Shown in pieces: positions 1 to 39,478 of a stretch of DNA of 39,478 bases. The position numbers and the translations under genes are program-made. How positions within the stretch are numbered: the first letter of the stretch is position 1; every line of letters begins with the position of its first letter. The DNA comes from a virus. The DNA is taken from the IMG/VR virus record IMGVR_UViG_3300029319_000144, positions 1 through 39,478 of that record; one strand, 5' to 3'. The notes below the pieces were generated by a model. That model was not told the DNA's origin, made no database searches, and worked only from the letters and a program-made list of their open reading frames with translations.

Positions 1-2
1 CT

Positions 3-158
3 AGACTACAGGTAAAAAAAGAAAAACAAGAAGCAGAAAAAAAACGTAAAAAGAAACTAAACATAGTAAAGAATGTAGCAATAACTTTTCTTTTTACGTT
101 GCTAGTGGGAGCAATATTTACGATAGGGCTTATGATATTTTTGAGTGCTAATCAATGA
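3..158 (+). CDS. Small membrane protein, 5'-truncated
   Basis: The window opens inside a reading frame that stays open from base 3 and stops with TGA at 156-158, overlapping the terminase start as ATGA. The visible 51 residues begin with a very basic, Lys/Glu-rich stretch and end in one strongly hydrophobic helix of about 25 residues followed by SANQ. This suggests a single-span protein with its C-terminus across the membrane. T7-type phages often place lysis proteins (holin, Rz-like spanin) beside the terminase, so a lysis or spanin-like role is possible, but nothing family-specific is visible. The start codon lies outside the window. Confidence 0.6.
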   Translation, partial: RLQVKKEKQEAEKKRKKKLNIVKNVAITFLFTLLVGAIFTIGLMIFLSANQ

Positions 159-1861
159 CAGAAGAAGCCCCTGTTAAAAGAGGTAGAGGAAGGCCCAAGC
201 TTGAAGCAGGGCAAAAAGGGTCTTACAACGTTTCTCGTGCAGAAAAGGCAAGAAGGCAATCACAGAGAAGTCTTGCCGCTGCTAAAAAGAGAAGAGCATC
301 TGCAGAAAGAAAAGTTCAAAAGTCACGAGAAGCAGTAAAGAAAAAAGAAACAAATTTAAAAAAGGTTGAAGACGCAATCTTCAATTCTAAAGGTTCAAAA
401 GTATTAGAACAAGACACTATTGATAGTGTTCCAAAAGCAGTAAGAGAGCTAATAGAGAAGGACGCTGATGTTGTCTTCAAGCCCAATTCAGGGCCACAAA
501 CAGATTTTCTTGCGAGTCCTGAAAGAGATGTATTCTATGGCGGTGCTGCTGGTGGCGGTAAGTCTTACGCTTTGCTTGCTGATCTTCTTAGGTACTGTGA
601 TAACCCCAATCATCGTGCTCTTATCATTAGGCGTACTTTGGACGAACTTACGGAGCTTGTTGACAAAAGCAAACAGCTTTATCCAAAAGCTTTTCCTGGG
701 GCAATCTTCAGAGAGTCAAAGGCAATGTGGCAGTTCCCTTCCGGTGCTACAGCATGGTTCTCATATCTCGACAAAGACAAAGACGTTACGAGATACCAAG
801 GACAAGCCTTTACATGGATAGGTATTGACGAGATAACGCATTACCCTACTCCCTATGTTTGGGAGTATTTACGTTCTCGTCTTCGTACAACTGATGAGCA
901 GATTGATGCTTACATGCGTTGTACAGGAAACCCTGGTGGTGTAGGAGGTTGGTGGGTCAAAAAGATGTATATTGATCCCGCTCCTGCAAATACACCGTTT
1001 GCAGCTACAGATGTTGAATCAGGTGAGCCATTACTTTGGCCTGACTCAGCACCCGATGGAAAAGCTGGTCAACCCTTGTTTCTTCGTAAGTTCATTCCAG
1101 CAAGGTTGACGGATAACCCCTACCTAGCTCAGAGTGGCGAATATGAAGCCATGTTAAGGTCGCTCCCAGAAGTGGAAAGAAGAAGACTTCTTGAAGGGGA
1201 TTGGGATGTCGCAGAGGGGGCGGCGTTCCCAGAGTTTTCTCGTAGTATTCATGTTGTGGATGCTACAAAGGTTCAGATACCTACGAATTGGTTAAGATTA
1301 CGGGCGGCTGATTATGGATATGCTGCACCAGCTTGTGTTCTCTGGGGTGCGATAGATTGGGATGACACCCTTTGGATATACAAAGAGTTTTATGGCAAAG
1401 GTCAGACTGCAGAAAACCTTGCTAATATTATAGTTAACATGGAGGGGAATGACCCTCCAATGTATCATTCTGTGCTTGATTCTTCATGTTGGAATAGAAC
1501 AGGCACAGGCCCTAGCATTGCAGAAACTTTAATACGTTGTGGTGCTAGATTTACTCCATCAGATCGTAATAGATTAGCGGGAAAGATGGAAGTGCATCGT
1601 AGATTACAACTTGATCCTATAAGTAAGGAACCAAGAATAAAAATATTATCTACATGCACAGATTTAATTCGTTCTTTATCTAGTCTTCCATTATCAAAAT
1701 CTAATCCAGAAGATGTAGATACAAAAGCGGATGATCATGCGTATGATGCGTTACGTTATATGTGTATGACAAGGGCAAGAGGCCACCTTACTATAAATAA
1801 TATGATGAATAAAATAAAAGAGGCAAAACCTCAACCCTTTGATTCTGTCTTTGGCTATTAA
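155..1861 (+). CDS. terL: Terminase large subunit (packaging ATPase-nuclease)
   Basis: This protein drives DNA into the prohead and cuts the packaged DNA. Of 568 residues, about the first 75 are a Lys/Arg-rich, probably helical extension containing an AT-hook-like RGRP core (residues 11-14). The ATPase follows: Walker A GGAAGGGKS at 129-137, Walker B WIGIDE at 221-226 with the catalytic Glu, and a coupling motif CTGNPGG at 256-262. The C-terminal RNase H-like nuclease shows acidic residues at D386 (ADYGY), D442 (VLDSS) and D527/D528 (DDHAYDALRY). The start overlaps the preceding stop codon and has only a weak ribosome binding site, so coupling is likely. A small terminase subunit is not recognised in the window. 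Confidence 0.96.
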   Translation: MTEEAPVKRGRGRPKLEAGQKGSYNVSRAEKARRQSQRSLAAAKKRRASAERKVQKSREAVKKKETNLKKVEDAIFNSKGSKVLEQDTIDSVPKAVRELIEKDADVVFKPNSGPQTDFLASPERDVFYGGAAGGGKSYALLADLLRYCDNPNHRALIIRRTLDELTELVDKSKQLYPKAFPGAIFRESKAMWQFPSGATAWFSYLDKDKDVTRYQGQAFTWIGIDEITHYPTPYVWEYLRSRLRTTDEQIDAYMRCTGNPGGVGGWWVKKMYIDPAPANTPFAATDVESGEPLLWPDSAPDGKAGQPLFLRKFIPARLTDNPYLAQSGEYEAMLRSLPEVERRRLLEGDWDVAEGAAFPEFSRSIHVVDATKVQIPTNWLRLRAADYGYAAPACVLWGAIDWDDTLWIYKEFYGKGQTAENLANIIVNMEGNDPPMYHSVLDSSCWNRTGTGPSIAETLIRCGARFTPSDRNRLAGKMEVHRRLQLDPISKEPRIKILSTCTDLIRSLSSLPLSKSNPEDVDTKADDHAYDALRYMCMTRARGHLTINNMMNKIKEAKPQPFDSVFGY

Positions 1862-1873
1862 AAGGAGAAAGCT

Positions 1874-2083
1874 ATGAATAAAGACGCTGGTTACATTATG
1901 GGAATGATGCAAAAACAAGGTGAACTATCAGAAGTTGCTGAAGGTTCTTTGTATCGTGAAGGGCTAGATCAAATGTTAGTCGGGCCTATTGATCGTGAAG
2001 CTTTACAGGTTGACATGCCTCGTAAGGGTGACAATATGATAGATGCAAACTTTGATTCGCTTGCGGAACAACGCGACTACTAA
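1874..2083 (+). CDS. Hypothetical 69-aa protein between terminase and portal
   Basis: A good AAAGGAG ribosome binding site precedes the ATG and the gene fits exactly between terL and the portal gene. The 69-residue product is acidic and Met-rich, with no membrane segment or recognised motif. Its position suggests a small packaging or head-assembly accessory protein, but the sequence itself gives no function. Confidence 0.75.
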   Translation: MNKDAGYIMGMMQKQGELSEVAEGSLYREGLDQMLVGPIDREALQVDMPRKGDNMIDANFDSLAEQRDY

Positions 2084-2098
2084 TAAAAAGGAAATCCC

Positions 2099-4156
2099 AT
2101 GGCTGACACGCCACTAGGAGATGCAATTGGTGCAGTCTTTGTAGATGAGGCTGCTACCAATGTAGCACAAACAGTACGTTCACAATTTGAAGATGCTGAA
2201 ACAGGTCGTTATCAGCATGAGCAACGTTGGCTAAAAGCATACAAAAACTTTCGTGGAATATACGATGGTGATACACAATTCCGTGATTCTGAAAGAAGCA
2301 GAGTTTTCTTGAAGATTACAAAAACAAAAGTTCTTGCTGCTTACGGTCAGATAATTGATGTTCTGTTTGCAAATAAAAAATTTCCTATTGTAGTAGAATC
2401 AAGCCCCATACCTGAAGGTGTTGCAGAGTTTGCCCACCTTGATACTACAGGTCAAGGTCAACAACAAGAACCTGAAAGTCCCTATGGGTTTCCTGGGGAT
2501 GGTCGTGAATTAAAACCAGGGGCTACAGAGGCTACATTTTTAGGGGGTCTTGAGAGCAAATATGAGGATGCAAATCTTGCAGAAGGCCCTTCAAGACTAG
2601 GAGAGCCTCAGATTAGCCCTGCGCGAGAGACTGCAAGACTTATGGAAAAGTTAATCCATGATCAATTGCATGAAAACAACGCTACGAATGTTTTGCGTAA
2701 CTCAATATTTGAGTGCGCTCTTCTTGGCACTGGAGTAATGAAAGGTCCACTAAATGAAACAAAAACTGTTCATAACTGGGATCAAGAAGAAGGGTATCAA
2801 CCTTACAAACGGCTAGTGCCAAAGTTAGAGTCTGTTTCATGTTGGAGTTTTTATCCTGACCCTGCAGCTACTAGCGTAGAAGATTGTTCATACGTTGTCC
2901 AAAGACATAGGCTCAATAGAAGCCAAATGCGTGACTTAATGGACAAGCCGTATTTCAATCCTGAAACAGTGAGTGCTTGTTTAGATCAAGGGCCTAATTA
3001 CGACGACAAGTATTTTGAAGATACCATTCGTAATGAAAACATGGAGGTGCAACAAAGCACTGATCGTTTTGAAGTTCTTGAATACTGGGGAAACCTTGAC
3101 TCAAAACTAGCTTATGAGATGGGACTGCCCATTGATATGGATGAGCTTAGTGAGGTTCCGGTTAATGCATGGATATGCGGCAACATGGTTCTTAGGCTTG
3201 TGTTAAATCCATTTACACCCTATCGCATACCATTTTTTGCCGTGCCTTATGAAATTAATCCTTATCAACTATTTGGTGTAGGTATTCCTGAAAATATGGA
3301 AGATGCACAGTTGTTGATGAATGGTCACATTCGCATGGCGATTGACAACTTAGCTCTTGCTGGCAACGTAGTCTTTGATGTTGATGAGGCATCTCTTGTG
3401 CCAGGACAGAACTATGATATTTATCCTGGTAAAGTATTTAGAAGGCAGTCTGGTGTTACAGGGACTGCAATCAATGCAGTAAAGTTTCCAAACACTGCAC
3501 CTGAGAACATTCAGATGTATCAAGCTGCAAGACAGTTAGCAGATGAAGAAACAGGATTACCTAGCATTATGCATGGTCAAACTGGTGTTTCTGGCACAGG
3601 ACGAACCGCTGCAGGTTTAAGTATGCTTCTTGGTGGTGCTAACCTTAGTGTCAAAACTGTAATTAAAAATATTGATGACTTTCTTCTCAAACCAATGGGA
3701 GAGTCAATGTTCTTTTGGAACATGCAGTTTAACAAAGATCATCCAGAGGTAAAAGGTGATCTTGAAATAAAACCACAAGGCACTTCTGCAGTGATGCAGA
3801 AAGAAGTTCGTAGCCAACGTTTGATGACATTACTTCAAACAGTCGGTAATCCAATGCTTGCTCCATTTATTAAGATTCCTAACCTTGTGCGTGAACTTGC
3901 AATATCACAAGATATTGATCCAGATTTACTTGTAAATGATGTTAATGATGCACAAATATTTGCAGATGTACTACGAGGACTAAATGCTCAACAAGGAAAC
4001 ATGCCAAACGCTGCTCCCCCTGGTCAACAGTCAGGCCCCATGGGACAGCCTGAAGGCCCACCTGCAGGGCCTCAAGAACAGCCTTCAGGACCAGCTAATG
4101 AAGGAACAATTGGACTTAGAGATGCGGAGACTCCAGGGGAAGCTCCAACTGGTTGA
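2099..4156 (+). CDS. Portal (head-tail connector) protein
   Basis: This 685-residue protein should form the dodecameric ring at the capsid vertex through which DNA enters and leaves. The call rests on its place directly after the terminase and before scaffold and coat genes, on its length within the podovirus portal range, and on its composition. It has a helical N-terminal region with YQHEQRWLKAYKNF near residue 40, a central part rich in Pro and aromatic residues (LNPFTPYRIPFFAVPYEINPYQ), and a long helical stem and crown segment. Residues from about 635 are a disordered Pro/Gln/Gly-rich tail. AAAGGAAA precedes the ATG. The C-terminal tail region overlaps a possible short gene in another frame (4122-4229). 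Confidence 0.88.
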   Translation: MADTPLGDAIGAVFVDEAATNVAQTVRSQFEDAETGRYQHEQRWLKAYKNFRGIYDGDTQFRDSERSRVFLKITKTKVLAAYGQIIDVLFANKKFPIVVESSPIPEGVAEFAHLDTTGQGQQQEPESPYGFPGDGRELKPGATEATFLGGLESKYEDANLAEGPSRLGEPQISPARETARLMEKLIHDQLHENNATNVLRNSIFECALLGTGVMKGPLNETKTVHNWDQEEGYQPYKRLVPKLESVSCWSFYPDPAATSVEDCSYVVQRHRLNRSQMRDLMDKPYFNPETVSACLDQGPNYDDKYFEDTIRNENMEVQQSTDRFEVLEYWGNLDSKLAYEMGLPIDMDELSEVPVNAWICGNMVLRLVLNPFTPYRIPFFAVPYEINPYQLFGVGIPENMEDAQLLMNGHIRMAIDNLALAGNVVFDVDEASLVPGQNYDIYPGKVFRRQSGVTGTAINAVKFPNTAPENIQMYQAARQLADEETGLPSIMHGQTGVSGTGRTAAGLSMLLGGANLSVKTVIKNIDDFLLKPMGESMFFWNMQFNKDHPEVKGDLEIKPQGTSAVMQKEVRSQRLMTLLQTVGNPMLAPFIKIPNLVRELAISQDIDPDLLVNDVNDAQIFADVLRGLNAQQGNMPNAAPPGQQSGPMGQPEGPPAGPQEQPSGPANEGTIGLRDAETPGEAPTG

Positions 4157-4229
4157 TCATCTTTTATCTCTTAAAGATGAAGTAAATGAACAACAGAGAG
4201 TTTATTTAGATAGTGGCTCAAACAGTTAA
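4122..4229 (+). CDS. Possible 35-aa helical protein overlapping the portal end
   Basis: An ATG at 4122 opens a 35-residue frame (begins MRRLQGKLQLVDHL) that overlaps the last 35 bases of the portal gene and runs through the 56-base gap to 4229, overlapping the next gene. The peptide is one charged amphipathic helix (LQLVDHLLSLKDEVNEQQ), which reads like real protein rather than a random frame, and it explains an otherwise empty gap. Against it, the ribosome binding site is poor and it overlaps genes on both sides. Function unknown. Confidence 0.45.
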   Translation: MRRLQGKLQLVDHLLSLKDEVNEQQRVYLDSGSNS

Positions 4230-5943
4230 ATTAGAATTACCTAAAGTTCCTTCAATTAATGTTGAAGGAGGAGTAAAATCAGGTATCTCTGCACCTAGTA
4301 TGTATAGAACAAAAATACCTGATTTTAGTGATTCATTAAATAGACTTATTGAGGGTAATTATTCTAAAACAGCAAAGCAAAGTTTTGTAAATGAGATTGT
4401 GGATCTTGCTTATAGAGCTTACTCTCCTACATCTTCTTTAGAAGAAAGACAAAGTGTTCCATATGTAAATGTAAATAGTGATCTGTTTTCAGAAGACTCT
4501 TCTCCTCAAGATAAAATGTCTGATCAAATGCAGAGACTTGGTTTTCAACAGGGTGGTAAAGTATTTGGATCAGATTATTCTACTTTTCAACCTACTACTG
4601 CAAGTAGAACACCTGGATCTGATATTGCAAGACAAGCTGTTACAAGCACCATAGGAGCAGCAGCATTTGGTGCAAGTGCATCTGATACATTTCAGGCTGT
4701 TTCTCAGGGGATTACAAGACAAGCTTTGGGTCGTGATTTAAATACTGTGTTTAACACTTATAACATGGTAGAAGGAGTTAAACAGTATGGGATTCCAAAT
4801 ACTCCTATAGGAGCTTTAGGATTTGCCGCTGGTGTTCTTAATGCTTTTAGCGGCCTGTCAAAATTATCTCTTGAAGATATTCCAGGTCAAGTTACTAAGG
4901 GAATTGATAGATTAGGAAAAGCTATAACAGGGTTTGTCCAAGATCCAATAGGATCTACAAAAACTGCCATTAAAGGCATTGGAGATTATATGGAGTACGG
5001 CACTAGCCGTCCTACTGTAAGCACTGTTACAGGTCCATATGGATATACACAGAGCATGGTAACTGGACCTGATGGCAAAGTAACCACTCCTGGTATGATA
5101 ACTTCAGTACCGATAGTAGGAACTGTTGCTTCATTAGCAAAAGGTTTTATGGGTGAATACTATGATGAGTATAAAACTGAATTTAACTCAATGGCTGAAG
5201 CAGCCCAAACAGGTTTCACAGAAGTTACTCCAGGTATTTCAATATCAACAGATTTTCAACAAGGTCTTGTAGGTTTGATGGATGTTCCTGGCGTAGGGGC
5301 AGTGTCTCTAAATAACGAGGCTTTAAATGCCATAGCTGCAGGAAATTTTGATGCTGGCACAGATCTTGGCAAGCTAGGATTTCAAAATATTAATTTTGAA
5401 GCTACTGAAGAAATCCAAGAACTAATTGATGATGCTTTAAGTAAAGTCGATCCAGATTCTTTCAAAAACACATTAGATTTTTTTCAAGAAGAGGTATCTC
5501 CTCAAGTGGCCCAAGCATTTAATGACCTAGAAGTATACGGATTAGCACCTACTGATCTTTCAACTGATATTACAGATTTATCCAGTGTAAAAGAGGCTTT
5601 CAATACTGCGATAAGTCAACGTGGATTTAGTCCATACACTGCACCAATTTCATTTTCAATTAACCCCGCTGAACTAGAATACGCTCAAGCAATGTCAACT
5701 CAAGGCCCAGGGGGGATTGGCACAACATCGTATGGGGCTGGATACCTAGACTATAATGATTTGGATGAATTTGGTAATCCTTCATTAAGCTTTGAGTCCA
5801 TGGATAAATGGGCAGAACATGTAGATACATATGGCCTTTTTGGTGGTCCTACTGATGATAAGCCTACTCAAGATCAAACTGCCCCTGGTACAGATACAGA
5901 AACTGACCCGTCTGGAGGTTTCGCTGATGCTGGACCATTTTAA
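4213..5943 (+). CDS. Hypothetical virion-associated protein, 576 aa
   Basis: The frame begins at a GTG (reads MAQTVKLELPKVP). The next in-frame ATG would drop 29 residues and has its purine-rich GGAGGAG about 24 bases away, so GTG is preferred. The product has a disordered N-terminus and a Gly/Ala/Ser-rich hydrophobic middle (TIGAAAFGASASDTFQAV, then PIGALGFAAGVLNAFSGL). An acidic helical part surrounds residues 390-440, and the C-terminus is Asp/Thr/Pro-rich. No enzyme motif or canonical membrane protein pattern is seen. Lying between portal and the SleB-like hydrolase, it is likely a head or ejected protein, but this is inference from position only. Confidence 0.75.
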   Translation: MAQTVKLELPKVPSINVEGGVKSGISAPSMYRTKIPDFSDSLNRLIEGNYSKTAKQSFVNEIVDLAYRAYSPTSSLEERQSVPYVNVNSDLFSEDSSPQDKMSDQMQRLGFQQGGKVFGSDYSTFQPTTASRTPGSDIARQAVTSTIGAAAFGASASDTFQAVSQGITRQALGRDLNTVFNTYNMVEGVKQYGIPNTPIGALGFAAGVLNAFSGLSKLSLEDIPGQVTKGIDRLGKAITGFVQDPIGSTKTAIKGIGDYMEYGTSRPTVSTVTGPYGYTQSMVTGPDGKVTTPGMITSVPIVGTVASLAKGFMGEYYDEYKTEFNSMAEAAQTGFTEVTPGISISTDFQQGLVGLMDVPGVGAVSLNNEALNAIAAGNFDAGTDLGKLGFQNINFEATEEIQELIDDALSKVDPDSFKNTLDFFQEEVSPQVAQAFNDLEVYGLAPTDLSTDITDLSSVKEAFNTAISQRGFSPYTAPISFSINPAELEYAQAMSTQGPGGIGTTSYGAGYLDYNDLDEFGNPSLSFESMDKWAEHVDTYGLFGGPTDDKPTQDQTAPGTDTETDPSGGFADAGPF

Positions 5944-5961
5944 CATAAAGATTTAGATATT

Positions 5962-7323
5962 ATGAATGTAACAAAACAACAATTCATCTCAAATTACAAC
6001 GCTCTTGAAGAGAGTGAACAGGTAATGGTTTCTGAGCTAATTGAAAACAATTCTGCAGATTCTCTTAAAGCATTCGCATCTACTTTTGGTGTTAATTTTT
6101 CAATAGACGCTGAAGAGCCACAAGAGCAAACGCCAGAGCCACAAGAGCCAATGCCAGAGCCTTCTGAAAAGATTAGTGAACCAGAACAAGAGATACCTCA
6201 AACTGACGAAATGTTGCCAATCGCTCGTGAAATGATGGCACTTGGAGATCAGCCTACAGAACCAGTTGCAACTACTGGGCCAATCGCAGTTGAAGGCAAA
6301 GATCAATCTGGAGTGGCAGATGATGTGCCAATGGATGCAGAACAAGAATCTTTTGTAATCAATGCTGCAGCAGTAGATGAAGTTGGTGAGTTAGATTTAG
6401 AAAAAAGAATTATACAACCAGCCATAGAAGCTTTACAAAAAGAAGGCATTAAAATAACTATTTCTGATTTAAAACGTCCACAACAACAAGTAGATGGTAA
6501 TGTCCCTGTTGCAGTTTCAAATGGTGAATACTACATACCACGAGCACTCGCTCGTAAGATTGGATATGGTCTGTTAAAAAAGATCAATGATCGTGGTAAA
6601 CCTGAAACTGAAGAAAAATTAAAAGAGCAAAAAGAACAGGAGCCTCAAGAACCACAGGCTGAAATGCAAGCTGCTTTAGGTAAACGAATTGGAATGAGCA
6701 ATGGTGATGAAGTTATCCCTGTTCCAAAAGAAAAACCCTCTCCCTCACGTAAACAAGAAGACATAGCAATAGCAGAAACTCTTGTTTCAGAAGCAGGGGT
6801 ATTTAAAAAAGAGGGAATGCAAAAAATTATGAATATAATTCAGAACAGGCAAAAGAGCGATTTAAATTTTAAAGAAGATTCAAAAGACTTTTTTTCAATT
6901 GTTTCAGCCCCTGGTCAATTTTCTGGATATATAGGTAGAGCACAAAGTAACTTTAAACCTACAAAAAAACAAATGAGAGATGCTTTAGATTTAGTAAAAC
7001 AAGCTAGAAAAAACGAATTAGAAGATTTAACAGGAGGAGCATTATACTTCTATAATCCTGAAGGTGCTGGCGGTAAACGCTATGCAGAGTCAAAAGCAGG
7101 TATGCAATTTATGAAAAATATTGCTAACAATCCAGATTATGTAATGACCACATCAGATGGAAAAAAAGGTGAAAAGTTTAGACTTGAGTATTTTGCTCGT
7201 AAATCAGATCTTTCCCAACGTACAGCTTTTAATGAAGTGCTACCAGGAAGAGATGAAAATATAACAAAAGATTTAATACCAGGTTTTGGTGCTACAGCTT
7301 CAGGAGAAGTAGTAGGACCATAA
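5962..7323 (+). CDS. SleB-like peptidoglycan hydrolase with long linker
   Basis: The C-terminal part (about residues 267-395 of 453) matches the cell wall hydrolase SleB/Hydrolase_2 pattern. It has an SEAG motif with the probable catalytic E277, then IMNIIQNR (289-296), APGQFSGY (316-323) and the hallmark TGGALYFYNPEG (357-368). The N-terminal part has a short helical domain and a Pro/Glu-rich linker (about 50-80). A middle segment reads VPVAVSNGEYYIPRALARKIGY (about 181-202), a pattern I associate with marine phage virion proteins. The fold predicts cleavage of murein glycan strands. Its place between portal and scaffold suggests a virion-borne enzyme acting during entry. It is also the only murein hydrolase I recognise here, so an endolysin role is possible. 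The ribosome binding site is weak. Confidence 0.8.
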   Translation: MNVTKQQFISNYNALEESEQVMVSELIENNSADSLKAFASTFGVNFSIDAEEPQEQTPEPQEPMPEPSEKISEPEQEIPQTDEMLPIAREMMALGDQPTEPVATTGPIAVEGKDQSGVADDVPMDAEQESFVINAAAVDEVGELDLEKRIIQPAIEALQKEGIKITISDLKRPQQQVDGNVPVAVSNGEYYIPRALARKIGYGLLKKINDRGKPETEEKLKEQKEQEPQEPQAEMQAALGKRIGMSNGDEVIPVPKEKPSPSRKQEDIAIAETLVSEAGVFKKEGMQKIMNIIQNRQKSDLNFKEDSKDFFSIVSAPGQFSGYIGRAQSNFKPTKKQMRDALDLVKQARKNELEDLTGGALYFYNPEGAGGKRYAESKAGMQFMKNIANNPDYVMTTSDGKKGEKFRLEYFARKSDLSQRTAFNEVLPGRDENITKDLIPGFGATASGEVVGP

Positions 7324-7324
7324 T

Positions 7325-7351
7325 CGCAGCCACCCGTTTTACGGCCCTGCG
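7325..7351 (+). promoter_or_regulatory. Hairpin 1 of a tandem pair upstream of the scaffold gene
   Basis: A GC-rich hairpin in an AT-rich genome: CGCAG (7325-7329) pairs with CTGCG (7347-7351), and an inner CCGT (7334-7337) pairs with ACGG (7341-7344) around a TTT loop, with small internal bulges. It starts one base after the stop codon of the hydrolase gene. No U-run follows, so it is not a standard terminator. It forms a near-repeat with the hairpin at 7371-7395. Confidence 0.7.
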
Positions 7352-7370
7352 TTAGATACTACCAACATAA

Positions 7371-7395
7371 GCGGCTACCCGTCCCACGGCCCCGC
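7371..7395 (+). promoter_or_regulatory. Hairpin 2 of the tandem pair, abutting the scaffold ribosome binding site
   Basis: GCGG (7371-7374) pairs with CCGC (7392-7395) and inner CCGT (7379-7382) with ACGG (7386-7389) around a CCC loop. It matches hairpin 1 at 19 of 25 positions. Three differences are the loop bases, one is in a bulge, and two form a compensating A-T to G-C change in the outer stem. The Shine-Dalgarno AAGGAGG (7396-7402) begins on the very next base, so the fold lies directly against the ribosome binding site of the scaffold gene. Confidence 0.7.
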
Positions 7396-7406
7396 AAGGA
7401 GGAAAA

Positions 7407-8252
7407 ATGGTAGAACAAGTACAAGAAGTAGAACAAGAAAATCTAGGCCCCTACAGAGGAGCGTACAGAGCAGACGTTTATAAAGACGATGTTCCTGAAG
7501 TTTCTGAAGAGGCTACCCTAGAGGAAGACACAACGTTTATGCAAGACGAAACCATTTCTGTTGAAGCTGAAGAAAAGACTGAAGTTAAAACAGAAGAGCA
7601 TGACTACAAAAAACGTTATGATGATCTCAAGAAACATTACGATGCCAAGCTGCATGAGTGGAAAGAAGAAAAGGACGCTTTAGTTTCTCAAAGCTCTCAG
7701 CCTACTATTAGTGAAGATGACATCGAATCTTTTAAAGAGAGTTATCCTGATGTTTATAATGTAGTCGAGGCCCTAAGTACTCGTGGTGCTGCAAAAGAGA
7801 TTGAGGAGCTTCGTGCAGAGGTAACTCGTCTTAATCAGCAAGAGGAGAAACTAAAGGCTAAAAGTGCTTACCAAGAATTGCTTGCCCTGCACAATGACTT
7901 TCCTGAAGTCAAAAAATCTAACGAGTTCAAGGAATGGATTAAACTGCAGCCACCTAGCATAGCGGATGGTATTCTAAAAAATAGCACAGACGTTAAGTGG
8001 GCTTCACGAGTTCTTGATTTGTACAAAGCCGACATTGGCAAAAGTAAACGTGGTCGCCCCAGAAAGCAAGGCAATGCAGCGGCTGCAGAGGCTGTTACTA
8101 AAACATCTTCTGTAAACATTGCAACAAACGCTAATGCTAACAAAAAGGTGTGGACCACTTCGGAGATACGCCGTCTAAAACCTAGCGAGTTTGATAAATA
8201 TGAAAAGGAACTAGATCAAGCTCGATTAGAAGGACGTATCGTTAATGGATAA
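7407..8252 (+). CDS. Capsid scaffold protein
   Basis: This 281-residue protein lies immediately upstream of the coat gene. It is highly acidic in its first 65 residues, strongly charged and helical in the middle (KKRYDDLKKHYDAKLHEWKEEKD and a coiled coil about 125-160) and basic near the C-terminus. It ends with a helical segment, SEIRRLKPSEFDKYEKEL then GRIVNG. This layout fits scaffold proteins that template procapsid assembly and bind coat through a C-terminal helix. A canonical AT-hook-like RGRPRK occurs at 215-220. A strong AAGGAGG site, directly beside a hairpin, implies high expression. Confidence 0.87.
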   Translation: MVEQVQEVEQENLGPYRGAYRADVYKDDVPEVSEEATLEEDTTFMQDETISVEAEEKTEVKTEEHDYKKRYDDLKKHYDAKLHEWKEEKDALVSQSSQPTISEDDIESFKESYPDVYNVVEALSTRGAAKEIEELRAEVTRLNQQEEKLKAKSAYQELLALHNDFPEVKKSNEFKEWIKLQPPSIADGILKNSTDVKWASRVLDLYKADIGKSKRGRPRKQGNAAAAEAVTKTSSVNIATNANANKKVWTTSEIRRLKPSEFDKYEKELDQARLEGRIVNG

Positions 8253-8264
8253 GGAGCTTGAAAA

Positions 8265-9239
8265 ATGGCAGTAGGAACTGCAGCCGGATACGGTAGTCTA
8301 CCTTCGGGTAATTTTCAGGCCGAAATCTATAGCCAAAAAGTTCTTAAATTTTTTCGTAGAGCATCAGTAGTTGAAGATATTACAAATACTGATTATGCGG
8401 GAGAGATTGAGAACTTTGGTGACACGGTTCGTATCATTAAAGAACCAACAATCACCATTTCATCTTACACTCGTGGTTCTGTGGTAACTCCGCAAGACCT
8501 TGCAGACGATGAAATACAATTGACTGTAGATCAGGCCAATGCGTTTGCGTTTAAAGTGGACGACATAGAAGAAAGACAGTCTCATGTAAACTTTGAGGCT
8601 TTGTCAACTTCTTCTGGTGCGTTTTCTCTAAAGCGTAACTTTGATAAAAATGTCCTGCAGAACATGATTGATAATGCTGGAATCAAAGGTGCTTCTGGCA
8701 CAGTTGAAACAGATTCCAATCTTGGTACTTCAGGCACTCCTGTAACAGTAGCAGGATCAGATGCGGGTGATGACGTTGTAAACCTCATGGCTCTTATGGC
8801 ACGAAAGCTTGATGAGCAAGATGTGCCAGAAGAGGGTCGTTGGTTTGTAGCCCCGCCTCGTGTTTATGAGAACCTTTACAAAGCGGGTGCTAAAATCGTT
8901 GAAGTTCAAGTAACTGGCGATGATGTATCTCCTCTTCGTAACGGTCTTGTAACGAATCAGAAAATCATGGGCTTCACTCTGTACAAGTCAAATGCTCTGC
9001 GACAATCTGCAGATGCTACGACAACTACGGACATGGTGTCTGTGAGTGGTGTCGGTTCAGGAGAGAACGTTGTTCTCGCTGGTCACATTTCTTCCACAGC
9101 AACTGCTTCTCAGATTGCTAAGACGGAAGCTATTCGTGATCCAGACTCCTTTGCTGACGTTGTACGTGGTCTTCATGTCTTTGGTCGCAAGGTTCTTCGT
9201 CCCGAAAGTCTTGTCCTTGGCATCGTTGACTATAGCTAA
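8265..9239 (+). CDS. Major capsid (coat) protein, P22-like HK97 fold
   Basis: The 324-residue product follows the scaffold gene with an AAGGAG site. It resembles the P22-type coat family common in marine podoviruses. The N-terminus reads FQAEIYSQKVLKFFRRASVVEDITN, followed by a GDTVRIIKEPTITISSYTRG strand region near residue 48, an FAFKVDDIEERQS helix near 87, and RWFVAPPRVYENLYKAGAKI near 194. The gene looks more GC-rich in third positions than the unknown genes around it, consistent with high expression. It should assemble with scaffold into the icosahedral procapsid on the portal vertex. Confidence 0.92.
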   Translation: MAVGTAAGYGSLPSGNFQAEIYSQKVLKFFRRASVVEDITNTDYAGEIENFGDTVRIIKEPTITISSYTRGSVVTPQDLADDEIQLTVDQANAFAFKVDDIEERQSHVNFEALSTSSGAFSLKRNFDKNVLQNMIDNAGIKGASGTVETDSNLGTSGTPVTVAGSDAGDDVVNLMALMARKLDEQDVPEEGRWFVAPPRVYENLYKAGAKIVEVQVTGDDVSPLRNGLVTNQKIMGFTLYKSNALRQSADATTTTDMVSVSGVGSGENVVLAGHISSTATASQIAKTEAIRDPDSFADVVRGLHVFGRKVLRPESLVLGIVDYS

Positions 9240-9255
9240 TAGGAGGGCATAGATT

Positions 9256-9735
9256 ATGGCGACTATTGATCGTACTATTTCAGGTGGAGGGACCGTAGGT
9301 CATCCATCTCGTATGCCCACTCCATATGTAATCACCTCTCAGGTCCATGACACTGCAGATGGTGGCACAGGTGGTGATGTTGTCCAATTGGTTGATGTCC
9401 CCGCTGATAGCATGATTGTTGCAGGGGCTTTAGAAGTATTGGAAGCTCGTGGTAATAGTCAGATTACTTTGGACGTTGGGTTTACTGGCGGTGATGTAGA
9501 CTGTTTTATTGACGGTGATGCACTCGCTGCTGGATTTACACCCTTTCTTGAAGCAGCTAATGGTGCTTCAGGTTCAAACGCACGTATCCTAACAAGTGCT
9601 GACACGATTGACGCTCTCATCCTTGATGGGGGATCGTCTGGTGAAAGTGCTGCACGTTTCCGTATTCACGTTTGTTTGGTTGATATCTCACGCAACCCAC
9701 TGACTGAAGCGGCAACTACTTCATCGGGTACGTAA
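9256..9735 (+). CDS. Putative capsid decoration protein
   Basis: The gene lies 16 bases after the coat gene with an AGGAGGG site, and the transcript appears to end just after it at an intrinsic terminator. It is therefore probably co-expressed with coat at high level. The 159-residue product is mostly predicted beta structure, rich in Gly, Asp and Thr, with no membrane segment or catalytic motif. Position and composition suggest a capsid-surface decoration (cementing) protein or head fibre base. No family is recognised with certainty. Confidence 0.65.
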   Translation: MATIDRTISGGGTVGHPSRMPTPYVITSQVHDTADGGTGGDVVQLVDVPADSMIVAGALEVLEARGNSQITLDVGFTGGDVDCFIDGDALAAGFTPFLEAANGASGSNARILTSADTIDALILDGGSSGESAARFRIHVCLVDISRNPLTEAATTSSGT

Positions 9736-9750
9736 TGTACTAAAGGTTTT

Positions 9751-9780
9751 GTGGGGTTCCTTAAAAACCCCACTCTTTTT
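9751..9780 (+). terminator. Intrinsic terminator after the capsid block
   Basis: GTGGGGTT (9751-9758) pairs perfectly with AACCCCAC (9766-9773) across a 7-base loop, and TCTTTTT follows at once. This is a textbook rho-independent terminator on the + strand. It separates the scaffold/coat/decoration block from the oxygenase and tail genes. Since no promoter is evident just downstream, it may be leaky and lower expression of the tail genes relative to capsid. Confidence 0.88.
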
Positions 9781-9808
9781 GCTATGATTTGATTTGAAGG
9801 AGATACAG

Positions 9809-10453
9809 ATGTTTTTTAAATTATTAGATGATAATGATGTTAAGTTTTGTTTAGACAATCTTCCTAAAGATAAAACTTACCAAGACGGAACAAAAACAGG
9901 AACTAACAAACAAAATTCAGAGTCCCTTGCAGTTCCTGACTCAGTTAAAAAACGAATAACAAGTGCTTTATACGATACTTTTTATATAGACAGTGTGTAT
10001 TGTCCTAACAGAGTATCAGTAAATTTTTACAATAAATACAAAGAAGGTGACTATTACGATTTACATGTAGATAGCTTTAGAGCTTTGCCTAAATCAAACA
10101 ACGTTTACTTTGATTATGGCTGGAGCGTAAATCTACATGATGATTACGAGGGTGGCGAGTTTATTATACAAACTCCTATTGGACAGATAGGTAAAAAACT
10201 ACAGGCTGGTGAGGCTGTAATCTTTCCCATAATATACCCTCACGGTGTTCAAAAAGTTACAAAAGGAACTCGTCAAAACGTAGTAGGTTGGATGTCTTCT
10301 CATATATCATATGAAAGTTCATTCATACTAAAAAATATATTTGAAGTGGGTGACTTTGTGCAGAAGCTAAACTCTGAACAGGCCAAGGCTATCAAAGTAA
10401 AAACTGATTTAGTGTTGAATTATCTTCACAAATTTTGGGGTCAAAATAAATGA
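9809..10453 (+). CDS. 2OG-Fe(II) dioxygenase, PKHD/PiuC-like hydroxylase
   Basis: The start is the ATG at 9809, set by the AAGGAG at 9797-9802. An in-frame TTG at 9794 lies upstream of that site and is unlikely. The 214-residue protein matches PKHD-type hydroxylases: FYNKYKEGDYYDLHVDS with iron ligands H86 and D88, the core strand YEGGEFII (113-120), then LQAGEAVIFP and YPHGVQKVTKGTRQNVVGW with third ligand H145 and the 2-oxoglutarate-binding R155. The C-terminal helix region also resembles YbiX/PiuC. Such enzymes hydroxylate protein or small-molecule substrates using O2, Fe(II) and 2-oxoglutarate. The substrate is unknown; the site between capsid and tail genes suggests late expression. Confidence 0.86.
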   Translation: MFFKLLDDNDVKFCLDNLPKDKTYQDGTKTGTNKQNSESLAVPDSVKKRITSALYDTFYIDSVYCPNRVSVNFYNKYKEGDYYDLHVDSFRALPKSNNVYFDYGWSVNLHDDYEGGEFIIQTPIGQIGKKLQAGEAVIFPIIYPHGVQKVTKGTRQNVVGWMSSHISYESSFILKNIFEVGDFVQKLNSEQAKAIKVKTDLVLNYLHKFWGQNK

Positions 10454-11796
10454 ACTACGCAGAAATAATAAATGCGGTGTTACTTGATTTAAACGAAACT
10501 ACTATTGCAGAATCTGCAGCAGGACTATCGGGTACTCGTGGTATTCAAACTACAGTTAAAGAAGATGTGAATAGAGCTATTCGTGATATCAATAATGAAC
10601 ACAATCAATGGCCCTACAACTACGAGTTAGTAAAGTACAATCTATTTGGTGGTAGGGCAGAATATAAGTTTCCCACTAAAATAAAAATATCTTCCGTATC
10701 TGGTGCGTTTACCATGAATGAAAGGGTAACAGGAGGCACTAGCGGTGCAATCGGCATAGTGAGAAAAATTAGCCCTTTGTTTCTTATAGTTGAAGTTGAA
10801 GACGGAATCTTTCAAAGTTCAGAAACGTTAACTGGTGCATCCTCTAGCGCAACTGCTACCAGTGGTAATATTCTTGACTGCACAGACATTGACTTTGACA
10901 CTGCATTTATTGTGGGTAGAAACTTAATTACAAACGGGGCGTTCGACAAAACTTTTACACTATCAGATTATTGGAACTCAAGATCAACTAACCCTGCAGG
11001 AACAAGCACCTCTGGCACTCCTGCACTGTCAAATGCCTCTAGCGGAAATTTATCTTACGCTGCAGGTGTGCTAAGACTAAATGCTGGCACAGTAGATCAG
11101 GCGATACCCACTGTAGTGAATGATACTTATAGAGTGACAATCCGTTTTTCATCAGGCACAAGCAGCGCAACCTCTGTAACTCTAAGAGTGTTTGCTGGCT
11201 CTTCTTCTGACAAAGACTCTGACCTATCGGAGTCTTTTTCCATATCTGACGTTGGGGGAGGAAAGATACAAACAACTACTTTCACTGCATCGACACAACA
11301 GACGTTTATCACTCTTAGTAATGAAGCATCTGCAAACGTAGATGTAGATTTTATAGAGGTGTTTCAAAATGATATATCTGGTGAGTATCTATACTGTTTA
11401 GATAAAGACGAATACTACAGAGGTAGCCGTAACTATACGTCAAAGAGAGAGAGGGCGTATCGTGCTTTATCTGCACCTGATAGCGGCTATGGTAAGCCAG
11501 AAGAAATATCCACTACAAATTTTGATGCATTTCTTTTGTGTCCATCACCTGATAATGATTTTTATTCTGTTGAGCTAGGAGTGTTCTTTGAGACAGAACC
11601 TCTTTCAGCGTTTAGCGATATACCCATAATACCAAAAAGATTTCACGATGTGATAGTGGCTAGGGCAAAGTATTTTGCACATCAGCTAAGAGGTAACGAT
11701 AACGCTGCACAATTTTCTATGAGAGATTATGAGCTTGGTGTGAAGCGAATGAGATCTGAGTTAATCCAAAAGAAAACTTATATGAGAGCAGTTTAA
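10450..11796 (+). CDS. Head-tail adaptor/gatekeeper with inserted beta domains
   Basis: The start overlaps the oxygenase stop as ATGA. Residues 1-80 (IINAVLLDLNE, then VKEDVNRAIRDINNEHNQWPYNYE) and the C-terminal part from about 310 resemble helical adaptor proteins that bind the portal in P22/T7-type tails. Between them are two insertions. Residues about 86-142 have a GTSGAIG / GETLTGASSSATA-like beta module. Residues about 158-306 (ITNGAFDK, then DYWNSRST, ending VDVDFIEVFQ) have the pattern of a jelly-roll carbohydrate-binding module. At 448 residues it is about twice the size of a plain adaptor. The adaptor call rests mainly on position and the N-terminal helices. Confidence 0.65.
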   Translation: MNYAEIINAVLLDLNETTIAESAAGLSGTRGIQTTVKEDVNRAIRDINNEHNQWPYNYELVKYNLFGGRAEYKFPTKIKISSVSGAFTMNERVTGGTSGAIGIVRKISPLFLIVEVEDGIFQSSETLTGASSSATATSGNILDCTDIDFDTAFIVGRNLITNGAFDKTFTLSDYWNSRSTNPAGTSTSGTPALSNASSGNLSYAAGVLRLNAGTVDQAIPTVVNDTYRVTIRFSSGTSSATSVTLRVFAGSSSDKDSDLSESFSISDVGGGKIQTTTFTASTQQTFITLSNEASANVDVDFIEVFQNDISGEYLYCLDKDEYYRGSRNYTSKRERAYRALSAPDSGYGKPEEISTTNFDAFLLCPSPDNDFYSVELGVFFETEPLSAFSDIPIIPKRFHDVIVARAKYFAHQLRGNDNAAQFSMRDYELGVKRMRSELIQKKTYMRAV

Positions 11797-13319
11797 TGCC
11801 AATCCAAGCTTTTAACGTAAACTGTGAAGGTGGTTTAGTGTTAGACCAAAGTATCTTTGCTATGAACCCAGGAGAGGCTATTACGTTGCAAAACTTTGAG
11901 CCTGATGTTCAAGGAGGTTATTCTAAGATACTAGGGTTTGAAAAGTTTGATAGCAATGCGCTTTCAGGAAGCGGTATTGTATTAGGAATATCAACTTATA
12001 AAAATCAATTTGTAGTTGCAGCAAGAGGGGCAAACGTTCAATTTTCTAGTGGATCAGGTTGGACTAACATAGCTACTAATAGAACAAGTGCAGGACGTTA
12101 CTCTTTTGTGACGTATGATTTTGATGGCACTGAAAACTTAGCGATGGCAGATGGTGTGAATGATGCTGCTATTTGGGATGGTTCTAGCTATGTAACTATT
12201 ACAGCCTCTGCAGGAGGAACTAAACCTACAGCCCCTGATGTTGTGCAAGAGTTTAAAGGCCATTTATTTTTTGGTGGCATGTCAAACTCACCTCACACTG
12301 TAAAGTTCAGCGCACCATTTAGTGAAAATGATTTTAGTGCAGCGTCTGGTGCAGGAGAGATAGCGTTTGGCAGTGATGTTGTTAGCCTTAAACCTTTTAG
12401 AGAAACTCTAATTATATTTTGTAAAAATGAAATATATAAACTTGTTGGCTCTAGCGCAGCAGACTTTCAGGTTCAACCTATAACCAGAAACATAGGCTGT
12501 ATATCTCATTTCACTGTTCAGGAGATCGGCGGTGATCTCGTATTCCTTGCCCCTGACGGATTACGTACAGTAGCAGGTACTGAGCGTATTGATGATATTG
12601 AGTTAGGGACTATTTCAAAACAAGTTCAGCCTAGACTAAATGCTCTTACTTCAAATCAAATTTCTAATTTATCATCTCATACTATAAAAAGTAAAAGTCA
12701 GTATCGCATGTATTTTCCAACCACTTCTGGCACTGAAGCTAATATGACAGGTTTAATTGGCGTATTAAAAAGAAATGCACGAACACAACAGATAGGTTGG
12801 GAATATGCAGATATTAAAGGTATCAAGCCAAGTATAGCAGCATCAGGTTTTATATCAGATGTAGAAACGGTTTTACATGGTGATTACGATGGTGGATTTG
12901 TTTACAAACAAGAAAGTGGTGGAACTTTTGATAGCACTAATTTTTCTTCTATATATAGAACTGTTGACTACGTTATGGGCGATGTAGGCATAAGAAAAAA
13001 TATGCAAAGAGTTATTATAAACTATTTAGGCACAGGCACTGTTAAAGATGTAGATTTAAATGTTGAGTACGACTACGGAGATGTTCTTCAACCTAGTCCT
13101 GCTGTGTATGATCTTAAAGATCCTGCAGGCACAGCTTTCTATGGTGGAGGCACATACGGTTCATCGACATACAATGCATCAGCATATACACCTTTATATA
13201 GACAATCTGTAGAGGGTTCAGGTTTTGCCGTAGCCTTAAAGTTTTCGGATACAAGCACTAATCCAACATATACCCTGAAAGGATTTGGATTAGAATTTAC
13301 ACCAGGAGGTAGAATGTAA
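11796..13319 (+). CDS. Tail nozzle/hub protein, beta-propeller-like
   Basis: The ATG overlaps the previous stop as TAATG. The 507 residues are nearly all beta strand. The N-terminus carries FNVNCEGGLVLD and LQNFEPDVQGGYSKILGFEKF, and repeated blade-like segments follow (NLAMADGVNDAAIWDG, DLVFLAPDGLRTVAG). This matches the class of marine podovirus tail proteins related in layout to P22 gp10 or the T7 gp12 nozzle. Placed between the adaptor and the fibre, it probably forms the distal tail tube and the fibre attachment site. Assignment is by pattern and order, not a unique motif. Confidence 0.65.
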   Translation: MPIQAFNVNCEGGLVLDQSIFAMNPGEAITLQNFEPDVQGGYSKILGFEKFDSNALSGSGIVLGISTYKNQFVVAARGANVQFSSGSGWTNIATNRTSAGRYSFVTYDFDGTENLAMADGVNDAAIWDGSSYVTITASAGGTKPTAPDVVQEFKGHLFFGGMSNSPHTVKFSAPFSENDFSAASGAGEIAFGSDVVSLKPFRETLIIFCKNEIYKLVGSSAADFQVQPITRNIGCISHFTVQEIGGDLVFLAPDGLRTVAGTERIDDIELGTISKQVQPRLNALTSNQISNLSSHTIKSKSQYRMYFPTTSGTEANMTGLIGVLKRNARTQQIGWEYADIKGIKPSIAASGFISDVETVLHGDYDGGFVYKQESGGTFDSTNFSSIYRTVDYVMGDVGIRKNMQRVIINYLGTGTVKDVDLNVEYDYGDVLQPSPAVYDLKDPAGTAFYGGGTYGSSTYNASAYTPLYRQSVEGSGFAVALKFSDTSTNPTYTLKGFGLEFTPGGRM

Positions 13320-16165
13320 TGGGTACAGGTTATACAAAAGGTCTTAGCTATTTTGTAGATGGCGAAACTATTGAGGCTTCAGATTTTACCACTGAGTTCG
13401 GTTTAGTAGACGCTGCATTTGAAACTGGTGGTCATCAGCATGACGGAACGGACGGTGAAGGGGGTGCTATAGAAAAGCTTCTTAGCAATACCATTACGTT
13501 TGGCACGGGTGCAGATACAGATATAGCAGTGACATTTGATGGTAATAGCAGTGATGGTGTTCTTACCTGGAAAGAAGATGAAGATTACTTTGAGTTTTCA
13601 GATGATATTCTCATGGCTTCTACAGAAAAGATACAGTTTGGTGACACTGCTAGCTTCATTCAACAAAGTGGTGATGGTGTTCTTCGCATAGATGGGGAAG
13701 CTACCATCGACCTCAATGCATCAACTGCGGTTACAGTAAGTCACGATCTCAAGTTAGACTCAGACGGTGCGATTTTAGGCTTTGGTGCTGATAATGATAT
13801 AACTCTAACTCATACTGCAGATACAGGATTAACTTGTAATGGCACTATAACTGCTACAGGATTTACTATAGGTTCTGCTGCAATAACAGAAGCAGAATTA
13901 GAAATACTTGATGGTGCTTCGGTAACGACTGCAGAACTAAATATTATTGACGGTAATACTTCAGCTACTTCGACTTCAGTTGCAGATGCTGATAGAGTAG
14001 TTTTAAATGATGATGGAACTATGGTGCAGGTAGCAGTAACTGATCTTGCAGCTTACTTCGATGATGAAATTACAGCCATGCCTAATCTTGTTAGCACTGG
14101 AGCATTAGACTCTGGTTCTATAACATCTGGATTTGGCACTATCAATACAGGTTCATCTGCTATAACAACTACTGGCTTAATATCTGGAGGTTCTCTTGAT
14201 ATTGATGATGTTCTTATAAATGGCACAACCATAGGTCACACAGATGATACAGATCTAATAACTGTTGCAAATGGTTTAGTTACGGTTGCAGGAGAAATAT
14301 CTGTAACTACATTAGATATTGGTGGCACTAACGTAACATCAACTGCTGCAGAGTTAAATATATTAGATGGGGTAACATCAACTGCTGCTGAATTAAATAT
14401 TGTTGATGGCAATACCTCTGCTACTTCTACTAGTGTAGCTGATGCAGATCGTGTTGTTCTTAATGACGATGGCACTATGGTTCAAGTGGCTGTTACTGAC
14501 TTAGCTGCATACTTTGATGATGAGATAACTGCTATGCCTAATCTTGTGTCTACAGGAGCTTTGGACACAGGATCAATTACATCTGGATTTGGTGCTATTG
14601 ACAATGGCACTTCTGGTATAAGAACAGATACATTTACTGCAGAAACGTCCTTTGTGCCTGATGCCGCTGATGGTGCAACGTTAGGCACTGCATCATTAGA
14701 ATTTAGTGATTTATTTTTAGCTGATGGTGGACAAATACTTTTCGGTAACGATCAAGAAATAACTCTTACTCACGTAGCAGATTCAGGACTAACACTTAAA
14801 CATGCTGCTACAGCCGATGATAAGTTTCCAACGTTGACTCTTGCGGCAGGAGATACAGACATAGCTGCTAGTGACAAACTAGGAGTAATTAATTTCCAAG
14901 CTCCTGATGAAGGGACAGGCACAGATGCTATACTGGTAGCCGCTGGTATAGAAGCTGTGTCAGAGGGTGACTTTTCAGCTAGTTCAAACGCTACGTCTCT
15001 GGTGTTTAAAACAGCATCATCAGAAGCTGCTGCGGAGGTCATGCGTATTGATTCAAGTGGTGCGGTTGGAATTGGAACTACCCCATCAGGTGGTACAGCA
15101 CTGGACGTTCGTAATGATGGTGTAATTCAAATTGTTAGCACAGATACTGTTCAACTTATAGCGTCAAATGGTGGTAGTCAGTTAAAGAATGTATCAAACA
15201 ATCCATTGCTTTTTGGCACTAATAATACAGAAGCAATGCGTATTGACGCATCCCAACGAGTGCTAATTGGAACAACTTCAGCTGTTACTGGTCATCAGTT
15301 ACGAGTTCATGGCGGTAGCGGCACTGGTGCAATTCAAATAGGAGCCGCTACAAATTTTAACAGCGTAATATCATTTGGAGATCCAGCAAATAGCTCCATA
15401 GGTAAAATTGAGTACGCTCATAATGGTGATCAGATGCGGTTTTTTGTGTCTGGATCTCAGCGTGGGCTTATTGATACTTCTGGACGACTTTTGATGCTAA
15501 AGACAGCGGCAGGATTGGCTAATACTGGCTTTGAAACACATGCTAATGCCGCTGGATTCCTTGGTACAACAAGCACAGGAGCAGCCCTTTATGTTAATAG
15601 AGAAGACTCCGACGGAACGCTTGTAGTTTTCAGACAAGATAACAGTGATGAAGGCAGCATAACCGTGTCTGGCAGTACTGTGAGTTATAATGGTGGACAC
15701 CTTTCACGTTGGTCACAAACTGCTGATGGAAACCGCATCGATGGATTGCTCAAAGGCACTGTGATGACTAATCTTGATAAGATGGCTGTCTGGACCAAAG
15801 AAGATGGCACGGTCAAGAATAATGAGCAACTTAACTGCATGGCTGTATCGTCTGTTGAGGGCGATGCGAATGTATCTGGTGTATTTGTTAATTGGAATGA
15901 AGAGGAACTTCACGACGATGCTTACGCTAGTAGTCGCGTTAACGATATGAATATCGCAATGACTGGCGATATGGTCATTAGAATTAAACAAGGCACAACA
16001 GTAGCACGAGGTGACTTGCTGATGAGTGCGGGAGATGGCACAGCCAAGCCGCAAGGCGATGATATCGTGCGATCAAAAACGATAGCAAAGGTCACCAGCA
16101 CACACGTTAGCCATACTTACAGCGATGGTAGCTATCTTGTGCCATGCGTTTTGATGGCTTGCTGA
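13319..16165 (+). CDS. Tail fibre protein with repeated central shaft
   Basis: The 948-residue product begins at TAATG coupled to the nozzle gene. The N-terminus has GHQHDGTDG (about 39-47), a His-rich motif often seen near fibre attachment domains. The central part is a Thr/Ser/Asp-rich beta shaft with AELNI-DG repeats (for example TAELNIIDG and AAELNILDG). It carries an almost perfect 64-residue internal duplication (210-273 and 362-425). A distal region with MRIDSSGAVGIGTT and a C-terminal domain (about 800-948, ending GSYLVPCVLMAC) complete it; the last domain may be a folding or receptor-binding head. The protein should recognise the host surface. Whether the C-terminal domain cleaves itself, as in some intramolecular chaperones, cannot be seen. 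Confidence 0.87.
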   Translation: MGTGYTKGLSYFVDGETIEASDFTTEFGLVDAAFETGGHQHDGTDGEGGAIEKLLSNTITFGTGADTDIAVTFDGNSSDGVLTWKEDEDYFEFSDDILMASTEKIQFGDTASFIQQSGDGVLRIDGEATIDLNASTAVTVSHDLKLDSDGAILGFGADNDITLTHTADTGLTCNGTITATGFTIGSAAITEAELEILDGASVTTAELNIIDGNTSATSTSVADADRVVLNDDGTMVQVAVTDLAAYFDDEITAMPNLVSTGALDSGSITSGFGTINTGSSAITTTGLISGGSLDIDDVLINGTTIGHTDDTDLITVANGLVTVAGEISVTTLDIGGTNVTSTAAELNILDGVTSTAAELNIVDGNTSATSTSVADADRVVLNDDGTMVQVAVTDLAAYFDDEITAMPNLVSTGALDTGSITSGFGAIDNGTSGIRTDTFTAETSFVPDAADGATLGTASLEFSDLFLADGGQILFGNDQEITLTHVADSGLTLKHAATADDKFPTLTLAAGDTDIAASDKLGVINFQAPDEGTGTDAILVAAGIEAVSEGDFSASSNATSLVFKTASSEAAAEVMRIDSSGAVGIGTTPSGGTALDVRNDGVIQIVSTDTVQLIASNGGSQLKNVSNNPLLFGTNNTEAMRIDASQRVLIGTTSAVTGHQLRVHGGSGTGAIQIGAATNFNSVISFGDPANSSIGKIEYAHNGDQMRFFVSGSQRGLIDTSGRLLMLKTAAGLANTGFETHANAAGFLGTTSTGAALYVNREDSDGTLVVFRQDNSDEGSITVSGSTVSYNGGHLSRWSQTADGNRIDGLLKGTVMTNLDKMAVWTKEDGTVKNNEQLNCMAVSSVEGDANVSGVFVNWNEEELHDDAYASSRVNDMNIAMTGDMVIRIKQGTTVARGDLLMSAGDGTAKPQGDDIVRSKTIAKVTSTHVSHTYSDGSYLVPCVLMAC
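13946..14137 (+). repeat. Fibre shaft duplication, copy 1
   Basis: Sixty-four codons of the fibre gene whose protein product matches copy 2 (14402-14593) at 62 of 64 residues; only the first residue (Ile/Val) and residue 56 (Ser/Thr) differ. Although the proteins are nearly identical, 39 of 64 codons differ by my count, 37 of them silently. Confidence 0.9.
14402..14593 (+). repeat. Fibre shaft duplication, copy 2
   Basis: Second copy of the 64-codon unit, 264 bases after the end of copy 1 and in the same frame. Total nucleotide difference from copy 1 is about 47 of 192 by hand count, almost all at synonymous positions. The preceding AAELNI-DG element is itself repeated in tandem just upstream. 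Confidence 0.9.
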
Positions 16166-16176
16166 AGGAGAAAAAA

Positions 16177-16494
16177 ATGGCAGCGACATGGACAGTTAAT
16201 AATCTTGACTTTTATAAGAGTCATGAAGGTAAAACAAATGTAGTTTTTACTGTGCATTGGAATTGTGCAGATAAAGATTCAAATGGAAACACAGGACAAT
16301 GCTATGGTTCTATTGCTATTCCAACAGATGATTTGTCTTCTTTTACCTCATATTCAGATATAAAAGAAACACAAGCAATAGGTTGGGCAAAAGCTGCTCT
16401 AGGTTCTGATGAAGTAACCTCAATAGAAACAAATGTAGCTAATCAAATTGTAGAAAAAGCAACCCCAAAACAAGATTCTGGTAAGCCTTGGTAA
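16177..16494 (+). CDS. Hypothetical 105-aa protein (DUF7936-like)
   Basis: The start at 16177 follows GAAGGAG with good spacing; an upstream in-frame ATG at 16144 would overlap the fibre gene and lacks such a site. The product begins MAATWTVNNLDFYKSHEGKTNV and contains NCADKDSNGNTGQCYGSI, then AIGWAKAALG and a short helical C-terminus. I recognise this as a protein often found next to fibre genes in marine phages, probably the DUF7936 family, of unknown function. Mixed beta-alpha, no signal or membrane segment. A role in fibre assembly or the virion is possible from position. Confidence 0.75.
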   Translation: MAATWTVNNLDFYKSHEGKTNVVFTVHWNCADKDSNGNTGQCYGSIAIPTDDLSSFTSYSDIKETQAIGWAKAALGSDEVTSIETNVANQIVEKATPKQDSGKPW

Positions 16495-16529
16495 GTTGAA
16501 AATTTTTATAGGCACACTATCTATTATAT

Positions 16530-16544
16530 ACAGTTAATAACTGT
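16530..16544 (+). promoter_or_regulatory. Short perfect inverted repeat between genes
   Basis: ACAGTT, a 3-base AAT spacer, then AACTGT lies in the 70-base gap upstream of the next gene and ends 9 bases before its AGGAGA site. No T-run follows, so it is not a terminator. It could be a protein-binding dyad or a weak RNA hairpin affecting translation. A chance palindrome cannot be excluded in this AT-rich gap. Confidence 0.35.
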
Positions 16545-16564
16545 TAGCTAATAGGAGAAATAAA

Positions 16565-16783
16565 ATGGCTGAAGAAGCACAAGTTGTAAATATTAATGGC
16601 ACTGAATACAATGAAGCTGATCTTACTGAACAGCATAAGTATTTTATAGCACAGATTAAAGATTTGCAAAGTAAGTCTAAGAGCTTGAAGTTTCAACTTG
16701 ATCAAGTTCAAGTTAGCCTCAATGCTTTTACAAACTCTTTGATATCTGAGCTAGAGAAAAGCTCTGAGAAACAGGAAGACTAA
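16565..16783 (+). CDS. Small coiled-coil protein (DUF6447-like)
   Basis: It is preceded by TAGGAGAAATAAA. The 72-residue product has VVNINGTEYNEADLTEQHKYFIAQIKDLQSK at the N-terminus and then a long heptad-patterned helix, ending in an acidic/basic tail. This resembles the DUF6447 family of small phage proteins with no known function. It starts a closely spaced series with the two small genes that follow. Confidence 0.75.
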   Translation: MAEEAQVVNINGTEYNEADLTEQHKYFIAQIKDLQSKSKSLKFQLDQVQVSLNAFTNSLISELEKSSEKQED

Positions 16784-16784
16784 A

Positions 16785-16973
16785 ATGAAAGACCCCTCAC
16801 AAGTGAAGAATGGTTTGGATGCTGCATTTGCTACAAGCGTAGTGTCCACTCCTATCTGGCTACAATGGCTAGAAAGTAGTTTGCAACTGTTCATGCTTGT
16901 GGGGGGTTCTATTCTGTTAGCGGTTCGTTTGTGGGCGATGATAAAGTATAGGAAAAAATCTGATGAAGAATGA
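16785..16973 (+). CDS. Small single-span membrane protein
   Basis: The ATG begins two bases after the previous stop, with AGGA in the preceding gene as a likely ribosome site. The 62 residues comprise a polar N-terminus, an amphipathic stretch (TPIWLQWLESSLQ) and a hydrophobic helix (LFMLVGGSILLAVRLWAMI), then a basic KYRKKSDEE tail. One clear span with positive-inside C-terminus is predicted. It could be a pinholin-like or antiholin protein, or a virion membrane-channel accessory, since ejection proteins follow. No family motif decides this. Confidence 0.65.
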   Translation: MKDPSQVKNGLDAAFATSVVSTPIWLQWLESSLQLFMLVGGSILLAVRLWAMIKYRKKSDEE

Positions 16974-17145
16974 GATTTTGGATATGAGAGAAGAATTAAT
17001 TGAAGTTCTTATTAGGCAAAGAAACTTAGCTTACGATGAAATTGCAAAGCTTGAGGCTAAAGTGACAGTGTTAAATAAAAAGATTGAAGAGTTTGAAGTG
17101 CAAGACTTGATGGACGATTTGTTTAAAAATCAAGGAGGTGCATGA
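16963..17145 (+). CDS. Small coiled-coil protein, 60 aa
   Basis: This overlaps the preceding gene by 11 bases and the next gene by 4 (ATGA). The 60-residue product is nearly all charged helix with heptads (REELIEVLIRQRNLAYDEIAKLEAKVTVLNKKIEEFE), so a dimeric or trimeric coiled coil is likely. Its tight overlap with a membrane protein and a large virion protein suggests a shared complex. Function unknown. Confidence 0.65.
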   Translation: MKNEILDMREELIEVLIRQRNLAYDEIAKLEAKVTVLNKKIEEFEVQDLMDDLFKNQGGA

Positions 17146-19106
17146 TGGCTAGGACAACACAGCAAATACAAGACGAGATAAGACTTCTTGAGTCGGACGC
17201 ACAAGACAGTGGTTTGGGGCCTGATGATCAAAATAAACTGACGGAACTTAGGTCTGAATTATCACAGGTTGGATCTGGAACATCTCCTCTATCACCAGAT
17301 ATCCCAGGTGGTCCCGCTCAACCTGGTGAACCTGTTACATTTCCTCCCTCAGAAGGCCCTCCCCCAGGAGATCCCCCAAAGCCTCTTGAACCAGATCCCC
17401 CGATTGTTGAACCAGATCCCCCAAAGCCTATTCCTGAACCAGATCCCCCGAAACCTAAAAGAACAGCACGAGAGATACAAAGTGAGTTAAATCTGCTTGA
17501 GACGGATTACAAAGAGGGATACGAGTCAGAAGAGTATTATAATAGAAGAAAAAAAGAGTTACAAGATGAGTTAAAAGGCATAACACCATCAGATCCCAAA
17601 CCAGACCCAGATCCTAAACCAGATCCAGATCCTGAACCAGATCCTGAACCTGAACCCCCTACAGAGCCAAGAGATCCAGATGATCCAGATAAGCCAGTTT
17701 CAGAATACATTCCCACAGGAGAAGAATTAACAGCTACTCAATATCAAGACTTTTTGTTTCCAAGTCTTCCACCTGGAGCAACGGTAACTTCAAAAGATAT
17801 GGAAATAAGCCCTGATGAGCTTCTTACTTTAAATGAAGATCAGGTGCTTAATGACATTGAATATAAAACTGCAGTTGTCGATAGCGAAAAAGATGAGTAT
17901 AGAGTTGCGTCTCCAGACAAAAAGGCGGCTGTTACCTACGATCCTGTAGATACAGCGGATATTCCAAGTAGCGCAGATTATACTTCTGTTGGTGTACTTA
18001 GCACCGTTGAACAACTTACGAACGGTGAAATTTCTGCAGAAGAAGGTGGAAATAAAATAGGTGCTCTTGTAGGAGATATTCAAGGAACAGTATCTGATGA
18101 ATCAATAGCAAAAGCAGCAACTGAAGAACTTGATCAACGAGCGACAGTTCAGTTTCAAATGGAACAACTGTTTAAGTCATTTGAAGAAGGAGGACCACCT
18201 CCTCCATGGGCATCAGGGGCTATGAGGGCTGCAGGAGCAATAATGGCTCAACGAGGTCTTGGACGTAGTTCAATGGCTGCTGCTGCTATCACACAGGCTA
18301 CTTTAGAGTCTGGTATACAGATAGCATCACAAGATGCTAACAAGTATGCAACGATTCAATTAGCTAATCTTAATAATAAACAACAAGCAGCTTTACAAAA
18401 TGCAATGACATTTGCAGCTATGGATAAAGCAAACCTTGATGCTCGTATGACTGCAGCGGTAAATAATGCAAAAGCATTTCTTTCAATTGATCTTGCCAAT
18501 TTACAAAATGAACAGGCTATGAAAACTCTTGAATACAATGCAACCACTCAAAAACTATTTAATGATGCAGCGGCTGCAAATGCTGCAGCACAATTTAACG
18601 CAAAGTCAGAAAATCAAGTAAATGAGTTTTTTGCAGAACTTGATGTTCAGGTAGCAAATGCAAACGCTACTAGATTGGCAGCAATAGCTCAATTTAACGC
18701 TGACCAAACAAACTCCTCTGCAAAATACTTTGCAAAATTAAATGATGCCAGAGATCAATTTAATGTAAACAATCAATTACAAATAGCTCAAAGTAATGCA
18801 AATTGGCGTAGATCTGTAAACACAATTAACACTGCAGCACAGAATGAAACTAACCGTATTAACGCTTTAAATGTTCTTGGCATATCTCAATCCGCTCTTG
18901 ATAGGCTTTGGCAAAAGTATAGAGATGAAGCTAGTTGGATTATGCAAGCTAATGAGAATGATTTAGATAGAGCACATCAGGTTGCAATTCTTTCACAACA
19001 GCAAGATTTTAATGCAAGTCAATATGAAACTGCTAGATCAGATGCTTTTTATAGCAGTTTAGGAGATGTAGTCATGAAAGGCATCTTCACAGTACTGGAG
19101 TCGTAA
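17142..19106 (+). CDS. Putative internal virion protein, Pro-rich N-terminus
   Basis: Two adjacent ATGs (17142, 17145) are possible starts. AAGGAGG at 17132-17138 gives better spacing to the second, so the protein may begin at Met2. Two related helical units, IQDEIRLLESD (about 8-18) and IQSELNLLETD (about 110-120), are separated by PDPPKP-type linkers, with a further PDPKPDPDPEPDPEP stretch around 150-180. The C-terminal two thirds (from about 320) is Ala/Asn/Gln-rich helix without cysteine, with repeated NANA / QFNA heptads. Such long polar helices are typical of podovirus ejection proteins of the T7 gp14-gp15 type. That role is inferred from composition and place after the fibre genes. Confidence 0.65.
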   Translation: MMARTTQQIQDEIRLLESDAQDSGLGPDDQNKLTELRSELSQVGSGTSPLSPDIPGGPAQPGEPVTFPPSEGPPPGDPPKPLEPDPPIVEPDPPKPIPEPDPPKPKRTAREIQSELNLLETDYKEGYESEEYYNRRKKELQDELKGITPSDPKPDPDPKPDPDPEPDPEPEPPTEPRDPDDPDKPVSEYIPTGEELTATQYQDFLFPSLPPGATVTSKDMEISPDELLTLNEDQVLNDIEYKTAVVDSEKDEYRVASPDKKAAVTYDPVDTADIPSSADYTSVGVLSTVEQLTNGEISAEEGGNKIGALVGDIQGTVSDESIAKAATEELDQRATVQFQMEQLFKSFEEGGPPPPWASGAMRAAGAIMAQRGLGRSSMAAAAITQATLESGIQIASQDANKYATIQLANLNNKQQAALQNAMTFAAMDKANLDARMTAAVNNAKAFLSIDLANLQNEQAMKTLEYNATTQKLFNDAAAANAAAQFNAKSENQVNEFFAELDVQVANANATRLAAIAQFNADQTNSSAKYFAKLNDARDQFNVNNQLQIAQSNANWRRSVNTINTAAQNETNRINALNVLGISQSALDRLWQKYRDEASWIMQANENDLDRAHQVAILSQQQDFNASQYETARSDAFYSSLGDVVMKGIFTVLES

Positions 19107-19109
19107 ATA

Positions 19110-19817
19110 ATGACAGATTTAAATGAAACAATAGCAACTTTTAATAAAGCTTGGAACGCAGGAGAGTATGGGGATCTTGGGTTGGATTCTGGGCTGGCTG
19201 ACGAGACTGAATATCAACAAAACTATGCTCCGCAAAGAGCAGCGATTCCTGAGACTTTTGCTGCTGATTACAACCCCAGACCTGCACAAGCAATTGAAAG
19301 ATATAACTACAGTTTTATGGACCCTGGATTTGGAGATGGGTTTGATGCGGAAGAGATAGCAAATATTGAACCTAATATTTTTCAAGAGATCATCGGGGGT
19401 TTTGAAACTCTAGGTGAAAAAGGAAGATCCTTTTTAGCAGATCTGTTTGGAACAGACCCAGAAAAAGTAGGACAATTTTTTAAAAGTTTACAGGGAGTTA
19501 TGGGCTATGCAGGTTCAAAAGGGGGATCTTCATCAGCAAGGCAGTTAGTTCGATCTGCAAAGACCACTGCACCTACTCCTAGAGCATCTGGATTTAGATC
19601 TACTCCTGTAAGAAGAGCTACTCCTGCACAAAAAGCAGCTAGTAATACCGCTAGTTTAATTCGACAAGCGCAACAAAATGGAACTTCTACAGCTAGAATC
19701 CAGAACGCTAAACTTGCTAACCTTTTAAGAAATGTAGTTCAAGTTTCAGAAACTAAACCACGAACTGAACGTCTAGCTTTGCCCCAACAGTCTATAAGTA
19801 TTAGAAGAAGAACATAA
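19110..19817 (+). CDS. Hypothetical structural protein, 235 aa
   Basis: It starts four bases after the previous stop with GGAG nearby. The N-terminal half is acidic and aromatic (TFNKAWNAGEYGDLGLD, YNYSFMDPGFGDGF). The middle is helical with a short hydrophobic patch (EIIGGFETLGEKGRSFLADLFG). From about residue 135 the C-terminus turns strongly basic and low-complexity (Ser/Arg/Thr/Ala), as in proteins that touch DNA inside the capsid. No domain is recognised. Operon position suggests an internal or ejected virion component. Confidence 0.65.
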   Translation: MTDLNETIATFNKAWNAGEYGDLGLDSGLADETEYQQNYAPQRAAIPETFAADYNPRPAQAIERYNYSFMDPGFGDGFDAEEIANIEPNIFQEIIGGFETLGEKGRSFLADLFGTDPEKVGQFFKSLQGVMGYAGSKGGSSSARQLVRSAKTTAPTPRASGFRSTPVRRATPAQKAASNTASLIRQAQQNGTSTARIQNAKLANLLRNVVQVSETKPRTERLALPQQSISIRRRT

Positions 19818-19840
19818 GTTTAAATAGTATAGGAAAGAAA

Positions 19841-20455
19841 ATGCCAGAAGCACCCATTAGACCAACTTTTGATCGTTTTAACGCACCACCACCAGGACAC
19901 TCATTAACGGATGAGCCTGGAAAATGGGCGTGGGAGAAGCCACCAGAGTTTGCTGATCCTGCAGAAGCACTTCAGTTTGTAATAGAAAAAGCAGAGGAGC
20001 CTGAGAACGAAGAAAACTTATTACGACTTATGGCCTCTGGTGCTCCCATAGAGGCAATTGTAAACACAATCTGCTTTGGTGGATTTATGCAAGGCCAATG
20101 GACCCCTGACTGTGCAGAAATTCTAAAGCCCCCTGTCACCCTGCATTTCTTAGGGTTAGCTCTTGAAAACGATATTCCAGCAACTGTGTTTAATATTGAT
20201 CCTGAAAAGAAAAAACAACAACGAATTATGCCAGATGAAGAAGTTCTTGCACTTATGGAACAAAATCGACCTGATATGTATGAGGGTCTTATGTCAACTA
20301 TAGATGTTCTTCTTGAAGATGAGCCTGTAGAAGAAAAAGAAGAAAAGCCTAAAGATGTTAAACAGGTTACCTTTATGGAAGCAGAAAATGAACCTCAAGA
20401 GCCAGAGGAGCCGACTGGTTTTATGGGTGCTGAAGAAGAGGAGATTTCACGATGA
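19841..20455 (+). CDS. Hypothetical acidic protein, 204 aa
   Basis: AGGAAAG precedes the ATG. The product starts with a Pro-rich segment (IRPTFDRFNAPPPGHSLTDEPGKWAWEKPPEF), followed by a compact helical domain with CFGGFMQGQWTPDCAEILKPPVTL (about 80-105). It ends in a long Glu/Pro/Lys-rich disordered tail with no membrane segment. I associate the FMQGQWTPD pattern with a protein found among virion genes of marine phages, of unknown role; it may be a chaperone or scaffold for the large internal proteins that follow. Confidence 0.65.
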   Translation: MPEAPIRPTFDRFNAPPPGHSLTDEPGKWAWEKPPEFADPAEALQFVIEKAEEPENEENLLRLMASGAPIEAIVNTICFGGFMQGQWTPDCAEILKPPVTLHFLGLALENDIPATVFNIDPEKKKQQRIMPDEEVLALMEQNRPDMYEGLMSTIDVLLEDEPVEEKEEKPKDVKQVTFMEAENEPQEPEEPTGFMGAEEEEISR

Positions 20456-22842
20456 GCTTTAGGCTAATGGCATTTGTTGGTGGTGCTGCAAGGGCTGCTA
20501 GCGAAGGGTTAGATAGACGTGCTGCATTATTAAGAGAAGAAGAACTCCTTGATAGAAAAGAGGCTCGTGAAGATCTTTTGTTTGAAAGAGAGATAGCGGC
20601 TAGAAAAGATGCTGCAAAACTTGTGGCTGAAGGAGAGGATAATAGAGCAGATTTAAGGGCTAAGACTTCTCGTTACGTTGCAGACAAAGGTTACAGCGGA
20701 ACTGTAGATGCTGCAAGAATTAGAGAAAGAGCAAATCGTGCTAAAAATTTTACAAGTATGGGGCCAGGACTAGGCGAAATTAAAGTTAGGAGTACAGCAA
20801 AAGAACAATTTCAAGAAAGGTTAAATTGGTTTCAAAACCTCACTCCTGAAAGATATGAAGAGCTTATGTCGGATGCAAACACTGCAGAGGCTGTAACCAA
20901 CGCTGCTAGAATGTTATATGCAAATGGAACTCAATATTTTGTGACTACTACTACAGATGCTTTAGGAAGAGTGATTAGTAAAACTCCAAGGCCATTGGAG
21001 AGGTTGCCAACCATTGCTAATAAACCTGGGTTAGCTAAATTTCTTAAAGATTTATATGAGGGTAAAGAACCTGAAAGTATAATAGCAACAACCGCAACAG
21101 CCCCCGTTACTAAAAAAGTATCTCCAGATATGAAACCTTTATCCCGTGAACAAAAGACTATGTTTAATGTGATACACAATAGACATTTTGGAGAGCGTAA
21201 CTCTCCAGAAGAAAAATATAAATACGGAATGAAAGTTCTTGGGACTGATGTTGATAATCCTGTATTTATAAAAGGTCTTGCTAGTCCTCTGGGGGAAGCT
21301 TTAAGGGGAGACTTAAATTTTCTTGGAGAGGATCGAAAACAAAAAGTCTCTGCGTATTTATTCAATCCTGCAAATGGATTTGTAGATAAAAATGGTGCAT
21401 TAAACTCTAATTTTGTTAGATTTGCAGATGTTTTTGGCACTCAAAAAGAAGTAGCAGAAGGAAGTAAAAATATAAATTATAGAATAACTCCTCAAACTGT
21501 TAATCAAGTAGCGAAAACAGATTTTAATGTTAAAAAGATGCTTGAAAAAGATAAACCAGAAGCAGCTAGAAAGGCACAGGTAGCACGAGAAATTATAAGA
21601 AATGTGGATGCTGCTGAACGTGCTATAAAGGCATTAGGGTCTGGTTCTACTTTAGTTTCAAGAATTATAGAAGGTTCAGCGGGTATTAAAGAAGTTCTTA
21701 ATATCGGCCTTGGGCTGTTTGAAAAAAATAATGTTTTTGATCTTCAAGGATTTAAGACTGTTGACGGTGTAACTCAGGATGGAGAAAAGATATATCAGCT
21801 TAAAAACGGAGCAAGGTTTACAGAAACCGCCTTTAAGAATTTACAAGCAGCATCAAACGTTGGATCAAATCTTTTCAATCTTCCCGCAGGAAAAGAGAGA
21901 GCAGCGGCCCAGTTAAAATTTTTAGACACTGTTCTTATGTATCAGCTAGCTGCTCTTATTCAAGGAGAGGGTGGACGAGCTATTTCCGATAATGACGTTA
22001 AACTATTCCGTGGAACTGTAGGCGATATATTTACCAGTGTGGAGGGACGTGAAGAAAGATTTAAGTTTATAAGATATATGTCCCGTGACGCATTAAGTAG
22101 GAATCAGATATATAACCTTTTAAAAGGTGATTCAAATTCTGGTGTTCTTAAAACTGTAGATAAATCTCTTTCGTTATTAGATAATATAGATTTAGATAAT
22201 TTTACAGAAAAAGCTTCTAAAATGATACCTCCAAGAGCCAGAGGTGAGGTAATAAAGAAAGTTAGAGAGGATGCAGGAAAAGCATTTAGAACTGTAAAAG
22301 ACGCTGTAAATGAAATTATATTTAATCCTTCTATGGTTCAGGATGGTCTTAGAAAAATAGACAGTAAAACACGAAGAAAATTATTTCAAAACCTTACAGA
22401 ACTTAGACAAGGCCAAAGAACAAATATAAGGTTTTTAGATGGAAATAGTCTTGATAATAGAAGACTTACTCAAAATATATTTGCAGTAAATCTTACTCCG
22501 TTAGGTATGGTAAAAGAAGAGTATAAAAAACTAACAGCACGTAGGCTTGGGCCTAAATTTATAAGAGAACGTGTAGCAGAAGTTGCACAAGAACAATATC
22601 AAAAAGTGTTTAAAGATTCTAATAAAAAAATATTTGCTTTTAGTTTAGACTCTAATTCTGATTTAAGGCAGATACCTCTTTATTTTAAGATAGGTAACGA
22701 TGGAACACCTTCATACACTTTTAATAAAAACGCAGAGGGTGTCGTGCTTCCTGATTATACAACTAATAAAACATCTGATGCAGGAATCGTAAACACTGCG
22801 GTTAAAAAAGCAGAAGCAGTGGCTAACAAGCTATTTAAGTAA
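20452..22842 (+). CDS. Putative internal virion (ejection) protein, 796 aa
   Basis: The start overlaps the preceding stop (ATGA) and has GAGGAG upstream. The first 75 residues form an intense charged coiled coil (RRAALLREEELLDRKEAREDLLFEREIAARKD). The rest is mainly helical and basic, without a membrane segment or enzymatic motif that I can find. Size, helix content and position before a 1427-residue protein match the pair of large core proteins in T7-like heads that form the periplasmic conduit during DNA entry. This function is inferred from layout only. Confidence 0.6.
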   Translation: MSFRLMAFVGGAARAASEGLDRRAALLREEELLDRKEAREDLLFEREIAARKDAAKLVAEGEDNRADLRAKTSRYVADKGYSGTVDAARIRERANRAKNFTSMGPGLGEIKVRSTAKEQFQERLNWFQNLTPERYEELMSDANTAEAVTNAARMLYANGTQYFVTTTTDALGRVISKTPRPLERLPTIANKPGLAKFLKDLYEGKEPESIIATTATAPVTKKVSPDMKPLSREQKTMFNVIHNRHFGERNSPEEKYKYGMKVLGTDVDNPVFIKGLASPLGEALRGDLNFLGEDRKQKVSAYLFNPANGFVDKNGALNSNFVRFADVFGTQKEVAEGSKNINYRITPQTVNQVAKTDFNVKKMLEKDKPEAARKAQVAREIIRNVDAAERAIKALGSGSTLVSRIIEGSAGIKEVLNIGLGLFEKNNVFDLQGFKTVDGVTQDGEKIYQLKNGARFTETAFKNLQAASNVGSNLFNLPAGKERAAAQLKFLDTVLMYQLAALIQGEGGRAISDNDVKLFRGTVGDIFTSVEGREERFKFIRYMSRDALSRNQIYNLLKGDSNSGVLKTVDKSLSLLDNIDLDNFTEKASKMIPPRARGEVIKKVREDAGKAFRTVKDAVNEIIFNPSMVQDGLRKIDSKTRRKLFQNLTELRQGQRTNIRFLDGNSLDNRRLTQNIFAVNLTPLGMVKEEYKKLTARRLGPKFIRERVAEVAQEQYQKVFKDSNKKIFAFSLDSNSDLRQIPLYFKIGNDGTPSYTFNKNAEGVVLPDYTTNKTSDAGIVNTAVKKAEAVANKLFK

Positions 22843-22850
22843 GGAAAAAA

Positions 22851-25800
22851 ATGGCGTATTCAATACCCGATGAATTACAATTAGATCTTACACCACCCTC
22901 CGTGTTAAGCTCAGAAGAAGAAGACAAAAAAGAAGATATTGCAAATATCGCTGCAGGGTTACAAAGAGCACAGGGACTAATACCTGAAGAAGCAAGATCT
23001 ATTCTTGAGGCTACCCCAGAAGAAACGCAACAAAGGGCTGCTCAAGTAGAACAAGCTATTGAACAGGCTGCAGGTCCATTTGGAAAGATAGGGCTAGAAG
23101 AGGAGGCTCTGGGTCTTCAGAGGACTGCTTATAGCATATGGAAAGATATTGCAGACGTTGCTAATCAATTTACCATGGGAGTTGCAGTGCCTATTGCTCA
23201 AGCGTTTGGAATAGAACCAGAGATAGATCCTGAAGCTAGTAGTCTTGCTAAAAAAAATAAAGAGTTTCTTCAAAAAATAAAACAGTATAAAAAAGAACAA
23301 ACTTATCTTCTTGGTGATGATAGTCCTACAATAGCATGGAAAGCTGCTGCAAAAGGTTTTACAGAAGCTCCTGAAGTGGCAGAACCTGCAGAATATATTC
23401 GTGATGTTATAAATAATGCGTCTAAAGAAGTCGGGGGTGATTTACAACTAACTGCACAGGAAGCTGAACAAATTACCAGATGGGGCCGACCTGAAGCATC
23501 TATTCTTGAACAAGCAGTGCGTTCTATCCCTGAAGTAGCAGCATTTGCAACCGCTGGCGTTAAGTTTGCTGCTCGTGGTTCAAAAGAAGTTGTTGATCGT
23601 GCAAATCGAATACTAAAAGAAAAAGGTTTTAAAAATGGTATTCTTGATGCAGATGAAGGTCAAATTAGAGATGTTGTTCAACAGCTTATGGAGGACGTTG
23701 TAAAAGGAGGAAATACTGCTATAGGTTTCTATACCAAAAGATATCTTATTCCTTTTTTCAGAGGAACCCGTTCTAAATTGTTTGGACGCAGAGCTACTCA
23801 AATAATTCGCCAAGAACAAATGAAGGGTGGACGATACGCAGAGGCTAGCCGTAAAATTGAAGAAGCAAGAGGTAAGGTAAAATCTGCAAGAACAAGCGGT
23901 GATAAAAAGTTAATTGATCAAGAAAATGCAAAATTAAAGTTATTGCAAAGACAAAGAGTAGGGCTAAAACCCACTATTAAAAAAGAAATATTACTAACAG
24001 AAGTAGGTGCTACCGCTGGTGCAATTGCTGCTACAAAGTATTTTGAGGATGACACGTTTGCTCCCATATTTGGTGCGCTTGGGGGAGGTCTTACTACTGG
24101 CATTGGTTACGATGTTATGAGAAGTTTTGCTACTTCTGGCAGTAGATGGGTTGGTGATCTTATATTTGATGCTGCAGGGGCTACATCACTTCTTGATGAT
24201 AGTCAATTAGCTCTCATAGCTAGAACAGGAAATCTCAAAGAGTTAAGAGATATGTCTAAGGCTGAAAAGAATGCTCTGCGTGATTTATGGCAGGGTGTGA
24301 GAGAACTTCCAGAAGAGGCTCGTGCGGCTGCTTTTAATTCTTTAAAATTCTTTAGACAACTGCAAAATGATCTCAGTGAGTTAGGTATACCTGATGAGGT
24401 TCTTAGAGAGACTGTAGGAAAAGCCTCTGGTATTGCTCCATTTATGGCTGCGAGACAAGCCATGGGTATAGATCTTGCTGCAAAGAAACCATTTGGTAAA
24501 AAGAGAATAATGGAGAATCTTGAAAATGCCATCAAAACAAGAACGGATGGTGCAGTTCTTCACTCTAACTTTAATAAGGCTATAGAGAATCTAATAGAAC
24601 AAGTTCCAACTAATAGATTAGGTGAAGATGGTCAAAAGAGGTTCACTAGATTTGTTGAACAGATGAAGCAAGCCTCTAATACTCTTGAAACTGAGTTAAT
24701 AGATGAAACGGCAGCAATGACACAGTTATTTGGTCAAGTTGCTAATCTTGTTAGAAATAGGTCTATTGAAAATGCGTTTGATGACAAAGAGGCTCTTGAA
24801 AATATTTTCTCTGAACTTCACAGGATTAAAGAAAGTGCAGCCACTCAAGCTTCAGGGGATAGTATACAAAATAATCTATTAACCGCTGAAATTGATAAGA
24901 TGATGGAACTTTCTGAACAATTGGTTAAGGGAACAGATTACAATCCAGAGGGTGCTAGAGAATTTATGAGGCTTAGTTCTTCTGTATTTGAAAAATACTT
25001 TGATCCTAATAAACATCTTATTGATCTTGAAGGTGGGGCAAATGCTCTTGCTTCTTCTGCATCGAAAAAAAGAAGCGAGGCTACAGGCAAGGCTTCCTCT
25101 ATGTTTGAAGATTTTATTGGTCAAGATGTAAAGGTTAATGTAACAAATTTTGTAGACGATTTGTTTCAAGCAGAAGATACGGCAAGATATACATCTATAA
25201 TACCAGGGGGAGAAAAAAGTAGAGTTTTACAAAGGTTAGCAGGAGTAACTATTCCTGACTCTCCTGATCTAAGACAACTTGCTCTTAGATTAAGTGGAGA
25301 TTCTATGAAATTAGCTCTTAGAAATAACAAACCTTTACGAGATGCAATACAAAGCCATATGCAAGAATTATCAAGGCGAACAGACGGTGCGTATGCAGCA
25401 CCTAACTACGTTACTTTTGACTCTGTAAAAGATCTTTTAGAAGCTGCCATTATAAAATCAAATGGAGATAATATAGATAACATGGATGTTTATAGATATC
25501 TTAAAGCTTTTGAAGATAGAATTGATGGTTTACCAGAGCAGCTAAGACTTGAATTAGATCCTATTGACATACAACAACTTTCTAGCAGCTTTGGAAAGAA
25601 AGCTCACATAGCCTATTCTCAGGGAAATATGAACGTCTATCGAAAGTATAAAAGTCTTAATGAGAATATAATAGATAGTCTTGATAATGTGACTCTTGAA
25701 GAAGGGTCTACCATGAAACAAAAACTAGTTGCTGCAAAGAATTTTTATAAAAAGCAGGTAATAGAAAGATATGATCCTGAAGTAAATAAATTTGGATCTA

Positions 25801-27134
25801 ATCTTATTAATCTAAAAGAAGTCAATAATGATTATGCCGTTGATCCTAAGTACTGGATTGATTTTGATAAGATATTAAAGGGTGATTCTGCTTATGGTGA
25901 TGATCTAGCTAGACAACTTGAAATAACTTATGGAACTTATGATGAAGTTTCAAAATCTTACGTTCTCGATGAAGTTACTAAAAGTGCGATTAGAAATAAT
26001 TTACAAGACTACATCACTTACATGATAGGGCAACAGAAAGAAGTTCTTGATAATGTCGCGTATTCAAAAGGAGTGATTGGAGCAAAAGATTCACCCCTAA
26101 TATCTGCTAGTGTAGAAAGAGAACTAGGAAAAGATGAACTTCAAGAACTTCCAAAAACAATTTTGAGAAGTAATGCTTTAAATGCTTTAAGCGAAAAAGG
26201 ACTAATAGATATTAAAAAAATAGAGGCGTATAACGCTGATGTTGAAAAGCAGTTAGGTGGAACTGAGGTATATAAAAGAACTATTTTACAACTTGAAAAG
26301 AATTTAGACAGAGTAGAAAAGAAAGCTGTTAATATTTTAAATAGAAGAGAAAAATCTTTAAGAACAATTTTAAGACAGACCCCTCTTGTTGAAGCTGCTA
26401 ACAAAATTAGTCTTGCCACTGCCTCTGAAGATACATATACAACATTTCTTAACTACATTGCAAAAGGTGTAAGATCAGAGAAAAACTATGAAGAAGCTGT
26501 AAGAACTATCGCACGAAATTCAAAAGTTTCTGAAGAAGTTGTTCGTGATGATATAAGAGCAATAACATTAAAAGCCCTTTCAGAAACTGCTGTTGGAGAT
26601 TCTGTTGAAGTAACACCAGGAAACTTTGTAAAGAGTTTAAATGGTAGTGTTCTTGCAGGAGAACTTGCAACAAATTCTGCACAATATCGTAGAATATTAG
26701 GAGATGAGATATACGAAAACGTAAACAAAATGGCTCAGTTTCTTAATATAAAAGAAAGAAACATGATGGCACTCATGACAGAATCGGGGTATATATCAAG
26801 AGTTCCAAGAGGTCTTTCCGTGGACGCTCTTACCTCAAGAACCTATAGCATTATGCGAGGGGTTGTGAGTCCTACCTATATAGCTGCAGAAGTAGGGTTG
26901 AAAGCAGTAAGACAAAAGAGAGCTAACACAATATCTAAAGTTCTTGCAGACCCTAAGACTACAGATCTATTGATTGATTTTATTGAAACTGAGGGAGCAA
27001 ACATAAAAGAATTTAATAAGCAGTACACGCCTATTATTCTTGAAACTCTTGCTGAAATTAGACAATCAGATAAACGGATTGAGGTTGAGCAACAACTTCA
27101 AGAACTAGAAAGAAAAAAATATGGGAGTGAATGA
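22851..27134 (+). CDS. Putative large internal virion (ejection) protein, 1427 aa
   Basis: AAGGAAAAAA precedes the ATG. This is the largest gene in the window. The protein is almost entirely helical and highly charged. A moderately hydrophobic stretch near residues 125-140 (FTMGVAVPIAQAFGI) and another around 385-420 (ILLTEVGATAGAIAATKYF, then FGALGGGLTTGIGYDVM) could insert in a membrane after ejection. I see no lysozyme or transglycosylase signature, unlike T7 gp16; the SleB-like protein elsewhere may supply that activity. Position at the end of the structural operon and size support an ejected core protein. Confidence 0.6.
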   Translation: MAYSIPDELQLDLTPPSVLSSEEEDKKEDIANIAAGLQRAQGLIPEEARSILEATPEETQQRAAQVEQAIEQAAGPFGKIGLEEEALGLQRTAYSIWKDIADVANQFTMGVAVPIAQAFGIEPEIDPEASSLAKKNKEFLQKIKQYKKEQTYLLGDDSPTIAWKAAAKGFTEAPEVAEPAEYIRDVINNASKEVGGDLQLTAQEAEQITRWGRPEASILEQAVRSIPEVAAFATAGVKFAARGSKEVVDRANRILKEKGFKNGILDADEGQIRDVVQQLMEDVVKGGNTAIGFYTKRYLIPFFRGTRSKLFGRRATQIIRQEQMKGGRYAEASRKIEEARGKVKSARTSGDKKLIDQENAKLKLLQRQRVGLKPTIKKEILLTEVGATAGAIAATKYFEDDTFAPIFGALGGGLTTGIGYDVMRSFATSGSRWVGDLIFDAAGATSLLDDSQLALIARTGNLKELRDMSKAEKNALRDLWQGVRELPEEARAAAFNSLKFFRQLQNDLSELGIPDEVLRETVGKASGIAPFMAARQAMGIDLAAKKPFGKKRIMENLENAIKTRTDGAVLHSNFNKAIENLIEQVPTNRLGEDGQKRFTRFVEQMKQASNTLETELIDETAAMTQLFGQVANLVRNRSIENAFDDKEALENIFSELHRIKESAATQASGDSIQNNLLTAEIDKMMELSEQLVKGTDYNPEGAREFMRLSSSVFEKYFDPNKHLIDLEGGANALASSASKKRSEATGKASSMFEDFIGQDVKVNVTNFVDDLFQAEDTARYTSIIPGGEKSRVLQRLAGVTIPDSPDLRQLALRLSGDSMKLALRNNKPLRDAIQSHMQELSRRTDGAYAAPNYVTFDSVKDLLEAAIIKSNGDNIDNMDVYRYLKAFEDRIDGLPEQLRLELDPIDIQQLSSSFGKKAHIAYSQGNMNVYRKYKSLNENIIDSLDNVTLEEGSTMKQKLVAAKNFYKKQVIERYDPEVNKFGSNLINLKEVNNDYAVDPKYWIDFDKILKGDSAYGDDLARQLEITYGTYDEVSKSYVLDEVTKSAIRNNLQDYITYMIGQQKEVLDNVAYSKGVIGAKDSPLISASVERELGKDELQELPKTILRSNALNALSEKGLIDIKKIEAYNADVEKQLGGTEVYKRTILQLEKNLDRVEKKAVNILNRREKSLRTILRQTPLVEAANKISLATASEDTYTTFLNYIAKGVRSEKNYEEAVRTIARNSKVSEEVVRDDIRAITLKALSETAVGDSVEVTPGNFVKSLNGSVLAGELATNSAQYRRILGDEIYENVNKMAQFLNIKERNMMALMTESGYISRVPRGLSVDALTSRTYSIMRGVVSPTYIAAEVGLKAVRQKRANTISKVLADPKTTDLLIDFIETEGANIKEFNKQYTPIILETLAEIRQSDKRIEVEQQLQELERKKYGSE

Positions 27135-27295
27135 TGACAATACTTAGTTTAATAACATGTATTTTTGCAGCGATAGGGCTTTTCTCTGTAGTAGCTGCCT
27201 TTACACCAAATGAGTCTGACAACGCTTATTTACAGAAGCTATGGGACTTCATCAATCTTCTTGGGGCTAACGTTTACAAAGCGATTAATAAGTGA
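27134..27295 (+). CDS. Small single-span membrane protein, 53 aa
   Basis: A short frame opens at the end of the 1427-aa gene; its ATG shares one base with the preceding stop. GGGAG at 27123-27127 gives six bases to the ATG at 27134 and only three to the one at 27131, so the later start is chosen. The product (MTILSLITCIFAAIGLFSVV at the N-terminus) has one hydrophobic span or signal anchor, followed by about 30 polar residues (YLQKLWDFINLLGANVYKAINK). It begins the lysis-like cassette and overlaps the next gene (GTGA). Function unknown. Confidence 0.7.
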   Translation: MTILSLITCIFAAIGLFSVVAAFTPNESDNAYLQKLWDFINLLGANVYKAINK

Positions 27296-27510
27296 ACTTA
27301 ATACCCTATGAACCTGTGATGTTACGCATCACTTATCACATGCCAGATCATCCTCATGTGCTACAAGAGTTTATCTGGCAATTTCTTGATTTTGCGCCTG
27401 TATATCCAAGAATGAATCATTTTGTTAAATATTGGAGAAAGAATATTGAAGGGCCGATACATACAATAGAGTTTGACTGTGGAACAAAAGAAACTACAAC
27501 AAGACAGTAA
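27292..27510 (+). CDS. Hypothetical 72-aa protein
   Basis: It starts at a GTG overlapping the previous stop (GTGA), which implies coupled translation; no clear Shine-Dalgarno is present. The product, MNLIPYEPVMLRITYHMPD onward, is aromatic and His-rich (FIWQFLDFAPVYPRMNHFVKYW) with predicted beta then helix, and no membrane span. I recognise the opening IPYEPVMLRITYHMPDHPHVLQ as recurring in marine phage genomes beside holin-type genes, with no known function. Its last bases overlap the next gene. Confidence 0.65.
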   Translation: MNLIPYEPVMLRITYHMPDHPHVLQEFIWQFLDFAPVYPRMNHFVKYWRKNIEGPIHTIEFDCGTKETTTRQ

Positions 27511-27790
27511 ATACAATCCTTTAGATTTAGATAACGATGGATGTGTATCCGATAGAGAACTTGAGATAGCAAAAGCTGTAGAACAACATGAGAAGATGGA
27601 TGCACAAAGAAGAATGGCATGGACTGCAATGATAGCAATGTTAGTCTTTACAGCCCTGGTATTTTTGCCTCTCTTTCCTGATACTAGAATAAAAGCCCTT
27701 GGTGATTTGTTTTCACTCTTTTATATCGGTATGGCAGGATGTGTGTCTGCATACTTTGGTGCTGCAGCCTTTGTGAGTAAAAAGAAATGA
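27479..27790 (+). CDS. EF-hand protein with two membrane spans, holin-like
   Basis: The GTG at 27479 is preferred because a weak AGAG lies eight bases upstream; a TTG six bases earlier is the alternative. The 103-residue product has a complete EF-hand loop at 16-27 (DLDNDGCVSDRE: acidic at 1, 3, 5, Gly at 6, Glu at 12). A charged helix follows (LEIAKAVEQHEKMDAQRRM), then two hydrophobic spans (TAMIAMLVFTALVFLPLF and LFSLFYIGMAGCVSAYFGAAAF) and a basic KKK end. The loop predicts Ca2+ binding by the family rule. Small size, two spans and direct overlap with a holin suggest a holin or holin regulator. No catalytic domain is present. Confidence 0.75.
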   Translation: MEQKKLQQDSKYNPLDLDNDGCVSDRELEIAKAVEQHEKMDAQRRMAWTAMIAMLVFTALVFLPLFPDTRIKALGDLFSLFYIGMAGCVSAYFGAAAFVSKKK

Positions 27791-28206
27791 TACAAGCCTT
27801 GTTACCATCAATACTACCTGTTGTTACGGATGTAGTGGGTAGATTCCTGCCTGAAGATAAAGAGAAGAAGGCACAGGCAGAAAGAGAAATACGGGCTAGC
27901 TTAGAAGAAAACTTAGCAAAAGTAAACTTAGCCCAGGCTCAAGCTAACATAGAGCAAGCTAAACACCCTTCTATCTTTGTAGCCGGAGCTAGACCTGCCA
28001 TCATGTGGATATGTGCTTTTGCTCTTGGGTGGCAGTTTATATTAGCCCCCATACTGTCTTGGATTATTGTTACTTGGTATCCTATGGTTACTCTACCTAT
28101 GCTTGAAACAGGTGAGCTTACTAGTTTAGTTCTTGCTTTGCTTGGACTTGGCGGTATGCGTACAGCAGAAAAATGGAGAGGCGTAGCTAGAAACAGTATT
28201 AAATAA
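27787..28206 (+). CDS. Holin, GTA_holin_3TM-like
   Basis: The ATG overlaps the previous stop (ATGA). The 139-residue product begins with a hydrophobic stretch (IQALLPSILPVVTDVVGRFL), then a charged helical linker. It then shows the family hallmark FVAGARPAIMWICAFALGWQFILAP, a second span with WIIVTWYP, and a last LVLALLGLGGMRTAEKW. This fits the gene-transfer-agent-type three-TM holin family, which opens the inner membrane to release the murein hydrolase at lysis. It is the last gene of the + strand operon and overlaps the opposing gene by 8 bases. Confidence 0.85.
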   Translation: MIQALLPSILPVVTDVVGRFLPEDKEKKAQAEREIRASLEENLAKVNLAQAQANIEQAKHPSIFVAGARPAIMWICAFALGWQFILAPILSWIIVTWYPMVTLPMLETGELTSLVLALLGLGGMRTAEKWRGVARNSIK

Positions 28207-28420
28207 ACTTCTCCACACCTCTCATAAAATTATTTTGATAGTCTCCTAGGTATTCAACTAGAGAGACTATTTTTTTTGTCTCAGAATAGTCAGGGTTCCA
28301 TACATCAAAAGCTTCTTCTACTAGCTTTGGATCAGGTGGCTTGCTAGCCTCAAGAACAATCTCTCCATCTCTATTTAAATGAACAGATAGCTTAAATAAA
28401 GTTGCATTTGTGTCACTCAT
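28199..28420 (-). CDS. Hypothetical 73-aa protein, last gene of the - strand operon
   Basis: An ATG with AAGG upstream begins a 73-residue acidic protein (MSDTNATLFKLSVHLNRDGEIVLEASKPPDPKLVEEAFDVW). It has one or two strands and helices, no membrane span and no recognised family. It converges with the holin gene, overlapping its last 8 bases, and its coding sequence contains the + strand terminator (28238-28278). This forces the SLVEY segment to be encoded by hairpin bases. Protein status is supported by the compact spacing after the nuclease gene. Confidence 0.65.
   Translation of the reverse strand: MSDTNATLFKLSVHLNRDGEIVLEASKPPDPKLVEEAFDVWNPDYSETKKIVSLVEYLGDYQNNFMRGVEKFI
28238..28278 (+). 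terminator. Intrinsic terminator of the late operon
   Basis: ATAGTCTC (28238-28245) plus CTAG (28246-28249) pairs with CTAG (28258-28261) and GAGACTAT (28263-28270) with one bulged A. The loop is 8 bases and a run of eight Ts (28270-28277) follows. This is a strong + strand rho-independent terminator 31 bases after the holin stop. Reading the other way, the stem is not followed by a T-run, so it should not stop the opposing transcript efficiently. Confidence 0.9.
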
Positions 28421-28428
28421 CTTTTACC

Positions 28429-28905
28429 TTAACTATTCTCAATGTCTTTGATTTTGATCGTGTATGTATTTAATTTAAATACAAAATTACCAGATGCAGA
28501 CAAAGACCCTGCATGGTTTAGCTTTGCTTTTTGCATAAACTCCTTTTTCTTTATCTTACCAAGATACCAGCCCTTGGATAGATCTGATAGAACACGAGCA
28601 AATGCATAATAGTCGCACTCTTGCTTTGTGCTATGTTCATTGAGATTACACTCGTAGTGCTCTCTTGGTGTAGAGTTCACTGCTTGCGTTTTAACGTCTA
28701 CGGTAGACCCATCATCAAGAGTTAGATCATAATTGTATGTGTTACTTTGAGTAGCAGTGAGAATATCTCGCACCGCTATCTCGCCTACAAAGCCTGAGAG
28801 GTTGCCCTTTCCTTGCAATATAGAGCCACGTAAGGCTCCCATCTCCTTGGCCTTCTCTTGGGCCTCAGAGAGCATCCTAGGGCTAATCTCAAAGCTCTGA
28901 ATCAT
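28429..28905 (-). CDS. Putative PD-(D/E)XK-type nuclease, 158 aa
   Basis: A GTG lies directly before the chosen ATG at 28905. The protein opens with helices (SPRMLSEAQEKAKEMGALRGS), then GFVGEIAVRDIL with E42, DLTLDDGSTVDVKTQ with D60 and the D70-x-K72 pair, and a strand and helix (CDYYAFARV, then KGWYLGKI). The order Glu helix, Asp, then (D/E)xK matches the restriction-endonuclease-like fold. The family is varied and the fold call is by pattern only. Target DNA is unknown; in an operon of replication genes it could degrade host DNA or process phage DNA. Confidence 0.55.
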   Translation of the reverse strand: MIQSFEISPRMLSEAQEKAKEMGALRGSILQGKGNLSGFVGEIAVRDILTATQSNTYNYDLTLDDGSTVDVKTQAVNSTPREHYECNLNEHSTKQECDYYAFARVLSDLSKGWYLGKIKKKEFMQKAKLNHAGSLSASGNFVFKLNTYTIKIKDIENS

Positions 28906-29116
28906 CACTCTGTCTCAATTTAAAATCCATCTCTTTTATAATTGCACTCGTGGTTGATGGAAATAGCCCTGGCACTATAGCGTGTATGATCGCAAATGCC
29001 ATTGCAAATAATAGATAGGGAATTAGGCTAATTGCAAAATAAAAATGTTGCCAATAGGACATCTCTACTTCTTGCAAGTGTTCTTTAGTTCGCCCAAACA
29101 TCTGACCAATCTCCAT
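28889..29116 (-). CDS. Small membrane protein, DUF6356-like
   Basis: The start lies inside the end of the nrdB gene with AAGGG eight bases upstream, and the stop overlaps the nuclease gene start. The 75-residue product has a polar N-terminus with EVEMSYWQHFYFAI, a hydrophobic stretch (AISLIPYLLFAMAFAIIHAIVPGLFP) and a polar C-terminus. The HLxEVxMSYWxHF and IIHAIxPxLF pattern matches my recollection of DUF6356, found in alphaproteobacteria and their phages. No function is known. Confidence 0.7.
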   Translation of the reverse strand: MEIGQMFGRTKEHLQEVEMSYWQHFYFAISLIPYLLFAMAFAIIHAIVPGLFPSTTSAIIKEMDFKLRQSDDSEL

Positions 29117-30056
29117 TTAGCGCACCCTTTGCATAATCCGTAGCTCTGTTCTCAAAGAAGTTTGTATGAGTAGGAGCATTGATCATAGTCTCTACCCACG
29201 GCAAAGGATTAGTCTTTACTTTGTATATTCCTTTCATGCCCATAGATATTAGCCTACGATCTGCTATATATCGAATGTAGCTCTTAACTTCATCAGATGA
29301 TAGTCCTTCCACTGCACCCATTTTAAACGCCAGATCAACAAATTTGTCTTCAAGATCAACCATCTTTTCTGCAGTGCTATATATTTCTGATTTGGTTTTA
29401 TCATTCCATATCTCTATATTTTCTTCTACATAAGTTCTAAATAGTTTAATCATGCCCTCTGCATGTTGTGTTTCATCTACGATAGACCATGTAACTATTT
29501 GTCCCATGCCTTTCATTTTACCATGTCTAGGAAAATTAAGCAACATAATAAAACTGCTAAACAATGCCAAGCCCTCAGTAAAAGCAGAGATAGCTGCAAT
29601 CTGTAGAGGTATTGGTAGCTTACCTGATGTTACATTTGCCTTAAAAAACTCATGCTTATCTCGCATGGCTTCATACTCGTTAAACTCATTGTACGTGCTT
29701 TCAGGCATACCAAGAGACTCAATGAGATGAGAATATGCAGCTACATGTAAAGCTTCACGAGAAGCAAAACCTGACAACATCATACGGACTTCAGGTTGTG
29801 GAAAGTGTGGCAGATAATTGTTTACATATCCACCGGATACATCAAGATCAGACTGTGTAAAAAATCTAAATATGTTAGTGAGAAAATATTTTTCTTCTGT
29901 GGTTAGTTTGTTCTTCCAATCTTTAACGTCTTCAAGCATTGGAACTTCTGTGTGTAACCAATGGCTTTGTTCATGCTTTAACCATGCGTCATACGCCCAT
30001 GGATAATGAAACGGTTTAAAATAATCTCTTTCATTTTGTAGTTTTAAGTTACTCAT
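29085..30056 (-). CDS. nrdB: Ribonucleotide reductase class I, small subunit
   Basis: This protein carries the diiron-tyrosyl radical centre that starts ribonucleotide reduction in NrdA, making dNTPs for phage replication. All metal-site positions are visible in the 323 residues: D70, E101 and H104 (REALH), radical Y108, E161, E195 and H198 (DETQH). The C-terminal tail FFENRATDYAKGA is the type that docks into NrdA. Length is slightly below the bacterial norm (about 375). The gene follows nrdA after two small membrane-type genes, with an 8-base overlap. Confidence 0.96.
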   Translation of the reverse strand: MSNLKLQNERDYFKPFHYPWAYDAWLKHEQSHWLHTEVPMLEDVKDWKNKLTTEEKYFLTNIFRFFTQSDLDVSGGYVNNYLPHFPQPEVRMMLSGFASREALHVAAYSHLIESLGMPESTYNEFNEYEAMRDKHEFFKANVTSGKLPIPLQIAAISAFTEGLALFSSFIMLLNFPRHGKMKGMGQIVTWSIVDETQHAEGMIKLFRTYVEENIEIWNDKTKSEIYSTAEKMVDLEDKFVDLAFKMGAVEGLSSDEVKSYIRYIADRRLISMGMKGIYKVKTNPLPWVETMINAPTHTNFFENRATDYAKGALNGDWSDVWAN

Positions 30057-30345
30057 GCTCTCCCCCTTTTGCTCTTCCTAAACCACCTGTAAATATTTCT
30101 GGTTTATCTTTTGCTAACTTAAAAGTTATGGCGGTTACAAATAGACCTGCTATTAGTAGTATATGTGCTATTGCAGATATACCAAATACAACAAAAGATC
30201 CAACATAAATACTAAATATAATACACCACATCCATGCTAGGACTTGCATTATCATATGTCTAACTGACATGCTTGGTATATTACTTAGTGGGTTGTATCT
30301 ATTGTCCATTATAGATGACCAACAACTCCCTATGTACTTAATCAC
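30049..30345 (-). CDS. Two-span membrane protein between nrdA and nrdB
   Basis: Initiation at GTG 30345 is supported by GAGGGAG seven bases upstream and by GTGA overlap with the previous stop. The later ATG at codon 13 has no useful site. The 98-residue product has a conserved-looking opening NRYNPLSNIPSMSVRHMIMQVLAWMW, two hydrophobic spans (VLAWMWCIIFSIYVGSFVVFGI and IAHILLIAGLFVTAITF) and a soluble Gly/Lys-rich tail. I recall related proteins in marine phages but no function. Its place between the reductase subunits is unusual. Confidence 0.7.
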   Translation of the reverse strand: MIKYIGSCWSSIMDNRYNPLSNIPSMSVRHMIMQVLAWMWCIIFSIYVGSFVVFGISAIAHILLIAGLFVTAITFKLAKDKPEIFTGGLGRAKGGEHE

Positions 30346-30626
30346 GTATTAACTCCCTCCTCTTTCTGTATTTTTTCAAACTCTTTAGAATCCTCTTTAG
30401 TTACGCAAAGAAACTCACTTACTTCTGCACCCTCTATGTGACTATAAGTTTGTTCACCAAACAGAACTAGATCGCTAATATTTTCTGTAACATATTCAAA
30501 ACATTCTATCTGAGTTTCAAACACTAATTCTTTATCATGTTTATGACTAACAATAAATGTATTACCACCTAGATAATCTTCAAAGTTTGGAAAAAACATA
30601 ACAATAATAATTATAAATTTAGCCAT
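30342..30626 (-). CDS. Hypothetical exported or membrane-anchored protein, 94 aa
   Basis: It starts seven bases after GAAGGG in the end of nrdA, so coupling is likely. The first 13 residues (MAKFIIIIVMFFP) are hydrophobic like a short signal or anchor, with no evident signal-peptidase site. The rest is acidic with one pair of cysteines (ECFEYV and FLCVT) that could form a disulfide if exported. No family is recognised. It is one of three short membrane-type genes placed around nrdA and nrdB. Confidence 0.6.
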   Translation of the reverse strand: MAKFIIIIVMFFPNFEDYLGGNTFIVSHKHDKELVFETQIECFEYVTENISDLVLFGEQTYSHIEGAEVSEFLCVTKEDSKEFEKIQKEEGVNT

Positions 30627-30631
30627 AGCTT

Positions 30632-32422
30632 TTACCCTTCACAAGCAAGACACTCATCACCAGAGGCTAAAGACTCCATGTCTAATTCGTTTATAATCTG
30701 ACGTTCTATCTTGCGGCTAACCTTATCGGCTTTACCAATCTTTTCTGATCTACAATAGTACATAGTCTTTAAGCCCTTTTTCCATGCCATAAAGTGTACG
30801 GCATGAAGGTACTTTATATCTACGTCTGGTCTAAAGAAAACGTTCAAAGATTGTGATTGATCTATGTATTGCTGTCTATCCGCTGCATGTTCAATCACCC
30901 ATCTTTGGTCAATCTCCATTGCAGTCTTGAATACTTCTTTCTCTTCAGGTGATAGGCATCTAAGATGCTGCACAGAACCATCATTAGCTATGATGCTAGA
31001 CCATATACGATCATAATTTAGCTTACTGTCTTTTTTACATTTCTTTTTAATAATCTTATCAAGAAATTTATTCTTATTCAAAAAGGAACCACTAAGCGTA
31101 TCTTGGCGATAGGCATTGGCTCTCCAAGGTTCGATAGATGGTGATGTGTTTCCCATGATAATTGAACTTGAAGCATTGGGTGCAATTGCCATAACGTGAC
31201 TACAACGTAGTCCTGTTCCTGCTGCATCAGGTGCTTCTCCTCTGAGTAAGGCCAAGTTTCTGTTCGCGTGATCAAGTTCTGTTCGTATGTGTTTAAACAT
31301 TCGCATGTTAATTGATTTAGCCACTGCTGACTCAAATGAAATGTTTCTACTTTGTAAGTATGCGTGAAATCCCAACGCTCCCACGCCCACTGATCTTTCG
31401 CGTATAGCGGAGTACTTAGCACGGCTAATACTATCAGGAGCTTCATTAATAAACTTTTGTAAAACATTGTCTAACATCTCTAACATGTCTACAAGAAAAC
31501 TTTTATCTTTAGACCACTCATCAAAGTATTCTAAATTAACAGAAGATAAGCAACAAACTGCTGTTCTATCTGCATCAGTTGGTAATATTATTTCAGAACA
31601 CAGGTTAGATTGATGCACCTTTAGCCCACGCTGTTTTAACCATGGTGGTAGAGCATCGTTTGATCTGTCTATATAATGAATGTAAGGCTCACCTGTTTGC
31701 ATACGCATTTCAAGAATACGTTGCCATAGTTCTTTTGCAGAAACTATGTCACAAACTTTGTTGCTATGAGGATCTTTTAGTTCCCATGTATCATCTGCAT
31801 AAGGGTTAGTCATGGAGTTTTCTATTAACTGCATAAACTCATCTGTTATGTTAATCCCATGATGCAGGTTAAGGCATCTGAAGTTTTGATCTCCAGTAGG
31901 CTTTCTCATCTCAAGAAATAAAAGAATATCGGGATGGCTAATATCAAGATAAGCAGCGTAACTACCCCTACGAGTTCTACCCTGTCTGTAGGCAAGACTC
32001 GATGCATCATACATCTTGAGATGGGGCATAACGCCTGTAGACTTATCGTCACTAGACCTAATACCAAAACCAACCCCAACACCACCACCCAACATACTGA
32101 GCCAATTAGTCTCACTAAGATTATCAACTAACCCCTCTGCACTATCATGAATATAGTTAAGATAACAACTAATGGGAAGACCACGCCTAGAACGCCCATA
32201 TGATAATATAGGAGTAGAATAAGATAACCAGTGTTTTGAAGAATATTCGTAAAGCCTCTGAGCATGTTCTTCATTAGTGCTAAAAGATTTTGAAACATAT
32301 ACAAACCTTTCTTGTGGAGATATCTCATTGTCCATCATGTAAGACTCTTTTAGTCTTACCTTGCCTAACTCATCAAAAAGGTCATCTCTTTCAGGGCTGA
32401 TGGTGATATCATTATAGATCAT
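30632..32422 (-). CDS. nrdA: Ribonucleotide reductase class I, large subunit
   Basis: NrdA reduces ribonucleoside diphosphates to deoxy forms. The start is ATG 32422, with AGAGG nine bases upstream; an in-frame TTG at 32431 lies flush against that purine run and cannot be used. Of 596 residues the active-site motif NLCSE gives N273, C275 and E277, C86 (PISCYLNYI) and C291 (AVCCLSSVNL) form the redox pair, the MYYCRSEK segment has the paired radical-transfer tyrosines, and ECLACEG supplies C-terminal shuttle cysteines. Much shorter than the E. coli enzyme (761), it begins without an ATP-cone, so dATP inhibition is likely lost. Confidence 0.96.
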   Translation of the reverse strand: MIYNDITISPERDDLFDELGKVRLKESYMMDNEISPQERFVYVSKSFSTNEEHAQRLYEYSSKHWLSYSTPILSYGRSRRGLPISCYLNYIHDSAEGLVDNLSETNWLSMLGGGVGVGFGIRSSDDKSTGVMPHLKMYDASSLAYRQGRTRRGSYAAYLDISHPDILLFLEMRKPTGDQNFRCLNLHHGINITDEFMQLIENSMTNPYADDTWELKDPHSNKVCDIVSAKELWQRILEMRMQTGEPYIHYIDRSNDALPPWLKQRGLKVHQSNLCSEIILPTDADRTAVCCLSSVNLEYFDEWSKDKSFLVDMLEMLDNVLQKFINEAPDSISRAKYSAIRERSVGVGALGFHAYLQSRNISFESAVAKSINMRMFKHIRTELDHANRNLALLRGEAPDAAGTGLRCSHVMAIAPNASSSIIMGNTSPSIEPWRANAYRQDTLSGSFLNKNKFLDKIIKKKCKKDSKLNYDRIWSSIIANDGSVQHLRCLSPEEKEVFKTAMEIDQRWVIEHAADRQQYIDQSQSLNVFFRPDVDIKYLHAVHFMAWKKGLKTMYYCRSEKIGKADKVSRKIERQIINELDMESLASGDECLACEG

Positions 32423-32681
32423 TTGACGCAACCTCTGCAGTTAACGCCGCATATCCTGCAGTGTCCACGTAATTATCCATATGGCTTTTATCATTGATGG
32501 CTCTAGCCATTTTCATTAGTATCATCATATTACCAACGTCTACTAATTCAATTTTCTTACCAAGATAAATGGACCAAAACTCTGCAATATATTTAAAGTT
32601 TTCTTCTGCAGGACCGTACTTTTCATTCCGCTCACCACTAATAATCTCTGAAGCTTTATTTAACAGTGCAGTTCTAATCAT
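32412..32681 (-). CDS. DUF6378-family phage protein
   Basis: GGGGAG precedes the ATG. The 89-residue all-helical protein has the pattern ERNEKYGPAEENFKYIAEFWSIYLG, then DVGNMMILMKMARAINDKSHMDNYVDTAGYAALTAEV, matching the DUF6378 family. The Glu/Asp-rich helices recall MazG-type nucleotide pyrophosphohydrolases, which bind Mg2+ through similar ExxE/D residues, but activity is not established by sequence. It overlaps the nrdA start by 11 bases, so it is translated with the reductase genes and may act on nucleotide pools. Confidence 0.75.
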   Translation of the reverse strand: MIRTALLNKASEIISGERNEKYGPAEENFKYIAEFWSIYLGKKIELVDVGNMMILMKMARAINDKSHMDNYVDTAGYAALTAEVASNDL

Positions 32682-32690
32682 GATTCTCCC

Positions 32691-33065
32691 CTAATGTTTA
32701 CTACCAAAGTTTACTTTTATAATATTATTACCCAAATCCTGTGCAGTAATATTAACCTCTTCATTCTCTTGTTTTGCCTCATTTAAATAGTTCATTACCA
32801 TTTCGTGTCCCACTGATAGAACATAATCATTTTCACTATTCATAATCTCCACCATACCGTGACACATGACATGTGCAGGGCTGATCTCTTCTTTGCTTGT
32901 AGTATCATAGCAACGAACGTTTACACTTTCATTGTTCGTGCTATCAAGAACGATGTATAATCGTCCCTCCACTAATCCAAAAGACTCCTCTTCTATTCTC
33001 CGCTTTACATCGTCGGGGATAACGTCTTCTTCTTCTTTATTATATACAAAACCGTCTTCACTCAT
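32691..33065 (-). CDS. Hypothetical acidic protein, 124 aa
   Basis: The start is ATG 33065: AAAGGAG is eight bases upstream and the ATG overlaps the stop of the preceding endonuclease gene (ATGA). A longer frame upstream would run into that gene without a site. The product begins MSEDGFVYNKEEEDVIPDDVKRRIEEE and is acidic throughout, with a beta-like middle (GRLYIVLDSTNNESVNVRCYD) and no membrane span. No family is recognised. Confidence 0.65.
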   Translation of the reverse strand: MSEDGFVYNKEEEDVIPDDVKRRIEEESFGLVEGRLYIVLDSTNNESVNVRCYDTTSKEEISPAHVMCHGMVEIMNSENDYVLSVGHEMVMNYLNEAKQENEEVNITAQDLGNNIIKVNFGSKH

Positions 33066-33418
33066 TTCGTCCACTCCTTTGGGGGAACTTGCTCTGCCCA
33101 TTCAAAACCATTCTTTTCGGCCCACTGTGCATGGGTAGTCTTTGATCCTTTGTAAATTTTTTTACGCGAATTGGCAAACAAAAATTTAACTTCTACTTCA
33201 GGATTTTGTTTTTTAACGAGAAGGTGCTTCACGCGATCTTCTTGGCGTAATCTTCCTTTTACCTCTATGTAAAAGTTATGATCAGGTATATAAAAATCAG
33301 GAATGTATACACGAGGGGGCGGTTGAAATTCAATCTTGTGAGGTTCAAATTCAAAATCTATTTCTTGCTTCTCAAGTGACAGGGCAACCTGTGCTTCAAA
33401 TCTTGATCTAAAACGCAT
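33062..33418 (-). CDS. Endonuclease I (Holliday junction resolvase), T7 gp3-like
   Basis: In T7 this enzyme resolves branched DNA and degrades host DNA to supply nucleotides. The 118 residues align along the whole domain: FRSRFEAQV with E8, YIPDFYIP with D41, FYIEVKG with E52 and K54, then the long RVKHLLVKKQNPEV and RKKIYKGS motifs. All four catalytic residues of the T7 enzyme (E20, D55, E65, K67) are present. The first 12 or so residues of T7 gp3, which swap between subunits, are reduced here. The stop overlaps the next gene (ATGA). Confidence 0.94.
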   Translation of the reverse strand: MRFRSRFEAQVALSLEKQEIDFEFEPHKIEFQPPPRVYIPDFYIPDHNFYIEVKGRLRQEDRVKHLLVKKQNPEVEVKFLFANSRKKIYKGSKTTHAQWAEKNGFEWAEQVPPKEWTK

Positions 33419-33806
33419 TGTTATACCTGTAATCTCTAATGTCGTTGTGTGCTAACAGTTTAGCATACTCATTCTCAAAAAGCTTTTGATACTTTGGTGT
33501 AAGAAAGGAGATAATGATGTTAAATGATATCATTGGAAACACAACAACTCTTGAGGCCCTGCTATTTTCAAAGGCATTTGAAAAATCTACCTTTGCCATA
33601 CTAGCTTTGTTTGTATAATCTTCATCCTGCCACAAACCTTTATCTGACATATTGTGTCTGTATCTAATGGGTATGGCGTTCTTTCTACCTCTTATAGAAA
33701 CAAAGTCTGTAGCAGTGTCCTGCTTTTCTGTTTCAAAGTAAATGAATCTTGCGTAAGGGTTTTGATCTACCATAAAATCTGTGTAGCGTTCTGTGACTAA
33801 AATCAT
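33408..33806 (-). CDS. Hypothetical protein, 132 aa
   Basis: The start is ATG 33806, overlapping the exonuclease stop (ATGA), with AAGGAG nine bases upstream; frames reaching further upstream lie inside the exonuclease gene. The sequence MILVTERYTDFMVDQNPYARFIYFETEKQDTATDF continues with a beta-like YRHNMSDKGLW segment and a helical end. I do not recognise a family. It overlaps the endonuclease I gene start by 11 bases, so it may serve recombination or replication, but this is only context. Confidence 0.65.
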   Translation of the reverse strand: MILVTERYTDFMVDQNPYARFIYFETEKQDTATDFVSIRGRKNAIPIRYRHNMSDKGLWQDEDYTNKASMAKVDFSNAFENSRASRVVVFPMISFNIIISFLTPKYQKLFENEYAKLLAHNDIRDYRYNNAF

Positions 33807-34699
33807 TCTATCGTCTCCTTGACATACTTTGTATACCAAACTCTAGGTTTGTTTTCTGCTCTTGAGATAGCCTTGGGTTTATACACTGATTTAGGCCAAC
33901 AATGTTCTCTGTAACCACAGTAACCGCAGTTCTTATGCATTAATCTGTTGCCAGTTTTCTTTGTTTCTTTTGTTTTTCTATCTTTATAAATTTCTTCTGT
34001 ATCTGAAAAAGATTTCTTAAACGGATTATCACTTAACACTTCAACTATATTATCATGGCTTTTCTTCAAAGCCTCTGCCCTGTCCTCTTGCTGTAGCAAG
34101 GGGGCCTTGCATACCGCCCATTCTCCTGTGGCCTTGTTGATGGCTATCCACCCACCAAATTCACACCCTGCAGCTTCAGAATACAGGTAGCCCTGCGGCA
34201 CGTAGCCAAACACATCATCCGCTTTCACATTGTTGTAGCCACGGTTAGCAGCAAATTTCATAGAGAATGCCCCAGGGCTAGCACTCTTGATATCATAAAT
34301 CTTTCCATCAATCTTGATGTCATATGTTCCCTTTAAAGTAGTACCACCTATCTCTAGCTGTACTGGTTTCTGTTCCTCTTCAACATTGATACCTGCAGCT
34401 TTCATTACTGTTACTGCAATAGCTTCAATTATGTCTCCAAACAAAAACTTCATTACTAATGTGTAGTCAACATCTTCTTTGATATCATCTCTCATGCCCA
34501 TTTTCTGTTGGCACAGGGGCTTGCCTACACCTGACATTCTTATCTTAGGCCCTGTATCATCACGGCTAAATTGTCTTTCTAGCGCAGAGCCACACATCTC
34601 CTTAAATTCGTGAATGAGATGAGGGGGGATGCCCGAAGACTCCCCCCTTGACGCTGCTTCTAAAAAGAATTGTACTCTTTGTAGAAGCGTGTCAGACAT
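33803..34699 (-). CDS. PD-(D/E)XK exonuclease with Fe-S cysteines (Cas4/AddB-like)
   Basis: Of 298 residues, E92 (FGDIIEA), D127 (GTYDIKI), D136-I-K138 (DIKSA) and Q169 (VPQGYLY) form the RecB/Cas4-type nuclease site. C63 (PLCQQK) and C258, C261 and C267 (CGYCGYREHC) have the one-plus-three spacing of a 4Fe-4S staple, as in Cas4 and AddB. This predicts a metal-dependent DNA exonuclease with an iron-sulfur cluster that closes the domain. It follows the putative ssDNA-binding gene by a one-base overlap and precedes endonuclease I, so a recombination or DNA-end processing role is likely. No CRISPR genes are near. Confidence 0.88.
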   Translation of the reverse strand: MSDTLLQRVQFFLEAASRGESSGIPPHLIHEFKEMCGSALERQFSRDDTGPKIRMSGVGKPLCQQKMGMRDDIKEDVDYTLVMKFLFGDIIEAIAVTVMKAAGINVEEEQKPVQLEIGGTTLKGTYDIKIDGKIYDIKSASPGAFSMKFAANRGYNNVKADDVFGYVPQGYLYSEAAGCEFGGWIAINKATGEWAVCKAPLLQQEDRAEALKKSHDNIVEVLSDNPFKKSFSDTEEIYKDRKTKETKKTGNRLMHKNCGYCGYREHCWPKSVYKPKAISRAENKPRVWYTKYVKETIE

Positions 34700-35526
34700 T
34701 AGGCGGCACTCTCAAGGTCTTTGGCAACGTCCAAATCTTCCTTGAGTAATACGTTCTCTTTCTTCTCATTGTAGTCTTTGAGCACTCGATCATTCCAGCC
34801 TTTGATATCTTCCATGAACTCATTGAGCATGGTGATATCTTCCTCTGAAACTTTAATTGTTTGAGGTTTCTCAAACACTGGCGTGTAGTAGATCACTGAA
34901 CCATTTACATTACGCTTAGTTGCAAGCTTTGCCCTTTGACTAAACATAATCTTATTGCCAGGGATCTCACGAATGAAGTTAGCCACTGGCATAAAGGCAG
35001 AACCTCTTGCAGACCAAACAAAGGGAGTACCAGCAAGATTTACTTCCTCTCCATCCACTGTTTCACCTTTTCCTTTTGCTACTAAACCATACACAACTTG
35101 TGTAGCCTTGATGTTTTTCTGTCTTGCATGTTCAATAGAATTAGCAGGAAGGGCAGCAACCTCATCTTTTGATAGCTTACCACACCTGTCACCACCTGCA
35201 GTGTCAGGAAAATCGTCACTCAGAGAAGGTTGAAGAACTGTTCTTACAGACTCTTCAGGGTTCTCATTGTTATAAAAGTCGTAACCATAGTAACGAACAA
35301 AGAAGCGCACCTCTACATCTTTTGTGTACACACTCTTTCCATTCACCTTAAACCTGTAAGACCCCTTTGGTAGCACATCACCATTGGTGTTTTCGTTCTG
35401 TTGTTCAATGGCTAACCGTGGGTAGCCCTGAGATACATTGCTATTAGATGTGTCCTTTTGTCCAATCATCTCAGCAATTTTTGCCATGTTTGCTTCTATA
35501 TCATCAATTTTTACAAGATCAGCCAT
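34699..35526 (-). CDS. Putative single-stranded DNA-binding protein
   Basis: The 275-residue product lies between the polymerase and exonuclease genes, the usual place for a phage SSB. It has a helical start, a central beta-rich domain (YRFKVNGKSVYTKDVEVRFFVRYYGYDFY, about 57-85, and AFMPVANFIREIPGNKIMF) and a helical, acidic C-terminus ending DVAKDLESAA. An acidic C-terminal tail is typical of phage SSBs such as T7 gp2.5. No zinc motif or exact family signature is visible. The stop overlaps the next ATG by one base. Confidence 0.5.
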   Translation of the reverse strand: MADLVKIDDIEANMAKIAEMIGQKDTSNSNVSQGYPRLAIEQQNENTNGDVLPKGSYRFKVNGKSVYTKDVEVRFFVRYYGYDFYNNENPEESVRTVLQPSLSDDFPDTAGGDRCGKLSKDEVAALPANSIEHARQKNIKATQVVYGLVAKGKGETVDGEEVNLAGTPFVWSARGSAFMPVANFIREIPGNKIMFSQRAKLATKRNVNGSVIYYTPVFEKPQTIKVSEEDITMLNEFMEDIKGWNDRVLKDYNEKKENVLLKEDLDVAKDLESAA

Positions 35527-35530
35527 AGAT

Positions 35531-37063
35531 TTATATCTCCTCTAAATTTAACCAATCACGCCCAATTTTTAGTTCGATGTCTATGGGCATATCGAACACT
35601 AAGTCATAACGCACTTTACATTCGTCAGATATACATAACATACACTCCTTCATTAAGTCAACCATTTGTTCTTTCTCTTGTGGATGTACGTCCATTACAA
35701 GAGAGTCATGCACAGTATTGATTAGCAAGCTTTGTACACCTTGCTTATTTAACTCACGTAATCTTTTGTGCAACTTTATCAAAGCTAGGGGCAACAGGTC
35801 TGCCGTAGCAAAACCCTGTACAGGATAGTTCTTGATTGCAGTGGCGTTTGTTGCCGTGCCTCGTGAAGTAAACTTTGCAAACTTAAACGCATACTCACGA
35901 CCAGATGGAAGAACTACTTTCTTGGTTCTAACAGCTTCATTCTGCAGATCCTCATGCCATTGTGTGATCCCAGAATACTTTTCTTTAAATGCAGAGTAGT
36001 ATCTCATTTGCTTGTCAGTGCCAAGTATTCCTCCGTACAACGGTTTAAAAGTATGCGACTTTGCCTCTTGTCTTGAGACACCCATCACTGATGCTGTATA
36101 ACTGTGTACATCAAAACCGTCAGTAACTTCTTTGTATATAGTTTCATCTTTAGATAGGAAACCTGCCACACGAAACTCTAGCTGAGAGTAATCACCTTCT
36201 AGTATGTAACCATCCTCAAACCTAGATACAATTGCCTCTCTTGCAGGGAAGGTATTACCCCTGGGCATGTTTTGAAAGTTAGGCTTACTAGATGATAGTC
36301 TACCTGTAGCTGTTATACACTGATTAAACTGTGGATGAATGAACCCACGAGAGTCTTGAAACTTACCCAAACTGTCAACGAATGTATTGAGATACGTTCT
36401 TATCTTAGAATATCTTGTGTACTTTTCCACAAAATCGTGGGCTAATCCAGTTAGCTCCGGTAGTATCTGCTCCAAAGTTTCTTTGTCTGTTTTAAATCCT
36501 GCCGCACAAGTGTCTTCAACGCCACGAGGTATTACACGTAGCCCTGCCGCTTCGTTGATTGGTTCGTAGCAAACACCTGTTCCTAGACAAGTCTTACACT
36601 TAGTCTTGTGTTCACTGAGCTTACCCGACTTCAGCTTCTTGTTATAAAACCCTAGCCCTTTACAATCAGGACATTGTTTTCCTATGGTCTTTCTTTCTAC
36701 AGGGGCTAGAAGTTTTACGTGAGAGTTAAATGCTTGCGGAGACATTCTAGTTTTATACTTAGGCTTTCTAGTATTACCACGTAATTCTGACCCTATGTTA
36801 AATACAGACTTCCACTCATTCTTGTCGGTAACTTTTCTTGAATAAATAAGAATACTACGATCATCAGGGCTGTCAAGATTGATGGGAGTGTCGCCCATAA
36901 CTTGTGATACAATCTTTTTTAGATCCTGCTGTAAACCACGATATTCCTGTTCGTATGTTTGTTGTATTTTATCTAAATTTTCGTTGGATATCTTTATGCC
37001 ATGACGCTCCATGTCAATAAGAGCATCTGTTAGCTCCATGCTCATCTTAGCAACTTTAAGCAT
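35531..37063 (-). CDS. polA: DNA polymerase, family A, with DnaJ-like zinc module
   Basis: This is the phage replicative polymerase domain. Motif A is GDYSQLEFRV with D291; motif B is R331, K335, F339 and Y343 (the E. coli Phe762 position is Phe); motif C is VHDS with H452 and D453, where Ser replaces the usual Glu. Ahead of the palm, C131-x-x-C134-x-G-x-G and C156-x-x-C159-x-G-x-G form a DnaJ-type cysteine pair, likely a zinc site, as reported for HMO-2011-type polymerases. The proofreading domain is a separate gene upstream. The ATG has GGAGGG eight bases before it inside the exonuclease end, with an 8-base gene overlap. Confidence 0.93.
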   Translation of the reverse strand: MLKVAKMSMELTDALIDMERHGIKISNENLDKIQQTYEQEYRGLQQDLKKIVSQVMGDTPINLDSPDDRSILIYSRKVTDKNEWKSVFNIGSELRGNTRKPKYKTRMSPQAFNSHVKLLAPVERKTIGKQCPDCKGLGFYNKKLKSGKLSEHKTKCKTCLGTGVCYEPINEAAGLRVIPRGVEDTCAAGFKTDKETLEQILPELTGLAHDFVEKYTRYSKIRTYLNTFVDSLGKFQDSRGFIHPQFNQCITATGRLSSSKPNFQNMPRGNTFPAREAIVSRFEDGYILEGDYSQLEFRVAGFLSKDETIYKEVTDGFDVHSYTASVMGVSRQEAKSHTFKPLYGGILGTDKQMRYYSAFKEKYSGITQWHEDLQNEAVRTKKVVLPSGREYAFKFAKFTSRGTATNATAIKNYPVQGFATADLLPLALIKLHKRLRELNKQGVQSLLINTVHDSLVMDVHPQEKEQMVDLMKECMLCISDECKVRYDLVFDMPIDIELKIGRDWLNLEEI

Positions 37064-37613
37064 ACAGAAAATCCCTCCAAGTTGTTTTCATATCAATTAT
37101 TTGTTTGTCGGCTAGTTGTTTTGTTATCTGCACATCGGCGTCACAGTATTCTTTAACTAACTGCCAAGGTACATCTTCATATGATAAACCTTTGTCGAGG
37201 TGCTCCTGTATGAGATCGGTGCGTTTACTATCTAAACTACGCCTAGCACAACACTCTGCAAGGCTAAGTGACTGCTTTTCTCCACGGCATAAAAGGTACT
37301 CTGCAACCATTGTATCAAAAAGATTGCCCTCGTACTTGAAGTTGCACTCTCTCATCCAAGTAAGATCAAACTTAATGTTGTGTCCTACAAGGATGTCAGT
37401 GGCATATAAAGTATCTTGCACTATTTTAAATGCGTTCTTATGAGGCTCTCTCTCATTGTGATGAAAGAAACACCCTGCTATCTCTGTGGCATAATCTTCT
37501 GTGCTAAACGAGAACCATCCTATGTAAACAAGTTGATCTTCAAAAAATGGTGAGGAGACCACATTTCTTTTCTTATCAAAAGTAGTCTCAATGTCGATTG
37601 TAGTAACAATCAT
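37056..37613 (-). CDS. 3'-5' exonuclease (proofreading), DEDDy family
   Basis: The 185 residues contain the Exo I motif TIDIETT (D7, E9), Exo II GHNIKFDL (D83) and Exo III YCDAD (Y156, D160), the DEDDy set. It ends shortly after the domain, so the proofreading part of the polymerase is made as a separate protein, with the polymerase starting 8 bases before the stop in another frame. The two probably act together. Expression is coupled with the helicase gene ahead of it (4-base overlap). Confidence 0.92.
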   Translation of the reverse strand: MIVTTIDIETTFDKKRNVVSSPFFEDQLVYIGWFSFSTEDYATEIAGCFFHHNEREPHKNAFKIVQDTLYATDILVGHNIKFDLTWMRECNFKYEGNLFDTMVAEYLLCRGEKQSLSLAECCARRSLDSKRTDLIQEHLDKGLSYEDVPWQLVKEYCDADVQITKQLADKQIIDMKTTWRDFLYA

Positions 37614-38800
37614 AAGAAGATGTCCCTATCTCCATCACGTCTCAGAACAATTGATCCGTGATAGCCGTTTATTTTATTCTTTGAGAACTTTAGTGTGCGA
37701 AATTCTTCATGCTCCGCAACCCCTATACCTATGATGATGTCAGCCTCTCCTGCCTTGCCTGTCTTACTTCCGTCCAGCATGGAGTAATCAATTACTTCTC
37801 GATTGTGTGCTTCATATGAAGCTTGAGAAACTGCCCACACCGCCACATTGTTTCTTTTTGCTAGTTCACGACTACGAGCATACAATTCTTTTAAACGCTC
37901 ATCTCCACGAGAGAACTCTCCATCTACTCGTACCTTGTCAAGCTGATCTACAAAAACTACGTCAACTTCATTTCTAAAACAATAATCCTCAATCTCTTGT
38001 ATGCTTGTACCCACACAGTCCATAAATGTAGCGTATGGTAAAACTTTGTCTCTGTAGTCCTTTATAAACTTTTCCTTATCCAAAAGGATTTCTTGTCGAG
38101 ATAGTTCAAGAATTGATTTGGCAACTCTCATGCGTGTCTTGCGTACTGGTTCCTCGTTGCCCCAATAGGCTACCTTGAAGTTGTTCTTCACATACCAACC
38201 ACACAACCACGCAGCGAATGAAGTTTTCCCTATCTCAGGTCTTGCAAAAATTACCCCAAGGTTTTGTCGGTCTATGCCTGTCACATGATCTCTTATCTGT
38301 GCAGGAAACTTAAACTCAGGTTCTTTTTCAAACTCCTCAAGGCTAGTCTCTATGTCTTCCTTGAGCACAGTGTATGTTTTTGATACCTTCACCTCGTTGT
38401 TCTTCAAATCTTCTACAGAAGAGAGAAGAGGACTAGTATCGCCAGATTTACCCAAAAAGATGTCAAGTGCTTGTTCTCCTATTTGTTTAGCCTTTGTTCT
38501 TTTCCAAAAGTTGTGTAAGATGTCAGCAACAAGATTGTCATTTACTTTCACTTGTCTTAAAGAATTTATGTCTCTCTCTACTCGTAGCCTTGTTGCCTCT
38601 GGCATAGCAGGGTTTGCATCTCTATGGTACAACATTAAATCTTCTACAGAAATGTCTCCCTCATAAAGCTTATGCAAATTATTTACTGTATCAATAATTG
38701 ATCCTATTTCTTTTGGAAAGTACTCCTTCTTCACTAAAGATGCCACTCGATTATAGTTGTCTTTCTTTAGACAAGCAACTATCACAGATTTATCAATCAT
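37610..38800 (-). CDS. Replicative DNA helicase, DnaB-like
   Basis: The 396-residue protein has an N-terminal helical part (about 1-150) and a RecA-like ATPase: Walker A ARPEIGKTS (186-194, with Ala at the usual first Gly), YWGNEEP (212-218) and Walker B VVFVDQLDKV (281-290). SQAS follows at 325-328, then a late region DIIIGIGVAE and LKFSKNKINGYHGS. This fits DnaB/T7 gp4-type hexameric helicases that unwind the fork. The primase domain is a separate upstream gene, which overlaps it by 8 bases. Confidence 0.9.
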   Translation of the reverse strand: MIDKSVIVACLKKDNYNRVASLVKKEYFPKEIGSIIDTVNNLHKLYEGDISVEDLMLYHRDANPAMPEATRLRVERDINSLRQVKVNDNLVADILHNFWKRTKAKQIGEQALDIFLGKSGDTSPLLSSVEDLKNNEVKVSKTYTVLKEDIETSLEEFEKEPEFKFPAQIRDHVTGIDRQNLGVIFARPEIGKTSFAAWLCGWYVKNNFKVAYWGNEEPVRKTRMRVAKSILELSRQEILLDKEKFIKDYRDKVLPYATFMDCVGTSIQEIEDYCFRNEVDVVFVDQLDKVRVDGEFSRGDERLKELYARSRELAKRNNVAVWAVSQASYEAHNREVIDYSMLDGSKTGKAGEADIIIGIGVAEHEEFRTLKFSKNKINGYHGSIVLRRDGDRDIFL

Positions 38801-39478
38801 CTAGTCTTAATATCCTCTTTGCTTCTGTTTCGTCCAAACGTTTTAAATCTCTTGGTAGTACGCGAATTTGTACATCTTCCATGTTCCACTGTAGTGTGTG
38901 TGAAATGTTTACAGCTTTGTCAGTGGCATCCTCATCAACAGCCACTATAACTTTATTGTAAGATGTAAGTCGATTAGCACATTCCTCAGATAAACTTGTA
39001 CCCATCATCGCTACACCTGTAGCAAAACTAGACACAGCCACTGCAGATGCACAATCCTCTACTAACACTGCTGTATCAAAGTCACCACAAATAAATGGTA
39101 CATTAGATTTACCATACCTGTACCACTTTGGTAACTCGTTACCCAAGGCCCTACCTGCAGCGTCAACTACCACTCCATCTTCTTTTACTACAAACACTAT
39201 TCTATTTTTCTTAAAGTCATAGCGAATGTCAGCACGATCAGACCTCCACGCCTTGAGACAATGATTGTCCTGTAGATACTTGAGTTGTTTAATATCTAAA
39301 TCGAGTCTCCAAAACTTTTCATGATGTTCAACTCCTAGATTAAAGTTTGTATTAACAAAACTACGAGAGTCTTCACTAAATGAATGTTCAGATAGCCCCT
39401 TTTTTATTACTCCACCTTTGGTACACTCAGAATGAAAACAATAATACTTAATACAATCACCAAAATTAGTTACTGATA
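38793..39478 (-). CDS. DNA primase (zinc-binding and Toprim), 5'-truncated
   Basis: The frame is open from the window end (39478) to the stop at 38793, 228 codons including the stop. An apparent GTG start at 39197 is only an internal valine codon: in-frame coding continues upstream. Near the visible N-terminus, C-I-K-Y-Y-C-F-H-S-E-C (39425-39455) is a remnant of a T7-type zinc ribbon. Residues VLVEDCASAVAV hold the Toprim Glu and IVAVDEDATDKA the Toprim DxD. The product makes RNA primers at the fork, paired with the neighbouring helicase gene (8-base overlap). The start and the first zinc residues lie outside the window. Confidence 0.88.
   Translation of the reverse strand, partial: SVTNFGDCIKYYCFHSECTKGGVIKKGLSEHSFSEDSRSFVNTNFNLGVEHHEKFWRLDLDIKQLKYLQDNHCLKAWRSDRADIRYDFKKNRIVFVVKEDGVVVDAAGRALGNELPKWYRYGKSNVPFICGDFDTAVLVEDCASAVAVSSFATGVAMMGTSLSEECANRLTSYNKVIVAVDEDATDKAVNISHTLQWNMEDVQIRVLPRDLKRLDETEAKRILRLDD

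Follow-up and report, generated by a model that had tools for sequence, protein, structure and literature searches.

The leader of the putative scaffold gene in the marine phage analysed here almost certainly carries a conserved structured RNA, made of two small hairpins that end directly at the ribosome-binding site and share an asymmetric internal loop. Hundreds of sequences from related phages have the same element before the scaffold gene. Judging from its sequence and placement, we put at roughly even the chance that it is an operator through which a bound protein controls translation of the capsid genes.

The two hairpins and their gene context

The window, that is, the whole stretch of 39,478 nucleotides analysed (IMG/VR virus record IMGVR_UViG_3300029319_000144), contains the following features at this locus:

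5962–7323: cell-wall-hydrolase gene, upstream of the gap
7324–7406: gap of 83 bases before the scaffold gene, containing both hairpins
7325–7351, + strand: unit 1, a hairpin with outer stem, internal loop, inner stem and apical loop
7325–7329 with 7347–7351, + strand: unit 1 outer stem, CGCAG/CTGCG
7330–7333 and 7345–7346, + strand: unit 1 internal loop, CCAC/CC
7334–7337 with 7341–7344, + strand: unit 1 inner stem, CCGT/ACGG
7338–7340, + strand: unit 1 apical loop, TTT
7352–7370, + strand: linker between the units, including ACTACCAA
7371–7395, + strand: unit 2, a hairpin with the same four parts
7371–7374 with 7392–7395, + strand: unit 2 outer stem, GCGG/CCGC
7375–7378 and 7390–7391, + strand: unit 2 internal loop, CTAC/CC
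7379–7382 with 7386–7389, + strand: unit 2 inner stem, CCGT/ACGG
7383–7385, + strand: unit 2 apical loop, CCC
7396–7402, + strand: Shine-Dalgarno sequence AAGGAGG, beginning one base past unit 2
7407–8252, + strand: putative scaffold gene behind the element, phrog_13678 (unknown function)
8265–9239, + strand: major coat gene, starting 12 bases past the scaffold gene
9751–9773, + strand: strong intrinsic-terminator-like hairpin and T run, after the gene that follows the coat gene

The gene at 7407–8252 is called scaffold because it is placed just before a P22-type coat gene, whose product has its nearest relatives in Pelagibacter phage HTVC033P and the HMO-2011 group. As only 12 bases separate the two genes, the coat gene is probably under the same leader, and the hairpin at 9751–9773 is the probable end of this transcription unit. 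Elsewhere in the window, a direct repeat of 285 bases (73% identical, 13885–14625) lies within a long open reading frame (13319–16165).

The original prediction described two 25-base units (7326–7350 and 7371–7395) that match at 19 of 25 positions within the 83-base gap, and the sequence agrees. It likewise agrees on the six differences, namely three in the apical loop (TTT/CCC), one C/T change in the 5' strand of the internal loop and two that make an A-T pair of the outer stem a G-C pair, and on the last base of the second stem (7395), which lies directly 5' of AAGGAGG. The predicted hairpin fold stands, and unit 1 gains one further pair (C7325-G7351); what had been taken for a bulge is really a 4×2 internal loop (CCAC/CC and CTAC/CC). 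The element is conserved and structured as predicted, and its conserved part is this internal loop, which had been missed, as had two features described below, the nested arrangement and the copy before the coat gene. As predicted, the site is not a terminator: it has no T run, and no terminator-like site was called at 7325–7402.

Folded singly, unit 1 reaches −9.5 kcal/mol (z −2.6) and unit 2 −9.4 kcal/mol (z −1.7). The whole leader shows no excess of stability over shuffled sequences (z 0.10), so thermodynamics alone is insufficient and the proof must come from relatives. A covariance model built from 25 units scores the window units at 29.8 and 28.4 bits and finds no further copy in the window, the next best place scoring 13.6 bits; since both window units are among the 25 training sequences, the wider evidence weighs more than these scores. 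One long hairpin that pairs unit 1 with unit 2 is possible in the window but broken in L009–L015, L028 and HTVC115P, and was rejected; the pairs within each unit hold in all of these. The linker segment ACTACCAA is common to the window, its close relatives and the more distant L028 clade.

Covariation and the conserved core

In the training set of 25 units, 93.8% of cells are paired, two-sided changes occur in 8 of 10 pairs (88 double-changed cells) and covariation scores 0.806, where slid pairings reach 0.19 or less. These figures are inflated by a descriptor that demanded pairing at three positions per stem. For this reason, a separate set not used for the model, comprising the HTVC033P clade and bacterial genome contigs, was searched. 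All matches there lie on the sense strand, nearly all of them just before a scaffold gene, and in 24 distinct sequences 87% of cells are paired, with a score of 0.57 against at most 0.14 for slid pairings. The compensatory stem changes expected before the scaffold genes of related phages were thus recovered by the covariance model in both the training and the independent set. Matches in the CRP-2 clade are weaker and cover 35 of 44 loci.

The conserved core is an asymmetric internal loop, 5'-G[CYAC]C / 5'-G[C(A/C)]C, between two short stems. Among 37 units, the 5' strand of the loop reads CTAC in 25, CCAC in eight and ACAC in two, with CGAC and ATAC also seen, and the 3' strand reads CC in 22 and CA in 15. 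The apical loop varies from 3 to 9 nt and is without consensus sequence; this freedom in both sequence and length makes the internal loop the most likely place of recognition. The pairs adjoining the loop (G-C outside, C-G inside) are invariant in the strict set. Other pairs are found in unit 1 of L377 (ACAG-CTAC-TTGC..GCAA-CC-CTGT), in L201 (CC-TTCAC..GTGAA-CCAC) and in the coat copies, indicating that the signal is the loop and not its neighbouring pairs. Some stem pairs are G-U. The window element has the full composition of this double CYAC/CM loop family, with outer stem, internal loop and inner stem and with compensation between stem bases. In the HMO-2011-type scaffold leaders (L120–L199) the apical loop is conserved (CCCGACAG), unlike in other clades.

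A conserved loop between stems of free sequence, present in paired copies, recalls tandem aptamers, and the element could accordingly be read as a small-molecule riboswitch with two short aptamers. This is very improbable, for each unit conserves just six loop bases, and the element is absent from Rfam 15 and, in the data examined, confined to the capsid genes of one phage lineage.

The loop was also compared with the C-loop RNA 3D motif, whose features are listed with a 3×1 example (PMC8983868). Both are asymmetric internal loops within a hairpin with C first on the longer strand; the present loop is 4×2, and the comparison was one of sequence. Among the C-loop features, the single match is the C that opens the longer strand, found in 34 of 37 units.

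Distribution and position

Scaffold homologues were collected from viral and genome collections. The hosts of the element-bearing phages include SAR11, SAR116, Roseobacter and Rhizobium/Sinorhizobium, and Vibrio CHOED and Aeromonas phages have a divergent form (ATAC/AC, ACAC/CC). In the clade of the window, all 76 leaders contain at least one module and 65 contain two; of 1867 control stretches taken from those loci, 11 contain at least one and none contains two. A strict descriptor run over 1.05 Mb on both strands returned 39 unique units, 37 of them in scaffold leaders. Matches to CTACCCGTNNNACGGCC in GC-rich phages (members of L083–L099 outside this clade) lack the stems and were dismissed as chance. 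The scaffold leaders of P22, Slicky01 and RHph_TM3_14A are too short and lack the element.

Of about 50 leaders, nearly all have the loop core 12–22 nt 5' of the scaffold start codon; the two exceptions are parser misses, and the window has a two-loop leader with this spacing. Some relatives (CRP-2 type, CRP-13, CRP-235 and CRP-738) have only one clear loop. Although the gene upstream of the scaffold varies among the closest relatives (compared were the window, L003/L004 and L006), the hairpins remain with the scaffold; the element is inherited with the scaffold, not with the upstream gene.

The original prediction left open whether the element acts as RNA or DNA, and RNA is favoured by its orientation, its distance from the start codon and the coat copy in relatives. 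A DNA element, such as a protein binding site, a packaging site or a cruciform, would also have its hairpin preserved by the compensatory changes. Such a role is nevertheless hardly credible, given that the element is always on the sense strand at a near-constant distance from the start codon, that some of its stem pairs are G-U and that a separate copy precedes the coat gene.

Several individual loci deserve mention. In the Roseobacter phage CRP-345, the annotated scaffold start (ATGGCTACG, L112:594–627) falls inside the RNA element, and the gene probably begins in truth at the ATG that lies 33 bases further downstream. Two related contigs have a unit-like hairpin, CAGG-CTAC-CCC..GAGG-CC-CCTG, within the scaffold coding sequence (L213:1446–1472 and L215:1617–1646). 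In HTVC115P, a good extra single-unit match (L206:1749–1850; MN698247.1 24554–24584; E 4e-5) sits where gp41 ends, immediately ahead of the giant gene gp40; this site is not kept in the one relative found. The scaffold-bearing phage contigs L213, L216, L217 and L219 come from bins named Sphingobacteriales, Euryarchaeota, Bacteroidetes and Flavobacteriales, placements that are probably binning errors.

Tandem and back-to-back arrangements

The window shares its tandem layout, one hairpin per module, with its pelagiphage relatives. Phages of the HMO-2011 type and those of Rhizobium and Sinorhizobium have both loops in a single hairpin, back-to-back and 5 to 7 bp apart, with the second reversed, as in HMO-2011 itself (GTTGG-CTAC-TCACT-CC-CCATAC..GTGTGG-CTAC-GGTGG-CC-CCAAC). 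The L046–L081 clade combines one classic hairpin with one reversed hairpin. The loop of the latter (for example, L064:2360–2400) contains a palindrome alternating between GTGCAC and GTCGAC across the clade, which may allow RNA dimers. In the HTVC033P clade (L100:2935–2981), an upstream TTATGGA can pair with TCCATAA in the unit, forming a competing structure. The survival of a paired RNA module through the switch from tandem to back-to-back arrangement makes this a clear case of its kind.

A second copy before the coat gene

In HMO-2011-type and rhizobial phages, the gap between scaffold and coat genes is 155–330 nt long and holds a nested double module before the coat gene; many of these gaps also contain a TTGACA/TATAAT-like promoter. 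The phiM6 copy reads TAAAGA-CTAC-CCATA..TTAG-CC-CCCTC..GAGGG-ATAC-CTAA..TATGG-CC-TCTTTG. In an automatic search for such copies, for which the shuffle control had its 95% point at 14 and its maximum at 21 of 280, the strong copies of CRP-212, CRP-235, CRP-13, CRP-345 and phiM6 scored 20–26, and the weaker members did no better than the control. The element is farther from the start codon in coat leaders than in scaffold leaders. The coat leaders of HMO-2011-type and rhizobial phages include the following:

L111:1476–1715: coat leader
L119:1476–1738: coat leader
L113:1467–1794: coat leader
L117:1488–1701: coat leader

These four leaders share a further conserved segment, GGGCGGCCACC, as well as a strand, GCCTCT, that is complementary to the Shine-Dalgarno sequence; by its complementarity, this strand could pair with the ribosome-binding site, perhaps as a switch. 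The window, with its 12-nt gap, has no second copy before the coat gene. A copy where the coat gene is distant and none where it adjoins the scaffold gene make common control of scaffold and coat likely.

Position before a coat gene and behind promoter-like sequence would also suit an element acting on transcription, either an antiterminator RNA resembling put of phage HK022 or a pause or antitermination site for a phage factor. The put RNA consists of two small hairpins, binds RNA polymerase and causes it to read through terminators, and two adjacent conserved hairpins in the mRNA of a phage late operon resemble it in outline. However, put elements are found in early operons far from start codons, whereas the present element keeps a near-constant distance from the start codon that antitermination does not need; it lies directly before the gene, with no conserved terminator between the two. 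We consider this reading unlikely.

Proposed function

Probable recognition of loop sequence, the pairing of the copies and the near-fixed distance to the start codon together point to a translational operator, and, among the functions originally suggested, gating of translation fits best. The mRNA of the scaffold-coat operon would carry in its leader a structured RNA acting in cis, the working part of which would be the two like asymmetric loops (5'-G-CYAC-C / 5'-G-C(A/C)-C) adjoining the Shine-Dalgarno sequence. A protein would recognise the internal loops, the pair of which may serve as twin sites for a dimer or for two subunits; once bound, it would block, or less likely help, loading of the 30S subunit, and synthesis of scaffold and coat might thereby be matched to assembly. 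In folding models of 25 scaffold leaders, the element neither opened nor closed the Shine-Dalgarno sequence consistently.

The most economical candidate for the ligand is one of the phage's own capsid-assembly proteins, either free scaffold or coat, by analogy with the autoregulated P22 scaffold. The most conserved basic motif of the scaffold proteins, KKRYxDLxRH, also occurs in scaffold homologues from phages that lack the element (Slicky01, RHph_TM3_14A); its co-occurrence with the element therefore gives no support to scaffold as the binder, and the KKRYxDL motif was dropped as a candidate RNA binder.

The element could instead be a passive translation enhancer, an mRNA stabiliser or a mark for RNase cleavage, which would need no ligand and would keep the ribosome-binding site single-stranded or protect the 5' part of the capsid message. 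Its place directly before the Shine-Dalgarno sequence, in an operon that is probably highly expressed and closed by a terminator, accords with such a role, as do stems that pair nearby bases locally beside the site. Stable stems would suffice for this, however; neither a CYAC/CM loop kept over such wide divergence nor a pair of copies whose orientation is permuted would be needed, and an RNase III-type site requires a long regular duplex. We therefore regard a passive role as rather improbable and retain the translational operator as the preferred reading.

Relation to known systems

Free scaffold of phage P22 represses its own synthesis post-transcriptionally. To our knowledge, the RNA target of this autoregulation has not been defined, and we know of no RNA operator like the present element in P22. 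King, Hall and Casjens in 1978 and Wyckoff and Casjens in 1985 reportedly described autoregulation of gene 8, which encodes the scaffolding protein of P22. The P22 gene order is that of the window, a scaffold gene, post-transcriptionally controlled in P22, just before a P22-type coat gene; P22, in contrast, has 13 nt before gene 8 and no hairpin leader.

Hairpin-type translational operators include the MS2/R17 coat operator and the thrS operator, the latter with two hairpins and a dimeric protein. These resemble the present element as structured sites near a ribosome-binding site, and differ from it in that the element conserves a 4×2 internal loop, not an apical loop or a tRNA mimic; no CYAC/CM loop was seen in the thrS leader when read by eye.

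Searched against Rfam 15, the window gave no match reaching the gathering score; for 12 related loci, none of the matches listed reached it and none lay at the element on its strand. A literature search that covered few subscription papers found no description of this RNA. As a structured mRNA leader it belongs to a known kind of RNA, in which it probably forms a new family.

The balance of scaffold and coat in tailed phages is an old question, and what is found here is a compact, strongly covarying RNA tied to the genes for both proteins across hundreds of marine phage sequences. Its presence in culturable Rhizobium and Roseobacter phages as well makes it directly accessible to reporter, binding and structural studies. 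More tentatively, the element may represent an undescribed phage module, a paired and permutable internal loop through which a capsid-assembly protein would exert feedback on the output of scaffold and coat in a large group of P22-coat-type podophages that ranks among the most abundant in the ocean.
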